A stretch of 64,000 nt of DNA from the NCBI RefSeq assembly GCF_024494725.1, contig NZ_JANHDK010000001.1, positions 682,001-746,000 of the forward strand. Reading direction: 5' to 3'. Of the stretch, positions 1 through 64,000 are shown one piece after another (position 1 is the first letter of the stretch; each line of letters opens with the position of its first letter). Position numbers and translations under genes: made by a program. The notes under the pieces were generated by a model that saw nothing but the letters and a program-made list of their open reading frames with translations, did no database searches and had not been told where the DNA came from. The stretch comes from Haloplanus ruber (GTDB lineage Archaea > Halobacteriota > Halobacteria > Halobacteriales > Haloferacaceae).

Positions 1-282
1 GTCATCGCCGTCTCCGCTGGAACGCTCGTCACGCGGCTCTCCCCGCCAACCGTCCGCGGGGAAGCACTCGGGGTGTACAGCGCCCTCTCGACGTTCGCGA
101 GCGGCGTCGGGAGCGTCGTCGGCGGGTGGCTGGCGGCGACCGGCTACCTTCGCACGTTCGGCGTGGCCGGCGGCCTCGTCGCCGCGGGCGCGGTGGTCGT
201 GCTCCTCCTCCGGCGACGCGTCGGGCGTGACCGCGCCGCCGACACGGAGCGGACGGTTTATTCCACGGACGGTCCAGGGTGA
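1..282 (+). CDS. MFS transporter, C-terminal end (5' truncated)
   Basis: The frame is open from the first base of the window and ends with TGA at 280-282, leaving the last 93 residues of a longer protein. It shows two hydrophobic stretches separated by a short loop, with RGEALGVYSALS and GVGSVVGGWLA, typical of the last helices of major facilitator superfamily carriers, followed by a short arginine-rich cytoplasmic tail. The substrate cannot be told from this fragment. The TATA-like element of the next gene (256-262) lies inside its 3' end. Confidence 0.75.
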   Translation, partial: VIAVSAGTLVTRLSPPTVRGEALGVYSALSTFASGVGSVVGGWLAATGYLRTFGVAGGLVAAGAVVVLLLRRRVGRDRAADTERTVYSTDGPG

Positions 283-285
283 GGT

Positions 286-1932
286 ATGGATACCTGGCAG
301 CGGCGGACGCTGATCTACGTGGTCGTCCTCGTTGGGGTGATGCTCGGCTACGCGGCGGCGTACGACGCCGGCATGAGCCTCTTCGAGGGCTCGCCGATCA
401 GCTTTCTGCACGCACTCCAGGTCGTCGTCGAGACGTTCACGACCACGGGCTACGGCTCCGACGCCCCGTGGTCGAGCGCCGCGATGAACCTCTTTGTCAT
501 CGCGATGGACCTCTCGGGCGTGGTGCTCATCTTTCTCGCGCTTCCGGTCCTCGTCTTCCCGCTGTTCGAGGAGGCTATGTCGACGACGGTGCCCACGGCC
601 GCCGACGAGGACCTCTCGGATCACGTCGTCGTCTGTACGCTCACGCCGCGGGGTGAGACCCTCGTCGACGAACTCGATTCCTGGGACGTCGAACACCTGA
701 TCCTCGAACCCGACCGCGAGCGCGCCCGGGACCGCTACGAGGAGGGGTACGACGTGGTCCACGCCGATCCGCAGTCCGTCGACGGCTTGGAAGCCGCCAG
801 CCTCTCTACGGCACAGGCCCTCGTCGCCGACGACACCGACCCCGTAAACACGAGCATCGTCTTGACCGCCGAGGAGGTCGCGCCGGACGTCCGAACGGTG
901 AGCGTCGTCGACGACCCCGACCGGGAGCGGTACCACCGCCTCGCGGGCGCCGACGACGTCCTCTCGCCTCGGGCGCTGCTCGGCGAGGGACTCGCCGCCA
1001 AGGTAACGACAGGTATCTCGACGGAACTCGGCGAAGCCATCGAGATTGGCGAGGACTTCGAGGTGGCGGAGCTTCCGGTCCACCGGGGGAGCGACCTCGT
1101 CGGCCGCACCATCGCCGAGAGTGGGATTCGCGAGCAGTCGGGCGCGAACGTCGTCGGTGCGTGGTTCCGCGGGGAGTTCGAGAGTCCACCGGCACCCGAC
1201 GCCGTGATCGACGGCGGCACCGTGTTGCTGGTCAGCGGCCGCGAGACGCAACTGGAACGCCTGAAGGATATGACGCTGTCGGACGTTCGCTCGCTCGGCC
1301 GGGGGCGGACCGTCGTCGTCGGCCACGGCGAGGTCGGAGGGACGGTCGCCGATGCGCTCTCGGCGGCGGATATCGCCCACGTCGTCATGGATCGCGCGGA
1401 AGATCCGACGGTCGACGTGGTTGGCGACGCGACCGATCCCGAGGCGCTCGTCCGGGCTGGTATCGAAGACGCTGGCACTCTCATCCTCGCGCTCCCCGAC
1501 GACACGCTCACCGAGTTCGCCATCCTCGTCGCGCGCGATCTGAACCCGTCGGTCGAGTTGATCGCCCGGGCCGAGGAGACCGAGAACGTCCAGAAGATGT
1601 ACCGCGCCGGCGCGGACTACGTCCTGTCGCTGGCGACGGTCAGCGGCCGGATGCTCGCCTCGACGATTCTGGAAGACGAGGAGGTGATCTCGCTGGACAA
1701 GCAGGTGGAGGTGATTCGCACCCACGCCCCTGGCCTCGTCGGACGGACGCTCGGCGAGGCGGACGTGCGCGCACGCACAGGGTGTACGGTCGTCGGCGTC
1801 GAACGGGACGGCGAGATGGTGACCGATCTCGGCCCCGCGTTCCGGATCGAGGAGGGTGACGAACTCGTCATCGCCGGCACCGACGCGGGGACAAACAGCT
1901 TCACCGAGACGATGGGGTCACGGAGCGACTGA
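286..1932 (+). CDS. RCK/TrkA-domain potassium channel-like protein
   Basis: A 548-residue membrane protein. Residues 10-95 form a two-helix pore module with the filter-like sequence TTTGYG (52-57), close to the TVGYG filter of K+ channels. Two TrkA/RCK units follow. The first (about 110-330) has a degenerate nucleotide-binding loop (VCTLTPRG). The second (about 340-545) keeps a Rossmann loop (VVVGHGEVGG) and a TrkA-C domain. Such proteins gate K+ flux by binding NAD(H) or other nucleotides and help ion homeostasis in salt. The ATG is three bases past the upstream stop; a TTTATT element at 256-262 sits 24-30 bp upstream, fitting a leaderless transcript. Ion selectivity is inferred. Confidence 0.88.
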   Translation: MDTWQRRTLIYVVVLVGVMLGYAAAYDAGMSLFEGSPISFLHALQVVVETFTTTGYGSDAPWSSAAMNLFVIAMDLSGVVLIFLALPVLVFPLFEEAMSTTVPTAADEDLSDHVVVCTLTPRGETLVDELDSWDVEHLILEPDRERARDRYEEGYDVVHADPQSVDGLEAASLSTAQALVADDTDPVNTSIVLTAEEVAPDVRTVSVVDDPDRERYHRLAGADDVLSPRALLGEGLAAKVTTGISTELGEAIEIGEDFEVAELPVHRGSDLVGRTIAESGIREQSGANVVGAWFRGEFESPPAPDAVIDGGTVLLVSGRETQLERLKDMTLSDVRSLGRGRTVVVGHGEVGGTVADALSAADIAHVVMDRAEDPTVDVVGDATDPEALVRAGIEDAGTLILALPDDTLTEFAILVARDLNPSVELIARAEETENVQKMYRAGADYVLSLATVSGRMLASTILEDEEVISLDKQVEVIRTHAPGLVGRTLGEADVRARTGCTVVGVERDGEMVTDLGPAFRIEEGDELVIAGTDAGTNSFTETMGSRSD

Positions 1933-1940
1933 CCGGGCGT

Positions 1941-2960
1941 TCACTCCCCCGTCGTCACGACGAGTTTGCCGAGTGTGTCGCGCTCTTCCATGGTCCGGAA
2001 GGCCTCGCCGGTCTCGTCGAGCGGGAAGGTGCGGTCGATCCGCGGCGACAGGTCGCCCGTCGCGACGAGGTCGACCAGTCGTTCGAGATCCGTCTGTGTC
2101 CCCATCGTGCTCCCGATGATTCGCTTGTGGCCGCGGAACAGGTCGGCAATGTCGATCTCGGAGGTCGGCCCCGCGGTGCGTCCACAGACGATCATCCGCC
2201 CGCCGCGGCGCATCACGTCCATCCCGAGATCGGTGAACTCGCCCCCGAGGTGGTTGATGACGGCGTCGGGCGCGCCGATGGACGCGACGGCTTCCCGGAG
2301 GTCCTCGGGGTCGGTCCCCTGGACGGTGTGATCGGCGCCCAACGCCGCGACGGTCTCCAGTTTCGACGCCGAGGCGGAAGTTCCGATGCTCCGGACGCCG
2401 AGGACGTCGGCCAACTGAATGGCGGCAACGCCGACGCCGCCGGTCGCGCCGGGGACGAAGAGCAGGTCGCCAGGCTCTAACTCCGCCCGGCGGAGCATGT
2501 GGTAGGCGGTCAGATACGCCGTTGGGAGCGCCGCGGCAGTCGTGGCGTCCACGCCGTCGGGCAGGGGGATCAGACGCGACGCCTCCACGCAGGCCGTCTC
2601 CGCGAGTCCCCCGTGGTACAGCGAGTAGGACGCACAGAGGTTCTCCGGGCCTTCGCGACAGAACCGACAGTCCCCACACGTCTCGTTCGGGCAGAGCAGC
2701 ACCCGGTCGCCGGGGTCGACGTCGGCGACCCCCTCGCCGACGGCGCGAACCGTCCCGGCCACGTCGAGACCGCTGACGAAGGGGAGGTCGGTCGGGTCGA
2801 CCATCGCCGACGCGCCGTTCAGAATCCAGAGGTCGTGGTGGTTGATCGAGCAGGCTGCGACGTCGACAGTCGCCTCGCCCCGTCCCGGTTCCGGGGTCGA
2901 CTGATCGACGACGCTGACGCCGTTCGGTCCCGTTAGCTCGGTGAATGCAGCGGCACGCAT
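1941..2960 (-). CDS. Zinc-type alcohol dehydrogenase / quinone oxidoreductase
   Basis: A 339-residue MDR-family oxidoreductase. The GroES-like domain carries the structural zinc site (four Cys in CPNETCGDCRFCREGPENLC) and an NHHD segment near the catalytic site. The Rossmann domain has GATGGVGVAAIQ for NAD(P) binding. The substrate is unknown; these enzymes oxidise alcohols or reduce enones and quinones. The start at 2960 gives the usual MRAAAFTE N-terminus; an in-frame ATG 48 bases upstream only adds a low-complexity tail. It is convergent with the channel gene, 8 bp apart, and divergent from aIF1A. Confidence 0.88.
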   Translation of the reverse strand: MRAAAFTELTGPNGVSVVDQSTPEPGRGEATVDVAACSINHHDLWILNGASAMVDPTDLPFVSGLDVAGTVRAVGEGVADVDPGDRVLLCPNETCGDCRFCREGPENLCASYSLYHGGLAETACVEASRLIPLPDGVDATTAAALPTAYLTAYHMLRRAELEPGDLLFVPGATGGVGVAAIQLADVLGVRSIGTSASASKLETVAALGADHTVQGTDPEDLREAVASIGAPDAVINHLGGEFTDLGMDVMRRGGRMIVCGRTAGPTSEIDIADLFRGHKRIIGSTMGTQTDLERLVDLVATGDLSPRIDRTFPLDETGEAFRTMEERDTLGKLVVTTGE

Positions 2961-3121
2961 CGGTCGGAAATGCGGCGCCGGCGACGTAAGGCTGGGGGTT
3001 GGCGCCACCAGCCCGACTCGGAGCGTTCGGTCCCTCGGTAAACGACTCTGACCCGACGAATAATGTGAAACGTTACCGGGCGTCTCCGATGACTTAACCG
3101 TCCGGACCGCGAAAGAACGGT

Positions 3122-3406
3122 ATGAGCGAAGAGACAGGGCGTCGGGACCTCCGAATGCCCGACGACGACGAGCTGTTCGCCGTAGTAACAGAGCACAACG
3201 GTGGGAATCACGTCCGCGTCCGCTGTGAGGACGGCGAGAACCGGATGGGGCGTATCCCCGGCCGCATGAAGTACCGCACCTGGATCAACGAGGGCGACGT
3301 GGTGCTCGTCGAGCCGTGGGACTGGCAAGACGAGAAGGCAAACATCGAGTGGCGCTACTCCGGAAAGGACGCCGACCAACTGCGCCGCGAAGGCCACATC
3401 GACTGA
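3122..3406 (+). CDS. eif1A: Translation initiation factor aIF1A
   Basis: A 94-residue protein matching archaeal/eukaryotic IF1A over its full length: an OB fold with [21 protein letters not shown] in the core (written here from 81 to 101 of the gene as codons; key residues G, R, W, D), then the [10 protein letters not shown] segment. It binds the A site of the small ribosomal subunit and promotes initiation complex assembly. A TTAAC element at 3093-3099, 23-29 bp before the ATG, fits a leaderless mRNA. The gene stands alone, divergent from the dehydrogenase. Confidence 0.95.
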
Positions 3407-3642
3407 TTCGGCCGGTGGCGGCCGCCGTGGCTGCGAGACGGCCGACCGGGAACGCACGGCGTATCTTTTATCAGACGACAGTCGCCGAGTCGCGACACAG
3501 TTCCGAGGCGCCGGACGTCCCCGCGTATGCGTCTCTGGGCGTACTGCACGAAGAGCCGACGATCCCGGAACTCCCGTCCGTTCTTACGGTTATACTGGCC
3601 CCATACCCAACGACTTTTGTGCTATCCCCGGGGCTAGTGGCC

Positions 3643-5262
3643 ATGGACGGAAACCCGGATCTCGACCGCTTCGATTCGCGGCGGTCGACGGCGTACGCAC
3701 AGGACGGTATGGTGGCGACGAGCCAGCCACTCGCCGCGCAAGCGGGAGTCACGGCGCTTCGCGAGGGGGGTAACGCCTTCGATGCGGCGGTGACGACGGC
3801 GGCGGCGCTGAACGTCGTCGAGCCGATGAGTACGGGCATCGGCGGCGACGCCTTCGCGCTCTATCGCACCGCCGACGGCGACGTGGGAGCCTTCCGCGCC
3901 TGCGGCGGGGCACCCGCCGCAGCGACCGCCGGGACCGTCCGGGAGCGCGTGGCGGAGCGAACGGGAACCGATCCCGAGGCGGCGTCGATGCCCGATGACG
4001 GCCCGCTCGCCGTCACCGTCCCCGGCACCGTCCGCGGGTGGGAGACGCTGCTCGCCGACCACGGCACCCTGTCGCTGTCGCAGGCGCTTCGACCGGCCAT
4101 CGACTACGCGACCGAGGGGTTCCCGGTCAGCGAGGTGATCGCCGGCATGTGGACGGCCGCCGAGACGCTGTTCACCGAGACGGACGCCCGCGAGGAGTAT
4201 CTGCTCGACGGGCGTGCGCCCGAGACGGGCGAGGTGATGACGCTCCCGGACCTCGGCTCGACGCTTCGCACCATCGCCACGGAGGGGGCCGACGCCTTCT
4301 ACGAGGGGGCGCTCGCCGAGCGCATCGGGGAGTCGGTGCGCGAGCGAGGCGGCCTGCTGACGGCCGACGACCTCGCGGGCTTCGAACCGGAGTACGTCGA
4401 TCCCGTCTCGACGACCTACCGCGGCGCGGAGGTGTACGAACTCCCGCCCAACAACCAGGGGTTGATCGCTCTGGAGGCGCTGAACATCGCGGCGGAACTG
4501 GACGCCGGGTCGTACGACTACGACTCCCCCGAGCGAGTTCACTACTTCGCCGAGTCGCTGAAGCGGGCCTTCCACGATGGCCACCACTACATCACCGACC
4601 CTACGTTCGAGGACGTCCCGGCGCTGGGTTCGACGGCTCACGCTGCCGAGCGGGCGGCAACGGTCGGCGAGCAGGCGGGCTCGGTTTCGGTCGGCGGGCC
4701 GGCCGCCCCCGGCGACGGCGACACCGTCCTCCTGACCGTCGCCGACGCGGCGGGCAACGTCGTCTCCTTTATCAACTCCATTTTCGGCCACTTCGGGAGC
4801 GGCGTCGTCGTGCCCGGGACGGGGATCACACTCCAGAATCGCGGGAGTTCGTTCTCGCTCGACCCCGACCACCCGAACCGGATCGAACCCGGCAAGCGGC
4901 CGTTCCACACCCTCATCCCGGGACTCGCCCGCTTCGATAGCGACGACTGGGCGGCCTTCGGCGTCATGGGCGGGTATATGCAACCCCAGGGCCACCTCCA
5001 AGTGCTTGCGAACCTCCTCGACTACGACATGCCGCTCCAGGCAGCGCTCGACGCGCCGCGCTGGCGCTACCTCGAGGATGGATCGCTGGCGGTCGAGGAC
5101 CGGTTCCCCGCCGGCCTCCTCCCGAAACTCGCCCGTCGGGGCCACGACGTGGTCGTCAAGCCGGCCACAGAGTTCGGCGGCGGCCAGATCACCCGGGTCG
5201 CCGACGGCGTCATCTCGGGCGCGACCGAACCGCGCAAGGATGGGACCGCCGCGGGGTTCTAG
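3643..5262 (+). CDS. ggt: Gamma-glutamyltransferase
   Basis: A 539-residue Ntn-hydrolase of the GGT family. The N-terminal part has SQPLAAQAGVTALREGGNAF and the glycine-rich substrate loop STGIGGDAFALY. The likely autoprocessing and catalytic threonine is Thr361 in GDGDTVLLT. The small subunit keeps GHFGSGVVVPGTGITLQNRG. Haloarchaea use gamma-glutamylcysteine rather than glutathione, so a role in gamma-glutamyl thiol or peptide turnover is likely. No signal peptide is visible, so the enzyme is probably cytoplasmic. The start at 3643 gives MDGNPDLDRF; the frame is open further upstream, but that sequence is arginine-rich and not protein-like. The stop overlaps the convergent transporter by 4 bp. 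Confidence 0.92.
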   Translation: MDGNPDLDRFDSRRSTAYAQDGMVATSQPLAAQAGVTALREGGNAFDAAVTTAAALNVVEPMSTGIGGDAFALYRTADGDVGAFRACGGAPAAATAGTVRERVAERTGTDPEAASMPDDGPLAVTVPGTVRGWETLLADHGTLSLSQALRPAIDYATEGFPVSEVIAGMWTAAETLFTETDAREEYLLDGRAPETGEVMTLPDLGSTLRTIATEGADAFYEGALAERIGESVRERGGLLTADDLAGFEPEYVDPVSTTYRGAEVYELPPNNQGLIALEALNIAAELDAGSYDYDSPERVHYFAESLKRAFHDGHHYITDPTFEDVPALGSTAHAAERAATVGEQAGSVSVGGPAAPGDGDTVLLTVADAAGNVVSFINSIFGHFGSGVVVPGTGITLQNRGSSFSLDPDHPNRIEPGKRPFHTLIPGLARFDSDDWAAFGVMGGYMQPQGHLQVLANLLDYDMPLQAALDAPRWRYLEDGSLAVEDRFPAGLLPKLARRGHDVVVKPATEFGGGQITRVADGVISGATEPRKDGTAAGF

Positions 5263-6344
5263 CGGAGTCGGGCGAGGGCGTGGTAGCCGACGAGGCCGGC
5301 GACGAAGGCGATTCCGACGTTCGTCAGGAGCGCGAGAACGCCGATACCGCCAGTCAACAGCGGATCGTCCGTGTCGGCGCCCGCCCGTCCGAGTTCCACC
5401 GCCACGAGAACGAGAACGACGCCGAGGACGGCCATCGGAAATGCGGCCACGAGGTCGACGGCGACGACGGCGAGCAGGACGTAGAACCCGCCGAGGATGA
5501 CGTTCGCGGTGGCGGTGCGGGCGCCGAAGGCGTACTTGCCGGCGACGCCGCCGCTCCCGTGACACATGGGCATCGCTCCCAGCGGGACCGCCAGCAGGTT
5601 CATCAGGCCCATACTGGTCGAGAGGTCGTCCGGTGAGGTGTCGGCGTCGAAGTACTCGTCGACGAGCAGCGCGGTGGCGACGGCGGCGTTGCCGACGGTC
5701 ATCGCCAGTTGGCCGAGCGTCGCACCGACGGCGTTCCGGGAGACGGTGAGCGTCGAGGGATCGAGGAGAACGGGCGTCGGAAGGCGAGGCGTGACGGTGC
5801 CGGCGGCGCCCGCAGCGATGATGCCGCCCATCGCGAGGACGGCCAGCGCGGCGGTGTTCCGATAGCCCATCGCGACGGCGACGAGGGCGACGGCGACGGA
5901 GAGCGCGGCGAGTCGCGGGGAACCGAGTCCCGTCGTCACGCCCGTCCGGAGGAGAACGAGCGCAACCCCGACTTGGATGCCGCGAACGACCGGTTCCCCG
6001 ACGTACGGCGCCAGGCGGTCGAGCGTCCCGGTCACCCCGACCAGGAGCAGGGTTCCGCCGGCGAGCAGTCCCGCGGCGACGTACTCCCCGCCCGAGAGGC
6101 CGCCGGCGATCACCAACGCGGCGAGTGCCTTCATCGGCTCGACGGACAGCGGATAGCCGTAGTAGAGGCCCCACACGACTTGGAAGACTCCAAACCCGAG
6201 GAGGAGACGCCCCAGAGCGAGGTCGGTGAGCGCCGCGACGGCGACGACGATTGGGAGGACGGTGACGGTGTCACCGACGGCACCCGTCACCTCGCCCCAG
6301 GCGATGTCGAACCGCGTCTCCCGCCAACTGGCCAGCGATATCAC
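5259..6344 (-). CDS. MOT1-type sulfate/molybdate transporter
   Basis: A 361-residue protein with about ten hydrophobic helices. WGLYYGYPLSVEPMKALAA near residue 60 and the PMCHGSGGVAGKYAFGARTA segment are signatures of the MOT1 family (related to SulP), which carries molybdate and perhaps sulfate across the membrane. A molybdenum hydroxylase operon lies at 57-64 kb, so molybdate is a plausible substrate, though nothing links the two directly. The gene is monocistronic with its 5' end facing a 310-bp intergenic region. Confidence 0.82.
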   Translation of the reverse strand: MISLASWRETRFDIAWGEVTGAVGDTVTVLPIVVAVAALTDLALGRLLLGFGVFQVVWGLYYGYPLSVEPMKALAALVIAGGLSGGEYVAAGLLAGGTLLLVGVTGTLDRLAPYVGEPVVRGIQVGVALVLLRTGVTTGLGSPRLAALSVAVALVAVAMGYRNTAALAVLAMGGIIAAGAAGTVTPRLPTPVLLDPSTLTVSRNAVGATLGQLAMTVGNAAVATALLVDEYFDADTSPDDLSTSMGLMNLLAVPLGAMPMCHGSGGVAGKYAFGARTATANVILGGFYVLLAVVAVDLVAAFPMAVLGVVLVLVAVELGRAGADTDDPLLTGGIGVLALLTNVGIAFVAGLVGYHALARLR

Positions 6345-6654
6345 TTGGTCCTATATTCCCGCTCTAAAGGCAAAGATCTATCGAGAAAATGATATATGTC
6401 ACGTTTCGGCGTTGGCGTAATCGTTTTCGGTTATGTCCGACGATCCCGAACTCATCGGGCGGGGTGGATCAGATTGGTCCGGTATAGAGCGATATGCAAC
6501 GCCGATAAACTCTCTAAAAATCTCTAGGGCCGTCGTAAAACGACCCAAACCGAACGGTCGTGAGCGGTGATGGGGCGAAACGACGCGAAGACACCGCAAC
6601 GATTTGCCCCCTATATGGAGGTGGGGGGACAAGCGGTGAGTGCAGCCAGTCACC
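6345..6654. promoter_or_regulatory. 310-bp intergenic region with divergent promoters
   Basis: No convincing gene is present. AT-rich sequence at 6350-6400 lies upstream of the MOT1-type transporter on the minus strand. On the plus strand, CTATATG at 6611-6617 is a good TATA candidate for the small membrane protein that follows. A short GTCGT/ACGAC hairpin lies at 6532-6544. Confidence 0.5.
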
Positions 6655-6918
6655 ATGTCCACCCCCGAATCCACGCTCCTCGACGGCACCGCCACCGACC
6701 CGCTTCCGGCCCTCCAGAATACCCTCCGTGCGGCACTCGCGTACGCCGCCCTGCCGGTTCGTTTCGTCGCCTTCTGGGTGGCGACGCTGCTCCCGCTGAC
6801 GTACGTCCCGTTGCTGGCGATGGGCGTGGTGACCGGCAACCAGCTTGGCTTTGCGGGGTTGCTCGGCCTGAACACCGTGGCGTTCGTCGTCGGCCACTCG
6901 TACAATCGGCCCGAGTGA
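6655..6918 (+). CDS. Small haloarchaeal membrane protein
   Basis: An 87-residue protein of unknown function with two hydrophobic segments (about residues 30-50 and 55-77) in a hairpin layout and a short polar N-terminus. The ATG at 6655 is 38-44 bp from the TATA-like element at 6611-6617, whereas an in-frame GTG at 6640 is 23-29 bp away and would suit a leaderless start (five extra residues). Both are possible. It is followed by hisD after 70 bp. No family recognised. Confidence 0.65.
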   Translation: MSTPESTLLDGTATDPLPALQNTLRAALAYAALPVRFVAFWVATLLPLTYVPLLAMGVVTGNQLGFAGLLGLNTVAFVVGHSYNRPE

Positions 6919-6988
6919 CCGCCCGCGGTCGGCTGGCTCTGTTGGGGGAACCGGAATTCATTTTCGCCCGCCTGCGCAAGGTGTCGGT

Positions 6989-8257
6989 ATGGAAGTACGC
7001 GAAATCGAGGGGCTCGGCCCCGCGGAGCGGGCGGCACTGTTCGACCGTGATGCGGGGGTCGAGAGCGTCCGTGAGGACGTGCGTGGGATCGTCGACCGCG
7101 TCCGCGACGAGGGCGACGTGGCCGTTCGGGAGTTCTGTCGCGAGTTCGACGGCGTCGAGGTCGGTAACCTGGACGTGACCGACGCCGCGGCGGCCGCCCA
7201 CGAGGACGCCGATCCGGAACTGCTGGCAGCGATCAGAGACGCCGCCGACAACGTCCGCGAGTTCCACGAGCGACAGCGCCCCGACGACTGGCGCGAGGAC
7301 TTCGGCGGCCGCGAACTCGGGCGGCGATTCCGCCCGCTCGACAGCGTCGGCGTCTACGTCCCCGGCGGCGCGGCCGCCTACCCTTCCAGCGCGCTGATGG
7401 GAATCGTCCCCGCGACGGTGGCGGGCGTCGATCACGTCGTGGTGACGACGCCGCCGGCCGAGGAACTGAACCCGGCGACGCTCGCGGCCATCCACGAGGC
7501 GGGCGCAGACGCCGTCTACAGCATCGGCGGCGCTCAAGCGGTCGCCGCCGTGGCCTACGGCACGGAGACGGTGACGCCCGTCCAGAAGGTGGTCGGCCCG
7601 GGCAACCGCTGGGTGACCGCCGCCAAAGCCGAGGTTCGGGGCGACGTCGACATCGACTTTCTTGCCGGCCCGAGCGAGGTGCTCGTCCTCGCGGACGAAA
7701 CCGCCGAGCCGGGCTACGTCGCCGCCGACCTGCTGGCTCAGGCCGAACACGATGACCACGCCTCGGTCGTCGCGGTGACGGACGATCCTGCGCTCGCGAC
7801 GGCAGTCGTCGAGGAACTCGACGCCCGCCTCCCCGAGATGGCACGGCGCGAGACGGCCGCGGCGGCGCTCGAAAACGACGCCAGCGGCGTCTTCCTCGCG
7901 CGTTCGATGTCCGAGGCTGTCCTCTTTGCCGAGGAGTACGCCGCCGAACACCTCTCGATCCAGGCGGCGGACGACGAGGCACTACTGGACCGGATCGACA
8001 GCGCCGGAAGTGTCTTTCTCGGTCCGTACACGCCCGTCGCGGCCGGTGACTACGCCTCCGGCACCAATCACGTGCTCCCGACCGGCGGCGAGGCAAAGCG
8101 CTTCGGCGGCCTCTCCGTCGAGACGTTCCTGCGCTCGACGACCGTTCAGCGACTCGACCGGGACGCCCTCGATTCCCTCTCGGGGACGATCACCACCCTC
8201 GCCGAAGCCGAGGGGCTGTACGGCCACGCCGACAGCGTCCGCCGTCGGTTCGAGTAG
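6989..8257 (+). CDS. hisD: Histidinol dehydrogenase
   Basis: A 422-residue enzyme catalysing the last two steps of histidine biosynthesis, L-histidinol to L-histidine with two NAD+. Visible family motifs: YVPGG and PSSALMG in the N-terminal domain, VGPGNRWVTAAK for cofactor binding, the zinc-site region LLAQAEHDDHASV, the catalytic Glu-His pair in AAEHLSIQ, and a C-terminal histidine in YGHADSV. No other his gene is next to it; haloarchaeal his genes are usually scattered. An ATTCATTTT element lies at 6956-6964, about 25-33 bp before the ATG. Confidence 0.97.
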   Translation: MEVREIEGLGPAERAALFDRDAGVESVREDVRGIVDRVRDEGDVAVREFCREFDGVEVGNLDVTDAAAAAHEDADPELLAAIRDAADNVREFHERQRPDDWREDFGGRELGRRFRPLDSVGVYVPGGAAAYPSSALMGIVPATVAGVDHVVVTTPPAEELNPATLAAIHEAGADAVYSIGGAQAVAAVAYGTETVTPVQKVVGPGNRWVTAAKAEVRGDVDIDFLAGPSEVLVLADETAEPGYVAADLLAQAEHDDHASVVAVTDDPALATAVVEELDARLPEMARRETAAAALENDASGVFLARSMSEAVLFAEEYAAEHLSIQAADDEALLDRIDSAGSVFLGPYTPVAAGDYASGTNHVLPTGGEAKRFGGLSVETFLRSTTVQRLDRDALDSLSGTITTLAEAEGLYGHADSVRRRFE

Positions 8258-8297
8258 TCCACAACGTTGAGGGGCCAGGCGTGTCAATGGGACGACG

Positions 8298-8978
8298 ATG
8301 CCTCCCTCCAACCCCGTTCCGACCGCCCTGGATCGAACCCGCTCGTCGCTCGGATACCTGTTCTCGGGACTGCGCTGGCTCGCCGCCGTCCTCGCCGCGG
8401 GAGTCGTGGCGCTTCTCGGGTGGACCGGGACCGGCCTCCACCGCCTCGGCGCCGCCGTCGCCGCCCTCCGCGGCCCGGTCGTCCGCGTCGTCCGCGGGCC
8501 GCTCGCCGCGCTCGTCCTCGGCCGCCGAGCCGCCGTCTCTGTGATCCTCGCGGGAGTCGCGCCGGTTCTCGCGGTTCTGACCGCCGGTCTCGTGGCGACG
8601 ACAGTCGGCTACCACCCGCTCGAACGGTGGCTCGTCGGCACCTGGACCGGCACCGCCCCCCGAGTCGCCGTCTTCGTCGGCGCAGCCCTGCTCGTCGGTC
8701 TGGCCGCCGCGGGCGCCGTCGCGCGGGCGGGACTGGTCCCAACAGGCGTCCTCGTCGCCGCCCCGGTCTTCGGCGTCGCCGTCACCCGCTACGGAACCAC
8801 CGTGTCCACGTACGGCGGCGAGCGAGTCGTCTCTCTCCCGGAAGCAGTCGCCATCGCGGCCGGCGTGGCCGCCGTCGGAAGCGTCGCCGTCGTCGTCGTC
8901 GGCTACCCGCTGGGGGCCGCCACCCGGCGTGCCGTTCGGATCGTCCGGGCAGAGCGCGGGGAACGTAACGTTGAGTGA
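8298..8978 (+). CDS. Haloarchaeal membrane protein of unknown function
   Basis: A 226-residue protein with about five hydrophobic segments (near residues 25-45, 85-105, 120-145, 148-165 and 185-205) separated by short arginine-containing loops, including a basic amphipathic stretch around residues 50-75. No catalytic motif or known domain recognised. It starts 40 bp after hisD on the same strand and could be cotranscribed with it. Composition and codon use match the neighbours. Confidence 0.7.
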   Translation: MPPSNPVPTALDRTRSSLGYLFSGLRWLAAVLAAGVVALLGWTGTGLHRLGAAVAALRGPVVRVVRGPLAALVLGRRAAVSVILAGVAPVLAVLTAGLVATTVGYHPLERWLVGTWTGTAPRVAVFVGAALLVGLAAAGAVARAGLVPTGVLVAAPVFGVAVTRYGTTVSTYGGERVVSLPEAVAIAAGVAAVGSVAVVVVGYPLGAATRRAVRIVRAERGERNVE

Positions 8979-9026
8979 TTACGTCGCCCCGTCAGGGTTA
9001 ACAGGCTCGGCGGTGTACAGAGAGCT

Positions 9027-9392
9027 ATGAGTACCGAGAGCGTGACTGGGGCAAGCGACAGCGTGGTTGAGATCACCCCCGAAGCCGCCACGCAAGCCCT
9101 CGACCTGATGGATCGAGAGGGGATGGACTGCGACGTCGGCGGTCTACGACTGTTCGTCCAGCAGGGCGGCTGTGCGGGGCTCTCCTACGGCATGCGGTTC
9201 GACGACGAACCCGAGGAAGACGATTTAGTGGTCGAGTCTCACGACCTGCGCGTGTTCGTCGACCCTGCCAGCGCCGACTACATCGGCGGCTCCGTCCTCG
9301 CATACGAGGCCGGCCTCCAAGCGGAGGGCTTCCACGTCGAGAACCCGAACGTCGTCTCGGAGTGTGGCTGTGGGGAATCCTTCCGAACCTGA
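9027..9392 (+). CDS. IscA/HesB/ErpA-type iron-sulfur cluster assembly protein
   Basis: A 121-residue A-type carrier with the three conserved cysteines: one in QQGGCAGLSYGM and two in the C-terminal CGCGESF. It accepts Fe-S clusters from the SUF scaffold and passes them to apoproteins. About 15 extra residues precede the domain. A TTAAC element at 8998-9002 lies 25-29 bp upstream of the ATG, fitting leaderless expression. The next gene starts 10 bases after its stop. Confidence 0.93.
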   Translation: MSTESVTGASDSVVEITPEAATQALDLMDREGMDCDVGGLRLFVQQGGCAGLSYGMRFDDEPEEDDLVVESHDLRVFVDPASADYIGGSVLAYEAGLQAEGFHVENPNVVSECGCGESFRT

Positions 9393-9402
9393 TGCGTCGC
9401 TC

Positions 9403-9639
9403 GTGCGCCGTTCGGCGCCCGACGACACGACGGTCTACATCGACCGGGCGGCCCCCGACCGCGGCACCCACGGCCCCTTTTTCATCGCTTACTGCACTTC
9501 CGAACGCGACCGTCCGTGGGGATATCTCTGTGGCAACTGCGACGCCTTCGACACCGCCATGGACACCATGGGACGGATCGAATGCAACGCCTGCGGAAAT
9601 CTCCGGAAACCGGATCGCTGGGACGCCGCCCACGAGTGA
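9403..9639 (+). CDS. DUF5816-like small zinc-ribbon protein
   Basis: A 78-residue protein with two CxxC pairs (CGNC and CNAC), predicted to bind one zinc. The pattern of a GPFF-I-Y strand, YLCGNCDAFDTAMDTMGRI and the WDAAHE tail resembles a haloarchaeal family that I recall as DUF5816; that name is from memory. GTG at 9403 is preferred because it avoids a 29-bp overlap with the IscA gene; a GTG at 9364 is also in frame. Function unknown; cotranscription with the IscA-type gene is likely. Confidence 0.72.
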   Translation: MRRSAPDDTTVYIDRAAPDRGTHGPFFIAYCTSERDRPWGYLCGNCDAFDTAMDTMGRIECNACGNLRKPDRWDAAHE

Positions 9640-9658
9640 CTCCTTACCGTGACAACAC

Positions 9659-9664
9659 TTATCA
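9659..9664 (+). promoter_or_regulatory. TATA element of the following small gene
   Basis: TTATCA 26-31 bp upstream of the ATG at 9690. It decides the start of this gene, because the reading frame is open for another 58 codons upstream. Confidence 0.6.
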
Positions 9665-9689
9665 TCCGACCCGCCGTAGTAGAGGGTAC

Positions 9690-10034
9690 ATGGCCCCTGT
9701 TACCATGCCACCCGTCGAAGAGGCCCGACGGATCTTCCGTCGCCTCGGCTACTCCGTCGACGGCGACGGGACCGATCTTCGGGCCGAGCGAAAGTGGCGA
9801 ACCGTCCACGTGACCGCACTCGACGCCGATGAGGCGTCCGCGCCGCGACAGTTGCGCGCGGACGGCGGCCGATCCGAATATCACCTCCGCTGTTTCGTCA
9901 CGTGGATGGAATCCGCAGGGACGCTCCGCGACCGACTCGCGGGGCTCGATCCGAACTACGAGTGGGCGGTCATCGGCGTCGACGCCGAGGATGACGACTA
10001 CACGGTCGTCGACCGCGTCGAAACGGCGGCGTAG
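9690..10034 (+). CDS. Conserved haloarchaeal protein of unknown function
   Basis: A 114-residue acidic soluble protein. It starts with a short PVEEARRIFRRLGY helix and alternates predicted strands (RKWRTVHVTAL, YHLRCFVTW, YEWAVIGVD), suggesting a small alpha/beta fold. It may belong to a haloarchaeal DUF (DUF7116 from memory, not verified). No catalytic motif seen. The start is supported by the TATA element 26-31 bp upstream. It lies between the DUF5816-like gene and the MscS-type channel on the same strand. Confidence 0.7.
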   Translation: MAPVTMPPVEEARRIFRRLGYSVDGDGTDLRAERKWRTVHVTALDADEASAPRQLRADGGRSEYHLRCFVTWMESAGTLRDRLAGLDPNYEWAVIGVDAEDDDYTVVDRVETAA

Positions 10035-10075
10035 TCGCGCCGCACCTTTACCTTCCTCGCCCCCGCCCGTAGGAT

Positions 10076-10627
10076 ATGGCCGAGTTCGTCTTCCAGTCCG
10101 CCCTCGTTCGGCGGGCGCTCGTCGCGTTCATCGAGCGCCTCGTCAACACGCTGCCGACCGTCATCACGGGCGTGGTTTTTCTCATCTTGGCGGCGCTTCT
10201 CGTCAAACTCGTCCTCGTGGTCCTGAACGCGGTGCTCGCCCGAACGATGCGCGGGCAGTCGCCCGTCTACCGACAGTTCCTGACGACGGTCGTCGCCGTC
10301 TTCCTCTGGTTCGGCGTCGGCCTCTCGACGCTTTCGGTGGTGGGACTGGAAGGCATCGCCGCCTCGCTCGGCACCGCCGCCGGCTTCGTGGCGCTCGGTG
10401 TCTCCTACGCCACCAGCGACATGATCGCCGACGCCGTCGCCGGAATCTATCTGCTTCGCGACCCCGACTTCGAGGCCGGCGACACCGTCCGCGTCGGCGA
10501 CATGGAGGGGGTCGTCCGGTCCATCGAACTCCGGAAGACCCGCTTCGGCGTCGACGGCGACGTCGTCGTCCGCGGAAACGCCGATATCGAGGCTCGTTGG
10601 ACGAAAGTCGGCGGCGAGCGGGGCTGA
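10076..10627 (+). CDS. Short MscS-type mechanosensitive channel protein
   Basis: A 183-residue protein with three hydrophobic segments (about residues 28-52, 68-88 and 92-112) and then the MscS beta domain (FEAGDTVRVGDMEGVVRSIE, about 137-156). The pore-lining helix is alanine/glycine-rich, as in MscS. The protein stops right after the beta domain, so the C-terminal alpha/beta vestibule of full-length MscS (about 280 residues) is missing. It probably still forms an osmotic release channel. CTTTACC at 10046-10052 is a TATA candidate 24-30 bp before the ATG. Confidence 0.85.
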   Translation: MAEFVFQSALVRRALVAFIERLVNTLPTVITGVVFLILAALLVKLVLVVLNAVLARTMRGQSPVYRQFLTTVVAVFLWFGVGLSTLSVVGLEGIAASLGTAAGFVALGVSYATSDMIADAVAGIYLLRDPDFEAGDTVRVGDMEGVVRSIELRKTRFGVDGDVVVRGNADIEARWTKVGGERG

Positions 10628-10670
10628 CACCGGCGATTCTGTGCGGTCCGTTGTCACGTCGCCCGCGCAC

Positions 10671-10676
10671 TTTATA
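10671..10676 (+). promoter_or_regulatory. TATA element before the DUF457-like gene
   Basis: TTTATA located 24-29 bp upstream of the ATG at 10700, the spacing expected for a haloarchaeal leaderless promoter. Confidence 0.6.
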
Positions 10677-10699
10677 GTCGCGCCGCGAGAAATTAGGTC

Positions 10700-11653
10700 A
10701 TGTTCGTGGGTCACGCCGCCGTCGCGTTCGCCATCGTCGCGGGCGTCGCGGTTGGTCGCGGCTGGACCGCGGAGCGAGCCCTCACCGTCGGCCTGCTGGC
10801 GGGAGCGTTCGCTTCGCTTCCCGACGTCGACATCGCGTACGCCCTCGTGGGTGTCGTGTCCGCCGCGAGCGGCGACGCCTTGACCCTCGCGTCCGCGTTC
10901 TGGTCGACGGGCAACCTCGTTCACCGCACGGTCACCCACTCGCTGGTGCTCGCCCCGCCGGTCGCCCTCGTCGCGGCGCTCGCCGGCCCGTCCCGTCGGG
11001 CCACTCGACTCGTCGCCCTCACCCTCGGTGTCGGCGTCGTCGCCCTCGCTTTGACCGTGAGCGGACCGCTCGGGGCCGTCGTCACCGTGCCTTTCGTCCT
11101 CGGCGCGGCGGCCATCGGAATCCTCGCACGTCGGTACACCGACCTCCCTCCGGCGACGGTGTTCGCCGTCGGGGTGGTCGGTCTCGTCTCCCACCCCTTC
11201 GGTGACCTCGTGACGGGCGAACCGCCGGCGATGCTCTATCCCTTCGAGACGGCGCTCGTGACCGACCGACTCGTCCTCGCGGCCGACCCGACTCTCCACC
11301 TGCTCGCGGCGTTCGGAGTCGAACTCGCGACCATCTGGGCGGCCGTCGCCGTCGCCGGCGCCGCGACCGGTCTTCGGCCCCGGACTGCCGTGTCCCCGCG
11401 GGCCACCCTCGGCGCAGGCTACGCGGCGAGTATCCTCCTCATCCCGGCGCCGACGCTCGATCTGTCCTACCCGTTCGTGTTCTCGGTGCTCGGGGTCGGC
11501 CTCGTCGGCGCCCTGCCGACGGTGCGTCTGGTCGGCACCGCCGACAGACCGACCGTCGAACCGCCCGGGTGGCTCCCCGCCCTCCTGACCGGCCTGTCGG
11601 CAATCACGGTCGCGTGGCTAGCCTACACCGTTGCCTACGTAGTCGTCGGGTGA
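10700..11653 (+). CDS. DUF457/YdjM-type membrane-bound metal-dependent hydrolase
   Basis: A 317-residue protein with eight or more hydrophobic segments. Conserved polar motifs sit at helix ends: FVGHAAVAFA at the N-terminus, SLPDVD near residue 40, HRTVTHSL near 75 and SHPFGDLVTGE near 175. This His/Asp arrangement is typical of YdjM/DUF457 proteins, which are thought to be metal-dependent membrane hydrolases of unknown substrate. It is convergent with idsA, 21 bp apart. Confidence 0.83.
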   Translation: MFVGHAAVAFAIVAGVAVGRGWTAERALTVGLLAGAFASLPDVDIAYALVGVVSAASGDALTLASAFWSTGNLVHRTVTHSLVLAPPVALVAALAGPSRRATRLVALTLGVGVVALALTVSGPLGAVVTVPFVLGAAAIGILARRYTDLPPATVFAVGVVGLVSHPFGDLVTGEPPAMLYPFETALVTDRLVLAADPTLHLLAAFGVELATIWAAVAVAGAATGLRPRTAVSPRATLGAGYAASILLIPAPTLDLSYPFVFSVLGVGLVGALPTVRLVGTADRPTVEPPGWLPALLTGLSAITVAWLAYTVAYVVVG

Positions 11654-11674
11654 CCGAAACGGAGATACGGCGGC

Positions 11675-12721
11675 TCAGTAGCCCCGCGAGATGAGATACT
11701 CGGCGAGGTCCTCGAGAAGGGATCGGGCCTCGTTGTCGGGGAGGGCATCGAGGTCGGCCTTGCTCTGCTCGACGAGCGAGCGGGCCTTCTCGCGGGCGTA
11801 CTCGATGCTTCCCGCCTCGTGGAGCGTCTCGACTGCCGACTCGACGGCCTCGTCGGTGAGCGACTCGGCGTCCTCGGCGTCGACCAGTCCGTCCACGTCG
11901 ACCCCCTGTTGTCGGGCGTGAAGGGTAATGAGCGTCTCCTTGTTTTCGACGAGGTCAGACCCGCGCTGTTTGCCGAGATGCTTCGACGGGACTGTCAGAT
12001 CGAGGACGTCGTCCTGGATCTGAAACGCGGTCCCGGAGTGGATGCCGTAGTCGGAGAGCGCGTCGACGACCGCCTCGTCGGCGCCGAGCAGGATCCCCGG
12101 TGTCGCCGCCGCGTCGCCGTACAACACGGCGGTCTTCGACTCGATCATCTCTAGGTACTCCTCGGGCAACACCTCGGTTCGGTGTTCGAACTCGACGTCG
12201 AGGGCCTGCCCCTCGCAGATGCGCGTACAGGTGTTCGCGAGCATCCGCATCGCCTCGAGAGCGTTCGCGGGGGCCGCTCCCGTCTCGGCCATGATCTCGA
12301 AGGCCGTCGAGTAGAGCGTATCTCCCGCTAGAATGGCGGTATCGACGTCGTAGGCCTCGTGGACGGCCGGCACCCCGCGCCGGAGCGCGTCGTCGTCCAT
12401 GATGTCGTCGTGGATGAGGGTGAACGACTGGATGACTTCGAGGCTCAGCGCCCCGGCCATCACGTCCACCTCGCCGCCATCGAGCGCGGGAAACTGCCGG
12501 TAGTCGACGGAGAGCGGGGGCACGTCTGCGATGGCCTCGGCGACGAGCAGTGACACCGTCGGTCGGAGTCGCTTCCCGCCTGCCTTCAGCAGGTACCGTG
12601 AGGCCTCCCAGAGCCGTTCGGGCTCTACGAGTGGGAGGTCCTCGTCCAAGGCTGCGTTGACACGCTCGCGGCGCTCGCGAACTGCCGCGAGCACCCGCTC
12701 TTCCGTCGAGTCGGTCGTCAT
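11675..12721 (-). CDS. idsA: Prenyl diphosphate synthase (GGPP synthase family)
   Basis: A 348-residue trans-prenyltransferase with the first aspartate-rich motif DDIMDDD (residues 105-111) and the second, QIQDDVLDL (about 235), plus KAGGKRLRP near the N-terminus. It condenses IPP with allylic diphosphates to give the C20/C25 chains of archaeal ether lipids. The exact chain length cannot be read here, although small residues (S-F-T-L) just before the first motif leave room for elongation. Its ATG overlaps the stop of the RNase J gene by 4 bp (ATGA), so the two are a translationally coupled operon. Confidence 0.93.
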
Positions 12722-14070
12722 TCCACCAGCTGGATCATGTTGCCGTTGCGCGTGACGTGCAGGTCACGGCCCAGGGCGTAGCCCTGACTCTCACACAGGT
12801 CGACGTAGGGGGCGAACCCTTCGAGGTCCTGGTGGGCGGGAACGATGTGCTGGGGCTGGAGAGCGTCGAGCATCTCGTAGTGACCCTCCTGGCGGAGGTG
12901 CCCCGAGACATGGATGTCGTCGTAGATGCGCGCGCCCTGCATCCGGAGCAGCCGCTCGGACTGGTAACGCTGGCCCTCGTTGGTCGGCTCGGGGATCACC
13001 CGTGCCGAGAACAGCACCTTGTCCCCGTCGTCCAGTTCGTAGGGCGTCTCGCCACGGCCCATCCGCGTCAGCATCGCCCGCGGTTCTCCCTGGTGGCCCG
13101 TGACGATGGGCAGGTAGTTCTCCTTGCCCTCCTTCATGATCCGCTTGAACGTGCGGTCGACGGACTTCCGGTGGCCGTACATCCCCAGATCCTCGGGGAA
13201 GTCGACGAAGTCCAAGCGCTCGGCGGTGCCCGAGTACTTCTCCATCGAGCGGCCGAGGAGGACCGGCTGACGGCCGATATCCTTGGCGAACTCGACGAGG
13301 CTGGTGACCCGTGCGATGTGGGAACTGAACGTCGTGGCGACGATTCCCCCGTCGTAGTCCTCGACGGAGTACATCACGTCTCGAAGGTGCTTCCGGGCGA
13401 CGGACTCGCTCGGCGTTCGGCCCTTCGATCCGGCGTTCGTGCAGTCCTCGATGTAACAGAGGACACCCTCACCCTCACGACCGATCTCACGGAACCGCTT
13501 CATGTCGATCGGGTCGCCGATCACCGGCGTGTGGTCCATCCGCTTGTCCAACCCGTAGACGACCGACCCCTCCGGCGTGTGGAGGACCGGGTTGATCGCG
13601 TCGATGATCGAGTGGGTGACGTTCACGAACTCCAGTTCGACCGACCCGGAGTCACCGATGGACATCGTCTCGCCCGCGTCCATCTTCACCAGATCGTTGT
13701 CGACGTTGAACTTGTTCTCGCCCTGCACCTGCTGTTTCACCAGTTCGATGGTAAAGGGCGTCGCGACGACGGGGGCGTCGTACCGGTGGGCGAGTTTCGA
13801 GATGGCGCCGATGTGGTCGAGGTGCCCGTGGGTCGGAACGATTGCCTGGACGTCCCCTTCGAGGTCACTCATCACCCGGTCGTCGGGGATAGCGCCCATG
13901 TCGATCAGGTCGAGACTGTGCATCTGTTCGGTTTCGACGTTGTCGTGGATCAGTACCTGCGAGAGGTTCAGACCCATGTCGAAGACGACGACGTCGTCGC
14001 CGGCGCGGACGGCAGTCATCTGCCGACCGACTTCCTCGTAGCCGCCAATGGTTGCGATTTCGATTTCCAT
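12718..14070 (-). CDS. rnj: Archaeal ribonuclease J
   Basis: A 450-residue metallo-beta-lactamase/beta-CASP nuclease. Motif 2, THGHLDHIG, is near residue 85; later come [14 protein letters not shown] and [10 protein letters not shown], the beta-CASP and metal-binding segments typical of RNase J. Archaeal RNase J is a 5'-3' exonuclease in RNA turnover, in places with tRNA or rRNA trimming roles. The ATG at 14070 gives the conserved [10 protein letters not shown] start; an ATG three codons upstream is possible. Downstream idsA overlaps by 4 bp. It is preceded by an unusually long, hairpin-rich leader (14071-14210). Confidence 0.93.
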
Positions 14071-14210
14071 GGTTAGCATTGAAACGCCACGCGCGTGGCG
14101 GACCGCTCACTCAAATCCCGTCCTCGGGGGCCACCGGCCCCGGCGTCTTACAGCACGTCGGTCGCTGGTCCCCGCGTGCGGCCGCTGCCGCACTTGCCCG
14201 CGGGTCGTTG
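14071..14210 (-). other. Structured 5' leader of the RNase J-idsA operon
   Basis: A non-coding stretch between the likely promoter and the RNase J start. It can form three hairpins. A perfect 16-bp palindrome CGCCACGCGCGTGGCG lies at 14085-14100, only 15 bp before the ATG. A GGGGCC/GGCCCC stem with a 3-nt loop is at 14127-14141. A longer nested stem is at 14171-14204 (GTGCGG/CCGCAC flanked by CCCGCG/CGCGGG). The leader length assumes transcription starts about 25 bp after the TATA candidate. Known relatives not recognised. Confidence 0.5.
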
Positions 14211-14233
14211 GTACGAGCCACTACACACCGGGG

Positions 14234-14241
14234 TGATAAAA
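14234..14241 (-). promoter_or_regulatory. TATA candidate for the RNase J operon
   Basis: On the minus strand this reads TTTTATCA. It lies about 165 bp upstream of the RNase J start, implying a transcript leader of about 140 nt rather than the leaderless arrangement seen for most neighbours. It is immediately downstream of the HAD phosphatase stop. Confidence 0.5.
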
Positions 14242-14268
14242 ACTACGTGGGTCCGCTCCGCGGCCGCA

Positions 14269-14835
14269 CTACCGCTCGGCGGGGACACCGTCACCGTCGG
14301 CCACGGTGTCGGCCCACGCGAAGGCGACGCCCGCACGCTCGGCGGTCACGGCGTCGCGTTCGGAGTCGCCGACGAACAGCGTCGTCTCAGGGTCGGCTCC
14401 GAGACGGTCGACGGTCGCCAGCAACGGCGCCGGATCGGGTTTGTGTGTCGTCACCGAATCCCGCCCGACGACGGCCCCGACGTGGGCAGACAAGTCGTGG
14501 CGGTCGAGCGCCAGCCGACAGGCCGACTCGGCGTTGAGCGAACAGACGCCGACCGGTCGGTCGCGGTGCGGGAGACGGTCGGCGAGAGGGAGACGGATGG
14601 AGCGCTCGGCGCCCTGTCGCTCGTGGGCCGCGAGGATCGACTCCAGTTTCTCCCCGAGGCCGTGTTCGGGCGCGACTTCGAGCAACGACCAGAGGTCGGC
14701 GTCGGCGTCGACGCCCGCGTCGGCGAAGACTGCCGTCGCCTCCTCGGCGGCGGCCTTCCAGTTGACCGCCAGTCTGACCAGTGTCCCGTCGAGGTCGTAG
14801 ACGATGGCGCCGTAGTCGTCGATACGGGTGCTCAC
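14269..14835 (-). CDS. HAD-family phosphatase
   Basis: A 188-residue haloacid dehalogenase hydrolase with all four motifs: the nucleophile aspartates in YDLDGTLV, CSLNAES as motif II, the lysine in THKPDPAPL, and GDSERDAVTAERAG as the metal-binding acidic motif. The cap is of the small helical type, as in phosphoglycolate phosphatase-like enzymes. Substrate unknown. The start is GTG at 14835, just before VSTRIDDYGAIVYD; no ATG fits. It is divergent from the PGF-CTERM protein gene. Confidence 0.88.
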   Translation of the reverse strand: MSTRIDDYGAIVYDLDGTLVRLAVNWKAAAEEATAVFADAGVDADADLWSLLEVAPEHGLGEKLESILAAHERQGAERSIRLPLADRLPHRDRPVGVCSLNAESACRLALDRHDLSAHVGAVVGRDSVTTHKPDPAPLLATVDRLGADPETTLFVGDSERDAVTAERAGVAFAWADTVADGDGVPAER

Positions 14836-15006
14836 GCCTTGCGATACGCGTCCCCGGATAATGGCGTCTTCGGTCGCCACGGTCGTGCGACGGCAACGGC
14901 TCCCGTCACCCCCCTGTTCGGGGCGCGCTGGATAGCCGGCTCTGTGCCGACGGCCGCCGTGGACCCTGCCACGAGCTATTTGTTGTCGGGTGTCGTACAC
15001 GTTCTC

Positions 15007-16227
15007 ATGTTCCGTCCCCCCACGGTCCTGAGCGCTGTTCTGGTCCTCGTGCTCGTCGCCCCGGTCGCCCCGGTCACAGCCCAGTCCGGCGATACGGTCA
15101 CCCTGACGATTACCGTCCGCGACACCGACGGCGACCCCGTTAGCGACACCGACCTCGACGCGACGTGGGAGGACGGGTCGACGACGGCCACGACCGCAGC
15201 CAACGGCAAGGCGTTCGTGGACGCGCCCACCGGTGCCACAGTCGAGATTGCCGTCACACACCCACGGTACGTCCGCAACTCGCCGTACGTCGTCGAGTCG
15301 GCGAGCGAAACGGACGTGGAGATCGACGTGTACCGGAAGAGTACCGTCCGCTTGGAAGTGAGCGACGACGACGGCTCGGTGGCCGACGCGTCGGTCGTGA
15401 TCGAACGAGGCGGACTGACCTACCAGACGGGGACCACCGGCTCGGACGGCGTCTTCGAGTCCGAGACGCTGGCGGCAGGGACGTACACCGTCGTCGTCAA
15501 CAAGCCCGGCTACTACACCCGCGAAAAGTCCCTCGAAATCGAGGGATCGATCACAAACCGGGTGGCACTCAGACGCGGATCGGTGTCGGTGAACGTCCGG
15601 GTCGTCGACCCCTACTTCGACCCGCCGGAGTCCGTCTCCGGGGCGACCGTCGCCTTCGGTGACGTCGCCACCGACCGAACAAACGCCAGCGGGAACGCAA
15701 CCCTGACCGCCCCGGTCAACACCGAGGCGACCCTGCGGGTGACCCGCGACGGCTATCGTACCGCCGAACGCGAGGTGACGGTCGGTGAGGACGCCGAGGA
15801 TGTCGCGGTCGACCTCTCGCGCACGCGGTCGATCACGCTGGAAGCCATAAACGAGCGGGTGGTAGCGGGCGAACGCACGGTTCTCCGGGCGACCAACGCC
15901 TACGGCGACGGCGCGGCGGTCGCGACGGTCGTTCTCGACGGGGAGCAGGTCGGCACCACCGACAGCGACGGCGAGGTCACGGTGCGGATCACCGACCCCG
16001 GCACACACACGCTCTACGTCACGAACGACGGCGTCCGGTCGAACGAGGTGCAGGTCGAAGCCATCGGCGACGACGAGGGCGCTACGACGCCGCCCGGCGC
16101 GACAGGGACAGAAGAGGCAGACCCCACGGCGACCGAACCGACGACGACGGGGACCAGCCCCGGGTTCGGAATTCTCACCGTCCTCGCCCTCCTCGCCGTT
16201 CTCGTCGTCGCGCTCCGGCGCCGCTAG
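15007..16227 (+). CDS. PGF-CTERM surface protein with carboxypeptidase-regulatory-like domains
   Basis: A 406-residue secreted protein. The signal peptide covers residues 1-25 (hydrophobic core, then APVTAQS). Two or three transthyretin-like beta-sandwich repeats follow, each with a TDGDP or SDGVF loop (residues about 30-105, 110-180 and 185-260), then another beta domain. A Thr-rich linker leads to the C-terminal SPGFGILTVLALLAVLVVAL plus an RRR cluster, a PGF-CTERM signal. Archaeosortase A is known to process such tails and attach the protein to a membrane lipid. Role on the cell surface unknown. The last 4 bp overlap the convergent AlaX gene. Confidence 0.87.
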   Translation: MFRPPTVLSAVLVLVLVAPVAPVTAQSGDTVTLTITVRDTDGDPVSDTDLDATWEDGSTTATTAANGKAFVDAPTGATVEIAVTHPRYVRNSPYVVESASETDVEIDVYRKSTVRLEVSDDDGSVADASVVIERGGLTYQTGTTGSDGVFESETLAAGTYTVVVNKPGYYTREKSLEIEGSITNRVALRRGSVSVNVRVVDPYFDPPESVSGATVAFGDVATDRTNASGNATLTAPVNTEATLRVTRDGYRTAEREVTVGEDAEDVAVDLSRTRSITLEAINERVVAGERTVLRATNAYGDGAAVATVVLDGEQVGTTDSDGEVTVRITDPGTHTLYVTNDGVRSNEVQVEAIGDDEGATTPPGATGTEEADPTATEPTTTGTSPGFGILTVLALLAVLVVALRRR

Positions 16228-17426
16228 GCGTCTCGCAGGGCCGCGACGACGTCGGCAGGGTCGGCGTCGAGGCCGCCCCCCTGAGCGAACGTCGGCCCGC
16301 CGCCGCCGCCACCACCGAACCGGTCGGTCACCCCGTCGACGACGTCGCCGGCATCCACGTCACCGGTCGTCGCGACGACCACGTACGGGGCCGGCCCCTC
16401 GCCGACGACGGCGAGGGCGTCGACGCCGTCGCCGACCCGCTCCTGTGCCGCCTCGCCGACCTCGTTGGGACCGAAGTCGGCGACGGTGCCGACCCGCCAG
16501 ACCGCCCCGTCGCGTTCGACCGTCGGGAGGGCGCCCAGTCGCGCGCCGAGCACCTCCGATTTGTACGCCGCCACCTCGGACGCGAGGTCGTCGCGTTCCG
16601 CCCGCAGCGCCGTGACCGCCTCGTCGAGGGCGGTGACGTTCGTATCGAGGTCGCGGGCGGCGTCGCGGGCGGCACGCCGGACCGTCGCCCGGCGGTCGAT
16701 GGCGCTTGGACCTACCGCGAACTCGACGCGCGTGAGTCCCTCTCCGGGGTTCGACCGGCCGAGAATCTCGACCGGCCCGATCTCGCGGGTGTTTCGGACG
16801 TGTGTGCCGCCACAGGCGGCCACGTCCCAGTCTTCGACCTCGACGAGGCGGACCGTATCGGCGCCGCTCATCACACCCTCCTCGGTCTTGGTGTTGAACG
16901 CCACCGCCTCGCGGTCGCGGGCCGCCTCGACCGGGACCTCCTCCCACGAGACGGGACGGGAGTCCCACACCGCACGGTTGGTGAGGCGTTCGAGTTCCAC
17001 CAGCACCGAATCGTCGATATCGGTCGTCGTCGCGAGGTCGACGCGGACCTTCTCCGCGTCGATATCGAACCCACCGTAGCCGAGGCCATCGAGGAGCCGC
17101 CGGCCCGCCCCATAGAGGAGGTGACTCGCCGTGTGGGCACGGGTGCAGTAGGTCCGGAACTCGTCGTCGATCACGCCGGCCACCTCGTCCCCGGGCGACA
17201 GGTCCGCGTCCGCGGCCAGGTGGTGTACCACACCCTCGTCGCCGGCCTGTACGTCCGTCACGGGGACGCCGGCGAGCGTGCCGCGGTCGGCCGGCTGGCC
17301 GCCGCTCTCGGCGTAGAAGTACGTCCGGTCGAGAACCACTGCACAACCCGTCTCACCGTCGGTCACGGCCGCGACGGTCGCCTCAAACTCCCGTACGTCG
17401 GGCTCGGCAGGAGCGCGCGTCTGCAT
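16224..17426 (-). CDS. alaX: AlaX-type alanyl-tRNA editing protein with C-Ala-like domain
   Basis: A 400-residue protein made of the AlaRS editing half without the synthetase. The editing domain has the zinc ligands HTASHLL (about residue 100) and CGGTH (about 195). A coiled segment (about 255-290) leads to a DHHA1/C-Ala domain ending in a glycine run and GPTFAQGGG, as at the AlaRS C-terminus. It hydrolyses tRNA-Ala mischarged with serine (or glycine). By length and the DHHA1 domain it is the AlaX-L type. Start at 17426 (MQTRAP). Confidence 0.92.
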   Translation of the reverse strand: MQTRAPAEPDVREFEATVAAVTDGETGCAVVLDRTYFYAESGGQPADRGTLAGVPVTDVQAGDEGVVHHLAADADLSPGDEVAGVIDDEFRTYCTRAHTASHLLYGAGRRLLDGLGYGGFDIDAEKVRVDLATTTDIDDSVLVELERLTNRAVWDSRPVSWEEVPVEAARDREAVAFNTKTEEGVMSGADTVRLVEVEDWDVAACGGTHVRNTREIGPVEILGRSNPGEGLTRVEFAVGPSAIDRRATVRRAARDAARDLDTNVTALDEAVTALRAERDDLASEVAAYKSEVLGARLGALPTVERDGAVWRVGTVADFGPNEVGEAAQERVGDGVDALAVVGEGPAPYVVVATTGDVDAGDVVDGVTDRFGGGGGGGPTFAQGGGLDADPADVVAALRDA

Positions 17427-17514
17427 GGGCAGGGGTCGGACGCCCAACCCATAAATCCGGTCGGCTCGCGTGCAGGGCGTCGGCCGCTCGGTGACCGCTG
17501 ACCTGCCAGGCCGC

Positions 17515-18054
17515 TCACTCGTCGACGATGTCGATCCCGAACCGTTCCTCGACGGCGCGGACGAGAGAGCCGCCCACGCCGGCGCTCGTCGCGCGTCCTT
17601 CCTCCAGCGCGTGGACGTCCGCCTCGTCGACGTCGAGTTCGTCGGCAACCTCCTCGACGGTGAGACCGGCGTCCTGACGGGCGGCCTCGATCCGCTCACC
17701 GTAGTCGGAGACGAGGTACGGGAGCCGGTCGGACTCGTAGTCGGTGCCCTCCTCCTCCCAGCGCTTCGTGTTGCTTCGGGCGGCGTCGTAGACGCGGGCG
17801 GTGTTCTGGGCGGCACGCTTCCGGCGATTTGGCTCGTCGGCGTCGGTTCGCGACCCCGAGCCGGAGCCGTCCGCTCCGGAGTGCGACCCTGACCCACGCC
17901 CCTCCGTCTCGCCGTGTGGCGCACACTCGGAACAGACGAGCAGGTTCGCACCCGCGACTGTCGCCTGTTCGAGTGACGACGTCTCGTGACCGCAGAGTTC
18001 GCAGGCGTCGCCGTCGTCCCCGCCACCGCCGGAGCCCGTAGAGTATTTTGCCAT
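17515..18054 (-). CDS. Multiprotein bridging factor 1 (MBF1)-type regulator
   Basis: A 179-residue protein. The N-terminal zinc ribbon has two cysteine pairs (CELCG and VCSEC) with the AGANLLVC strand typical of archaeal MBF1. A low-complexity acidic/Ser-Gly linker covers about residues 48-75. The C-terminal half (about 112-175) is a Cro/CI-type helix-turn-helix (YGERIEAARQDAGLTVEEVA). Archaeal MBF1 is thought to act in transcription or translation. Only 88 bp separate it from the AlaX gene on the same strand. Confidence 0.9.
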   Translation of the reverse strand: MAKYSTGSGGGGDDGDACELCGHETSSLEQATVAGANLLVCSECAPHGETEGRGSGSHSGADGSGSGSRTDADEPNRRKRAAQNTARVYDAARSNTKRWEEEGTDYESDRLPYLVSDYGERIEAARQDAGLTVEEVADELDVDEADVHALEEGRATSAGVGGSLVRAVEERFGIDIVDE

Positions 18055-18102
18055 ATCCGGTGTATCCGGTCGTCCTATTTCAACTCCCTGCCCGACCGGC
18101 CG

Positions 18103-19389
18103 TTACTCTCGGTGGAAGTCGACCGAGCGCGTCCCGTCGTCGCGGTGGACCGTCGTCCGTGCCGGCTCCGTTCGCGCCGTCGTGACACCCTCGCGGAGCA
18201 CGAGGCTCCGGGGCGCGCGAGTGCGGAGCGCGTTGAATCCGTCGGGGCTGTCGAAGACGACGAGCGATCCCTCCCCGCCCTCCTGCAGGCCGTAGTCGTC
18301 GACCCCGAACACCGCGGCGTTCGCCGCCGTCAGCATCTCCCACAGTCGGGACACGTCGCTACGGCCGGCCATGTGAGCGTAGTGGAGGAGGACGAACGCG
18401 GCGTCGAGCGGATCGGCCTGTCCGTAGTGATACCACGGGTCGAGCACCGAATCGTGACCCAGGCCGACGGTGACCCCGGCTGCCCGGAGTTCGTCGATAC
18501 GGGTGTGGCCGCGCCGCCGCGGGTAGTCGTCGTAGCTTCCCTGGAGCACCGAGTTGTCTGGGGGGTTCGTCACGACGTCCACGCCGCTCTCGGCGAGCAA
18601 CGAGATCAGTTTGTCCGCGTAGGCGTTGTTGTAGGAGTGCATCGCGGTCGTGTGACTCGCCGTCGTCCGGTCGCCGATACCCCGCTTGAGCGCCTCGCTC
18701 GCCAGCACCTCCGTGAACCGCGAGCCGGGATCGTCCGTCTCGTCGATGTGGAGGTCGAGGGGACGGTCGTGGCGCTCGGCGAGGTCACAGACCGTCCGGA
18801 CGCTCTCGACGCCGTCCTCGCGGGTGTGTTCGTTGTGCGGAATCGCCCCGATCACGTCGACGCCCATCTCGACGGCCTCCCGGAGGAGGTCCTCGTGGCC
18901 TTCGGCGGTGAAGATGCCGTCCTGCGGGAAGGCGACCACCTGCAGGTCGACGAGGTCGGACACTCGGTCGCGCAGTTCGAGCAACGCTTCGACGGTCGTC
19001 AGCGACGGCTCGGTCGTGTCGGCGTGGGTCCGAATCCGCGTCACGCCGTTGGCCGCGTACCACTCGACGGTCCGGGTCGCCCGTTCGACGATGTCCGCGA
19101 CGGTGATGTCCTCCTTGTAGGCCGCCCACACGTCGATTCCCTCGGCGAGCGTCCCGCTCTCGTTCCAAGATGGATCGCCGGCGGTCCCAGTCGCGTCGAG
19201 GTGGACGTGCGGTTCGATCAGCGGCGGCGTCACCAGGCGCCCATCGGCGTCGTGCCGGCGGTCGGATGGGAACGACGACGGATCTCCCTCGCCCGCGGGG
19301 ACGATCCGGTCGATGCGCCCCTCGCGAATCTCGATGTCGATGGCCGTGCCGTCCAGCCGTCGGCCGCCAGTGACGATGTACTCGGACAT
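18103..19389 (-). CDS. codA: Cytosine deaminase-like amidohydrolase
   Basis: A 428-residue TIM-barrel amidohydrolase close to bacterial CodA along its whole length. Metal ligands: His-x-His in EPHVHLDATGTAG (about residue 60), His in LDLHIDETDD with the catalytic Glu two positions on, TASHTTAMHSYNNAY, and the Asp in GLGHDSVLDPWY. CodA converts cytosine to uracil and ammonia for pyrimidine salvage; activity on related amides or triazines cannot be excluded. The start at 19389 gives MSEYIVTGG. No cytosine permease is adjacent. Confidence 0.85.
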   Translation of the reverse strand: MSEYIVTGGRRLDGTAIDIEIREGRIDRIVPAGEGDPSSFPSDRRHDADGRLVTPPLIEPHVHLDATGTAGDPSWNESGTLAEGIDVWAAYKEDITVADIVERATRTVEWYAANGVTRIRTHADTTEPSLTTVEALLELRDRVSDLVDLQVVAFPQDGIFTAEGHEDLLREAVEMGVDVIGAIPHNEHTREDGVESVRTVCDLAERHDRPLDLHIDETDDPGSRFTEVLASEALKRGIGDRTTASHTTAMHSYNNAYADKLISLLAESGVDVVTNPPDNSVLQGSYDDYPRRRGHTRIDELRAAGVTVGLGHDSVLDPWYHYGQADPLDAAFVLLHYAHMAGRSDVSRLWEMLTAANAAVFGVDDYGLQEGGEGSLVVFDSPDGFNALRTRAPRSLVLREGVTTARTEPARTTVHRDDGTRSVDFHRE

Positions 19390-19427
19390 ACCCACGCGTC
19401 GGTCAGCCGGCACATATTCCTTGGCAC

Positions 19428-21212
19428 TCAGGGGTCGCTCGGCTCCGGGTGCGGCCCCTCGACGCCGCGGAACTCGAAGCGGGCGCCGCCGCCCGCGCTC
19501 TCGGCGACCCGCACCGTCCAGCCGTGGGCGTCGGCAATCTCCCGAACGATGGAGAGACCAAAGCCCGTCCCGGCGGGAAGCGACGAGTAGCCATCGTCGA
19601 GGATGCGCTCGCGTCGCTCGACGGGGACGCCGACGCCGTCGTCCTCGACGTAGAACCCGAACTCGCATCGGTCGCCGGCCGCGGACGCGGCGGTCGACGC
19701 GTCGTCGGTCGCTCCCCTGACGAAGTCGTCGAGGATGCCGACGGTGACGGTCAGGGTATCGGGGGCGGTTTCGGTCGCCCCGTCGGCGTCCGGTCGACCG
19801 TCCGTCGAACCGTGTTCGATGCTGTCACCGGACTCTGTCCGGTTGTCCGTGGCGCCATGCTCCACGCTGTCGTCGGACTCTGTCCGACTGCTCGTCGAAC
19901 CGTGTTCGACGCTGTCACCGGACTCTGTCCGGTTGTCCGTGGAGCCATGCTCCACGCTATTCCGAAACAGGTTCTCGACGAGGCGTCGCAGTCGCGCTTC
20001 GTCGGCCCGGACGGCCCGCGAGTCGGCCACCTGGAGTTCGGCGTTCGGAGTCTCGACGTGTCGCCAGCATTCGCGGACAATCTCTCCGAGGTCGAGCGAG
20101 TCGGCGTCGGCCGCTGTCACGGGGCCGCCCTCCCTGGCGAGCGTGAGGAGGTCGTCGATGAGCGCCGACATCCGGTCGTGGGCGCGAGCGACGGCCGCGA
20201 AGTCGTCACCGTCGTGGGTTTCGCGGGCGAGTTCGAGTCGTCCGCGGGCGATGCCGAGCGGGTTGCGGAGGTCGTGTGCGACGATGTCGGCGAACCGCTC
20301 GAGGCGTTCGTTGCGCCGCTGGATCGTCCGCTCGGACTCCAGCCGCGACAGCGCCCCGGCGACGAGTTTGGCAAGGACGCCCGCGGTTTCGAGGTCGGTA
20401 TCGTCGAAGGCACCCGAATTGGGGTCGCCGACGCTCAGGACGCCGTACTCGCCGACGGGGAGGTACATGCCGGCCTGAGCGTCGTCCCGGTCGTTCCCGT
20501 CGGTCGCCGTGGCGAGTTCGTCGTAGAGTAGCGGGTCGCCCGTGCGGTAGACACGCGCGACGGGCGTGTCGCCATCGATCCGGCAGTCCGGGGGCGCGCC
20601 GGCCTCGGCGGCGCCGACGACTGTCCGCAACAGGCCGTCGGCCTCGTCGGCCAGACGGAGCGTGGTGTGTGCGTACCCGAGGATGTGGTTCGCCGCGTCG
20701 GTGGTGATCTGTGCCACCTCCTCGGGTCCCGTCGCGTCCATGAAGTCACGGCTCGCGCCGTGGAGCGTCTCGAAGCGCCGCTGGCGCTCCGTAATCTCTC
20801 GCTCGCGACGCTTCAGATCCGTGATGTCGTGTTGGACCCCGAGGAAGTGGGTGACGGCCCCGTCTGCGTCCGTGAGCGGCGTAACCTCGACGTGATTCCA
20901 GAAGACGCTCCCGTCGCGCCGGTAGTTCCGGAGGACCACCGACGCCGACTCCTCGGAGTCGACGGCGGCCCGGAGTTCCGCGACCCGGTCGGAGTCGGTC
21001 TCCGGACCTTGGAGAAACCGACAGTTCCGGCCGAGGGTCTCGTCTGGCCCGTACCCGGTGAGGCGGTAGAACGCGTCGTTGGCGTAGACGATGGGGTTGT
21101 CCGCCGCCGTTGGATCGGTGATGACGACGCCGAGAGGCAAGGCGTCGAGCGCCCGTCGTCGTACCGGGTCGCTCACGCTGTCGCCCAGTCGCTCGGCATC
21201 ACTCGAAGGCAT
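19428..21212 (-). CDS. LOV/PAS-GAF sensor histidine kinase
   Basis: A 594-residue soluble kinase. Residues about 20-135 form a PAS domain with LOV features: GRNCRFLQ with Cys64, an NYRRDG...FWN segment and FLGVQHDIT. Then a short linker, a GAF domain (about 150-305), HisKA with FADIVAHDLRNPLG and an HATPase domain with DDGVGVP and GTGFGLSI. The ATPase domain is expanded by four 15-residue repeats that begin at the N-box. It probably autophosphorylates on the H-box His; no response regulator is adjacent. The start at 21212 is the only methionine before the PAS domain. Confidence 0.92.
   Translation of the reverse strand: MPSSDAERLGDSVSDPVRRRALDALPLGVVITDPTAADNPIVYANDAFYRLTGYGPDETLGRNCRFLQGPETDSDRVAELRAAVDSEESASVVLRNYRRDGSVFWNHVEVTPLTDADGAVTHFLGVQHDITDLKRREREITERQRRFETLHGASRDFMDATGPEEVAQITTDAANHILGYAHTTLRLADEADGLLRTVVGAAEAGAPPDCRIDGDTPVARVYRTGDPLLYDELATATDGNDRDDAQAGMYLPVGEYGVLSVGDPNSGAFDDTDLETAGVLAKLVAGALSRLESERTIQRRNERLERFADIVAHDLRNPLGIARGRLELARETHDGDDFAAVARAHDRMSALIDDLLTLAREGGPVTAADADSLDLGEIVRECWRHVETPNAELQVADSRAVRADEARLRRLVENLFRNSVEHGSTDNRTESGDSVEHGSTSSRTESDDSVEHGATDNRTESGDSIEHGSTDGRPDADGATETAPDTLTVTVGILDDFVRGATDDASTAASAAGDRCEFGFYVEDDGVGVPVERRERILDDGYSSLPAGTGFGLSIVREIADAHGWTVRVAESAGGGARFEFRGVEGPHPEPSDP
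19779..19958 (-). repeat. Tandem 45-bp repeat inside the kinase ATPase domain (4 units)
   Basis: Four in-frame units of exactly 45 bp (19914-19958, 19869-19913, 19824-19868, 19779-19823) encode near-identical 15-mers of the form SVEHGSTDNRTESGD. The first overlaps the N-box (NSVEHGS) of the HATPase domain. The fourth has diverged at its end (STDGRPDADG). Substitutions are mostly synonymous or conservative. Confidence 0.93.
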
Positions 21213-21303
21213 CCGGTGAACGTGTGCGGAGTCGTCAAATAAGCCTTGGCCCCGAGGCAGCAGAGGGCCACAGATACTTGTCGGCCGCCGCCCAATCCCG
21301 GCC

Positions 21304-22905
21304 ATGTCGGCACGTCGGGGTCGGACGCTGTTTGTCGTCGTATTACTCGTCGTTGCGGGCGTAGCACCCGCGCTCGCAGCGACGGGCGAAACCGACGCCC
21401 TCCCGACCGAACGGTGGCGACCGGCCGCCGACGCGTCCCCGTCGGACGGGACGCTCACACAGCAAGCCGCCACGACGCTCGGGGAACGCATCGTCGCCTC
21501 GCGAAACGACGACCCCGGGAGCGTGACACTCACCTTCGCGTACCGGATTCCGGACGCGGTGTCCGGGCTTCGGGTCGCGGTGCCGGTGCTCTCGCTGTCG
21601 GGCATCACCGTCGAGGGGACCGACGGCTTCGAGCGCGAGGGCGAGACACGATTCCGCTGGGACACCGAAACCGAGCGACCGAGCGTCTCGCTCCGTCTCG
21701 CCGTCGGCGACACGCTCGGCGACGGCGTCCGCGGCGTCGAGCGCGACGGCTGGGCGCTCGTCTCCCAGCCAAACACGCGGATGCAGGTCCGCGCCGACAC
21801 ACAGCCGGTCCGGACGACGACCTTCGGGGTTGCCGACTCGGAGCCCGGGTACGCGAGCAGCCACCTCGCCTACCTCGGCGAACACGAGCGCCGGAACGTG
21901 ACCGCCGCCGACGAGAACGCGACGTTCGTCCTCGGAGCCACGGACGCCAACGCGACGCGGGCGACGACCTTCCTGCGAACCGCGAACGAGCACTTCGACT
22001 TCGGCGTCCGCCACGACCGCATCACGGTGTTCGTCCTCCCTGTTACCGACGAGAGCACCGCGAACGTCGACGCCGCCACCGTCGACACGGCGTTCTGGGT
22101 CGGGGAGTCGGGCCTCCGCCTAGACGAGACGGGGGCGGTGTTCTCCCACGAGTACGTCCACACGCGACTGGGAACGGTCGGCACTCGCGACGCGACGTGG
22201 CTGAACGAAGGGAGCGCGGAGTATTACGGCCACCTGTTCGCCCTCAACGACGGCGTCGGGACCTACGAGTCCTTCCGTGCCGACCTCCAGGCGGACGCGT
22301 ACGCGCCGGACAATCGGTCGGTGGTCCTGAGCGACCCCCAGACGTGGACGGGAACCACCGCCCACTACGACAAAGGCGCACACGTCCTCGCCGCCTTAGA
22401 CGCGGAGATCAGGCGCCGTACCAACGAGGATCGGACGCTCCGTGACGTATTCTCGGGGCGCTCGGAGCCGTTCGCCGACTACCAGGCCTTCCGCGGGGCA
22501 GTAATCGAGGTGGCGGACGACGAGTCGCTGGGGCCGTGGTTGGATCGGTACGTCACCACCGACGCCCTGCCGCCCCTGCCCGATAATCCGCGGTACTACG
22601 TGGCTGCGCCGGAACTCGACCCCGACAGCGATGGGACGGCGAGCGGCGCGGAAGTGGACCGCGGCCAGCACCCGTTCGTTGCGGGCGCGGGGCCGGACGG
22701 CATCGTCGCCACCGAGACGGACCCGACGACGGCGTCGACCACCGCGGCAGAGACTGAGGGCGAGAACACGGGAACCGAAAGTGAAGAGGAGACGGGGACG
22801 GCTCGCACCAATACGGAGGGGTCGGCACCCGGGTTCGGTGTGGGCGCAGGTGTCGCTGCCGTGGCACTTCTGGTGTGTGGCGCGCTGTGCCGACGGCGGG
22901 AGTGA
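21304..22905 (+). CDS. PGF-CTERM surface protein with gluzincin protease domain
   Basis: A 533-residue secreted protein. The signal peptide spans about residues 1-25 (ending APALAA). A beta-rich region with several potential N-glycosylation sites (NVT, NAT) leads to a zinc metalloprotease core: HEYVH (about residue 280) with the third ligand Glu in NEGSAEYYG about 22 residues later, the gluzincin pattern of M1/M61 aminopeptidases. A Thr/Glu-rich linker ends in APGFGVGAGVAAVALLV and RRRE, a PGF-CTERM-type anchor. Probably an extracellular membrane-anchored peptidase; substrates unknown. Confidence 0.87.
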   Translation: MSARRGRTLFVVVLLVVAGVAPALAATGETDALPTERWRPAADASPSDGTLTQQAATTLGERIVASRNDDPGSVTLTFAYRIPDAVSGLRVAVPVLSLSGITVEGTDGFEREGETRFRWDTETERPSVSLRLAVGDTLGDGVRGVERDGWALVSQPNTRMQVRADTQPVRTTTFGVADSEPGYASSHLAYLGEHERRNVTAADENATFVLGATDANATRATTFLRTANEHFDFGVRHDRITVFVLPVTDESTANVDAATVDTAFWVGESGLRLDETGAVFSHEYVHTRLGTVGTRDATWLNEGSAEYYGHLFALNDGVGTYESFRADLQADAYAPDNRSVVLSDPQTWTGTTAHYDKGAHVLAALDAEIRRRTNEDRTLRDVFSGRSEPFADYQAFRGAVIEVADDESLGPWLDRYVTTDALPPLPDNPRYYVAAPELDPDSDGTASGAEVDRGQHPFVAGAGPDGIVATETDPTTASTTAAETEGENTGTESEEETGTARTNTEGSAPGFGVGAGVAAVALLVCGALCRRRE

Positions 22906-23064
22906 TCAGACGCGACGGAGACCCTCGCCGAGACCGGTCGCCTCGCCACACTCCGGACACTCGTAGGTCCAGCCATCCTTCGTGGCGCGGCCCTCCGGGA
23001 ACTCGGCGTCGCACTTTCGACAGACGAGGAGATCACGGCGGGCGGAGAGGTGGCTCTGCGGCAT
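22906..23064 (-). CDS. Small zinc-finger protein (52 aa)
   Basis: A 52-residue protein with CRKC and CPEC pairs about 20 residues apart, forming a single zinc ribbon, between a short basic N-terminus and GEGLRRV. It resembles the many small CPxCG-type proteins of haloarchaea, some of which act in regulation or motility. The ATG at 23064 (MPQSHL) is preferred to one eight codons upstream. It is convergent and directly abutting the protease gene. Confidence 0.75.
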   Translation of the reverse strand: MPQSHLSARRDLLVCRKCDAEFPEGRATKDGWTYECPECGEATGLGEGLRRV

Positions 23065-23199
23065 ATTCTGAGCATCGACAGCATCCACTATGAACGTGTC
23101 GTTTCGGTTCCATAGGTTGGCAGTACCGGCCGAACGCGGTGGGATCGCGCCGTCGTCACCCGGATGCGGTCACGTCGGCGTCCCGAGACACACCGCCGG

Positions 23200-24618
23200 T
23201 CACTCGTCGTCGCCGCGCAGGATGCCCCGGTGGGTCATCCGCTCGGGGTCGAGAACCTCGTCGGCTTCGTCCGGGGTGAGATACCCTTTCTCGACGGCCA
23301 CCTCGCGGACGGTCCGGCCGTCTTTCAGCGCCGCCTTGGCGACCTCCGAGGCCTTGTCGTAGCCGATGGCGGGATTGAGCGCCGTCGCGAGCGCCATCGA
23401 CCGCTGGACGGCGTCGGCACAGTGCTCCTCGTTGGCCTCCAGTTTCGCCACGAACTTGTCGGCGAACGTCTCGGCGGCGTTCGCGAGCAGGGACGCCGAC
23501 TGCAGGAAGTTGTGCGCGATCACGGGTTTGTAGAGGTTGAGGTCGATCTGGCCGCCCGCGGCGCCGGCGGAGACGGCGGCGTCGTTGCCGACGACCTGCG
23601 TGTGGACCTGATTGACCGCCTCCGCGACGACCGGGTTGATCTTCCCGGGCATGATCGAACTCCCGGGCTGGTTCTCCGGCTGTTCGATCTCGCCGAGACC
23701 GTTCCGTGGGCCGGAGGCGAGCAGTCGAAGGTCGTTCGCGATTTTGTTCATCGACCCCGCGACCGTCCGGAGTGCGCCGTGGGCCTCGCCCATCGCGTCG
23801 TGGGCGGCCTGTGCCTCGAAGTGGTCGTCGGCCTCGCGGAAGTCGAGTTCCGTCTCCTCGGCGATGTACGCGGCCGCCCGCTCAGGGAACTCGGGGTGGG
23901 TGTTGAGGCCCGTTCCCGTCGCTGTCCCGCCGAGGGCGAGTTCGGCGAGTCGCGGCGCGACCGACTCACAGCGCTCGATCCCCTTCTCGACCTGCGTGCG
24001 GTAGCCACCGAACTCCTGCCCGAGGCGGACGGGTGTGGCGTCCTGCAGGTGGGTGCGGCCGGTCTTGACGACGCCGTCGAACGCCTCGGCCTTCTCGTCC
24101 AGTGCCTCAGCGAGCGTCTCCAGCGCGGGGATCAGGTCCTTCTCGACCGCCTCCAAGGCGGCGACGTGCATCGCCGTCGGGATCACGTCGTTCGAGGACT
24201 GCCCGAAGTTGACGTGGTCGTTCGGGTGGACGACACGGTCGCCGACCTCCGCCCCCATCAACTCCGCCGCGCGGTTGGCGATCACCTCGTTTGCGTTCAT
24301 GTTCGAGGAGGTGCCCGATCCGGTCTGGAAGACGTCGACCGGGAACTGCTCGTCGTGGTCGCCGGCGATGACCTCGTCGGCCGCCGCGACGACCGCGTCG
24401 GCGACGTCCGCCTCGACGAGGTCCAGATCACGGTTGGCCCGCGCCGCGGACTTCTTGACGATGCCGAGCGCCCGGACGAACCGCCGTCCGAAGCGTGCGT
24501 CGCTGATCGGGAAGTTCTCGACCGCACGCTGGGTCTGTGCGCCCCAGTACGCGTCCGCCGGCACGCGGATCTCGCCGAGACTGTCCCGTTCGACGCGGAA
24601 GTCGGAGTCGTCGCTCAT
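23200..24618 (-). CDS. fumC: Fumarate hydratase, class II
   Basis: A 472-residue fumarase/aspartase superfamily enzyme. Signature GSSIMPGKINPVVAEAV (about residue 315), substrate-binding TGSGTSSNMNANEV (about 97), HPNDHVNFGQSSND (about 133) and KTGRTHLQDATP (about 185), as in class II fumarases. It interconverts fumarate and L-malate in the TCA cycle, oxygen-stable and without an Fe-S cluster. A minus-strand TTTTTA element at 24643-24649, 25-31 bp upstream, supports the start and separates it from the BolA gene. Confidence 0.96.
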   Translation of the reverse strand: MSDDSDFRVERDSLGEIRVPADAYWGAQTQRAVENFPISDARFGRRFVRALGIVKKSAARANRDLDLVEADVADAVVAAADEVIAGDHDEQFPVDVFQTGSGTSSNMNANEVIANRAAELMGAEVGDRVVHPNDHVNFGQSSNDVIPTAMHVAALEAVEKDLIPALETLAEALDEKAEAFDGVVKTGRTHLQDATPVRLGQEFGGYRTQVEKGIERCESVAPRLAELALGGTATGTGLNTHPEFPERAAAYIAEETELDFREADDHFEAQAAHDAMGEAHGALRTVAGSMNKIANDLRLLASGPRNGLGEIEQPENQPGSSIMPGKINPVVAEAVNQVHTQVVGNDAAVSAGAAGGQIDLNLYKPVIAHNFLQSASLLANAAETFADKFVAKLEANEEHCADAVQRSMALATALNPAIGYDKASEVAKAALKDGRTVREVAVEKGYLTPDEADEVLDPERMTHRGILRGDDE

Positions 24619-24661
24619 GGGCGAGCGAACGGCAGCCGTCGCGTAAAAAGTACCGTTACCG

Positions 24662-24925
24662 TTACGCCCCGTGTTCCTCGTACGCCTCGGGCGTGTACGT
24701 CTTCATCTCCAAGGCGTGGATGTCTGTCGTCATGTACCCCTCCAGCGCATCGTACACCAGTTCGTGTTGCTGGACGAGCGAGAGTCCCTCGAAAGCCGGC
24801 GAAACGACGACGGCGGCGAAGTGGGCGTCTTCGTGGTCCTCGTCGGGTACCCGCGGTTTCGTGACCGTCGCCTCCGCATCCTCGATGCCCTCCTCGATGA
24901 GTCGTTCGACCTCGGCGGTGTCCAT
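24662..24925 (-). CDS. BolA family protein
   Basis: An 87-residue class II KH-like fold. Short helix DTAEVERLIEEGI, strand AEATVTKPR, then DAHFAAVVVSPAFEGLSLVQQHELVYDAL and the C-terminal IHALEMKTYTPEAY, matching BolA including its conserved histidine region. BolA proteins partner monothiol glutaredoxins in iron-sulfur and iron regulation. Start at 24925 is the first Met of the domain. It lies upstream of fumC on the same strand, 43 bp apart, but fumC seems to have its own promoter. Confidence 0.85.
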   Translation of the reverse strand: MDTAEVERLIEEGIEDAEATVTKPRVPDEDHEDAHFAAVVVSPAFEGLSLVQQHELVYDALEGYMTTDIHALEMKTYTPEAYEEHGA

Positions 24926-25025
24926 ACCGTATCCCGACGGCGGGCGCACAAAAACGGCGGGGTGTGGTCGACGGCACCGATAATATCGAGGCGGTCTCCG
25001 GCCGAATCTATCGTCTGACAAAGGT

Positions 25026-25057
25026 ATAATATCCCACAGTGAGTGGTTGGATATTAT
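25026..25057 (+). promoter_or_regulatory. Palindromic operator over TATA region and start codon of the RHH gene
   Basis: A perfect 9-bp inverted repeat, ATAATATCC (25026-25034) and GGATATTAT (25049-25057), 14 bp apart, with centre-to-centre spacing of 23 bp. The left arm is the best TATA candidate (22-30 bp before the ATG) and the right arm runs into the ATG at 25056. Its position would let a bound regulator block both TBP and the leaderless start. Confidence 0.7.
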
Positions 25058-25502
25058 GGTAAAGAGTACGGTGCGATTTCCCGAATCGGTGGTCGAGGAA
25101 ATCGAAACGCTCGTCGAGGAGGACCGATTCGAGAGCAAGTCGGAGTTCTATCGCTTCTCGACCGACTACGTGCTGAACCAGGTTCTCGACGACTACGACC
25201 CCGAGACCATCGACTACGCGGAGATCAAATCGGAGGTGATGCCGGAGGCAGAGCGCGAACTGGGAACCGACGCCGACACGGAGCATCCGCCCTTCCTCGA
25301 ATCCGTGTCGTTCGTCCGGAAACTCGCGCTTCGCGGGAAGTTCAACGACGCGGAGGACTTCATCGATCACCAGTACGCCGCCGGCGACCGGCACGCCATC
25401 CTCCTCGAGGAACTCCTCCGCCTGTACCGCGCCGACGCGGCGACGAGGGCACCGGTCGACCCGCCCAGCCGTGACCCCCACCCCGCCGAACAGGAGCGGT
25501 AA
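25056..25502 (+). CDS. Ribbon-helix-helix transcriptional regulator
   Basis: A 148-residue protein. Residues 1-45 form a MetJ/Arc-type ribbon-helix-helix: strand VKSTVRFPE for the DNA groove, helix ESVVEEIETLVEE, turn, helix KSEFYRFSTDYVLNQVL. The remaining 100 residues are acidic and helical, perhaps an oligomerisation or effector region. Haloarchaea carry related short and long RHH regulators of division genes (CdrS/CdrL); this could be CdrL-like, but that is a guess from the layout. The palindrome over its start suggests it represses itself. Confidence 0.85.
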   Translation: MVKSTVRFPESVVEEIETLVEEDRFESKSEFYRFSTDYVLNQVLDDYDPETIDYAEIKSEVMPEAERELGTDADTEHPPFLESVSFVRKLALRGKFNDAEDFIDHQYAAGDRHAILLEELLRLYRADAATRAPVDPPSRDPHPAEQER

Positions 25503-25572
25503 TCGCGCCAATAGGTACGCCCGGTCGAAGCAGTCTAGACTGAACGACGGTCGGCGGCCGGAGCCTCCCGAC

Positions 25573-26712
25573 CTACATCGACGGCCCGACGCGGTTGATC
25601 GCGAACTTCGTGAGACCGTGGCGCTCCGTCGCCGTCTGCTCGCCGTCGGCGACACGCCGGAGTTCGTCGAGCAGTGCGTCGGGGGTCGTCGACCGGGCGT
25701 CGACGTCGACATCGTCCGGAAGGATCGCCGCCGTCTCGCCGTCGCCGGTCACCTTGAGCACCGGGACGATGGGGTGCCCGCTCGGGATACCCTCGGCGGT
25801 GACGTGGACGACGACCGAAGCGCCGGCGGCCGCAAGCGCCGTCGCCGCCTCCTCGAAGCGGGAGGGTGTATCGACGACGGCGAGGCCCTCCGCGGCAGTC
25901 ATCCGACCTCCGTAGGGGACGAACTCCGCGACCGGGGAGTCGCCCCACGCGCCGACCACCTCGTCGAACGACAGGTCGGCGGCCCGTCGGACCAGCCCGC
26001 GGACGTTCCCCGGTTCGTCGGCGGTGCGTTCGGCCGCGGCCCGTATCCGCTCGGCGACGGCGTCGGTGGCCGCGCGGTTGGCGGCCGCCTCGGCGTGGGG
26101 CGCGAGCCGTTCGGTGCCGGCGACGGCGACCCGCGCCCCCGCCGACCGGAGTGCGTCCACCGTCTCGCCGACGAGCGGGTCGGCCACCTCGCGGGTCGAC
26201 GCCGCGAGGTCCGACCCGACGACGCCGACGGTGAGGTCGGCGAGCGACGCCTCGGTCCGGTCGGCGGCCGCCGCCGTGGCGAGGTCCCGCGTCGCCTCCG
26301 TGCCAACCTCGATACAGGCGTCGGAACCGCCGACGTCTTGGATCGCGGCCTCGCGAACCGGCACGTCGTGGTCCGCGATCCGCTCGGCGAACGGCCCGCT
26401 CTGGAGGTGTTCACACCCCAGACCGACGACCGTCGCGCCGGCGACGTTGGGGTTGCGGGTCACGTTCAATAGCGTCCGCTCGGTCTGCTCGTGGTCGGCG
26501 CCGATCTGTGCACAGCCGTGATCGTGGGGCGCACAGACCGCTCGGTCGACGGCGTCGGCGATTCGCTGGGCGACGATGTGCGAACAGATCACCGAGGGGA
26601 CGACCAACACACGGTTGCGGACGCCAACGCCGTCGTCACGGGCGTACGCTTCGAGCGGGGCCGACAGCGGCTCGGAGGCGTCATCCGAGAGTGAGGTGTC
26701 GGGGGCCGACAT
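25573..26712 (-). CDS. UxaA-family (altronate/galactarate dehydratase-like) subunit, Cys-motif paralogue
   Basis: A 379-residue protein of the UxaA C-domain family. It keeps the cysteine motifs: PSVICSHIVAQ, APHDHGCAQIG and VVGLGCEHLQ, plus RNPNVAGATVV and the C-terminal SGHPIVPVLKVTGDGE. The ECGGSD-SG-ANP motif usual near mid-protein is lost (GVVGSDLAAST), and the PGNxxGGLTT-EEKSLG block is hardly visible. It is the last of three coupled genes: its ATG overlaps the stop of the SAF gene (ATGA). It probably works as a heteromer with its paralogue. Substrate unknown. Confidence 0.8.
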   Translation of the reverse strand: MSAPDTSLSDDASEPLSAPLEAYARDDGVGVRNRVLVVPSVICSHIVAQRIADAVDRAVCAPHDHGCAQIGADHEQTERTLLNVTRNPNVAGATVVGLGCEHLQSGPFAERIADHDVPVREAAIQDVGGSDACIEVGTEATRDLATAAAADRTEASLADLTVGVVGSDLAASTREVADPLVGETVDALRSAGARVAVAGTERLAPHAEAAANRAATDAVAERIRAAAERTADEPGNVRGLVRRAADLSFDEVVGAWGDSPVAEFVPYGGRMTAAEGLAVVDTPSRFEEAATALAAAGASVVVHVTAEGIPSGHPIVPVLKVTGDGETAAILPDDVDVDARSTTPDALLDELRRVADGEQTATERHGLTKFAINRVGPSM

Positions 26713-27023
26713 CAGGCCACCTCCCCCTCGGCGGCGACGTCGCCGCGCCCGCGTCGGCTCTCGGCGTTGTGCGTGTGGACCCACTCGCCCGGGTCGATGG
26801 TCTCGGTCGCCTGCCCGATCACCTCGCCGTACTTCACGACGGCGTCGCCGGGGTCGAACGCGACCAGCGCCACCTTGTGGCCGAACGGGACGTCAGCATC
26901 GAGTTCGATCCGCTCGCCGCCGTACGGAATCGTCGTCCCTGCTTCTAGGTCGTCGATGGCCGTGACGACGTTGTCCTCGGCGGCCATGTGGAGGCCGCAG
27001 CCACCGAGCACCTCGCCTTTCAT
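26712..27023 (-). CDS. SAF-domain subunit of a UxaA-family lyase
   Basis: A 103-residue protein equal to the N-terminal SAF domain of UxaA and to SuyA-type small subunits: LHMAAEDNVVTAIDDLEAG, then DVPFGHKVALVAFDPGDAVV, KYGEVIGQA and the GEWVHTHN end with its conserved histidines. In sugar-acid dehydratases and sulfolactate lyase this piece helps bind the substrate. It overlaps both neighbours by 4 bp (ATGA), sitting between two UxaA C-domain paralogues. Confidence 0.87.
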   Translation of the reverse strand: MKGEVLGGCGLHMAAEDNVVTAIDDLEAGTTIPYGGERIELDADVPFGHKVALVAFDPGDAVVKYGEVIGQATETIDPGEWVHTHNAESRRGRGDVAAEGEVA

Positions 27024-28207
27024 ACCTCACCCCGCAGTTCCGCGAGTTCGTTTGGCTGGAGTTCGTTGATCGCGAACTCCTCGAGGCGGCGGCGCTCGGC
27101 GGCCGTCCGCTCGCCGCTGGCGACCGACTGAAGCCGGTCGTAAATCCGGTCACCGACGGCGTCGAGCGACTCGCCGTCGAGAACCGTGCTCGCGTCGACG
27201 TCCATGTTGTTCGCGAGGCGGTCGGCCGTCTTCGGGTTCCCGGTTACCTTGATGACCGGCGCGATGGGGTTGCCCGTCGTCGAACCGCGACCGGTCGTGA
27301 ACGCGACGACCTGTGCGCCGCCGGCAACCTTGCCGACCACGCTCTCGACGTCGTAGCCCGGGGTGTCCATGAGGACCAGTCCGCCGCCGACCGGAAGTTC
27401 CGCCGCGTAGTCGACGATGCCACGGACCGGCGTCGTCCCGCCTTTGGTGATCGCACCGAGACTCTTCTCCTCGATGGTGGTCAAGCCTCCCTCCTGGTTG
27501 CCGGGGGTGGGCTGGGCCCCCCGGAGGTCGACACCCATCAGCTCCGCCGCCGACTCCCGTCGGTCGACACGTTCGAGGAGTCGTTCGCGGACCGACTCGT
27601 CGACACAGCGCTCCGCGAGGATATGTTCGGCCCCGATAAACTCCGGCGTCTCCGAGAAGGTCGCGGTGCCGCCGTCCTCGACGAGGCGGTCGCAGGCGAC
27701 GCCGACCGCGGGATTCGCCGCGATACCGCTGGTCGCGTCCGAGCCGCCACACTCGACGCCAAAGCGGAGTTCGCTCACGTCACACTCGACGCGTCGGTGA
27801 TCACCGATCTCGTCCCACAGACCACCCACGGCGTCGACGCCGGCCTCGACGGCGGCGGTGGTCCCACCGGACTCTCTGACCGAGAGCGTCTCGACCGGTC
27901 GTCCGGCGGCGACGATTCCGTCCGCAATCTCGTCGGCGTCGATCCGCTCGGTGCCGAAGGCGACGACCAGCGCTGCGCCCACGTTGGGGTTGCGCCCCAC
28001 GCCCGTGAGCGTGCGCTCGATCTGCGCTCTGGCGGCCGCCGGCGGATCACGCCCCATCTGGTGTGGCGTCGACCGGACCTGCTCGCCCGCGCGGTCTGCA
28101 ATCTCGTCGGCGATAGCCGACGCCGCAATGGAGACCGGCAACACGGCGACGTAGTTTCTGACGCCTGCAGGGCCGTCTGACCGTTCGTAGCCCTCGAAAG
28201 TCGGCAT
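27020..28207 (-). CDS. UxaA-family (altronate/galactarate dehydratase-like) subunit, CGGSD paralogue
   Basis: A 395-residue UxaA C-domain protein and first gene of the operon. It keeps VECGGSDATSGIAANPAVG (about residue 150), PTPGNQEGGLTTIEEKSLG (about 245), and the C-terminal GNPIAPVIKVTGNPKT. The family cysteines elsewhere are missing: SIAASA instead of a Cys site, TPHQMGRDPP instead of HxxGC, VAFGTERID instead of GLGCE, and SLGAI instead of SLGC. The HQMGR form recalls SuyB of sulfolactate sulfo-lyase. Reaction likely a beta-elimination on a hydroxy acid; substrate unknown. Confidence 0.82.
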   Translation of the reverse strand: MPTFEGYERSDGPAGVRNYVAVLPVSIAASAIADEIADRAGEQVRSTPHQMGRDPPAAARAQIERTLTGVGRNPNVGAALVVAFGTERIDADEIADGIVAAGRPVETLSVRESGGTTAAVEAGVDAVGGLWDEIGDHRRVECDVSELRFGVECGGSDATSGIAANPAVGVACDRLVEDGGTATFSETPEFIGAEHILAERCVDESVRERLLERVDRRESAAELMGVDLRGAQPTPGNQEGGLTTIEEKSLGAITKGGTTPVRGIVDYAAELPVGGGLVLMDTPGYDVESVVGKVAGGAQVVAFTTGRGSTTGNPIAPVIKVTGNPKTADRLANNMDVDASTVLDGESLDAVGDRIYDRLQSVASGERTAAERRRLEEFAINELQPNELAELRGEV

Positions 28208-28282
28208 ACCTTCGGCTCACCCCCTGCGAACTAAAGGGTTTCCACCGTCAGAACCGTCGGCTGGGCGCCGAACTGGCCCTCC

Positions 28283-28612
28283 TCACTGCTGGTAGCGCCG
28301 TTCGTCGTCGCGGTCGAGACCGGGGTGTCCCCCCGCCTCCTCGTAGGTGTCCTCCAACTCGCCGTACAGATACTCGTCGTAGGTCACGTCGTAGGCTCGC
28401 CGGAGATGGAAATCGAGGTTGCCGGTGTCGACCGTCGAGCGGTAGAGTGCGTGGACCGCGCGCCGGATCAACTCCCCCTCGTTCGGCGCGTCGAAGACCG
28501 CCGAGAGCATGGCGAGTTCGTTGCGTGTCTCGCGGTCCAACTCGACGGTAACGTCGTCGCCGATGTCGCCGTAGGCGTCTCGCACGTCCGCGGTGAGTCG
28601 GTCGAGGCTCAT
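28283..28612 (-). CDS. Small conserved protein with RHH-like N-terminal segment
   Basis: A 109-residue acidic protein of unknown function. The segment DVTVELDRETRNELAMLSAV followed by a helix ELIRRAVHALYRS looks like a strand-helix-helix unit, so a ribbon-helix-helix DNA-binding role is possible. The C-terminal half is rich in Tyr, Asp and Glu. Start at 28612 (MSLDRL) is preferred to an ATG 19 codons upstream in basic sequence. Divergent from mutY. Confidence 0.6.
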   Translation of the reverse strand: MSLDRLTADVRDAYGDIGDDVTVELDRETRNELAMLSAVFDAPNEGELIRRAVHALYRSTVDTGNLDFHLRRAYDVTYDEYLYGELEDTYEEAGGHPGLDRDDERRYQQ

Positions 28613-28700
28613 ACGCCGGCAAGGCCGGGGCGCCGAATACGGCTTTCGGCTCCCGCCCGGAACCAGCACGCCTAACCGGTCGTGTCACCACCGTCCGACG

Positions 28701-29621
28701 ATGAGCGAGGACGCCCTGCCGTCGGAGGACTTAGCGGCTGTCCGCTCGGCGCTCGTCGAGTGGTACGAGGCGGACCACCGCGAGTTCCCCTGGCGGCGGA
28801 CGACCGACCCGTACGAGATCCTCGTCTCCGAGGTGATGAGCCAGCAGACCCAGCTGGATCGCGTCGTCGACGCCTGGGCGGCCTTCCTCGACCGGTGGCC
28901 GACCGTCGACGACCTGGCGGCCGCCGACCGGAGCGAGGTGGTCGCGTTCTGGTCCGACCAGCGACTCGGCTACAACAACCGGGCGCGATACCTCCACGAA
29001 GCCGCCGGCCAGATCGTCGGGGAGTTCGACGGCGAGTGGCCCGAACGCCCCGACGAACTGGAGGCGCTGATGGGCGTCGGCCCCTACACGGCCAACGCCG
29101 TGGCGAGCTTTGCGTTCAATGCCGGCGACGCCGTCGTCGACACTAACGTTGAGCGGGTGCTCTACCGTGCATTTGCGGACGTCGATAGTGGGGACGAGCC
29201 GCCGTACGAGGAGCTAGCGAACGCCCTCATGCCGGCCGGGGAATCCCGCGTCTGGAACAACGCCATCATGGAACTCGGGGGCGTGGCCTGCGGCAAGACG
29301 CCCCGGTGTGACGAAGCGGGGTGTCCGTGGCGGCGCTGGTGTCGGGCCTACGAGACCGGTGATTTCACCGCTCCAGACGTGCCGACCCAGCCGAGTTTCG
29401 AGGGGAGTCGGCGACAGAAGCGTGGGCGGGTCGTCGCCGCCCTCGCCGAACGGGAGGCGGTCCCACTGGACGAACTCGGGCCGAAGGTGCGCGTCGACTA
29501 CGCGCCCGACGGCGAATACGGCCGGGAGTGGCTCCGAGGGTTGCTCGCCGACCTCGCCGACGACGGCCTCGTCGATGTCGAGCGACAGGGCGATGAGACG
29601 GTCGCTCGACTGCGGGAGTGA
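28701..29621 (+). CDS. mutY: A/G-specific adenine DNA glycosylase
   Basis: A 306-residue HhH-GPD glycosylase. Catalytic Glu in SEVMSQQTQL (about residue 45), helix-hairpin-helix LMGVGPYTANAVASFA, catalytic Asp in VVDTNVERVL (about 150), and four cysteines (CGKTPRC, then AGC and WRRWC) for a [4Fe-4S] cluster with somewhat altered spacing compared with bacterial MutY. It removes adenine paired with 8-oxoguanine. The usual NUDIX-like C-terminal domain is replaced by a short winged-helix-like tail. CCTAAC at 28671-28676 is a TATA candidate 25-30 bp upstream. Confidence 0.93.
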   Translation: MSEDALPSEDLAAVRSALVEWYEADHREFPWRRTTDPYEILVSEVMSQQTQLDRVVDAWAAFLDRWPTVDDLAAADRSEVVAFWSDQRLGYNNRARYLHEAAGQIVGEFDGEWPERPDELEALMGVGPYTANAVASFAFNAGDAVVDTNVERVLYRAFADVDSGDEPPYEELANALMPAGESRVWNNAIMELGGVACGKTPRCDEAGCPWRRWCRAYETGDFTAPDVPTQPSFEGSRRQKRGRVVAALAEREAVPLDELGPKVRVDYAPDGEYGREWLRGLLADLADDGLVDVERQGDETVARLRE

Positions 29622-29707
29622 GGGCAGCCGAGGTGCGGGGAGCCCGCCGAGATGTCGGCGCGAATCGAGGGGAATGCACTTTATGCCGGCCGCCGATCAT
29701 CGATTCG

Positions 29708-30145
29708 ATGACGGTCTTTCTCGACGATATCGAGCGTTGGGACGACGAGTCGTACGGAACCTACGCGGTCACCGAAGCCGAGATCCTGGAGTTCGCAGAG
29801 CAGTACGATCCACAGTGGTTCCACACCGATCCGGAGCGTGCGGCCGACTCCATGTACGGCGACCTGATCGCCAGCGGATGGCACACCGCCTCGATGTCGA
29901 TGCGGCTGTTCGTCGACGGCTTCCTCTCGGAGACGGCGTCGGTCGGCGCGAAGGGATTGGATCGGCTCCGCTGGCCCGCACCGGTCGTCCCGGGTGACGA
30001 ACTCACCATCCACTCGTCGATCCACGGCGTCGACGAGGGCGACGACACCGACGAGTACGGGACGGTCCGCTGGGGCGTCGAGACGACTGCCGGCGATAAG
30101 ACGGTGCTGGCGCTTGAAGCGCTCGTCCTCGTCTCGACGTCGTAA
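29708..30145 (+). CDS. MaoC-like (R)-specific enoyl-CoA hydratase
   Basis: A 145-residue single hot-dog domain. The hydratase 2 catalytic motif is visible as YDPQWFHTDPERA with Asp and His, followed by GDLIASGWHTASM and WPAPVVPGDELTI. Such proteins hydrate enoyl-CoA or take part in PHA or acyl metabolism. A CTTTATGC TATA element at 29679-29686 lies 22-29 bp before the ATG. No acyl-CoA gene is adjacent, so the pathway is open. Confidence 0.9.
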   Translation: MTVFLDDIERWDDESYGTYAVTEAEILEFAEQYDPQWFHTDPERAADSMYGDLIASGWHTASMSMRLFVDGFLSETASVGAKGLDRLRWPAPVVPGDELTIHSSIHGVDEGDDTDEYGTVRWGVETTAGDKTVLALEALVLVSTS

Positions 30146-30226
30146 CGTGGGCTGGCGCGTTTGGAGCGTGGTTCGCGGCCTCGCGGCGCTACTGGATTTC
30201 GTCGTCGTCTGTTCGTGAGCCGCCGG

Positions 30227-30994
30227 TCACCACCGGTCGGGTTCGTCGTACTCCGCGAGAAGCTCCTGCCGGTGGCTTAGCTGTCCGGTCGCGCGGCGCA
30301 ACACGCCGAGTAGCGTGTGGATCTCTCGATCCGTCGGATGGGCGCGGCCGATCAGCCGACGTACCAGTCGCCGCGTCTTGTCGCGTTTGACGTCCTTGTA
30401 GCCGCTGGCGTCCAGAAACTCGTCGACGAAGTCGTGGAAGCGTTCGATGTCGGCCTCGTCGGCCCGTTCGCACTCTACGTCCGGCAGTTGGGTCTCCTCG
30501 ACGGTCAACCCCCGGAGTTCGTACAGCATGATCGTCGCCGCCTGGCCGAGATTCAGGACGGGATACGCCGAACTCGCCGGGATCGAACACACCTCGTCGA
30601 GTCGGCTGAGTTCCTCGTTGTCGAGGCCACGGCCCTCACGGCCGAACACCAGCGCGGTCGGCGCGTCGACGGTCCGCAGGCTCTCGGCGAGTTCCCGCGG
30701 CGTCTTGAACGGGAACCGGACGTGTCGGCGGCTATCCTCGCCGGTGATCGCCGTACAGCCGACCGTGTGGTAGGTGTCGACGACCGACTCGAAGGTCACC
30801 GTCTCGGCGTTCGGGAGGACATCCTCGCGGGCGTGGCCGGCGAAGCCGTAGGCCTCCCCGTCGGGATCGAGTTCCGGCGGGTTCACCAGTTTCAGCTCCG
30901 TCAACCCGAAGTTCTTCATCGCACGGGCGATGGTGCCGACGTTGCCCGGCGTCTCGGCGTCGACGACGACCACCACCGGTCGCTGACGGCTCAT
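30227..30994 (-). CDS. trmJ: TrmJ-type tRNA 2'-O-methyltransferase
   Basis: A 255-residue SPOUT methyltransferase. N-terminal [21 protein letters not shown], then [15 protein letters not shown] and the knot-forming [16 protein letters not shown], followed by a helical C-terminal extension (about 175-255) as in TrmJ/TrMet(Xm)32. It methylates the ribose of tRNA position 32. Its ATG overlaps the stop of the upstream gene by 4 bp, indicating coupling. Confidence 0.92.
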
Positions 30995-31575
30995 CGGGAC
31001 GGATAGTCGGTGCCGAGGTCGACGTCGTCGAGGTCGAGGTCCGCGTCGTCGGCCGCGCTCTCTGCTCCCTCCGCCGTCTCGTCCTCGTGCAGGTCGATCT
31101 TCCGCCCGTCGAACGCCTCGTTGAGCCGCCGGTTGATCTCCTCCGGATCGGGGGGCGAAGGGAGGCTGTCCCGGTCGGTCTCGACGTGTTCGAGGCCGCC
31201 GTACCCCTCCGGTGCCCGCCCGCCGCCGTGGAACCACTCGTGGAACTCGTCGCGGAAGGTTGGCTCGCCGCGGTGGGCCGTCCCCCCGGCCTCCCGGTAC
31301 CAGTAGAGGAAGTCAGCCTCGTGGTCCGCACAGAGGAGGACTTCCTCGCCGGGTTCGCCGTAGACGATGGCCGCGGGGGTACACCGCGAAACGTCGTCCT
31401 CGCCGTGAACCAGATAGCAGGCGTCACAGGGTTCGTCGACGAGTCGAGCGAGTCGGACGAGTCGGTCCCGGTCGTCCGCCGGCATCTCGTCGAGGGGTTT
31501 GAACTCCCCGTCGTCGGTGAACACGTCGGACTCCTCGAAGCGCCAGCCGCGAAGCCCGATACTGACCTTTGCCAT
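30991..31575 (-). CDS. Conserved haloarchaeal Cys/His-containing protein
   Basis: A 194-residue acidic protein of unknown function. It has [16 protein letters not shown], then [14 protein letters not shown], a Cys/His pattern that could bind zinc. The C-terminal 60 residues are low-complexity and acidic. Start at 31575 ([13 protein letters not shown]). It is the first gene of a two-gene operon with trmJ (4-bp overlap), so a link to tRNA modification is possible. Confidence 0.72.
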
Positions 31576-31742
31576 TGGCCCAGCCTATCGGGCGGCCGGA
31601 TAAAAAGAGCGCGTCTTCGGCAGCCGGACGGCACCGACTGGGGTAGCGGCGACCCACCTCAGGACGCGGCAGGATACGATCCGGCAAGGCACCACCCCCC
31701 TTGACCGATCCGCATATGGTGATCGGGACCCGAAGGCGTCCC

Positions 31743-32891
31743 ATGCGAAACGTGGACGCCGCGGGACTCGGTATCGGCGACGACTATCCGCCGCGACTCA
31801 TGGGCGTGTTGAACGTCAGCCGAGAGTCACCCTACGATCCGAGCGTCTTCGACGACGCGGGCGAGGCGGCCGCGTACGTGGACGAGGAACTCATCGACGA
31901 AGGGGCCGACATCGTCGACATCGGGCTCGAATCCGCGAACAAGCGCTTCGAGGTGCTCTCCGCCGAGGAGGAACTCGAACGCCTCGACACCGCCGTGGCG
32001 GCCATGGAGAGTGTCTCCGGCGACGCCGTCTTCTCCATCGAGACGCGCTATCACGAGGTAGCGGAGGCAGCGCTCGACGCCGGCTTCGACATGGTAAACG
32101 ACATCTGTGGCTTCGCCGACCCTGCGATGCCTCGGATCTGCGCCGAGCGCGACGTGGCGGTCGCAAAGATGGCCAGCCCGCCGGACCTCGAACGCCCGGG
32201 TGCCGTCGAGGCGGTCGACGACATCTACGACGCCCTCCAGCGGGAGGGACTCACCGACAAGACCATCGTCGACCCCGCCTTCGGCGGTTGGAGCGAGGAG
32301 AAGACTCTCGCGGACGACCGCGAGACGTTCGACCGCCTCCGGGAGTTCCGCGGCCTCGACCGCCCGATTCTCGTCTCGATCAACCGCAAGAACTTCCTCC
32401 GTGACCTCGCCGGCCGCTCGACCGAGGAGGCCCTGCCCGTGAGCCTCGCTGCCACCGCGATGGCCGTCGAGCGCGGCGCTCACGTGATCCGGACCCACGA
32501 CGTCGCCGAGACGCGCGATGCCGCCCTCATCGGCGACGCATTCGCCCGGGACCGGGTTCGGACGACCGACGGCGACGTGACCGTCGAGGAACTCGACGTG
32601 ACGACCGACCGAGAACTCCGCCGCCACCTCGACCGCCTCGACGCCGACGAGACGGCCGCCAGACGGGGGACGGTTCGCGTCTTCGAACTCGGGGGACTCG
32701 CCCCGGCCGAACGCGACGCCCTGGCGACCGCCACCGCGGGAACCGACGCCGCCGTCGCCGGTGCGCCGGACGACGACCGGCGACTGCTCGTCGGGACGAC
32801 GGCAGCCCTCTCGGCCGTCGCCGAGGCTGCGAACAGTCCCTCGGCGGCCCTCGACCGGGCACTCGCCGCCGTCGACGCTGCCCCGGACTAA
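31743..32891 (+). CDS. folP: Dihydropteroate synthase, haloarchaeal type with C-terminal extension
   Basis: A 382-residue protein. The first 270 residues are the DHPS TIM barrel: LMGVLNVSRESPYD (pterin and diphosphate site), DIGLESANKRF, FDMVNDICGF, VDPAFGGW and ERGAHVIRTHDVAETRDA. Some catalytic positions differ from bacterial FolP (SRESPY instead of TPDSFS). About 110 further residues form an extra alpha/beta domain not found in bacterial enzymes. The start at 31743 is favoured over an in-frame ATG at 31716. Followed by an MptE-like kinase, so it works in archaeal pterin synthesis. Confidence 0.88.
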   Translation: MRNVDAAGLGIGDDYPPRLMGVLNVSRESPYDPSVFDDAGEAAAYVDEELIDEGADIVDIGLESANKRFEVLSAEEELERLDTAVAAMESVSGDAVFSIETRYHEVAEAALDAGFDMVNDICGFADPAMPRICAERDVAVAKMASPPDLERPGAVEAVDDIYDALQREGLTDKTIVDPAFGGWSEEKTLADDRETFDRLREFRGLDRPILVSINRKNFLRDLAGRSTEEALPVSLAATAMAVERGAHVIRTHDVAETRDAALIGDAFARDRVRTTDGDVTVEELDVTTDRELRRHLDRLDADETAARRGTVRVFELGGLAPAERDALATATAGTDAAVAGAPDDDRRLLVGTTAALSAVAEAANSPSAALDRALAAVDAAPD

Positions 32892-32996
32892 GAGAAAGCT
32901 TATGCCCAACGCTTCGAAAACTATCCTGTGGAAGCCGGAACGACACACGGGTAGGGGTACTTGGTGTCGATCCGGCTACTGTGATCTTATTGGCCG

Positions 32997-33674
32997 ATGA
33001 ACTACGAGACGTGGGAGCCGGTGTACGAGCGTATCCTGTCCGATTTCGGGTACAGCCGCGCCGCCGACGAACGCGCCCGTGACGTCCTCGCGGGACTGGT
33101 CGATCCGGTCGACGAGTCGCGGTTCGCCCCCCTCGCGGACGCCACCGTCGCCGTCGCCGGCGCCGGTCCCTCGCTCGACGACGAAACCGACGCGGCCGCC
33201 GCCGCCGACGTCGTCGTCGCCGCCTCGGCCGCGGCGCGAACCCTCCGCGCGGCCGGCGTCGGCGTCGACCTGATGGTGACCGACCTCGACAAGACGCCGG
33301 AGACGGCCCGCGACCTGACCCACGAGGGCGTCCCGGTCGCGGTCCACGCCCACGGCGACAACGTCCCCGCGGTGGAGCGGTGGGTGCCGCGTCTCGACGG
33401 CGACCACGTCGTCCCGACCACACAGGCCGCACCGCGGGGGCCGGTCGTCAACTACGGCGGGTTCACCGACGGCGACCGGGCGGCATTTCTCGCGGACGCC
33501 GCCGGCGCCGAGACGCTTCGGTTCCCGGGGTGGGACTTCGACGACGCCACGGTGAGCGCGGCGAAACGCCGGAAACTGGCCTGGGCCGAGCGATTGCTCG
33601 CCTGGCTGGAACGCCGGCGCGGCGAGCGATTCGCCGTCCTCGACGGCCGGCGAGCGGGGATCGACCCGCTCTGA
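32997..33674 (+). CDS. mptE: MptE-like 6-hydroxymethyl-7,8-dihydropterin pyrophosphokinase
   Basis: A 225-residue protein of the archaeal MptE/DUF115 family. Features: WEPVYERILSDFGYSR at the start, the Rossmann-like VAVAGAGPSLDD, VDLMVTDLDKTPET with acidic residues, VAVHAHGDNVP, and the VNYGGFTDGDRAAF segment. It transfers pyrophosphate from ATP to 6-hydroxymethyl-dihydropterin, giving the substrate of dihydropteroate synthase, encoded just upstream. It replaces bacterial FolK. A 105-bp spacer with an AGCTTATG element precedes it, but the ATG at 32997 is not at leaderless distance from it. Confidence 0.9.
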   Translation: MNYETWEPVYERILSDFGYSRAADERARDVLAGLVDPVDESRFAPLADATVAVAGAGPSLDDETDAAAAADVVVAASAAARTLRAAGVGVDLMVTDLDKTPETARDLTHEGVPVAVHAHGDNVPAVERWVPRLDGDHVVPTTQAAPRGPVVNYGGFTDGDRAAFLADAAGAETLRFPGWDFDDATVSAAKRRKLAWAERLLAWLERRRGERFAVLDGRRAGIDPL

Positions 33675-33729
33675 CGGGCGGCGACCGCCAACCCAAACCC
33701 ACTAACCCACCCCCGACGAAAGGTTGGCG

Positions 33730-34662
33730 ATGACTCCGCTGGAGCGGTACGAATCGCTCGTCGACGATGTCGCGGCGTTCCGTGCGGCCTGTGACCGGCC
33801 GTTGCCCGCCGTCGTCCGCGTCAACACGATCAAAACGACCGTCGACCGGGCACGGGACGCCCTCGATAGCGAGGGTATCGCCCACGAACCGACCGACTGG
33901 CATCCGGGCGTGCTCCGCCTGCCCGAGGACTCACCGGGGCGAAACTGGCCCCACGCTCACGGCTGGATTCACGGCCAAGAGGAGGTATCGAACCTCCCGG
34001 CACTGGTGCTCGACCCCGACCCCGGTGACCGGGTGTGGGACGCCTGTGCTGCCCCGGGAAGCAAGACCACGCAGTTGGCGGCGCTGATGGACGACCGTGG
34101 TCTCCTCGTCGGCAACGACAACAATCTCGGACGGCTCTCGGCGCTCCGTCACAACGCCGAACGCCTCGGCGTGACGAACATCGCCGTCACGAACCGGGAT
34201 GCGCGCAACTTCTCGCTGAAGCCGCTGGGTGAGGGGTCGGATCGGCCCACCGCCGTCGATGCCTTCGATCACGCGCTCGTCGACGCCCCCTGTTCCTGCG
34301 AGGGAACGATCCGCAAGAACCCCGACGCCTTCGACACGTGGTCGCTGGATCACGTCCGCAGCGTCGCGGGCGTCCAGAAAGGAATCCTCCGGCGGGCGGT
34401 CCAGGCAACCCGTCCCGGCGGAACCGTCGTCTACTCCACCTGTACCTTCGCGCCAGAGGAGAACGAGGCGGTGCTGGATCACGTCCTCGACGCCGAGGAC
34501 TGCCGACTGGTCGACATCGACGCCCCGCTGGAGGGCGTCCCCGGCGTCACCGAGTGGGCGGGCGAGCGGTTCGATCCGAGCGTCGCGAAGGCGCTCCGAA
34601 TCTACCCGCATCACAACGACACGGGCGGGTTCTTCTGTGCGAAGTTGGAGGTGGGGGCGTGA
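33730..34662 (+). CDS. RsmB/NSUN-family RNA m5C methyltransferase
   Basis: A 310-residue SAM-dependent enzyme. VVRVNTIKT starts the N-terminal subdomain; motif I is VWDACAAPGSKTTQLAAL; motif IV is VDAPCSCEGTIRKNP and motif VI PGGTVVYSTCTFAPEENE with the catalytic cysteine. These enzymes make 5-methylcytosine in rRNA or tRNA. The C-terminal PUA-like domain seen in fused RsmF-type proteins is absent and appears to be the next gene, which overlaps by 4 bp (GTGA). Confidence 0.92.
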   Translation: MTPLERYESLVDDVAAFRAACDRPLPAVVRVNTIKTTVDRARDALDSEGIAHEPTDWHPGVLRLPEDSPGRNWPHAHGWIHGQEEVSNLPALVLDPDPGDRVWDACAAPGSKTTQLAALMDDRGLLVGNDNNLGRLSALRHNAERLGVTNIAVTNRDARNFSLKPLGEGSDRPTAVDAFDHALVDAPCSCEGTIRKNPDAFDTWSLDHVRSVAGVQKGILRRAVQATRPGGTVVYSTCTFAPEENEAVLDHVLDAEDCRLVDIDAPLEGVPGVTEWAGERFDPSVAKALRIYPHHNDTGGFFCAKLEVGA

Positions 34663-35174
34663 CCGACAACGACGGCCAGCGGTTCGACCGCCTGCCCGCG
34701 ACGGCCGCGGAGCGTGAGGTGGCGGGACGGGCGAGTCGCGCCGAGGTGATCGACTGGTGGGTCGACCGGTTCGGCCTCGACGCGGATACCTTCGACGGCT
34801 ACACCTTCTGGGAGAAGGGCGCAGGAAAGATCTGGATCTTCGCCGCCGACCTCCCCAGTCCCGTGGACTGCGAGGGCGTCGGCATGACGTTCCTCCGGAC
34901 ACGACAGGAGCACTGGAAACCGACGACCAACGCCGTCCAGCGGTTCGGGGGCGCGGCGACGCGAAACGTGATCGAGTTAGATCCCGACGAGGCGCGGCGC
35001 TTTCTCGCCGGGGAGGATCTCACTCCGGCGTGGGATGGCGATTGGGGGTACCTGCTCGTCGCTCACCGGATCGCCGGCGAGCGCGAACCCATCGGTGTCG
35101 GTCTCTACGTCCACGACGAGTTGCGGTCGGTGGTTCCGAAGGGACGCCGGGCGTCGCTGCCGACCCGGGAGTGA
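34659..35174 (+). CDS. PUA-like RNA-binding partner of the adjacent m5C methyltransferase
   Basis: A 171-residue protein. Its central part (WKPTTNAVQRFGGAATRNVI, an R-FLAGEDL segment, then GYLLVAH and GVGLYVHDELRSVVPKGRR) resembles the PUA-like domain that ends RsmF-type methyltransferases. The N-terminal WWVDRFGLDADTFDGYTFWE segment is also typical. It starts with GTG at 34659 within the stop region of the methyltransferase gene. The pair looks like a two-chain version of a normally fused enzyme; that is inference. Confidence 0.78.
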   Translation: MTDNDGQRFDRLPATAAEREVAGRASRAEVIDWWVDRFGLDADTFDGYTFWEKGAGKIWIFAADLPSPVDCEGVGMTFLRTRQEHWKPTTNAVQRFGGAATRNVIELDPDEARRFLAGEDLTPAWDGDWGYLLVAHRIAGEREPIGVGLYVHDELRSVVPKGRRASLPTRE

Positions 35175-35194
35175 CCGGCGACGCCCCGCCGCGC

Positions 35195-35344
35195 TCAATC
35201 GAGATTCGAGAGCGCCTCGTCGATGTCGAAGTCCTCGGTGGTTTCCGATCCCTCCTCGCTTCGCTCGACCTTCTCTTGATCCTCGTCGATCTCCACTTCC
35301 GGACCCTCTTCCTCGGTGAATTCGGTGTTGACTCCCCAGGGCAT
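35195..35344 (-). CDS. Very small acidic protein (49 aa)
   Basis: An ORF of 50 codons with start ATG at 35344 and stop TGA. The product begins MPWGVNTEF and is otherwise strongly acidic (about 20 Asp/Glu), ending FDIDEALSNLD. Amino-acid composition and codon use look like a real haloarchaeal gene. It starts within TAATG, overlapping the stop of an even smaller upstream ORF. Function unknown. Confidence 0.65.
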   Translation of the reverse strand: MPWGVNTEFTEEEGPEVEIDEDQEKVERSEEGSETTEDFDIDEALSNLD

Positions 35345-35421
35345 TATGCCGTCACCTCGCCGTCGCGTTCGCGGGCCGCCGTCGTCCGGCGCGCCCTCGC
35401 GTTCGCACTCCGCTGGTTCAT
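35344..35421 (-). CDS. Possible 25-aa basic peptide coupled to the acidic small protein
   Basis: ATG at 35421, TAA overlapping the next ATG by one base. The product is arginine/alanine-rich (MNQRSANARARR...). It lies 49 bp downstream of dabA. A GGCTATGT element about 33 bp upstream could be a TATA box. Its short length means it may instead be an untranslated leader; the coupling geometry is the main support. Confidence 0.35.
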   Translation of the reverse strand: MNQRSANARARRTTAARERDGEVTA

Positions 35422-35470
35422 ACCCAGTTTACCGGACGGACGGACATAGCCCTTGGGTCCGCCGGCGAGA

Positions 35471-37861
35471 TCAGTCGTCCGCGACGGCGGGCGACTGTGA
35501 CTCCGGTGCGGTCGCCGACGCGGGGTCTGGCGTCCACGTCGCGTCGCTCTCGTACTGGAAGGCGCGGTGGTCGCGTGTCGGATCGACGACGGTCAGCGAG
35601 AGCCAGTCGTTGTCGAGCAGCGATGCCACCGCCTCCCGGTCGGCGAGAACGCGTTCGACGCGTTCGACGGGCGCGTGGACGACCGTCGAGAGGCGGAGCG
35701 GCTGGTGGTACGGCTCGCCGTCGGGGGTCGTAAGCGACTGACTCGGGAGACCGGTCATCAGGTCGCCACCGTTGCCCTGGTAGACGCCGACGTTGCCGAC
35801 GGGGTTGTGTGTCACCTTCGACCCGCCGCCGTAGACGGCGTTGTCGACCGTCGAAAAGTAGTACTGGGCGTTGATCCACTGGGTGACGACCGCCGGCCCG
35901 GCGAGTATCGCGTCCAGCGCCTCGCCCTCGGGGTCGGTCGACCAGTCGTACGAGTGGAGGAAGGCACGCCCGTCGAGGTCGAGGTCGCTCGTCAGATCGC
36001 GGGGGCCGATGACGAACCCAGCGTTGCCGGCCAGCCCCCACTCGGGGCGGGTCTCGGCCCAGTCGGCGGCACGACGGGCTGTCTCGTCGGCGCCCGCGGC
36101 CCGGTCGGCGCCCATCGACGCGGCGCGTTCGGCGGCCGCGTTCTCGCTCGCGACCGCGAGGTCGGCGCGCAACTGTTCGAGGTCGGCGGCGTGGCTTTCG
36201 GGCACCCCGTCGTCGTACAGGTCGATCTCGTCGGTCGTCGTGTTGTGCTCGGCGGCGAGGAAGACGGTGTCCTCGGGGAGGTCGACCCCGCGTTCGCGGA
36301 GCGCCGCCTTGACCTCGGGATCGTTACAGACGGTCGCGAGCACGCGAGCGCTCGGTCCGCCGGGATTGCCGGCGCAGGCCCCACAGTCGAGGGCTGATCC
36401 GTGGGGGTTGTTGGTCGTCTCGCTGGCGTGGCCGACGAAGACGACGAGGCGGCCGAACGTCGTCCAGCCCATCAGATCGAACGCGGTGGCGGCGTACTCG
36501 ACTTTCTCCTCGGTGGTCAGCCCCACCGGCAGATCACCGGCGTAGGTGTGCTGATGCTGGACTACCGGCTCGCAGAACTCGTGTTCGTCGGGCGCGGCGA
36601 CGGCGTCGAACAGGTCGCGGACGCGGTCGGGGACGAGCGTCCGGGCCGCGAGTGCGAGGCCGTAGCCACTGCCGGCCGTCTCGACGAAGCCGTAGGCCGC
36701 GGCGGCGTTTGCCTCCAGCGCCTCGACGGCCTCGGCGGCGGCCTCGCGGAGGCCCGACCGGTGGTCGTGGCGCTCCCGCGTCTCGTCGTCGACGGGTGAG
36801 GCGACGATGCGGTGCTGTGGGTCGAGGATCGGCGGGCAGGCGTCGACCGGCGCGTCGTCGTACCCCCGGTACTCCATAGGGATGCCAAAGAAGCCGGCGT
36901 AGCCGTCGGTTGCGTAGTTACCCGCCGCTTCGACGTGCCGGCGGATCCCCTCCGAGCGGGTATCGATACAGAAGACCAGTTGGGCGTCCGGGCGCTCCGA
37001 GGCGTCGCTGTCGGTCCGCGACCGCCCCTCGGCGGCGACGGCCTCGACGAGGGACTCGCGGTACGTTGCCTCCCACGCACGCAGGAACGCCCCGGCGATT
37101 TCGTCGGCTGGGGTCGGGTCGGGGTCGGCGTCCGCGGGTTCGACCGCGGCGCCGACGGCGTCGAGCAACGCCAACCGCGTCGCGAGATAGCCCTTCAGCG
37201 TGATCGGGTGCGTCGACTGCCACGCACCGGCGTCGGCGGCGCGCTGCTTGATGAACCCCGCCCAACCCGGGAGGGCGGCCAACTCCGCCTCGAAGACCCC
37301 CTTCCACTGATCGACCGGATACGGCGCTAGCACCGTCTCGATGGCCTCGCCCGGCGTCTCGGGCAGGTCGGTGACGATACCCTGATCGGGAATCTGGCCG
37401 TCGTGCCCGGCCATCGCGCGGAAGACGGCGTAGAACCCGGCCTCGCGGTCCGGCATCGGCCAGCGTGCGTTCCCCTCGTCGAGGAAGGCCGACAGCCACT
37501 TGCTCAACACCCGGTCGACACGGGCGCGGGCAGGGTCGGTGTCGGACTCCCCGCCGTCGGCCGCGTCGGCCACCCGGTCGAGGAGCGTCTCGGGGGCGGC
37601 GTCGTAGCCGACCGCGGCGAGTTCCGAACGGAGCCGTTCGGGGTCGATCCGTCCACGCCGTAGCGCCGTGCGAAACGTCTCGGCCTCGGGATAGCCACGG
37701 CCGCCCAGTAGGTCGGCCGCCTGCCGGACCGCCTCGTCGAACGGCCGGTCCTCGAACCCCGAGAGGGGGTTCGACGTCACGAACGAGTGGATCGGCCAGA
37801 GCGATCCGACGACGGCTGCTGCCTCGTCGATACTGTCGTCGATGGTAGGTTCAGCGTTCAT
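35471..37861 (-). CDS. dabA: Inorganic carbon transporter subunit DabA
   Basis: A 796-residue UPF0753/DUF2309 protein. Its active site looks like a beta-carbonic anhydrase: Cys298 and Asp300 in LVFCIDTRSEG, and His478 and Cys493 in VGHASETTNN and LDCGACAGNPG. The His-Cys spacing of 15 equals that of characterised DabA. In the DAB complex it hydrates CO2 in the cytoplasm, driven by cation flow through DabB, so bicarbonate accumulates. Its start overlaps the end of dabB by 11 bp. Confidence 0.93.
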   Translation of the reverse strand: MNAEPTIDDSIDEAAAVVGSLWPIHSFVTSNPLSGFEDRPFDEAVRQAADLLGGRGYPEAETFRTALRRGRIDPERLRSELAAVGYDAAPETLLDRVADAADGGESDTDPARARVDRVLSKWLSAFLDEGNARWPMPDREAGFYAVFRAMAGHDGQIPDQGIVTDLPETPGEAIETVLAPYPVDQWKGVFEAELAALPGWAGFIKQRAADAGAWQSTHPITLKGYLATRLALLDAVGAAVEPADADPDPTPADEIAGAFLRAWEATYRESLVEAVAAEGRSRTDSDASERPDAQLVFCIDTRSEGIRRHVEAAGNYATDGYAGFFGIPMEYRGYDDAPVDACPPILDPQHRIVASPVDDETRERHDHRSGLREAAAEAVEALEANAAAAYGFVETAGSGYGLALAARTLVPDRVRDLFDAVAAPDEHEFCEPVVQHQHTYAGDLPVGLTTEEKVEYAATAFDLMGWTTFGRLVVFVGHASETTNNPHGSALDCGACAGNPGGPSARVLATVCNDPEVKAALRERGVDLPEDTVFLAAEHNTTTDEIDLYDDGVPESHAADLEQLRADLAVASENAAAERAASMGADRAAGADETARRAADWAETRPEWGLAGNAGFVIGPRDLTSDLDLDGRAFLHSYDWSTDPEGEALDAILAGPAVVTQWINAQYYFSTVDNAVYGGGSKVTHNPVGNVGVYQGNGGDLMTGLPSQSLTTPDGEPYHQPLRLSTVVHAPVERVERVLADREAVASLLDNDWLSLTVVDPTRDHRAFQYESDATWTPDPASATAPESQSPAVADD

Positions 37862-39335
37862 CGTACTCCTCCGTAGCGGTCAACACGGTGTCGGGTGCCG
37901 GCTGGCTGGCGTTCAAAAGCGTCGCGTAGAGCCACCGGCTGCGTTCGTGGATACCGGCCTCGGTGCCAACGTAGACGGCAATGAAGACGGCGGCGACGAG
38001 GCCGTGGACGGCGGTCAGTTCCGTCGGTGCCGCGGCGACGGGCAGCAGTCCCGAGACGGCATGGTAGACCCCGGCATAGACGACGATGGCCGGGACGAAG
38101 ACGAGCGGCACGGCCCCGTAGCGGACGGGGGCCGAAAGCCCGGTGTGCCGGACTGCGCTGCGGGCCGCGTGGAGCGTGGTAAAGACCACGAAGATGACCA
38201 ACAGGAGGCCGCTGTCGACCGTCGTTCCTTTGCCGGTCAGCGCCGCGAACAGCACGCCGCCGACGAGACCGGTCAGCAGGGTGACGACGACGCCGCCGAC
38301 GCCCGTCTCGCTCGTCGCGGAGGCCTCCGCCCCGGGCGTGGTGCGTTCGACGCGTGCGCCCGAACTCAGGAACTGATAGGCCTTGTAGCAGCCGTGCAGG
38401 ATGAGGTGGGTGACGGCAGCCCCGAAGAAGCCGAGACCGGCCTGGACGATCATAAAGCCCATCTGGCCGACCGTCGAGCAGCCGAGTTCGCCCTTGATGT
38501 CCGTCCGAACTGACTTCATGAGCTTTCCGGCAACGGCGCTGGTCGCCCCGACGACCACCACGGCGAGCATGAGCGTGGTGTCGACGGTGAGGACGGGGGC
38601 AAAGCGGGTCAGCAGGATCCCGCCCGCGTTGACGAAGCCGGCGTGCATCAGCGCCGACGCCGGCGTCGGGGCGGTCATCGAGGAGAGCAGCCACCCGTGG
38701 AAGGGGACGAGCGCGGACTGCACCATCGCCGCGAGCACGAGCGCCGCGGCGGCGACCAGCCAGACGGGGCCGCCGAGCGACCCGGTGGCCGCGACGATTC
38801 CGGTGATCGTGGTCGCGCCGGTCGCCCACCACAGCGCCGTCAGCGCGACGCCGAGGAGCGCGCTGCTGGCGAGAAAGTACGTCCGCGCGATCCGTGCGGC
38901 CGCCTGCGCCTGGGTCCAGCCGTCGGCGATGCCCACGAGCCGCGACATCAGCAGTCCCATCGCCAGCCACAGGAGTCCGAACAGGGCGACGTGGTCGGCC
39001 GCGACCAGCCCCATCACGGCGACCGTGAACCCGAACACGGTGTAGAAAAACGTCGTTTCGTGCGCGCTTCCGGCCATGTAGCGCCGCGAGTAGCTGTGGA
39101 CGATGCCACTGAAGAACGTGACGGCCACCCACAGCAGGACGGTCAGCCCGTCGACGGCGACGACCCCCGGGACGGCCCACGAAGCCCCGGCGGTTCGGAC
39201 GTAGACGGCGAGCGTGGCGACACTCGCCACGAACAGCGACCACACGAGCCACGTGAGTGCGACCGGTGCGAGCGGTGACGTTGCCGTCGCGTCCGGGAGC
39301 GATCCGACCGTCGTCGTCGAGTGTTCTCCTGACAT
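37851..39335 (-). CDS. dabB: DabB, proton/sodium-conducting membrane subunit
   Basis: A 494-residue membrane protein of the NuoL/MrpA/ND5 antiporter-like family, with about 13 hydrophobic helices. Conserved positions include the MSRLVGIADGWTQAQAA region, the SALVPFHGWLLSSMTAPTPASA segment with the proton-channel histidine and lysine-like sites, and HLILHGCYKAYQFLSSG. Paired with DabA it forms the DAB pump, in which cation influx powers CO2 capture. It is the first gene of the dabBA operon, with an Lrp-type regulator 180 bp upstream. Confidence 0.92.
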   Translation of the reverse strand: MSGEHSTTTVGSLPDATATSPLAPVALTWLVWSLFVASVATLAVYVRTAGASWAVPGVVAVDGLTVLLWVAVTFFSGIVHSYSRRYMAGSAHETTFFYTVFGFTVAVMGLVAADHVALFGLLWLAMGLLMSRLVGIADGWTQAQAAARIARTYFLASSALLGVALTALWWATGATTITGIVAATGSLGGPVWLVAAAALVLAAMVQSALVPFHGWLLSSMTAPTPASALMHAGFVNAGGILLTRFAPVLTVDTTLMLAVVVVGATSAVAGKLMKSVRTDIKGELGCSTVGQMGFMIVQAGLGFFGAAVTHLILHGCYKAYQFLSSGARVERTTPGAEASATSETGVGGVVVTLLTGLVGGVLFAALTGKGTTVDSGLLLVIFVVFTTLHAARSAVRHTGLSAPVRYGAVPLVFVPAIVVYAGVYHAVSGLLPVAAAPTELTAVHGLVAAVFIAVYVGTEAGIHERSRWLYATLLNASQPAPDTVLTATEEYDER

Positions 39336-39515
39336 CGTTCGCGTCCGACGGGAGGGGCGACCGGGACGAACCCGGACGACCGTTCCCGGTCGTGTCTACC
39401 CAAGTGTACGAACAGAATGTCTATTAAATCTATCTATACTACCATATCGTTACACAAAATGCGTATTATAGAACATTATGTTTTCTGAGCGGTGCGGCGA
39501 CGGGGGGACTGCCAG
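39336..39515 (-). promoter_or_regulatory. Promoter region of dabBA, AT-rich
   Basis: A 180-bp gap between the Lrp gene end and dabB, with a markedly AT-rich core (39411-39482). TATA-like stretches include CTATTAAATCTATC (39421-39434). AACAT-T-ATGTT at 39472-39482 is an 11-bp palindrome that could be an Lrp operator. No AT-rich element lies at -26 from the dabB start, so a leader of some tens of bases is likely. Confidence 0.5.
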
Positions 39516-39989
39516 TCAGTCCTCTTTCTCGGCGTCGAACGTCCCGAACGGCGTCGTCTCGTGGCTTCGGACGAGCACTTCGTCGGCCACGGTCAGTCCC
39601 ATGTCGAGAAGTTCCTGTGCCACGGGCGTGATGTCGCTATCAGACTCGCCGACGACGGTCACGAGGAGGTTCTGTTCGCCGGTGACCAGTTCCTGGACCG
39701 AGACGACACCGTCGATGGCCAGAATATCGGGTAACGTGTCGCCGCGTTCGGGAATCGAGGCGGTGCAGTAGAGCAACATCCGGAGCGGATATCCCGACTG
39801 CTGGTAGTCGACGTCGGCGCTGTACCCCTTGATGACGCCGTCGTCTTCGAGTCGCTGGATGCGCTTGCGAACGGTGCTGTCCGAGGTGCCGGTTCGTTCC
39901 GCGATGTCGCCGGACGACATGTTTCGGGCGTCCTCCTGGAGCGCGTACAGGATCGCTCTGTCCACGTCGTCGATTGCCTCGTCGCTCAT
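39516..39989 (-). CDS. Lrp/AsnC family transcriptional regulator
   Basis: A 157-residue protein. Residues 1-60 are the winged HTH (DVDRAILYALQEDARNMSSG, then TGTSDSTVRKRIQRLEDDGV); residues about 65-150 are the RAM ligand-binding domain. It binds as an octamer-like complex and senses amino acids or other small ligands. Being immediately upstream of dabBA on the same strand, it may regulate them. Confidence 0.92.
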   Translation of the reverse strand: MSDEAIDDVDRAILYALQEDARNMSSGDIAERTGTSDSTVRKRIQRLEDDGVIKGYSADVDYQQSGYPLRMLLYCTASIPERGDTLPDILAIDGVVSVQELVTGEQNLLVTVVGESDSDITPVAQELLDMGLTVADEVLVRSHETTPFGTFDAEKED

Positions 39990-40170
39990 ACGTGGTCGTC
40001 CGCGACGGGACCACTTGAGGGTGGCTCACGTCCCACGACGGGTCACGGCCGGGAGGCACAGCCCACGGCAGTCACGCACCCGGCCACGTAGCGTCCGACC
40101 GAGGATCATCGCTTTGATAATCCAGATGAAAATTTGCCCCGCTTTTCGTCGTTCGCCACGAGGCGATGGT

Positions 40171-40473
40171 ATGGAATACGAGATTGGGGCGGACGAAGCG
40201 GTGAGCACGGTGGTGGTGCGTGCGGTGAGCGCCGTCGAAGGCCGTGATCCGCTGTCGCTCCGACCGCTCGTCGAGATACTCGACCCCGATGCGTTGGACG
40301 CGCTGTTCGGGGCACGGACCGACGGCACCCCCCGGCCGGGTGGCCGCCTCACGTTCGTTTACGGCAAGTGCCGGGTCACGGTCGATAACGGTGAGTACCT
40401 CACGCTACACCCTATCGACTCCCGGAGCCGCAACGAACGCGGCCCCGGAGCCACCGAGGGATCAAACCGCTGA
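40171..40473 (+). CDS. HalOD1 output domain protein
   Basis: A 100-residue protein that matches the HalOD1 domain over its whole length: VSTVVVRAVSAVEGRDP, LVEILDPDALDALF, then GGRLTFVYGKCRVTVDNGEYLTL. This haloarchaea-specific domain occurs alone or at the C-terminus of signalling proteins; its biochemical role is unknown. ATG at 40171; a TTTGATAATCC stretch is 50 bp upstream. Confidence 0.83.
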   Translation: MEYEIGADEAVSTVVVRAVSAVEGRDPLSLRPLVEILDPDALDALFGARTDGTPRPGGRLTFVYGKCRVTVDNGEYLTLHPIDSRSRNERGPGATEGSNR

Positions 40474-40518
40474 GTGGCCAGCGGCCGGGTGACCGCCGGG
40501 CACGGACAGCCGGCGGTC

Positions 40519-41322
40519 TCACGTCGCGGGGTCACGCTCGGTCAAGAGCCCCTGTGCCATGAGTCGGCGGGCGATGACGACGAGACCGTTTCCGAATCCC
40601 TCGCCGAAGATTGCCTGTTCGGCTTTCGTGTCCGGCATGATGGAACTCACGAGAATCGTCGAGCGGTCGATCAACAACAGACGGCCGATTGCGGCCTCGT
40701 CTTCGGTGGCGTCCTCGCCGTGTAACCACTCTAGCCCCGAGATGAACGTCGTGGCGTCGGGGACGGCGGTCTGAATCTGTTCTTGTAGCGGTTCGGTCAG
40801 CGCCCCGATGAGCAACTCGACGTCGCTGCCGACCTCGTCGAGGGCGGCGATGAGATCCGCCGTCAACAGCGATTCGTCACCGATCACGAGGACGACTTCC
40901 TCGGTCGCCGTCTCGATGAGTTCCTCCGTCCGGTTTTCGATCCCCTCGTTCCCGGACATCGCCCACACCTCCTGCACCGGCGTTTCGTCGCTGTCGTTGT
41001 CGACTTCGATGGTATCGAGGGCGTCGTGAAGGCGCTCGACGCGGGCCTCGTACTGATCGCGCAGAGTCTCGGTCGCTTCGTCCAGTGGGACCGCACGAAA
41101 CTGCTGTGGACTCGAGTGTTGGACCTGGACCAAGCCCTGTGCTTCTAACACCCGGATCGCGTCGTACACCCGCGTTCGGGGCACTTCCGTCATCTGGCTG
41201 AGCTTCTTGGCCGTTCCCGTATCGACCCGTGAGAGACCCACGAAACACCGTGCCTCGTACTCCTTCAGCCCGAGTTGCTGGAGTGTTTCAATCGCCTCGT
41301 CGATGTCTTCGGATACGTTCAT
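40519..41322 (-). CDS. TrmB-family transcriptional regulator
   Basis: A 267-residue protein. N-terminal winged HTH of the TrmB/MarR type (QLGLKEYEARCFVGLSRVDT, then EVPRTRVYDAIRVLEAQGLV), a coiled segment (about 85-115), and an effector region like the phospholipase D-type fold of short TrmB proteins (EEVVLVIGDESLL, GRLLLIDRSTILVSSIM). TrmB proteins often respond to sugars. Start at 41322 (MNVSED). No sugar transporter is adjacent, so the target is unknown. Confidence 0.87.
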   Translation of the reverse strand: MNVSEDIDEAIETLQQLGLKEYEARCFVGLSRVDTGTAKKLSQMTEVPRTRVYDAIRVLEAQGLVQVQHSSPQQFRAVPLDEATETLRDQYEARVERLHDALDTIEVDNDSDETPVQEVWAMSGNEGIENRTEELIETATEEVVLVIGDESLLTADLIAALDEVGSDVELLIGALTEPLQEQIQTAVPDATTFISGLEWLHGEDATEDEAAIGRLLLIDRSTILVSSIMPDTKAEQAIFGEGFGNGLVVIARRLMAQGLLTERDPAT

Positions 41323-41909
41323 TGTGTCCCAACCGCCCCGTTGTCGCGAGCCGTGGTCCCGTGCTCGAACGCCCATGCTAGCCTGTCGCGGTCGGGCACC
41401 ACCTTCGGCCGCGTCCCGTGTCGGTGTGTCGCGGTTGTGGGAAGCCCCACTTTCCCGGCGGAAGGCCCACCCAATCGACGACTGACCGCGGTCCCGGGAA
41501 CGTAGTCGTCGACGCTCCGTCTCATATCGGGCAGTACAGAGGCGCTTCCATCGGTGTCAAGCATACGTAGCGCATGATCGGTTGTCCATTCGGGCAGTTA
41601 CTCGTGTGACAGCCCCTACTATGCCGCCCACAAAAAATGTTACCTGTGAGAAATGTCAATAAATTACGCGTGCACATCGTTTTTGATTAACCGGGTTACA
41701 GAGGTGGGACGCCCCCCGCACCGCTGGGAGGCACACGATTCGATCAACACGGTGGTCCGACGGCCGTTACCGTCGCCGCGGACGGCGAGCGGTCGGACGT
41801 TCACGTCGCCGGCCCTCCAGTCGGGTCGGACTCCGCCCACCCGCTCCCCGTAGTCGGGGCTGATGCCCTCGATTCGTCGGGCTGAAACGCTCGTTCGTCG
41901 ACACCCCGC
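41323..41909. other. 587-bp region without a convincing gene
   Basis: Contains the TrmB promoter side. AT-rich DNA lies at 41628-41700 (with AAAAAATGTTACC and AATAAATTACG), which looks like a promoter. A frame on the minus strand, 41319-41564, would give 81 residues and overlap the TrmB start by 4 bp, but it is not acidic and has atypical codon use. A small TCGCCG/CGGCGA hairpin is at 41773-41788. Nothing else recognised. Confidence 0.5.
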
Positions 41910-42338
41910 TCACAACTCGTTCGCTACCCCCGCATCGACGACGGTGAGTTTGACCTGGTGAACGCCTTTCAGTGGCCGAATCCGGGACAGTAGCTCCTCG
42001 ATCCGTTCACCCGTCCCGTCGACGGCAATCGACTCTAGACAGAGGTGGTCGCTGAGATGGACGTGATGTACTGCGATGATAGTCTCGGTGAAGTCGTGTT
42101 GTAACTCGGTCATCTCGTCGGTCACGCCGCTGTGGTCGTGTTCGTAGAGAACGACCACGGTGCCGCTGAGGCTCCCCGAGAGGTCGGTCTGTCGACTGAA
42201 GTCCGTGACGAACGCCCGGAGGGCGTCTCTGGTCGCCTCTGAGCGGCTGTCGTACTCGCCAGCGTCTACCACCTCATCGAGTTCGGTGAGCAGACTCGGT
42301 GGGAGCGTGACGCTCATTCGGTCGACGTCTTGGCTCAT
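41910..42338 (-). CDS. nikR: Nickel-responsive regulator NikR
   Basis: A 142-residue regulator. N-terminal ribbon-helix-helix (DRMSVTLPPSLLTELDEVV), then an ACT-like nickel-binding domain with the ligands in order: a His in TELQHDF, two in HHVHLSDHLC, and the Cys of that same motif. On binding Ni2+ it represses nickel uptake genes. It is divergent from the nickel ECF transporter operon, which it presumably controls. A CTAAACG element 23-33 bp before the start on the minus strand fits a leaderless mRNA. Confidence 0.93.
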   Translation of the reverse strand: MSQDVDRMSVTLPPSLLTELDEVVDAGEYDSRSEATRDALRAFVTDFSRQTDLSGSLSGTVVVLYEHDHSGVTDEMTELQHDFTETIIAVHHVHLSDHLCLESIAVDGTGERIEELLSRIRPLKGVHQVKLTVVDAGVANEL

Positions 42339-42408
42339 GACCTGGCCTTTTTCCAGCAGCCGTTTAGTCGTTGGTAGCGCCGGTCTGGTGTCTCCGTCAT
42401 ACCGCACA

Positions 42409-42435
42409 GTATTACGATTTGGAAGAAAAGTATTA
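42409..42435. promoter_or_regulatory. Candidate NikR operator in the nikR-nikM intergenic region
   Basis: Two copies of GTATTA, at 42409-42414 and 42430-42435, in the same orientation and 21 bp apart (two helical turns). The second overlaps the likely TATA element of nikM (31-36 bp before its ATG). Known NikR boxes are inverted, so the direct orientation is unusual. Confidence 0.45.
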
Positions 42436-42465
42436 TTGCCGCGCCACATGACGCGCCAGATACGA

Positions 42466-43119
42466 ATGCACATCCCGGATGGATTCCTGGACCCGTGGGT
42501 GGCGGGCCTCCTCTGGCTCGGTTCCGGCGTCGCCATCGGCCTCGCAGTGAGACGCGCTCGCGACGAACTCGGGGACGAACGAACGCCGCTGCTCGGGGTC
42601 GTGGCGGCGGGCATCTTCGCTGCACAGATGCTGAACTGGCCGATTCCGGGTGGGACCAGCGCACACTTCGTGGGCGGTGCGTTCGCTGGTATGCTCCTCG
42701 GCCCATCTCTCGGCGTCCTCGCGATGACCGCCGTCGTGACGATACAGGCGCTCGTGTTCGGCGATGGGGGCATTATCGCGCTCGGCGGGAACCTCTTCGC
42801 GATGGCTGTCGTCGACGTCCTCGTCGGGTACGCCCTCTTCCGGGCACTCCGAGGCGTCCACGAAACCGGCGCTGCGTTCGTCGCGGGGTGGGGAGCGATC
42901 ACCGCCGCGGCGCTGGCCGTCGGCGTCGGCGTCGGGCTTTCCTCGGCGTTCAGCTACGAGTTGAGCGTAACCGTTCCCATCATGGTCGTCGGCCACGCGT
43001 TGTTGGGCCTCGTCGAGGGCGCGATTACGGCAGCGGTCTACGGCTACGTCGCGAACGCTCGCCCGGACCTCGTTCTCGGGCGGGGCGACGACTCGCTGTC
43101 CCTGGAGGTGGGGCTGTGA
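42466..43119 (+). CDS. nikM: Nickel ECF transporter substrate-binding subunit (NikM/CbiM)
   Basis: A 217-residue membrane protein with about seven hydrophobic segments. Its N-terminus is MHIPDGFLDP, in which the amino group, His2 and the following His of other members form the metal site, so translation should begin at 42466; an in-frame ATG at 42448 would add six residues and bury this site. LNWPIPGGTSAHFVGGA holds another conserved His. The CbiM family carries Ni2+ or Co2+; NikR next door favours nickel. Confidence 0.9.
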   Translation: MHIPDGFLDPWVAGLLWLGSGVAIGLAVRRARDELGDERTPLLGVVAAGIFAAQMLNWPIPGGTSAHFVGGAFAGMLLGPSLGVLAMTAVVTIQALVFGDGGIIALGGNLFAMAVVDVLVGYALFRALRGVHETGAAFVAGWGAITAAALAVGVGVGLSSAFSYELSVTVPIMVVGHALLGLVEGAITAAVYGYVANARPDLVLGRGDDSLSLEVGL

Positions 43120-43415
43120 GCGCCCTCGTGTCGGACTCGTGGGAGCGACGGGCGCTTCTCGGACTGCTCGTCCTCGTCGTCTTGGCCCCCGTGTTCGGCT
43201 GGGCGTCCGGCGTCGTCGGATACACCGAGCCGCTCGAAACCGCCGCCGCCGAGACCGGTGCGTCCGATGCGGCCGATCCGATCACCCCCGGACTGCTCCC
43301 GGAGTACGCCGTGCCCGGCCTCAACCCGCCGCTCGGAACGCTCGTCTCGGCGGCCGTCGGGACGGCACTCACGCTGGCGGTTGCAGTTGGGGGCGGTCGC
43401 CTCCTCGAACGGTGA
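43116..43415 (+). CDS. nikN: Nickel ECF transporter accessory subunit (PDGLE/NikN-like)
   Basis: A 99-residue protein with two hydrophobic segments (about 12-32 and 75-95) and a polar outer loop. It corresponds to the PDGLE/CbiN-like small component found between M and Q subunits. It starts with GTG at 43116, overlapping the nikM stop by 4 bp (GTGA), and the next gene starts in the same way. Confidence 0.78.
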   Translation: MSALVSDSWERRALLGLLVLVVLAPVFGWASGVVGYTEPLETAAAETGASDAADPITPGLLPEYAVPGLNPPLGTLVSAAVGTALTLAVAVGGGRLLER

Positions 43416-44224
43416 CCGGCGTCGTCGGCCGCTCGGTCGAATCCATCACGGGGGCGCTTCGGACTGTCTTCACGGCCGAGCAGGTGGCCTCGGCCGACGG
43501 ATTGCTCCAGCGACGCGACCCTCGCGTCGCCGTGTGTTCGGTCGCCGGCCTCGCGCTGGCGGTGATGATCACCCGCACCATCGCGGTTACCCTCTGTTTC
43601 GGCGCCGTGACGGTGATTCTGGCGAGGCTATCGGCCGTGCCACTCCGACGGTTGCTCGCACGTTCGCTGGCCGTCCCGCTCGTCTCCGCCGTTATCGTTC
43701 TCCCGCAGGTCGTGGTATTGCCCGGAGACACGCTCGTGCGGGCGTTCGGGCTTTCGGTCACCGTCGACGGCGTCGCGTACGTCGTCCTGTTCACGCTCCG
43801 TGTCGGCGTCGGCGTCGCGTTGCTCTCGCTGATCGTGATGACGACACCGTTCTCGGCGGTCGTTGCGGCCATGCGGGAACTGCACGTTCCGGTCGCTCTC
43901 GTGTGGGTCATCGCCGTCACCTATCGGTATCTGTTTCTGTTTTTCGACGAGTTACAGCGGCTCGTGCTGGCGCGGAACAGTCGCACGACCGGACGCTCGA
44001 GCCTCCGTGGCGGATGGCGCGACGCAAAACGGCTCGTCGGGACGTTCCTGTTACGGACACTCGACCGTGGCGAACGCGTCGGCCGCGCGATGCAGGCCCG
44101 TGGCGGTGCCCGACCACCGTCACCGTACAGCCGGTCACGGACCGTCGATAGGGGCGATTACGCGCTAGTCGCACTCGCCGTCATCGCCGTCGTCGGCTCG
44201 GGGGTGGTCCGATGGGGCCTGTGA
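43412..44224 (+). CDS. nikQ: Nickel ECF transporter transmembrane subunit (CbiQ/NikQ)
   Basis: A 270-residue T component with about five to six helices. The coupling region is visible as RNSRTTGRSS and RAMQARGG (the Ala-Arg-Gly motif contacting the ATPase). Starts with GTG at 43412 (GTGA overlap with nikN). Its end overlaps nikO by 13 bp. Confidence 0.88.
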   Translation: MTGVVGRSVESITGALRTVFTAEQVASADGLLQRRDPRVAVCSVAGLALAVMITRTIAVTLCFGAVTVILARLSAVPLRRLLARSLAVPLVSAVIVLPQVVVLPGDTLVRAFGLSVTVDGVAYVVLFTLRVGVGVALLSLIVMTTPFSAVVAAMRELHVPVALVWVIAVTYRYLFLFFDELQRLVLARNSRTTGRSSLRGGWRDAKRLVGTFLLRTLDRGERVGRAMQARGGARPPSPYSRSRTVDRGDYALVALAVIAVVGSGVVRWGL

Positions 44225-45012
44225 TCGAAGCGCGGGGACTGACACACGCGTATCCGGACGGAACGACGGCAATCCAAGACGTGACAGTCTCCATCGACGA
44301 GGGCGAGCGGGTCGCAGTCATCGGTGCGAACGGGTCGGGCAAGAGCACGCTGCAACTCGCCCTCGGCGGACTCGTCGAGCCGACAGCGGGCACGGTAAGG
44401 TACTTCGACGAGACCACAGACGCCGAAGCCGTCAGGGACCGACTGGGCGTGTTGCTCCAAGACCCGGACGACTACCTGTTCAACACGACGGTCCGCGAGG
44501 ACCTCGAATACGGACCGGCACAGCTCGGGATGTCCCGCGAGGCGGCAACACAGCGGGTCGCACACGTCGCTGCCGAACTCGGTCTCGATGCCCTGCTGGA
44601 TCGCCCGCCGTTCCGCTTGTCAGGAGGGGAGAAACAGCGGGCAGCGGTCGCGAGCGTCCTCGCGTTCGAGCCGGACGTGCTCTTGCTCGACGAACCGTTC
44701 GGTGCCGTCGACGCCCACTATCGAGACCGAATCCTGAAACTGGTGACCGACCACGAGGGGACGGTCGTCCTGTTCACGCCGTCGCTGGACGTCGTGGCCG
44801 ACGTCGCCGACCGAGTGATCGTCGTCGGACCGGACGGGTCGATAGCCGCGGACGGGTCTGTTCGAGACGTGCTGACAGATAGCACGTTGCTGCAAGCGAA
44901 CGGACTTCGACCGCCGGCGACGGTGACGCTGTTCGAGGGGATTCTCGACGCCGACGACGTGCCGCTGACCGTCTCGGACGCACGGGCCTACCTTCTGGAC
45001 GAGTTGGGGTAG
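44212..45012 (+). CDS. nikO: Nickel ECF transporter ATP-binding subunit (CbiO/NikO)
   Basis: A 266-residue ABC ATPase. Walker A is GANGSGKST (about residue 43), Q-loop LLQDPDDYLF, signature LSGGEKQRAA (about 137), Walker B VLLLDEPFGAVD and a switch region lacking the usual His in VLFTPSLD. It energises metal uptake with NikM, NikN and NikQ. A GTG at 44221 is an alternative start, three codons on. Last gene of the operon. Confidence 0.92.
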   Translation: MGPVIEARGLTHAYPDGTTAIQDVTVSIDEGERVAVIGANGSGKSTLQLALGGLVEPTAGTVRYFDETTDAEAVRDRLGVLLQDPDDYLFNTTVREDLEYGPAQLGMSREAATQRVAHVAAELGLDALLDRPPFRLSGGEKQRAAVASVLAFEPDVLLLDEPFGAVDAHYRDRILKLVTDHEGTVVLFTPSLDVVADVADRVIVVGPDGSIAADGSVRDVLTDSTLLQANGLRPPATVTLFEGILDADDVPLTVSDARAYLLDELG

Positions 45013-45128
45013 CACCGAGTCGGCCCACACCCGAACGGCGTCACCCACAGAGCAGTCGTGACGGGACGTCGTTCGGGCGACGGGTGCGGTACGTCGATGC
45101 CTTGCGGGCCGTGGGCCGGACAGCGGGA

Positions 45129-46631
45129 TCACTCCGTCTCGCGGATCGTCCCGCCGCTCAGACCATCCCACGCCACCCGGTAGCCAAGTCGCGACAGGAC
45201 CGCGCTCGTCTCCGAGAGACCCACCGCCGACAGCCGTTCCTCGACGGCATCGAGCGGTTGTCCAGGTTCGAGCGCCGCGTCGAGGTCGGCCAGAATCTCG
45301 GGGCGGACCAGCGTCCGTCCAACCCGTTCGTGGTCGGGGACGGCGACGGTATCGAGGGCGTCCTCGCTGACCCCGTGGGTCGCCGCGAGGTCGGCGAGAG
45401 ACACCACGTCCGCCTCGGGTCGGAGTTCGTCGGGCAGGCTCGCCCGCGTCTCCTCGACGAGGTCGGTCTCGTAGCGCCGGAGGGCATCGACGACGTCTTT
45501 CACCCGGACGGTCCCCGAGTAGGTGATCGCGCGGTGGTCTCGGGCCTCGATTTCGTCGCTGACGCCGAGGCTCTCGTCGACCGCGACGAGCAACTCGACG
45601 TCCTCCACGTCGGCGAGTTGCCCGAGTTTCTTCTCGACGTACTCGGGGGTCCAAAAGCCCATGATCTCGAAGAAGACGCGAAAGTCGGCAAAGCGGTAGT
45701 CGAAGGCGAAATCGGGGATCATCACGCGCCGCCCGACGGCCAGCGGCTCGGGTTCGCGCACGAGGTCCCAGTCCAGGTCGAGCGCGGCAAACCGGGCCGC
45801 AAAGTCGGCCTCGACGCCGCTGTCGTAGGTCGGTTCGGTGATCGGGTCGACGCCCGGCACCCCCACGTCCGCGTCCGTGAGGACGAGTTCGCGCTCGGTG
45901 CCGCGGTCGTCTATCGTCGCCACCAGTCGCCAGTCGGCTGCCGTCGCGACCGACCGCAACAGCCGGGCGAAGGCCGTTCCGTACCGCCGGGTTCGCCGGA
46001 AGAGGTGATCGGGACCGGTCACCACCACCTCACGCCCGGCGTCGGTTCGGTGAATCTCGTACATCAGCCCCAGACGCTTGACCGCCGAGATCAGCGCCTT
46101 CGGGTCGGAACTGCGGACCCGCACCTCGACGGCGTCGAACAGCGCGGTCTGAGCGAGCGACAGATCGTACTGAGCGAGGAGTTCGTCGGGCGTCCACCGA
46201 GGATCGAACTCGGCGAGCACCTGCCGCGTCTCGCGGTCAGCGTACAGCGAGTCGGCGACGGCCGCGGCGTCGACGCCGAGTCGGTCGGCGGCGCGGCCGA
46301 GCGCCCGATCCCGGTCGGCCTCGGTGACGACACCCACCGCCGCCGCGGCCTCGAACGCGACTCGCCTGGCCCGTTCGGGAGGGATTGCCGCACGCGTCTC
46401 GAAGGTTGCGTCCCGTTCACACAGCGCCGCGAACCCGCGGACGAGTTTGAAGTCGTCGGCCTCGCGCTCTAGGTCTTCGAGCGCGGCATCGAGTGCCGAC
46501 CGCGGCTCATCCACGTGGTCGGCGACGGTCCCGAGGACGCGCGCGGCCAGCGGCCGGTCGGCGCGCTCGGCGAACTGCGGACGGTAGCCGCCGCCGGCCC
46601 GCGACACCCGGAGAAGATTCTTCCGGAGCAC
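45129..46631 (-). CDS. bax1: Bax1-type nuclease, XPB partner (DUF790)
   Basis: A 500-residue DUF790 protein. It begins VLRKNLLRVSRAGG and has an N-terminal helical region, a central domain, and a C-terminal nuclease-like core with acidic residues in YDSGVEADFAARF and MIPDFAFDY, VFFEIMGFWTPEYVEKK: the Glu, Asp-Phe and Glu...Lys pattern of a PD-(D/E)XK fold. Bax1 is known to bind archaeal XPB helicase and cut bubble DNA in nucleotide excision repair. The GTG start at 46631 is supported by an AATAAAG element (46654-46660) 23-29 bp upstream on the minus strand. Confidence 0.88.
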   Translation of the reverse strand: MLRKNLLRVSRAGGGYRPQFAERADRPLAARVLGTVADHVDEPRSALDAALEDLEREADDFKLVRGFAALCERDATFETRAAIPPERARRVAFEAAAAVGVVTEADRDRALGRAADRLGVDAAAVADSLYADRETRQVLAEFDPRWTPDELLAQYDLSLAQTALFDAVEVRVRSSDPKALISAVKRLGLMYEIHRTDAGREVVVTGPDHLFRRTRRYGTAFARLLRSVATAADWRLVATIDDRGTERELVLTDADVGVPGVDPITEPTYDSGVEADFAARFAALDLDWDLVREPEPLAVGRRVMIPDFAFDYRFADFRVFFEIMGFWTPEYVEKKLGQLADVEDVELLVAVDESLGVSDEIEARDHRAITYSGTVRVKDVVDALRRYETDLVEETRASLPDELRPEADVVSLADLAATHGVSEDALDTVAVPDHERVGRTLVRPEILADLDAALEPGQPLDAVEERLSAVGLSETSAVLSRLGYRVAWDGLSGGTIRETE

Positions 46632-46719
46632 GCCCGACGCTGGGCGCTCCGCGAATAAAGTCCCGCCGACGGTCGGGCGCGAGGACAACGCTCTTGTCGC
46701 TCGCCGGGGTCGGTCCGGT

Positions 46720-47106
46720 ATGGACAGGCGTCGCGTCCTCGCCCTCCTCGGACTCGCGCTCTCCCCCGGGTGCGCCACGCCCGGTGCGACCGGCCCACGA
46801 ACCCCGCCGACACCGGGCGAGCGTTCCCCCGCGGCCGGCGAGAACGGGGAGTTGCGCATCACCGACCAGGACTTCGAGGCGGGCGACGACGGCCACCTGC
46901 GGGTGCTGGCGACGGTGCAAAATCCGACGGGAACCGAGCGGACGCGGACGCTCGTCGTCGCCGTCACCGTCGGGGGAACGACGACCGAGCGGCGTCGCGA
47001 GGTGACCGTGCCCGCCGACGCCGACCAGGAGGTGGCCGTCGACTTCGAGACGGTCCCTTACGACGACTTCACCGGCGGTGGCTCGTTGCAGTCGCGCCTC
47101 GAGTGA
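46720..47106 (+). CDS. Putative lipoprotein with FxLYD-like domain
   Basis: A 128-residue protein. The N-terminus MDRRRVLALLGLALSPGC looks like a twin-arginine signal ending in a lipobox cysteine (about residue 18). A Pro/Thr-rich linker precedes a beta-sandwich domain (about 45-120; HLRVLATVQNPTGTERT) similar to FxLYD-type extracellular domains. Probably a membrane-anchored surface protein of unknown function. Divergent from bax1. Confidence 0.72.
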   Translation: MDRRRVLALLGLALSPGCATPGATGPRTPPTPGERSPAAGENGELRITDQDFEAGDDGHLRVLATVQNPTGTERTRTLVVAVTVGGTTTERRREVTVPADADQEVAVDFETVPYDDFTGGGSLQSRLE

Positions 47107-47285
47107 GGCCGGCGACACAAGCCATAAGCCGGGTGAGTATCCTATCACCGAACACACATGCTTCGGCGACGTGATGATCGCCGCTCGATCCAGTCGCGGC
47201 GCTCGGGACGCGAGCCGCCGGTACTGTGTCTCACTCTCCAAGGACCCCCTCGATCCGGGACTCCGTGCGGCGTCCGGTTCGCGTC

Positions 47286-48629
47286 ATGAGCCGACTCACC
47301 ACCTGGCTGGATCGATCCCGCTCGGGGCGGCTCGGTCTCCCGGAGGTGATCGCGATGGGGGTCGGCGGGATGGTTTCGGGGGGAATCTACGCCGTCCTCG
47401 GCGTCGCGATGCGCCAAGCGGGCAACGCCGTCCCGCTCTCGTATCTCGTCGCGGGGATCATTACGCTTCTCACGGCCTACTCCTATCTGGAACTCACGCT
47501 GCATTTCGGCGAACGCGGTGGCGTCTTCTCCTTCGTAGAACACGTCGTCGACGATCCGACCGTCGCCGCGTACGTCGGCTGGGTACTCATCGTCGGCTAC
47601 GTGGGCGTGATGGCGATGTACGCCTTCGCCTTCGGCGCGTACACGCTCACCGCCGCGCGGGCCATCGTGGGGATACATCTCCCACAGCTTCTGCGGCCGA
47701 TCATCTCGGCGTTGATCGTCGCTGCATTTGTCGGTCTCAACGTCCGGGGCGTCCACGAGACTGGCCTCTTCGAGGACATCGCGGTGTACGTCAAAGTCGT
47801 GATCCTGCTGTCCCTCTCGGCACTCGGCGTCGTCTTCTACGACGGAAGCGTGACGGCACTCGACTTCTTCGATAAGGGCGTGTTCAGCCCGCTCACTGGC
47901 TTTGCCGTCATCTTCGTCTCCTACGAAGGGTTCCAACTGCTGGTCTATGACTACGAGGACATCGAGAACGTAGAACGGGTGTTGCCCGTCGGGATGTACG
48001 CCGCCATCCTGCTCTCGATGCTAATCTACGTCTCGGTGTCGTTCATGGCGACACTCCATCTCACACCGGCACAACTTCTCGCCCATCAAGAGGTCGCCCT
48101 CGCGGAGGCAGTGTCCAACATCCCAGTGCTGGGGGGTGCCGGATTCGTCCTCGTCATCCTCTCGGCCATGAAAAGCACCTCCTCGGGCATCAACGCGACC
48201 CTCTTTGGTACCTCGCGGCTGGTCCATAAGATCGCCACAGAGGGGGCGCTGCCACGCCTGTTCTCCTTTCGAAACCGCGAGGGAATCCCCGTCTACTCGC
48301 TGTTGACCATCGGTGGACTGACCGCGGCGCTTGCCGCTCTCGGGACGCTCAAGCAGATCACCGAGTTCGGATCGGTGGCGTTTCTGCTCTCGTTTACCAT
48401 CACGAACTACACGAGCGTCGTCCTCGCCGACGAGACGGGGGCGAATCGCCTCATTCCCACGCTTGGACTGCTCGGCACGGGAATCGCCCTCCCGACGGTG
48501 CTGTATCACCTCTATCGCACCGACGTCGAGATACTGCTCTGGGTCGTCGGCATCTTCACGTTCGTCTTTCTCGTCGAGTCCCTCTACGTCGAGCGGCGGT
48601 CGTTCAACCCCGCCGACGTCGATCCGTGA
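47286..48629 (+). CDS. APC-superfamily amino-acid permease
   Basis: A 447-residue protein with about 12 hydrophobic helices. LPEVIAMGVGGMVSGGIYAVL is the unwound TM1 region (GGMVSGGIY) typical of APC carriers; LTLHFGERGGVFSFVEHVV and AMKSTSSGINATLFGTSRL are also typical. Substrate unknown, probably an amino acid. Start at 47286 gives MSRLTTWLD; a GTG 20 codons upstream only adds an Arg/Pro-rich tail. It sits between bax1 and xpb, which are usually adjacent. Confidence 0.87.
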   Translation: MSRLTTWLDRSRSGRLGLPEVIAMGVGGMVSGGIYAVLGVAMRQAGNAVPLSYLVAGIITLLTAYSYLELTLHFGERGGVFSFVEHVVDDPTVAAYVGWVLIVGYVGVMAMYAFAFGAYTLTAARAIVGIHLPQLLRPIISALIVAAFVGLNVRGVHETGLFEDIAVYVKVVILLSLSALGVVFYDGSVTALDFFDKGVFSPLTGFAVIFVSYEGFQLLVYDYEDIENVERVLPVGMYAAILLSMLIYVSVSFMATLHLTPAQLLAHQEVALAEAVSNIPVLGGAGFVLVILSAMKSTSSGINATLFGTSRLVHKIATEGALPRLFSFRNREGIPVYSLLTIGGLTAALAALGTLKQITEFGSVAFLLSFTITNYTSVVLADETGANRLIPTLGLLGTGIALPTVLYHLYRTDVEILLWVVGIFTFVFLVESLYVERRSFNPADVDP

Positions 48630-48720
48630 CCGGCCCGGCGTGCGCGAATCGATATCGTCGCCTTCGTAGGTTGTCACGACCGGCGTTCGAGACGCCCCTC
48701 GGCCAGCAGGCAGGGTCGGC

Positions 48721-50067
48721 TCACCGCCGTCGGTCGGCCACACGCTCCTCGGCCGTCTCGGCGCTCACCACCTCGTAGCAGACGGCGCTTCGGCCGTCGG
48801 CCTTCGGGCGGAGCACCCGCCCGAGGCGCTGGGTAAACTCGCGTTCGCTCCCACTCCCCGAGAGGATCACGCCCACGCTCGCGTCGGGCACGTCGACGCC
48901 CTCGTCGAGGACGTTCGCGGCCACGACACGCGTGTACGTCCCCTCGCGGAATCGGTCGAGGATGGCGCGTCGCTCGCTCGCCCCTGTCTCGGCGGTGATC
49001 GCCGGGGCGAGAAATCGCTCCGAGAGTCGGTAGACGAGGTCGGTGTGGGCGGTAAAGACGATGGTTCGTGCCTCCGGGTGGCGCGCGAAGATGCGCTCCA
49101 AGGCGTCGACCTTCGCCGCCGAGTTCATCATGATCTCGCGGGCCTCCTGTTTGGCCAACAGCGCCTCCCGGGCCCGTGGATCGCTCCCCGACCGCTTGAC
49201 GAGTTCGCGGTAGTCGCTCCCGCTGGACAGCGAGAGATTCGAGGTCTTGAGGTAGTCGACGAAGGTTCCCTGGGCGTCCTCGTAGGCCTCGCGCTCGGTG
49301 GGCGTGAGTTCCACCTCGACACGCCGGAGTTCGTAGTCCGCGAGGTGGTCGCCAGCCAGGTCGTCGACCGAGCGGTCGTAGACGACGGGGCCGACGAGGT
49401 CCGCGACTACCTCGTGAGCGCCGTCCGGGCGCTCGAAGGTGGCGGTCAGCCCCAGGCGGGCGGGCGCCGGGAGTAAGCGGGCGATGTCGCGGTAGCCCTC
49501 GCCCCCGAGGTGGTGAACTTCGTCGAAGACCACGAAGCCGAACTGGTCGCCCACCTCGTCGGCCCGGAGGTACGCGGAGTCGTAGGTGGCGACCGTCAGG
49601 GCTTCGAGGCGTTGCTCGCCGCCGCCCAGTTGGCCGACCGGGACGGCAAACTCCGTCTCCAGTTCGCGGCGCCACTGGGTCAGGAGGTCGACCGTCGGCA
49701 CGACCACGAGCGTCGGCGTCGACAGGTCGGCCATCGCGCGGACCGCGACGACGGTCTTCCCACTCCCCGTCGGGAGTTCGAGGACCCCCCGTCTACCCGC
49801 CTCCGTCCACGCCGCGAGCGCCGCGGACTGGTAGTCCCGGAGGTCGTACGTCGTCGACAGGTCGAGGGTAGGGAGGTCGAACACTTGATCCTCGTAGCCG
49901 ACGCCGGCAGCGTCGAGGGCGTCCCGGAGCGCGGCATATCGGTGCGCCGGCGCCCGGAGAGTGCCGCTTCGCTCGTCGAACGCGACGGGGAGGGCGTCGG
50001 CGACGGCAGAGTCGAGGTCGCCGTCGAGACGGACCGTGCCGTCGGCGAATCGGGCGACGAGGGTCAC
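48721..50067 (-). CDS. xpb: XPB/Rad25-type DNA repair helicase
   Basis: A 448-residue superfamily 2 helicase. N-terminal damage-recognition-like domain (about 1-75), then motif I LPTGSGKTVVAV, motif II VVFDEVHHLG, motif III GLTATFERPDG, the RED-like and thumb region (about 215-280), motif V ANVLDEGVDVPDASV and motif VI EFTQRLGRVLRPK. It unwinds DNA in nucleotide excision repair with the nuclease Bax1 (45.1-46.6 kb). Start is GTG at 50067 (VTLVARF); upstream codons are not conserved-looking. Confidence 0.92.
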   Translation of the reverse strand: MTLVARFADGTVRLDGDLDSAVADALPVAFDERSGTLRAPAHRYAALRDALDAAGVGYEDQVFDLPTLDLSTTYDLRDYQSAALAAWTEAGRRGVLELPTGSGKTVVAVRAMADLSTPTLVVVPTVDLLTQWRRELETEFAVPVGQLGGGEQRLEALTVATYDSAYLRADEVGDQFGFVVFDEVHHLGGEGYRDIARLLPAPARLGLTATFERPDGAHEVVADLVGPVVYDRSVDDLAGDHLADYELRRVEVELTPTEREAYEDAQGTFVDYLKTSNLSLSSGSDYRELVKRSGSDPRAREALLAKQEAREIMMNSAAKVDALERIFARHPEARTIVFTAHTDLVYRLSERFLAPAITAETGASERRAILDRFREGTYTRVVAANVLDEGVDVPDASVGVILSGSGSEREFTQRLGRVLRPKADGRSAVCYEVVSAETAEERVADRRR

Positions 50068-50089
50068 GGCCGGACTTCGAGGGGTGGAA

Positions 50090-50096
50090 ATATATG
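50090..50096 (+). promoter_or_regulatory. TATA element before the 52-aa gene and aminotransferase
   Basis: ATATATG 23-29 bp upstream of the ATG at 50119. It supports that small ORF as the first gene of the aminotransferase operon. Confidence 0.65.
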
Positions 50097-50118
50097 CCCT
50101 CCGCACCCCCCGTCACAC

Positions 50119-50277
50119 ATGGCATCAGAAGATCTCGACGCCGAGGTGGCGTCCTTCCTCGACGCCGCCGAACGCGTCTACGACGAGTACGACGACGGGT
50201 ACGTCGACGCCGACAGCGCGCTCTCGGAACTCGGCGATCACGTCTCCACCCTGCGAGACGCATACGAGGGGGAGTGA
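50119..50277 (+). CDS. Small acidic protein (52 aa) coupled to the aminotransferase
   Basis: A 52-residue acidic, helix-rich protein (MASEDLDAEVASFLDAAERV, then YVDADSALSELGDHVSTLRD). Its TATA element has leaderless spacing, and its TGA overlaps the next ATG by one base (TGATG), so it is transcribed and coupled to the aminotransferase. No family recognised; a regulatory or chaperone-like role is only a guess. Confidence 0.72.
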   Translation: MASEDLDAEVASFLDAAERVYDEYDDGYVDADSALSELGDHVSTLRDAYEGE

Positions 50278-51398
50278 TGTCCGAGTTCTCTCCACGCGTC
50301 GAGGCGATATCCATCAGCGGCATCCGCGAGGTGTTCGAGGCTGCCGGCGAGGACGCGATCAATCTCGGTCTCGGTCAACCGGACTTTCCGACGCCGGAAC
50401 ACGCTCGCGCGGCGGCCGTCGAGGCCATCGAGGCCGGGAAGGCCGACGCCTACACGGGTAACAAGGGAATCCGGCCGCTCCGCGAGGCCATCGCCGCCAA
50501 GCACGAACGGGATCAGGGCGTCGCGGTCGATCCCGGGGACGTCATCGCAACCGCCGGCGGGAGCGAGGCGCTCCACCTCGCTCTCGAGGCCCACGTCGAC
50601 GCCGGCCAGGAGGTGCTGATCCCCGACCCAGGGTTCGTCTCCTACGACGCACTGACGAAACTCGCGGGCGGGAAGCCGGTGCCGGTCCCCGTACGCGAGG
50701 ACCTGACACTCGATCCCGCCGCGGTGGAGGACGCCATCACCGACGACACCGCGATGTTCGTCGTCAACAGCCCCGGTAATCCGACGGGCGCCGTCTCCCC
50801 CGAGGAGGACGTCCGGGAGTTCGCCCGCATCGCCGACGAACACGACGTGGTCTGTCTCTCCGACGAGGTGTACGAACACTTCGTCTTCGGCGGCGACCAC
50901 CACTCGCCGCTCTCATACGCCGACACCGACAGCGTGGTCGTCGTCAACGGCTGTTCGAAGACCTACTCCATGACGGGGTGGCGACTCGGCTGGGTCACCG
51001 CCTCCACCCGCCGGATCGAGCGGATGCTCCGCGTCCACCAGTACATTCAAGCGTGTGCCTCCGCGCCGGCACAGTACGCCGCGGAGGCGGCCCTCTCCGG
51101 TTCACAGGACGTCGTCGACGAGATGTGTGACACCTTCCGAGAGCGGCGTGACCTCCTCCTCGACCGGTTCGAGGCGATGGGCGTCGAGGTACCGACTCCG
51201 CGGGGTGCCTTCTACGCCATGCCGAAGGTACCGGACGGGTTCGTCGACGCCTGCATCGAACGGGACGTAATCGTCGTCCCCGGCGACGCCTTCGGCGCGA
51301 ACGGCGCGGGCCACGCCCGGGTTTCCTACGCCAACGACGCCGACACGCTCCGCGAGGCGCTCGACGTGATGGCCGACGTGGTCGCGGACCTTCGCTGA
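50277..51398 (+). CDS. Aspartate/aromatic-type aminotransferase (class I/II)
   Basis: A 373-residue PLP enzyme of fold type I. INLGLGQPDFPTPEHA and YTGNKGIRPLREAIA at the N-terminus; VVNSPGNPTGAVS; the PLP-lysine in NGCSKTYSMTGWRLGW (about residue 227); and the substrate arginine in GHARVSYAND near the C-terminus. It belongs to the aspartate aminotransferase I-gamma type. Substrate specificity is not certain from sequence alone. Confidence 0.92.
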   Translation: MSEFSPRVEAISISGIREVFEAAGEDAINLGLGQPDFPTPEHARAAAVEAIEAGKADAYTGNKGIRPLREAIAAKHERDQGVAVDPGDVIATAGGSEALHLALEAHVDAGQEVLIPDPGFVSYDALTKLAGGKPVPVPVREDLTLDPAAVEDAITDDTAMFVVNSPGNPTGAVSPEEDVREFARIADEHDVVCLSDEVYEHFVFGGDHHSPLSYADTDSVVVVNGCSKTYSMTGWRLGWVTASTRRIERMLRVHQYIQACASAPAQYAAEAALSGSQDVVDEMCDTFRERRDLLLDRFEAMGVEVPTPRGAFYAMPKVPDGFVDACIERDVIVVPGDAFGANGAGHARVSYANDADTLREALDVMADVVADLR

Positions 51399-51457
51399 CC
51401 GACCACGAACCGACCGTTCGGGACCCGGCGGAGGGAATTGTCTCGGCACGCCGGGGA

Positions 51458-51526
51458 TAAACTGCAATAAACTGGTGATCGTAGTGTCAGCGACGCATTA
51501 AACTAGCCACGTGACGTGAGTTTATT
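51458..51526. repeat. Cluster of TAAACT motifs between convergent genes
   Basis: TAAACT occurs at 51458-51463, 51468-51473 and 51499-51504 in direct orientation, and its complement AGTTTA at 51519-51524. The AATAAACT (51466) and AGTTTATT (51519) arms make an 8-bp inverted repeat. The stretch is AT-richer than its surroundings. Confidence 0.5.
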
Positions 51527-51579
51527 CGCCCGCTGACGGCTCCGTTCCTCCCCTCGCCGCACATCCTGGTTGGATGAAC

Positions 51580-51600
51580 GCGAGCGCCACCCGCGCTCGC
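51580..51600. terminator. Strong hairpin between convergent genes
   Basis: GCGAGCGC (51580-51587) and GCGCTCGC (51593-51600) form a perfect 8-bp stem with a 5-base loop, followed on the plus strand by TCTCTT. Its place between the aminotransferase and ychF ends suggests a bidirectional terminator, although haloarchaeal termination usually relies on U-runs. Confidence 0.4.
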
Positions 51601-51614
51601 TCTCTTCGACGGTC

Positions 51615-52796
51615 TCAGTTCGCAGTGCTGACGATCTTAATCACGTCGCCCTCCGAGAGTTCGTGATCCTCGCCGATCCGCCGGTCGGAGCGGGCGTCGA
51701 CGGCGTGGAGGTACCCGTCGCCGATGTCGGTGTGGATGGCGTACGCGAGGTCGGGCGGGGTAGCCCCCCGCGGGAGCAAGACGGCGTCGGGAAGAACGTT
51801 CCCGGCGCCGTCGGTCCACCGCGTTTCGTTTTGAACCGGGAAGACGGTGATCCGGTCGAGTAGGTCGTAGACGGCAGTGTCGATAGCGGCCTGGACGCCG
51901 GTGCCGCCCTGGGTCGCCATCACCTCGCGGATGCGGTCGAGTCCCTCGCGCTGGGCGTCGCTCACGTCGCCGGCGACGTCGAATTCGGGGTCGCCGGGGC
52001 CGTAGTCGACGGCGCCGGCGTCCGCGGCGGTTCGCAAGGCGAGTTCGCCCTCGGCCGTCGCCGGGACGACAGGCTTGTCGGTCGCGCGCAGTCGCTCCAG
52101 ATCCTCCGCGGGCGCCACGTCGGCCTTGTTGGCGACGACGACCAGCGGTTTGGTGCGTGCGCGGACCTCGCGGGCGAGCGCGGCCCGGTGGTCGTCGGTC
52201 CACTGGATCGGGTCCTCGGGATAGTCGAGTGCCCGGAGGCTGGCGGCCACGTCCGCGACCGTCGCCCCGAAGCCGGTGAGCATGTCCGTGAGAACCTCGT
52301 CGATGTCGAAGTCGGGCGACCGGGACTTGCGCTCGACGCCCTCCCAGTTGCGGTCGATGATACCCGCGAGCCACTGGTCCATCTCGCGCTCGACGAAGTC
52401 CACCTCCTCGACCGGGTCGTAGGTGCCGACCTCGACGGGTTCGCCCTCGGCGTTGGTCCCGCCCGAGGCGTCGACGACGTTGAGGATGGCGTCGGCGTCG
52501 GTGAGTTCGTCGAGAAACTGGTTGCCCAATCCTTTCCCTTCGTGGGCACCCGGAACCAGTCCCGCCACGTCGAGGAGTTCGACGGGGACGTAGCGCGTGC
52601 CGTTTCGACAGCGCTCGTTGCCACAGCGCTCGTCGCGGTCGAGACAGGGGCAGTCGGTGCGGGCGTGGGTCACCCCGCGGTTGGCGTCGATGGTCGTGAA
52701 GGGGTAGTTCCCCACGTCCACCTCCGCGCGGGTGGCGGCCTGATAGAACGTGGACTTGCCCGCGTTGGGCTTGCCCGCGAGTGCGAGAGAGAGCAT
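51615..52796 (-). CDS. ychF: YchF-type GTP/ATP-binding protein (archaeal)
   Basis: A 393-residue P-loop protein of the Obg/YchF group. G1 is GKPNAGKST at residues 8-16; G2 NYPFTTI; G3 [20 protein letters not shown]4-like [10 protein letters not shown] Cys-rich insert follows the G2 region ([15 protein letters not shown]). A TGS-like domain ends the protein ([24 protein letters not shown]). It binds ribosomes and helps in translation or stress control. Confidence 0.93.
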
Positions 52797-52916
52797 AGTG
52801 AACCGTGGCGGGTCGCGGGGAATTTAGTTTCGGTCGACTCGGTGTCGAACCGTCGTCCGTGTCCGTCGCACGTTCTGGTGGAAACGTTTACGCAGTAGAA
52901 GACGCTACAAGCGGGT

Positions 52917-53192
52917 ATGGCAACGTCCGTGAAGATGGACGACGATACCAAGGCCCGCCTCGAACGCCTCCAGGCCGAGATTCGGCTACAGACGGGCCGG
53001 CGCGTAACCCAGCAGGAACTGCTGGCGCGACTCGTCGAGGACGCAATCGAGTCCAAGGCCGACCTCGTCGACTCGTTCCGCGAGGAACGCGTGCCCCTCG
53101 CCGACGCGGAGCGCGCGGCGTTTCACGAGGGGATGGTTTCCTCGGGCGTCACGACGAGCGAGGGGGACATCGACGACGTGCTGTACGGATGA
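52917..53192 (+). CDS. vapB: VapB-type antitoxin
   Basis: A 91-residue protein with an N-terminal ribbon-helix-helix (TSVKMDDDTKARLERLQAEI) and an acidic C-terminal tail that should wrap the toxin. ATG at 52917 has a GTTTACG TATA element 25-31 bp upstream (52886-52892). It overlaps the toxin gene by 4 bp (ATGA). It probably represses its own operon. Confidence 0.82.
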   Translation: MATSVKMDDDTKARLERLQAEIRLQTGRRVTQQELLARLVEDAIESKADLVDSFREERVPLADAERAAFHEGMVSSGVTTSEGDIDDVLYG

Positions 53193-53617
53193 GCGTCCTC
53201 GTCGATACGGGCGTGTTCTACGCACACCACGACACGGACGCGGAGCGACACGAGGCGGCCGTCGGCGCGTTCGAGGAACTGCTCGATGGGACGTACGGCC
53301 AACCGTACACGAACGACTACGTGCTCGACGAGACGGTCACGCTCACCCGAACGAGAACGGGATCGTTCGAGGCGGCGGACACCGTCGCCCGTCGAATCCT
53401 CGGCGAGGACCCGTTTCCACACGTCGTCGAGACACTACACGTGGAACCGGACGACGTTCGGGCGTCACTCACGACCTTTCGTCGGTACGACGACCACGAC
53501 CTGAGTTTCACCGACGCGACCGTCGTCGCGCAGTGTGAGTCCCGCGGTATCGACGCCGTGTTGAGCTTCGACGCCGACTTCGACGGCCTCGTCGACCGGA
53601 TCGACCCGGGGGATTGA
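53189..53617 (+). CDS. vapC: VapC-type PIN-domain toxin
   Basis: A 142-residue PIN-domain ribonuclease. The acidic active site is complete: Asp6 in VLVDTGVFYA, Glu in NDYVLDETVTL, Asp in LSFTDATVV and Asp in LSFDADFDGL. VapC toxins cleave tRNA or rRNA loops and are neutralised by VapB. Coupled downstream of vapB by an ATGA overlap. Confidence 0.88.
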   Translation: MSVLVDTGVFYAHHDTDAERHEAAVGAFEELLDGTYGQPYTNDYVLDETVTLTRTRTGSFEAADTVARRILGEDPFPHVVETLHVEPDDVRASLTTFRRYDDHDLSFTDATVVAQCESRGIDAVLSFDADFDGLVDRIDPGD

Positions 53618-53627
53618 GGGGCCCCAC

Positions 53628-54479
53628 TCACTCGATTTCCCGGTCTGCCTCGGACCGAACGATCCGCATCTCGCCGCGCGAGCGGATCGTCCCGTCGACG
53701 ACGGCGTCCTCGTGGAGTTCGAGGTCGGTACAGGAGACATCGCCGAGGACGCGCACGTCCGGGTCGAGACGGACCGTGCCGCCGCGGGTGGTCACGTCGC
53801 CGTGGATGCGGGTCCGCTCGGCGACGGTTACGTCGCCGCGGGCGCGGAGGCTCCCGAAGACGTTGTTGTCGGCGCCGACGTCGATGGACTCGGCACGGAG
53901 ATTGCCGTGGAGACGGCAGTCGTCGCCGACGCTGGCTGGCGTCGACACCTGCCAGGCGTCGTCGGAGACTTCGCTCCCGCGGGGGATCACCAGCGGATCC
54001 TCGGGGGCGTCCCCCGAGAGCGCCTCCGCGATTTCATCGGCAGCGCCCTGTTCTCCCACCCGGAGCAACTGCGAGAGGACGATGAAATAAAAGACGAGCG
54101 TCGGGACGGGGTTCCGGATGACGATCCAGCCGTTGGCCTCGAACCCCTCGTCGATTTCGACGTCGTCGCCGATGTCGAGGTCGCCCGAGACCATGAGTTG
54201 GCCGCCGACGTGGACCCGTTCGCCGAGGTAGGCGTCGTCGCCGACGAGGACGTTACCGGCCACGTCACACCACATGTCGAGCCGACAGTTCCCCTCGGCC
54301 TCGATGTCGCCGCCGAATTGGGCCCGCTCGCCCGCGATCACGTTCCGCCCGCGGACACCGAACTCGACGGTGCTCTGGCCGCCGACGATCACGTCCCCGT
54401 CGGTCACGAGGTCGTGTTCCTCGACGGTGGTCCCGTCGGGGATCTCGAGCGCGTCGAGCGGATCCCTCCCGAGTGACAC
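53628..54479 (-). CDS. Bactofilin/halofilin-like membrane protein with two beta-helix domains
   Basis: A 283-residue protein. Residues 20-118 and 165-275 are made of short repeated strands with D/N and G at turns (DGDVIVGG, GRNVIAGERAQFGGDI; GSLRARGDVTVAERTRIHGD), the pattern of bactofilin-type parallel beta-helices. They are separated by a hydrophobic segment (125-139, PTLVFYFIVLSQLL) that may cross or lie on the membrane. Haloarchaeal halofilins act in cell shape; this could be one, from layout only. Confidence 0.75.
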   Translation of the reverse strand: MSLGRDPLDALEIPDGTTVEEHDLVTDGDVIVGGQSTVEFGVRGRNVIAGERAQFGGDIEAEGNCRLDMWCDVAGNVLVGDDAYLGERVHVGGQLMVSGDLDIGDDVEIDEGFEANGWIVIRNPVPTLVFYFIVLSQLLRVGEQGAADEIAEALSGDAPEDPLVIPRGSEVSDDAWQVSTPASVGDDCRLHGNLRAESIDVGADNNVFGSLRARGDVTVAERTRIHGDVTTRGGTVRLDPDVRVLGDVSCTDLELHEDAVVDGTIRSRGEMRIVRSEADREIE

Positions 54480-54593
54480 GCGCGTGACTACAGGCTTCTC
54501 GTATTAAAACGGCCGTCAGACGGTCGTCCGACGACGGCGCGAGCGCGGGGGCGGACAGGCAGGGTTTTGAGTCCCGACCGACTACGCCGGTCT

Positions 54594-54791
54594 ATGACAA
54601 CGCTCTCCTTCGACGACGGCGGCGTCGACGTCGTCTACGAGGGAACAGAGTTCCGACTGGAGAAGGCACTGATCGAGGATGCGGTCGGCAAGACCTACCC
54701 CGACGTGACCGACCACGAGGTGTTGAAGATGGTCGAAAAGGAGCCGTCGCTGACCGGCGAACCGCGACGGATCGGCGACATCGTGAACTAG
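54594..54791 (+). CDS. DUF5800-like small protein
   Basis: A 65-residue soluble protein (FDDGGVDVVYEGTEFRLEKA, YPDVTDHEVLKMVEKEP, GEPRRIGDIV). It matches the pattern of a haloarchaeal family recalled as DUF5800; function unknown. ATG at 54594 is favoured over an in-frame ATG nine codons upstream. The final four bases overlap the convergent glycosyltransferase gene. Confidence 0.78.
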   Translation: MTTLSFDDGGVDVVYEGTEFRLEKALIEDAVGKTYPDVTDHEVLKMVEKEPSLTGEPRRIGDIVN

Positions 54792-55516
54792 GTGTCGACG
54801 CGCTCGACCCGCTCCGAGGTAGGGTCGAGGCGGCGGTCGAATCGCTCGGCGAACCCGACACGCAGGATGGACCTGGCGATGGCGGCGCCGCCACGGATGG
54901 GGTCGAGTTTCGTCTCGCCCGCTCGCTCGTCGTAGTCGATGGGCACCTCAGTCACGCGATACCCCCTCGCGACGGGGCGCATCAGCAGTTCCGCCGAGAG
55001 CCCCGTGTTCTCCGTCCAGTCGATGCGGTGAAGCAGGTCACGGCGGTAGGCGCGCATCCCCGTCGTCACGTCGTGCAAACGGTGGCCGAGGAGAAGACTG
55101 GCGAGTGTGGCAAACGCGCGGTTGCCGAGGCGGTTCAGCGCCGGCATCGTCTCCGGTCGCGGCGAAATCCGGTCGCCGCTGACCACGTCGTACCCCTCGT
55201 TGATCCGGTCGAGGAAGTCGGGGAGTCGCTCCATGGGGTAAGTGTCGTCACAGTCGGTGGTGACGACCACCGGCCGCTCCGGCGTGAGCACCGCCTTTCG
55301 GACGGCGACGCCGTAGCCCTGTGGCTCCTGTTCGATCACTCGGGCACCCATCCCGCGAGCGATTTCGGGCGTCCGGTCGCTCGACCCGTCGACACAGACG
55401 ACTGCGGCCCGACCGTCCGTGACGCGGTCGATGTCCGCCAAGACGCTCCCGATGGCTTCCTCCTCGTTGTAGGTCCCCATGACGACGGTTACGTCGTCGA
55501 AGGTGTAGTCGCTCAT
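54788..55516 (-). CDS. Family 2 glycosyltransferase (dolichol-phosphate sugar synthase-like)
   Basis: A 242-residue GT-A fold enzyme. VVMGTYNEEEAIGSVLADID at the N-terminus, VVCVDGSSDRTPEIA, and the DxD-type TTDCDDTYPMERL (about residue 90), then SGDRIS and TGLSAELLMRPVARGY. No C-terminal membrane helices. It resembles the dolichol-phosphate mannose/glucose synthases that supply sugars for archaeal N-glycosylation; the sugar is unknown. Confidence 0.88.
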   Translation of the reverse strand: MSDYTFDDVTVVMGTYNEEEAIGSVLADIDRVTDGRAAVVCVDGSSDRTPEIARGMGARVIEQEPQGYGVAVRKAVLTPERPVVVTTDCDDTYPMERLPDFLDRINEGYDVVSGDRISPRPETMPALNRLGNRAFATLASLLLGHRLHDVTTGMRAYRRDLLHRIDWTENTGLSAELLMRPVARGYRVTEVPIDYDERAGETKLDPIRGGAAIARSILRVGFAERFDRRLDPTSERVERVDT

Positions 55517-55558
55517 ACGCCTATCTACGGACGTTCGCACTTGAACGTTTAGGTTTGC

Positions 55559-56308
55559 CTAAAACGTCGCCGTGTCGGGGCTGACGGCCTCGTGGAGGCG
55601 GCCAGTGACGTGGTCGGCGAGGCGTTCGAGGTTCTCCGTGTCCTCGCGGTTGTACGAGACGAGCGTCTCGAGGGCGGCGTCGTCGCCGCGTTCGTACTCG
55701 CGCCAGAGGCGGACGGCGTCCTTCCCGGAGAGGTCCGGCCGGTCGCGGTCGATGCCCACTTCGGTCTCGATGTGTTTGAGGCCGCCGGTCAGGTCGAGGC
55801 GACGACAGGGGTACATCAGATCGAGGTGGGGCGCGTCGATAGAGAGGTCGAAGGACTGTTCGAGGAAGGGGACGTCGAAGCGGGCGCCGTTGAACGAGAC
55901 GAGCAGCGGGGCGTCGGTGAACTGCTCGCGGAGCGCGCCAGGGGTGAGGTTGTCGCCGCGGACGAGCGTCTCGACGTCGCCCCCGCGGTAACAGCTCACG
56001 GTCGTCACGTCGTTGCGGTCGGCGTCGAGACCCGTGGTCTCGATGTCGAAAAAGAGGGCGTCGTCACGGAAGTTCTCGTAGAGACGCCAGCGCTCGCCGG
56101 TGGGGAACGACTCGTCGAAAAAGCGGGCGTCGTCGCGACGGAGATGGTCGGTCGCCACGTCGACGAACGCCTCGATGCGTTCGGCTGTCTTCGGACCGAC
56201 GACAGAGCCGTCGAACGACTCCCAGTGGGTGACACCCGCCTCCCAGAGGCGTCGCTCGGTCGTCTCCCCCACGCCACGGATCGGGATGAAGCTGTTCTCG
56301 ATACGCAC
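55559..56308 (-). CDS. YprB-type ribonuclease H-like exonuclease
   Basis: A 249-residue protein. N-terminal helix-hairpin-helix-like part (IRGVGETTERRLWEAGVTHW), then a DEDDy exonuclease: FFDIETTGLD (Asp, Glu; about residue 95), SFNGARFDVPFL (Asp), and YNREDTENLERL (Tyr/Asp). This fold degrades single-stranded DNA or RNA. The GTG start at 56308 precedes VRIENSFIPI, which is the likely N-terminus. Confidence 0.85.
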   Translation of the reverse strand: MRIENSFIPIRGVGETTERRLWEAGVTHWESFDGSVVGPKTAERIEAFVDVATDHLRRDDARFFDESFPTGERWRLYENFRDDALFFDIETTGLDADRNDVTTVSCYRGGDVETLVRGDNLTPGALREQFTDAPLLVSFNGARFDVPFLEQSFDLSIDAPHLDLMYPCRRLDLTGGLKHIETEVGIDRDRPDLSGKDAVRLWREYERGDDAALETLVSYNREDTENLERLADHVTGRLHEAVSPDTATF

Positions 56309-56353
56309 AGGTGGTACTGTCGTGGCGGGCGTCAAAAACCTCGCGTCACGCGG

Positions 56354-57160
56354 TCAGTACGCGAACGGCGACGCCGATCCGGGTGGTGTCCAGTCCTCAC
56401 CTTTCAGTTGAACGTACGCGCGCGAGGCGATGGCGACGGTGACGAGGCCCGTGACCGCGCTGATGGCCACGCTGATCGCGACAGTGGCAATCTGTGGCAC
56501 GCCCGCCAGTCCAAGCAGGAAGCCGGGGACGGCGCTGAGCAACCCGATGACCAACACCACCACGAGGAGGAGGAACACACTGAGGCGCTCGCCGGCGGTC
56601 AGCGCCCAACCGTCGCTGAGCGCGTCGATGACGCCCTTGTCCTCGACGATTACCTCGAACTGGACGAAATAGAGGGCGACCGCGACGTAGATCCCGGGGA
56701 TGATGAGGAAGATGGCCCCGACGAACGTCGCGATGTCGACGACGATACCGGCGACTATTGCGTTCAGGAGGACCCAGCCGAATCGGCGGTCGACACCGTC
56801 GGGAAAGCGTTGCCGGGCGTCGCTCACGAACGTTCGGATGGTGACGACTCCGACGGCCTGCGCGAGGACGGCCTGTACCAGAAAGAGGACGAGAGCGACA
56901 GCCAGGCCAACGTCGATGGCGAGTGGGGAGCCACCGCCGGCGGCCGGACCGGGACCCATTCCCCCGGCCGGCATCCCGCCCGCTCCGGGTTGGGCGGGGG
57001 CCGCGCTGCCGAGCCAGTCGGTAAACGCCGCGCCGAGCGTCTGGGCCGTAGCCGTCGACAGTACGCCGATGACGAGGTAGGCCACGAAGAGGATCGCGGC
57101 CACGCGCGTCGGGAGACGGGTGAGTCCGTCCTCGATAGCAGCGGGGATATCCAGTGTCAT
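56354..57160 (-). CDS. Haloarchaeal membrane protein (DUF7847-like)
   Basis: A 268-residue protein with about six hydrophobic segments and a Gly/Pro/Ala-rich loop (residues about 55-85). MTLDIPAAIEDGL leads into helix one. The later part (FLIIPGIYVAVALYFVQFEV, IDALSDGWALTAG) resembles the membrane domain of haloarchaeal DUF7847 and GlpQ-membrane-type proteins; the DUF number is from memory. Function unknown. Confidence 0.72.
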   Translation of the reverse strand: MTLDIPAAIEDGLTRLPTRVAAILFVAYLVIGVLSTATAQTLGAAFTDWLGSAAPAQPGAGGMPAGGMGPGPAAGGGSPLAIDVGLAVALVLFLVQAVLAQAVGVVTIRTFVSDARQRFPDGVDRRFGWVLLNAIVAGIVVDIATFVGAIFLIIPGIYVAVALYFVQFEVIVEDKGVIDALSDGWALTAGERLSVFLLLVVVLVIGLLSAVPGFLLGLAGVPQIATVAISVAISAVTGLVTVAIASRAYVQLKGEDWTPPGSASPFAY

Positions 57161-57232
57161 AGGGACGTGTATACGAGTTGTGTCACCCGACATAAAATTG
57201 CGGTCCGACGGCGGTCACGGCGGGGCCGGTCC

Positions 57233-57427
57233 TCACCGGCGGACGTGCACGGGCGACTCGGCGACCAGCACGACGGCGTCGGAGTCGGTGCCCCGGAGCG
57301 AGAGTTCACCCGCGTCACACTCGACGGCGGGGAGAACGGGTGCCTCGGGGATGCCGTAGTCGGCAGGCTCGTGGAATCGGGCGGCGATCACCCACTCCCG
57401 CGCGAGCATGCTGGTCCCGTCACTCAT
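57233..57427 (-). CDS. Small protein at the end of the molybdenum hydroxylase operon
   Basis: A 64-residue soluble protein with a short beta-rich pattern (EWVIAARFHEPADYG, ECDAGELSLRGTDSDAVVLV). Its ATG overlaps the XdhC stop by 4 bp (ATGA), so it is cotranslated with that gene. No family recognised. It may be an accessory of the hydroxylase. Confidence 0.62.
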   Translation of the reverse strand: MSDGTSMLAREWVIAARFHEPADYGIPEAPVLPAVECDAGELSLRGTDSDAVVLVAESPVHVRR

Positions 57428-58563
57428 GGCCGTAATCGACGTTCGAGCGACTCGCCGGCCCGGAGGTGCGCCGGCGTTCGCCCGTACCGGACGGCAAGGA
57501 GTTCGGCGACGATGCTGTGTGCGATCTGGTACGGCGTGCCGCCACCGAGGTCGAGTCCGACGGGCGTATAGAGGCGTTGTAGCGCCGCCGTGGGTGGGTC
57601 GCGCCCCTCCGTGCGCCACTCGTCGGCAATCTCCTCGAACCGCTCGGCCGGTCCCATCAGTCCCACGTACGGAACGTCGCTCTCGAGGAGTTCACCGACC
57701 GCGATGGCGTCGTCGACGAAGTTGTGTGTCATCACTACCGTGTAGGTGTTGGGACCGAGGTCGAGTTCCGAGCGGATCTGGGCGGGCGACAGGGACCGGA
57801 CGGTGTCGGCCGCGGGGAAGCGCTCGGCCGTCGCGTCGGCGCCCCGGAACCCCGCGACGGTGACCCGGAAGTCGGCCCGGCGGGCGAGTTCGATAACCGG
57901 GCGGACGTCGTGACCGGTCCCGAAGACGACGAGGTCGGCCGGGGGTGTGACGTGATCGACGAACACCTCGATCCGTCCGTCCGGCCGCGGGCACTCGACT
58001 GTCTTCGAGTCGCCGGCGCGGCGGCACTCGCGGGCGGCCGACGCGAGATCATCGCCGAACCACTCGGGCGGGGCCGCAGGCGTCGGGTCGTCGCCGACGG
58101 CGACCGCACGCGCCCCGACCGGGGCCGCGGCGTGATCGGCGTCGACGACGGTGTAGACGAGCGACTCGCGCCCGTCGTCGTACGCGTCGAGCGCAGAGCG
58201 AAGCGATCCGTCGAGCGGTTCGAGCAACACGTCGATGACGCCGTTACAGCCGACGCCGAGTCCCCAGACGTCGTCGTCGCCCGTCAGGTCGAACCGCTCG
58301 ACGCGGGGGTGGCCCTCGGTTCGAACCTCCGCCGCGAGGTCGATCAACACGTCTTCCAGACAGCCGGCGGTGATACTCCCGAGGCCGGTGTCGTCGGCCA
58401 CGAGCATCTTCGCCCCCGGCCCGCGGTACGCGCTCCCCTCGACGCCGACGATGGTCGCGAGGACCGGCGTCTCGTCGGCCTCGATACCGCGGCGGATCGA
58501 CGCCATCACCGCCGACTCGGGGGCGCTCCACTCGTCGTCGGGAACGAGGTCGGCGTCACTCAC
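57424..58563 (-). CDS. XdhC/CoxI-family molybdenum cofactor maturation factor
   Basis: A 379-residue protein. Two XdhC parts are visible: VLATIVGVEGSAYRGPGAKM with LGSITAGCLED and LGVGCNGVIDVLLEPL in the N-terminal domain, then a Rossmann-type domain (DLVVFGTGHDVRPVIELARR) and VVMTHNFVDDAIAVGELL, YVGLMGP. XdhC-type proteins insert the sulfurated molybdenum cofactor into xanthine dehydrogenase-family enzymes. Start is GTG at 58563. In the Cox operon its role is maturation of the large subunit. Confidence 0.9.
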   Translation of the reverse strand: MSDADLVPDDEWSAPESAVMASIRRGIEADETPVLATIVGVEGSAYRGPGAKMLVADDTGLGSITAGCLEDVLIDLAAEVRTEGHPRVERFDLTGDDDVWGLGVGCNGVIDVLLEPLDGSLRSALDAYDDGRESLVYTVVDADHAAAPVGARAVAVGDDPTPAAPPEWFGDDLASAARECRRAGDSKTVECPRPDGRIEVFVDHVTPPADLVVFGTGHDVRPVIELARRADFRVTVAGFRGADATAERFPAADTVRSLSPAQIRSELDLGPNTYTVVMTHNFVDDAIAVGELLESDVPYVGLMGPAERFEEIADEWRTEGRDPPTAALQRLYTPVGLDLGGGTPYQIAHSIVAELLAVRYGRTPAHLRAGESLERRLRP

Positions 58564-58654
58564 GGCGAGTCACCCCGGAGCGGCCCCGCAGTCGGCCACG
58601 CGAGGCGCGGTCGGTCGTCGGTCGATACGGTCGTCGGTGTGGTGTGTCGTCGTG

Positions 58655-59983
58655 TCATCGGTCGGTTCGTCGCCAGTCGTGTTCGTAGCCGACTGGCCGC
58701 TGTCGGTGTCGAAGCTGTCGTGCCATGTCGAATAGGTCGGCCGGCTCCGCGAACGCAAACAGGCCGTCGACGTGTGGCAGGGCGGTTACCATCCCCCGGC
58801 AGGCCGGCTCGTAGGCCGTCGAGGCCGCGAGCGGGTTGAGCCAGAACACCCGCTGCGCCCGACGGTCGAGCCACGTCATGCCCGCCTCCAGGTCGGACAG
58901 ATCCCCGGTTTCGAGGCCGTCGCTGACGACGAGGAGGACCGTCTCGCGGTCGACGGCGTCGGGCGCGCGGTCACGGATCGTCGTCAGCGCGTGGCCGATG
59001 CGGGTTCCGCCGCCCCACGCGGCTTCGAGGCGGTCGAACTCCCGGAGCGTCGCGTCGGGTGATGCGGCCTGCAACGCCGTCGTCACCTCGGTCACGTCGG
59101 TGTCGAAGAGAAACGTGCGGGCGGTCCGCCACTCGTCGGTCAGGACCCGGAGCATGCGCACTAGGAACCCGCGGTCGACGATATCGAGGACCGACCGGCT
59201 CACGTCGACGAGGATCAGCCCCCGCACGGCGTCGGGACGCCGCGCTCGCTGTGGCACCTCCATCACGACGCCGCCGGTGGCGTGTGTCTGTCGCATCGCC
59301 CGACGCACGTCCGGGCGCCCCTCGGATGCCGGCGTCCGCCGCCGGCCGGGCAGGCTGGCTATCGCATCGGTGAGCGCCCGCACCGCCGGCGTCGGATCGG
59401 CGACGGCGCTCGCCTCGAGTGGGTCGGTCTCGACACGGTCCGACGGAGCGTTCGGGCTGAATTGCGCGCGCGTTCCCGCGTCGCCACCGGCCGTCTCCGA
59501 GGCGTCCGCACCCCCGAGACGTCGGGACACCGACGACTGTCGGTCGTCGCCGGAGTCGCGGGCGTCGTCGGCTCCGCGGTCGGTCGGGGCGTCATCGCCG
59601 GCCGCGTCCGATGCGAAGCCTCCGTCGAGTGATTCGGTGTCGACGCCACCCGCAGGGTCGTCGACGGCGTGTGTCACCTGCCGCCAGAACCGGTCGAAGA
59701 GGCGGTCGAACGTCGCCGCGTCCGTCGGATTGGAGACAAGCGCCGCTCGGAGTGCCGTTCGCGCCTCGTCTTCGTCGTCGAAGCCGACGACGGCGAGTAC
59801 CTCGGCGGCGACGAGCGATCCGTCGGCCGGCACCGCGACGCCCGCCGTCCGAAGGGCGCCGACGAACCGGACCAGCGCGGATCGAACCCGTCTCGTGACG
59901 TCGAGCGGGTGGTCCGTCCCGTCGCCGTCACCGAGACGAGATGGATCGAGTCCGGGATCGGGCTCGGGGGACATGTCGGTCAT
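58655..59983 (-). CDS. coxE: CoxE-like VWA-domain protein
   Basis: A 442-residue protein. A helical N-terminal part and a long acidic low-complexity linker (about 118-200) precede a von Willebrand factor A domain with a MIDAS motif (ILVDVSRSV, then RTFLFDTDVTEVT and VVSDGLETGD). It works with the CoxD-type AAA+ ATPase to mature the hydroxylase active site. Its start overlaps the ATPase gene's stop by 4 bp. Confidence 0.87.
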   Translation of the reverse strand: MTDMSPEPDPGLDPSRLGDGDGTDHPLDVTRRVRSALVRFVGALRTAGVAVPADGSLVAAEVLAVVGFDDEDEARTALRAALVSNPTDAATFDRLFDRFWRQVTHAVDDPAGGVDTESLDGGFASDAAGDDAPTDRGADDARDSGDDRQSSVSRRLGGADASETAGGDAGTRAQFSPNAPSDRVETDPLEASAVADPTPAVRALTDAIASLPGRRRTPASEGRPDVRRAMRQTHATGGVVMEVPQRARRPDAVRGLILVDVSRSVLDIVDRGFLVRMLRVLTDEWRTARTFLFDTDVTEVTTALQAASPDATLREFDRLEAAWGGGTRIGHALTTIRDRAPDAVDRETVLLVVSDGLETGDLSDLEAGMTWLDRRAQRVFWLNPLAASTAYEPACRGMVTALPHVDGLFAFAEPADLFDMARQLRHRQRPVGYEHDWRRTDR

Positions 59984-60900
59984 TCACTGGACGTCTCGGC
60001 CGCCGCGAGGAGGGCCGACATGGTTTCGTCGTCAACCCGTTCGACGTCCTCGACTTCCTTCAGGAGACAGCCGAGGGTGGTGCGAATGTCGGTCGCCGTG
60101 AGGGGGTGGTCGCCGTCGGTCGGCACGCCGTCGAGCGCGGTGAGCGCACGCGCCCAGTCGAGCGTCTCGGCGACGCCCGGCGGTTTCAGGAGCGACTCCT
60201 CCCGGAGCCGTTCGGTGACGCCACAGACCGCGGCGACGACGGTCTCGTCCAGTTCCGGGACCTTCCGCCGGACGATAGCCTGCTCTTTCTCGAAGGACGG
60301 CGGTTCGACGTGGAGGTACAGACACCGGCGCTTGAGCGCGTCGCTCAGGCCCCGCGTCCGGTTGGACGTGATGATGACGATAGGCGCCGTGTCGGCGTCG
60401 ACCGTTCCGAGTTCAGGAATCGACACCTGGAAATCCGAGAGCACCTCCAACAGCAGCGCCTCGAACTCCTCGTCGGCGCGGTCGACCTCGTCGATCAACA
60501 GCACGGGTGGGCGCTCGCCGCTGTGGTGGAGGGCACGGAGAAGCGGCCGCTCCAGCAGGTACTCCTCCGTGAACACCGACCGCTCGTCGCCGTCCCGCCC
60601 GGACTGGACCGCGAGCAGTTGCTTCGTGTAGTTCCACTCGTACAGGGCGCTTTCGGCCGCCAGCCCCTCGTAGCACTGGAGGCGAACGAGGTCGGTGTCG
60701 AAGCCCGCCGCCAGCACCTTGGCGAGTTCGGTCTTACCGGCGCCGGGTTCTCCCTCGACGAGGAGCGGGCGCCCGAGTTTCAGCGCGAGCAACACCGTCG
60801 TCGTAATCTCGTCTTCGGCGACGTAATCACTGGCGTCGAACAGCGACTGCAGTCGCTCGCTCGTCAGCGTCTCGAAGTCGTCGTGAATGGCGTCCGTCAT
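59980..60900 (-). CDS. coxD: CoxD-like MoxR-type AAA+ ATPase
   Basis: A 306-residue AAA+ protein. Walker A GEPGAGKTELAKV (about residue 50), Walker B PVLLIDEVDRADEEFEALLL (about 130), sensor 1 IVIITSNRTRGL and the RRCLYLH arginine finger region, as in MoxR/CoxD. CoxD is needed for assembling the [CuSMoO2] or related centre of CO dehydrogenases; in form II relatives its role is inferred. Coupled to the VWA gene by a 4-bp overlap. Confidence 0.9.
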   Translation of the reverse strand: MTDAIHDDFETLTSERLQSLFDASDYVAEDEITTTVLLALKLGRPLLVEGEPGAGKTELAKVLAAGFDTDLVRLQCYEGLAAESALYEWNYTKQLLAVQSGRDGDERSVFTEEYLLERPLLRALHHSGERPPVLLIDEVDRADEEFEALLLEVLSDFQVSIPELGTVDADTAPIVIITSNRTRGLSDALKRRCLYLHVEPPSFEKEQAIVRRKVPELDETVVAAVCGVTERLREESLLKPPGVAETLDWARALTALDGVPTDGDHPLTATDIRTTLGCLLKEVEDVERVDDETMSALLAAAETSSE

Positions 60901-60918
60901 AGGGTGTGTGACCCGGCG

Positions 60919-61806
60919 TTACGACGGTCCGGCAGCGACGACACCGGTCCCCGTCGCCGCGTCCGTGATGGCCCGCTCGGCGTAGGTTTCGAGCAACTGC
61001 GCCCGGAACTCGGCCGAGGCCTGGAGGTCGTCCATCATCATCATCTCGTCGAGGTCGTTGGCCGCGTTCGTGGCGGCCGTGGCGACCGTCTCACCGTCCG
61101 GGTTCGTCCCCGCGAGGGCGTCCTCGACGGGGTCGAGGCGAACGCCGTGATCCATGATCCCGTTGGCGGCGACGCCGACGTCCTCGACGCGACCGGCGTC
61201 GACCGTCATCGAGACGGCGACGCCGACCATGGCGTACCCCGAGGACGGACTCGGCTTTTTCGCATACGCGCCCGTCGCCTCCGGCCGCGCCGGGAACTCG
61301 ATTCGCGTGAGGAGTTCGTCCTCGGCCACGTCGGTCGCGTACATGCCGAGGAAGAAGTCGTCGGCGTCGACCCGCCGCTCCCCGTCAGGCCCCTGCAGGA
61401 CCATCGTCGCGTCGGCCGCGAGCGCGGCCGCCGGGAGGTCCGAGGCGGGGTCGGCGTGAGCGAGATTTCCGCCGACGGTGCCACGGTTGCGTACCTGCAC
61501 GTCACCGACGGCGTGGGCCGTCTCCGCGAACACCGTGACGTTCTCCCGCATCACTGGGGAGTCGTCGACCGTCGCGTAGTTCGTGAGCGCGCCGACCGAG
61601 ACGGTTCCGTCCGCGTGGTCGATCCCCTGCATGGCGTCGATGTGGCCGATGTCGACGAGCAGATCGGGGCTCGCTAACCCCGATTTCATCGTCGGCAGGA
61701 GGCTGTGTCCGCCGGCGAGAATCTCCGCCTCGGGGTGGTCGACCAGCAGGTCGACCGCTTCGTCGACCGTCTCCGGCCGCTCGTACTCGAACTCGTCGGG
61801 GAACAT
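60919..61806 (-). CDS. coxM: FAD-binding medium subunit of a molybdenum hydroxylase (CoxM-like)
   Basis: A 295-residue protein of the CO dehydrogenase flavoprotein family. The FAD-binding PP-loop is AEILAGGHSLLPTMKSGLA, and the second motif is VRNRGTVGGNLAHADPASDL. A CO_deh_flav_C domain ends it. It passes electrons from the Fe-S subunit to quinone or another acceptor. Its ATG overlaps the large subunit's stop by one base. Confidence 0.92.
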   Translation of the reverse strand: MFPDEFEYERPETVDEAVDLLVDHPEAEILAGGHSLLPTMKSGLASPDLLVDIGHIDAMQGIDHADGTVSVGALTNYATVDDSPVMRENVTVFAETAHAVGDVQVRNRGTVGGNLAHADPASDLPAAALAADATMVLQGPDGERRVDADDFFLGMYATDVAEDELLTRIEFPARPEATGAYAKKPSPSSGYAMVGVAVSMTVDAGRVEDVGVAANGIMDHGVRLDPVEDALAGTNPDGETVATAATNAANDLDEMMMMDDLQASAEFRAQLLETYAERAITDAATGTGVVAAGPS

Positions 61807-64000
61807 CAGTGCTCACCCCCGTCGGTCGCGGCGTTAGCCGCGCGCCAGACGCGTTCGGCCTTCATCGGCATCCCGATTTGGTCGACGTCGAGTGCGTCAC
61901 AGACGGCGTTGACCACCGCCTGCGGCGCGGCGATAGTGCCGGCCTCGCCGACGCCTTTCACGCCGAGGGGGTTCACCGGACTCGGCGTGCACGTGGAGTC
62001 GGTTTCCATCGACGGGATGTGTTCGGCCTTCGGCACCGTGTAGTCCTGCATCGACCCCGTCACAAGTTGGCCGTTGTCGTCGTACTCGGCGCCCTCGTAG
62101 AGCGCCTGGCCGATGCCTTGGGCGACGCCACCGTGGATCTGTCCCTCGACGATTTTGGGGTTGATCTGGTTGCCCACGTCGTCGACGGCAACGTAGCGCT
62201 CGATGTCGATTTCGCCGGTGTCGGGGTCGACCTCAACGACGGCGGCGTGGAGGCCGAACGGGAACACGAAGTTATCGGGGTCGTAGAACGAGGTCGCTTC
62301 CAGTCCAGGCTCCATGTCGTCGGGCATGTCGTGAGCGAGATACGCCTGCGTGGCAATCTCGGCGATGTGCATGGAGCGGTCGGGTGCGCCGGCGACGTGG
62401 AAGTCGCCGTTCTCGAACTCGATGTCCTCGGGGGCGGCTTCGAGCTGGTGGGCCGCGATTCGCTTTGCCTTCTCGACGAGTTTCTGGGAACTCTTCACGA
62501 GCGCACTGCCGCCGACGGCGGCGCTCCGACTGCCGTAGGTTCCCATCCCCTGTGGAATCTCGTCGGTGTCGCCCTCGACGACCTCCACGTCCTCGTAGTC
62601 GACGCCGAGTTCGTTGGCGACGATTTGGGCGTACGTGGTGTCGTGTCCCTGGCCGTGGCCGGAGGTCCCGCAGTACGCGGTCACCTTCCCCGAGGGGTGG
62701 AATCGGACGAGCCCGCTCTCCCAGAGACCGGCCTGAGCGCCGAGTTCACCGGCGAGTTCCGAGGGAGCCAGCCCGCAGGCTTCGATGTACGCCGAGAGAC
62801 CGACGCCGACGTACTTCCCCTCCGCACGCGCCGCTTCCTGCCGCTCGCGGAGTTCGTCGTAATCGAGGAGGTCGAGCGCTCGGTCGAGTGTCTTCTCGTA
62901 GTCACCGCTGTCGTACTCGACGGCCACCTGCGTCTGGTAGGGGAACTCCTCGACGAAGTTGCGTCGCCGGAACTCCGCGGGATCCATTCCCACCTCCTTT
63001 GCGGCGCGGTGGATCATCCGCTCGACGACGAAGGACGCCTCGGGACGGCCGGCGCCGCGGTAGGCGTCGACCGGCGGCACGTTCGTGAACGCCCCGGTGA
63101 CCGAACAGTAGATGGCCGGAATGTCGTACTGCCCGGACAGGAGCGTGCCGTACAGGTACGTCGGCACCGCGGGCGCGAACGTCGAGAGGTACGCGCCGAG
63201 GTTGGCGGCGGTGTCGACACGGAACCCGAGGATGTCGCCGTCGTCGGAGAGCGCCATCTCGGCGTGGGTGTCGTGGCCTCGCCCCTGGGCGTCGGTGAGG
63301 TACGTCTCGGTGCGGGTGGCCGTCCACTTCACCGGGCGCTCGTGGCGCTTTGCCGCCAGCGCGACCAGCGCCTCGTCGGCGTAGTGGTGGATCTTGCTCC
63401 CGAAGCCACCGCCGACGTCCGGCGCACGGACCTGGAGTTTGTGTTCGGGGTGGTCGATGACACCGGACATGAGCAGGCGGTGCAGGTGCGGGTTCTGGGA
63501 GGTCATGTGGACCGCCAGCTCATCGTTCGAGGGGTTGTACTCCGCCACCGCCGCCCGGGGTTCCATCGCGTTCGGGATCAGGAGTTGGTTCTCCAAGTCG
63601 AGGTCGACGACGTGGTCGGCGTCGTCGAAGGCGGCGTCGGTCTTCTCGGCGTCGCCGATATCCCAGTCGAAGGCGACGTTGCCGCTGGCGTCGTCGTGGA
63701 CGGCCGGCGCGTCGTCGGCGAGCGCCTCGCTCGGCTCCGTCACCGCGCCGAGGCGGTCGTAGTCCACGTCGATCCGGTCGGTCGCGTCGTGGGCGATGTA
63801 GCGCTCCTCGGCGACCACCACCGCGAGGGCGTCGCCCTGATAGCGGACGCGGTCCTCGGCGAGAATCGGGTGATCGACCTGTTCGAGTGAGTCGAGCAAC
63901 CAGCCGGTCGGCAGGTTGCCCGGCGCCTCGATGTCCGCGGCCGTGAACACCTCGATCACGCCGTCCATCGCCTCCGCCTCGCTCGTGTCGATATTCTCGA
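61806..64000 (-). CDS. Molybdopterin-binding large subunit, form II CO dehydrogenase/xanthine dehydrogenase family (5' truncated)
   Basis: At least 731 residues are seen; the frame stays open to the window edge, so the N-terminus is missing. The active-site loop is AYRGAGR, the form II type, instead of AYRCSFR of true CO dehydrogenase. GVKGVGEAGTIAAPQAV near the C-terminus holds the catalytic Glu. Motifs GGGFGSK and GSRSAAVGGSALVKS bind molybdopterin. Substrate not determinable: N-heterocycles, aldehydes or others. The upstream gene, perhaps the [2Fe-2S] subunit, lies beyond the window. Confidence 0.92.
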   Translation of the reverse strand, partial: ENIDTSEAEAMDGVIEVFTAADIEAPGNLPTGWLLDSLEQVDHPILAEDRVRYQGDALAVVVAEERYIAHDATDRIDVDYDRLGAVTEPSEALADDAPAVHDDASGNVAFDWDIGDAEKTDAAFDDADHVVDLDLENQLLIPNAMEPRAAVAEYNPSNDELAVHMTSQNPHLHRLLMSGVIDHPEHKLQVRAPDVGGGFGSKIHHYADEALVALAAKRHERPVKWTATRTETYLTDAQGRGHDTHAEMALSDDGDILGFRVDTAANLGAYLSTFAPAVPTYLYGTLLSGQYDIPAIYCSVTGAFTNVPPVDAYRGAGRPEASFVVERMIHRAAKEVGMDPAEFRRRNFVEEFPYQTQVAVEYDSGDYEKTLDRALDLLDYDELRERQEAARAEGKYVGVGLSAYIEACGLAPSELAGELGAQAGLWESGLVRFHPSGKVTAYCGTSGHGQGHDTTYAQIVANELGVDYEDVEVVEGDTDEIPQGMGTYGSRSAAVGGSALVKSSQKLVEKAKRIAAHQLEAAPEDIEFENGDFHVAGAPDRSMHIAEIATQAYLAHDMPDDMEPGLEATSFYDPDNFVFPFGLHAAVVEVDPDTGEIDIERYVAVDDVGNQINPKIVEGQIHGGVAQGIGQALYEGAEYDDNGQLVTGSMQDYTVPKAEHIPSMETDSTCTPSPVNPLGVKGVGEAGTIAAPQAVVNAVCDALDVDQIGMPMKAERVWRAANAATDGGEH

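Follow-up and report, generated by a model that had tools for sequence, protein, structure and literature searches.

The minus-strand gene at 19428-21212 raises the question of what kind of sensor it encodes and why part of its catalytic region is written in nearly perfect DNA palindromes. It lies in the window analysed in this study, a 64-kb stretch of DNA (C1:682001-746000 of the 3.28-Mb source genome; 65-70% G+C). The G+C content, the acidic proteins, and shared features in named haloarchaeal records suggest that the class of the genome is the haloarchaea. The reading that we favour, with a probability of roughly three in four, is that the gene encodes a LOV-GAF kinase in which a mobile palindromic element, translated in frame, has settled at the N-box.

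The first-pass annotation had described this ORF as a histidine kinase with a complete LOV photoreceptor signature, and both parts of this description hold. Translation and Pfam analysis confirmed a histidine kinase of 594 aa, in which PAS (residues 28-132), GAF (161-288), HisKA (304-361), and HATPase_c (517-582) each match a Pfam model above the curated cut-off. The H, N, D/G1, and G2 motifs are intact, with H313, N418, D524, G548, G550, and G552 invariant among 15 aligned kinases. The three segments previously pointed out (GRNCRFLQ, LRNYRRDG..FWN, and FLGVQHDIT) are all present in the translation, and the cysteine of the signature is indeed C64, encoded by TGT at 21021-21023. The seven positions that we take, by reference to AsLOV2, to make up the flavin pocket (Asn, Cys, Arg, Gln, Asn, Asn, and Gln) are canonical at 7/7 (N39, C64, R65, Q68, N96, N106, and Q127). 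An eighth, Phe494 of AsLOV2, corresponds to Val108 of this kinase, in a column occupied by Leu or Phe in four aligned PDB LOV sequences.

Comparison of residues 1-132 with PDB by phmmer gave 152 distinct sequences at E<=1e-3. The best 60 of these 152 are, by deposited name, largely phototropins, aureochromes, LOV kinases, and LOV2 fusions, with a few named just as sensor proteins, and the top match is the histidine kinase 9vf7 (E=2.5e-35). Structure prediction had been suggested as a check, and in the resulting AlphaFold model (mean pLDDT 72.7, about 90 in the LOV part) the LOV region superposes on solved LOV structures, with Foldseek rmsd of 1.0 over 130 columns for the LOV domain of 9vf7 and 0.6 for Brucella LOV-HK 3t50. 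All nine top-ranked structures belong to blue-light or LOV kinases, most of them as chimeras or full-length constructs. The LOV assignment thus holds by sequence, pocket residues, and fold, and the agreement with the LOV signature is far above chance. The accessible text of PMC12202551 describes 28 archaeal LOV sequences from one lake, so that archaeal LOV-HKs are already known, and one archaeal LOV domain with a demonstrated photocycle at up to 3 M salt. Since the assignment holds in all three respects, the kinase is a predicted blue-light sensor and blue-light sensing is likely. By ORF reading alone, no neighbouring gene in the window points to light. As a finding, this LOV kinase is sound but ordinary, of a known kind, and not new.

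The kinase is matched at E<=1e-90 in 4/12 genomes of the genus, the source genome included. Two of the three orthologs (L063 and L064) keep all seven pocket positions, and the third (L065 in genome G391, 70% identical) reads A, Y, R, R, H, D, and H at these positions. Because six of the seven pocket residues, the Cys among them, are gone from L065, the predicted light role would not be conserved even within the genus. L065 keeps its kinase motifs despite the pocket loss, which makes it a natural loss of predicted light sensing. Among 20 kinase-like loci of the source genome, four further Cys-bearing LOV-like domains (L007, L010, L011, and L013) keep 6, 7, 6, and 6 of the seven positions, respectively. 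A LOV-like domain at G000:C3:431000-434000 has His for the adduct Cys and Asp for Asn39, and keeps the other five positions. A search for named LOV relatives gave 11 loci, all bacterial by title.

Overlooked by the first-pass annotation, the same gene contains a 45-bp tandem repeat (3.5 copies at 19800-19958 by TRF), which proved to be an array of four tandem units (19782-19955, minus strand) beginning in the N-box. The array codes NSVEHGSTDNRTESG-DSVEHGSTSSRTESD-DSVEHGATDNRTESG-DSIEHGSTDGRPDAD, with a unit peptide of the type SVEHGST..SRTESDD, and in the AlphaFold model residues 424-483 form a disordered loop that links the N-box helix to the strand following it. Each unit contains two hairpins, both with a stem of 7 bp and a loop of 3 nt, in steps of 22 and 23 nt: hairpin 1 (7+3), a 5-nt spacer (often GRGCA), hairpin 2 (7+3), and a closing hexamer, for example GACAGC or GACGGC (Table 1). 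Units 1 and 2 are perfect with different stem letters, and units 3 and 4 have 13/14 and 11/14 pairs.

Table 1. Features of the LOV-GAF kinase gene and its hairpin array (window positions; scores from R1, a covariance model of the 45-bp two-hairpin element)
Feature	Position	Strand	Basis or score
LOV-GAF-HisKA-HATPase histidine kinase, 594 aa	19428..21212	-	translation, Pfam, orthologs L063/L064/L065
LOV domain, residues 14-135	20808..21173	-	Pfam, phmmer, AlphaFold (pLDDT about 90), Foldseek
C64 codon (TGT), predicted adduct Cys	21021..21023	-	translation, pocket-residue check
GAF domain, residues 161-288	20349..20732	-	Pfam
HisKA, residues 304-361, including H313	20130..20303	-	Pfam; H313 invariant in 15 kinases
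N-box helix, residues 405-423, including N418	19944..20000	-	kinase alignment, AlphaFold
Disordered stretch, residues 424-483, nearly all array-coded	19764..19943	-	AlphaFold, pLDDT <50
HATPase_c G1/G2 part, residues 517-582	19467..19664	-	Pfam, kinase alignment
Unit 1	19917..19955	-	57.6 bits
Unit 1 hairpin 1, GTGGAGC-ATG-GCTCCAC	19939-19955	-	
Unit 1 hairpin 2, ACCGGAC-AGA-GTCCGGT	19917-19933	-	
Unit 2, GTCGAAC-ACG-GTTCGAC and GTCGGAC-AGA-GTCCGAC	19872..19910	-	62.7 bits
Unit 3, GTGGAGC-ATG-GCGCCAC (one mismatch) and ACCGGAC-AGA-GTCCGGT	19827..19865	-	47.6 bits
Unit 4, decayed, 6/7 and 5/7 pairs	19782..19820	-	43.0 bits

In total, the array forms 52 of 56 possible pairs. A synonymous-codon null, in which the same peptide was written with random codons according to the usage of three window genes, gave a mean of 35.9 and a maximum of 47, and 0/20000 draws reached the observed value. 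Over the full window, perfect hairpins of this format show no excess (18 versus 14.2 expected), and 5 of the 18 lie inside the array. The array strand folds far better than shuffled sequences, with z of -7.07 as DNA and -7.01 as RNA, and no Rfam family lies on the array, the best match in 19000-21500 (E 0.29) being off the array.

We then looked at how the stem letters vary among related arrays. A tandem pattern in which part of EHG[ST]T is fixed twice, 45 bp apart, with the other stem positions left free, was found in 66/391 genomes of the class (27/86 genera), with 0 matches in the reversed control. From the list of pattern matches, loci were picked by hand for covariation. Among the 101 pattern-bearing loci fetched, of which two (L062 and L066) repeat places of the source genome, 98 show adjoining kinase homology, and two more (L028 and L086) are kinases by their N-box. 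The last, L067 on a viral contig (IMG/VR), was rejected as a chance match; its unit has a stop, and no ORF of at least 150 aa carries the motif. The 137 matches in 99 loci gave 121 distinct units, a set that leaves out L062, L066, L131, L051-L061, and N-bearing units and includes the stop-bearing unit of L067.

Eight free and variable pairs are complementary in 107 to 116 of these 121 units, where independence predicts 44 to 111, and 0/1000 permutations reach the observed value at any of the eight, in statistics that ignore the kinship of units. The clearest numbers come from pair 28/34, Watson-Crick in 112/121 versus 44 expected with four pair types, and from the synonymous wobble pairs 3/15 (110/121 versus 57.8) and 6/12 (107/121 versus 60.3); the last of the nine free pairs, 25/37, is almost invariant and uninformative. 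Covariation in hairpin 1 is synonymous, involving the third bases of Val against Ser and Glu against Gly, and that in hairpin 2 often changes amino acids in linked fashion (N..G, S..D, T..S, and P..A). The picture was unchanged with one unit per genome (30 genomes). Furthermore, in 53 diversity-picked units 94.7% of cells are paired, with 120 double-change cells versus 44.7 (0/500), and slid controls fail. Because stem partners covary, partly synonymously, it is the DNA palindrome rather than the peptide that is conserved, albeit among units that share descent and with statistics that ignore this kinship.

These results bear on the possibility that the array is a protein-level tandem repeat, that is, a disordered acidic linker expanded by slippage, with hairpins as a by-product of peptide and codon bias. 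Such a repeat would agree with the predicted disorder of the segment, with the variation in unit number among orthologs, and with the near confinement of the tandem pattern to kinases. However, partners that covary at synonymous sites and through linked amino-acid changes, the synonymous null, and the occurrence of the same element in unrelated enzymes (see below) argue strongly against it, and we consider it highly improbable.

A second alternative is selection on mRNA structure, for regulation, stability, or translation pausing. The folding of the RNA far better than shuffles and the nearly perfect state of the hairpins fit this idea. Moreover, of 128 distinct pairs of adjacent units, 79 have neither free letter of hairpin 1 in common, compared with 37.8 after shuffling (0/5000), and such differences would prevent mispairing. 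RNA should tolerate G.U, yet G.T is not favoured among the non-pairs of the coding strand, which comprise 14 G.T, 21 A.C, and 14 others in hairpin 2 and 2 G.T, 11 A.C, and 10 others in the two free pairs of hairpin 1 (stop-bearing L067 unit excluded). These counts point to pairing at the DNA level, though an A.C here equals a G.T on the opposite strand. As the element also sits in many unrelated host genes and the array has no Rfam family, an mRNA role is unlikely to be the explanation. Within arrays, adjacent units alternate between two stem types, as if identical neighbours were lost.

The element is not confined to kinases. In the source genome, R1 matches 50 places at E<=1, and the majority of the matches at E<=1e-3 belong to ten kinase loci. 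Single non-kinase copies are found there in a Lon-like protease (L159, by reading), a DUF7097 protein (L155), and a DR2241/Fer4_23 protein (L158), and a further one in a halocyanin-like protein (L162) by reading only; the counterpart of the Lon-like protein in genome G280 (L240) has LonB domains according to Pfam. A copy at C1:26827 (E 9e-7) is not clearly genic and was excluded from coding claims, and the window itself has a weak, short match at 40254-40284 on the minus strand (E 0.0013). Every one of the 12 genus genomes is matched at this threshold (E<=1e-3), with 4 to 37 hits per genome. Sixty loci were hand-picked among the matches listed, covering six genomes plus one hit from a seventh. 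By a simple rule, 28 of them lie in ORFs with kinase motifs and 32 elsewhere, although among the latter at least L222 looks like a kinase when read by eye, and in L217 and L228, which are kinases too, the element occupies a PAS loop.

The element is read in one frame in kinases and in the domain-tested genes. In kinases, this is the kinase frame in 138/140 matches. A Pfam scan covered 20 of 27 element-bearing ORF loci, and in 9/20 ORFs a Pfam match surrounds the element and runs on in frame to either side of it. The interrupted domains are metallophosphatase, MFS, pyridine nucleotide reductase, DHHA1 (RecJ-like), HVO_0234 propeller, TP_methylase, DapB, DUF7097, and Fer4_23; in the remaining 11 ORFs the element falls between two domains, next to one, or away from any, or the scan gave no domain. 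A rough estimate of the frame pointed to a different one in 13/60 genus loci, of which five are in tnpB-linked ends, two (L193 and L195) are in frame by Pfam, and the other six are L206, L208, L220, L221, L242, and L244. Since the non-kinase copies were found with a structure model, their pairing is partly selected.

Named plasmid records found by blastn (H6 and H15 left out; H9 and H14 being second hits at the places of H2 and H4) gave the same result, with the element in phase 0 of the deposited gene in 7/7 records tested. These genes are ppsA of Haloterrigena salifodinae (at aa 314) and merA of Natrinema zhouii (at aa 126), both with the element inside a Pfam domain, and those for a P-type ATPase of Halomarina sp. 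BCD28, an alkaline-phosphatase-family protein of Halolamina sp. CBA1230, a GH2 protein of Halocatena salina, a kinase of archaeon DL31, and a CNNM/CBS protein of Natrinema sp. SYSU A 869. Three others of these seven genes were also scanned with Pfam, and in them the element does not fall inside a domain. N-box units also occur in two more annotated kinases (L132 and L133), and intergenic copies in two further named plasmid records (L330 and L331).

Two kinds of variant were seen along the way. Odd-length units (SPRSQAPED and TPRSNTRGD) adjoin 45-bp units in L065, L216, L222, and L192. A second 45-bp two-hairpin subfamily, with 8-bp and 6-bp stems, codes EGSEIPREAGKAGDG and is laid out as GAGGGATC-GGA-GATCCCTC, a spacer, and GCCGGC-AAA-GCCGGC. 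It has eight matches among the fetched loci (L063/L165, which are one place, L186, L204, L233, L234, L240, and L249), and in L249 it is apparently joined or nested with the first subfamily.

Filled and empty states of a single site are seen at a RecJ-like gene, orthologs of which are present in 12/12 genus genomes with the insertion site readable in 11 (12 of 13 RecJ-like loci were read, with L261 left out). The site is filled in G172 (FASVEPRSTESRPEADDEGEVKVS), holds what reads as a decayed copy in G134 (AGPRSTGRRAEADGGDDGGDDDGDGE), and is empty in G239, G391, and G394 (FSAAGDDEVKVS, FAAAGDDEVKVS, and FAATEEGEVKVS). The tally over the 11 genomes is thus 1 filled, 1 decayed, 3 empty, and 6 with short ambiguous loops (source genome included), so at this orthologous site some genomes have the element and others do not. 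In DUF7097 there is one copy in the source genome, and there are two in G239. The element showed no clear target-site duplication.

The occurrence of similar units in ten kinase loci of the source genome (E<=1e-3) could suggest that the element spread solely between paralogous kinases, by gene conversion or shuffling. Against this idea stand single copies in genes without homology to each other and, in the one case tested, empty orthologous sites, and for the non-kinase copies it is contradicted. We therefore regard it as very unlikely as the sole route, although kinase-to-kinase copying could partly be gene conversion.

At E<=1e-5, R1 matches were found in 64/116 genomes of the class (27/46 genera) and in 14/148 genomes of the phylum, all 14 in the haloarchaeal order. 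Taking 24 of the 148 as belonging to that order by list order, 124 non-haloarchaeal genomes of the phylum are without a match.

The relation to insertion sequences needs separate consideration. Five copies lie behind one tnpB type (L229, L231, and L237-L239), four of them 58 bp past the ORF and the fifth behind a broken tnpB. Together with matches to sot0042, a tnpB sense-overlapping RNA, at L238 and at L330 (one of the two intergenic named copies), all below the gathering score, and with the 52-bp PATEs of near-terminal palindromes described for Haloquadratum in the available part of PMC3119063, these copies would suit a terminal-only IS605/PATE remnant mobilised by IS200/IS605 TnpA. On the other hand, 0/28 other tnpB loci (30 minus L274 and L285) carry the element at E<0.01. 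A related tnpB end, L284, is without it by eye, so that the element at the tnpB end looks like an insert. Y1_Tnp is absent from three copy-bearing genomes with 13, 7, and 4 hits, the 4-hit genome being 79% complete. Across 30 Y1_Tnp loci there were only ten weak R1 matches in eight loci (best E 0.0015). Four of these matches (L301, L299, L310, and L319) were aligned, and none contains a full two-hairpin unit; L301 and L299 have 12-nt loops, L310 has a longer loop, and L319 is a single hairpin. The L301 match falls inside the tnpB coding sequence. These comparisons link no transposase to the element. An IS605 terminus as origin is thus mostly rejected on account of the 28 other tnpB loci and the related end, and from these together with the genomes that have no Y1_Tnp, we see the IS copies as carriers rather than the source. 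The remnant explanation keeps some plausibility, though we rate it as rather improbable.

How might a mobile coding element have come to occupy the N-box? It would spread as DNA, in the form of a single-stranded hairpin or cruciform, and it would survive inside genes because its insertion means no more than 15 additional open codons, read as a flexible loop. In seven unit-free kinases the N-box palindrome is poor (1, 2, or 4 of 7 pairs), and two of them already read VEHG and two more VEH at the N-box, so native codons could supply the left arm. The N-box may thus be a hotspot in which native VEHG-type codons (GTSGARCAYGG) match the left arm of hairpin 1, and insertion would for that reason restore the N-box. 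Unequal pairing would then multiply the 45-bp unit there, and hairpins would be kept perfect via selection for a mobile structure or hairpin-templated mismatch correction. In the present gene, the N-box helix would as a result be followed by a disordered loop of 60 residues, while the predicted LOV sensing and the catalytic motifs would otherwise be left intact.

A bolder version would be an active class of mobile DNA, made of translated 45-bp two-hairpin units that insert in frame into loops of core enzymes, have the N-box as home, and keep their palindromes by hairpin-templated repair. If so, DNA structure dictates amino-acid pairs, and many sensor kinases could be adjusted together through the length of the array that follows their N-box. 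We offer this version tentatively and would sooner doubt it than accept it. Amino acids dictated by DNA base pairing would provide a clean natural test between hairpin-templated mutation and selection for structure. If the reading that we favour is right, it is also likely that the SVEHGSTxSR repeats of haloarchaeal kinases are DNA parasites rather than evolved domains, and the hairpin-coded insert should be kept in mind in construct or structure work on the LOV kinase.

As a photoreceptor, the kinase resembles Brucella LOV-HK, Meiothermus Mrub_1259, and Lake Diamante ALovD-1 in its LOV fold, its Cys in a GXNCRFLQ-type motif, and its kinase output. Unlike these, it has the order LOV-GAF-HK and a hairpin-coded 60-aa insert after the N-box, and one of its orthologs has lost the LOV pocket.

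We found no report of the 45-bp element in the literature searched, subscription papers being outside its scope, and it has apparently not been described before. Its relation to known elements can be judged from published descriptions, in so far as the accessible portions of the cited papers give them. Haloquadratum PATEs (PMC3119063) are likewise haloarchaeal, transposase-free, short, and palindromic, and have a 52-bp terminal-only form; unlike the present element, they have no in-frame coding use in the accessible description, and 28 other tnpB loci are without the present element. PARCEL repeats (PMC2996958), compared by description, share a palindromic coding repeat, tandem arrays, and horizontal scatter, and were at that time reported in no archaeal genome, as far as the accessible text goes. 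The closest likeness is to the Rickettsia palindromic elements (RPEs) and intragenic REPs, known in-frame palindromic elements (PMC3733652, PMC10969869), which, as described in the accessible parts, are also short palindromic DNA lying in frame inside many unrelated protein genes. In those parts, RPEs are given as about 150 bp (PMC10969869), bacterial phyla alone are named for intragenic REPs, and no dedicated transposase was found for the CGTC-tagged type, including RPE-4 and RPE-6 (PMC3733652). Compared with RPEs by these partial descriptions, the present element differs in being haloarchaeal, in its 45-bp two-hairpin unit with variable yet covarying stem letters, and in forming tandem arrays with a strong hotspot at the kinase N-box. 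If our reading is right, archaea have in-frame palindromic mobile elements of their own, comparable to those known from Rickettsia and other bacteria, and such elements add peptide to core enzymes and sensor kinases. The best reading is that the element is a haloarchaeal counterpart of the Rickettsia palindromic elements, with the N-box as its hotspot.
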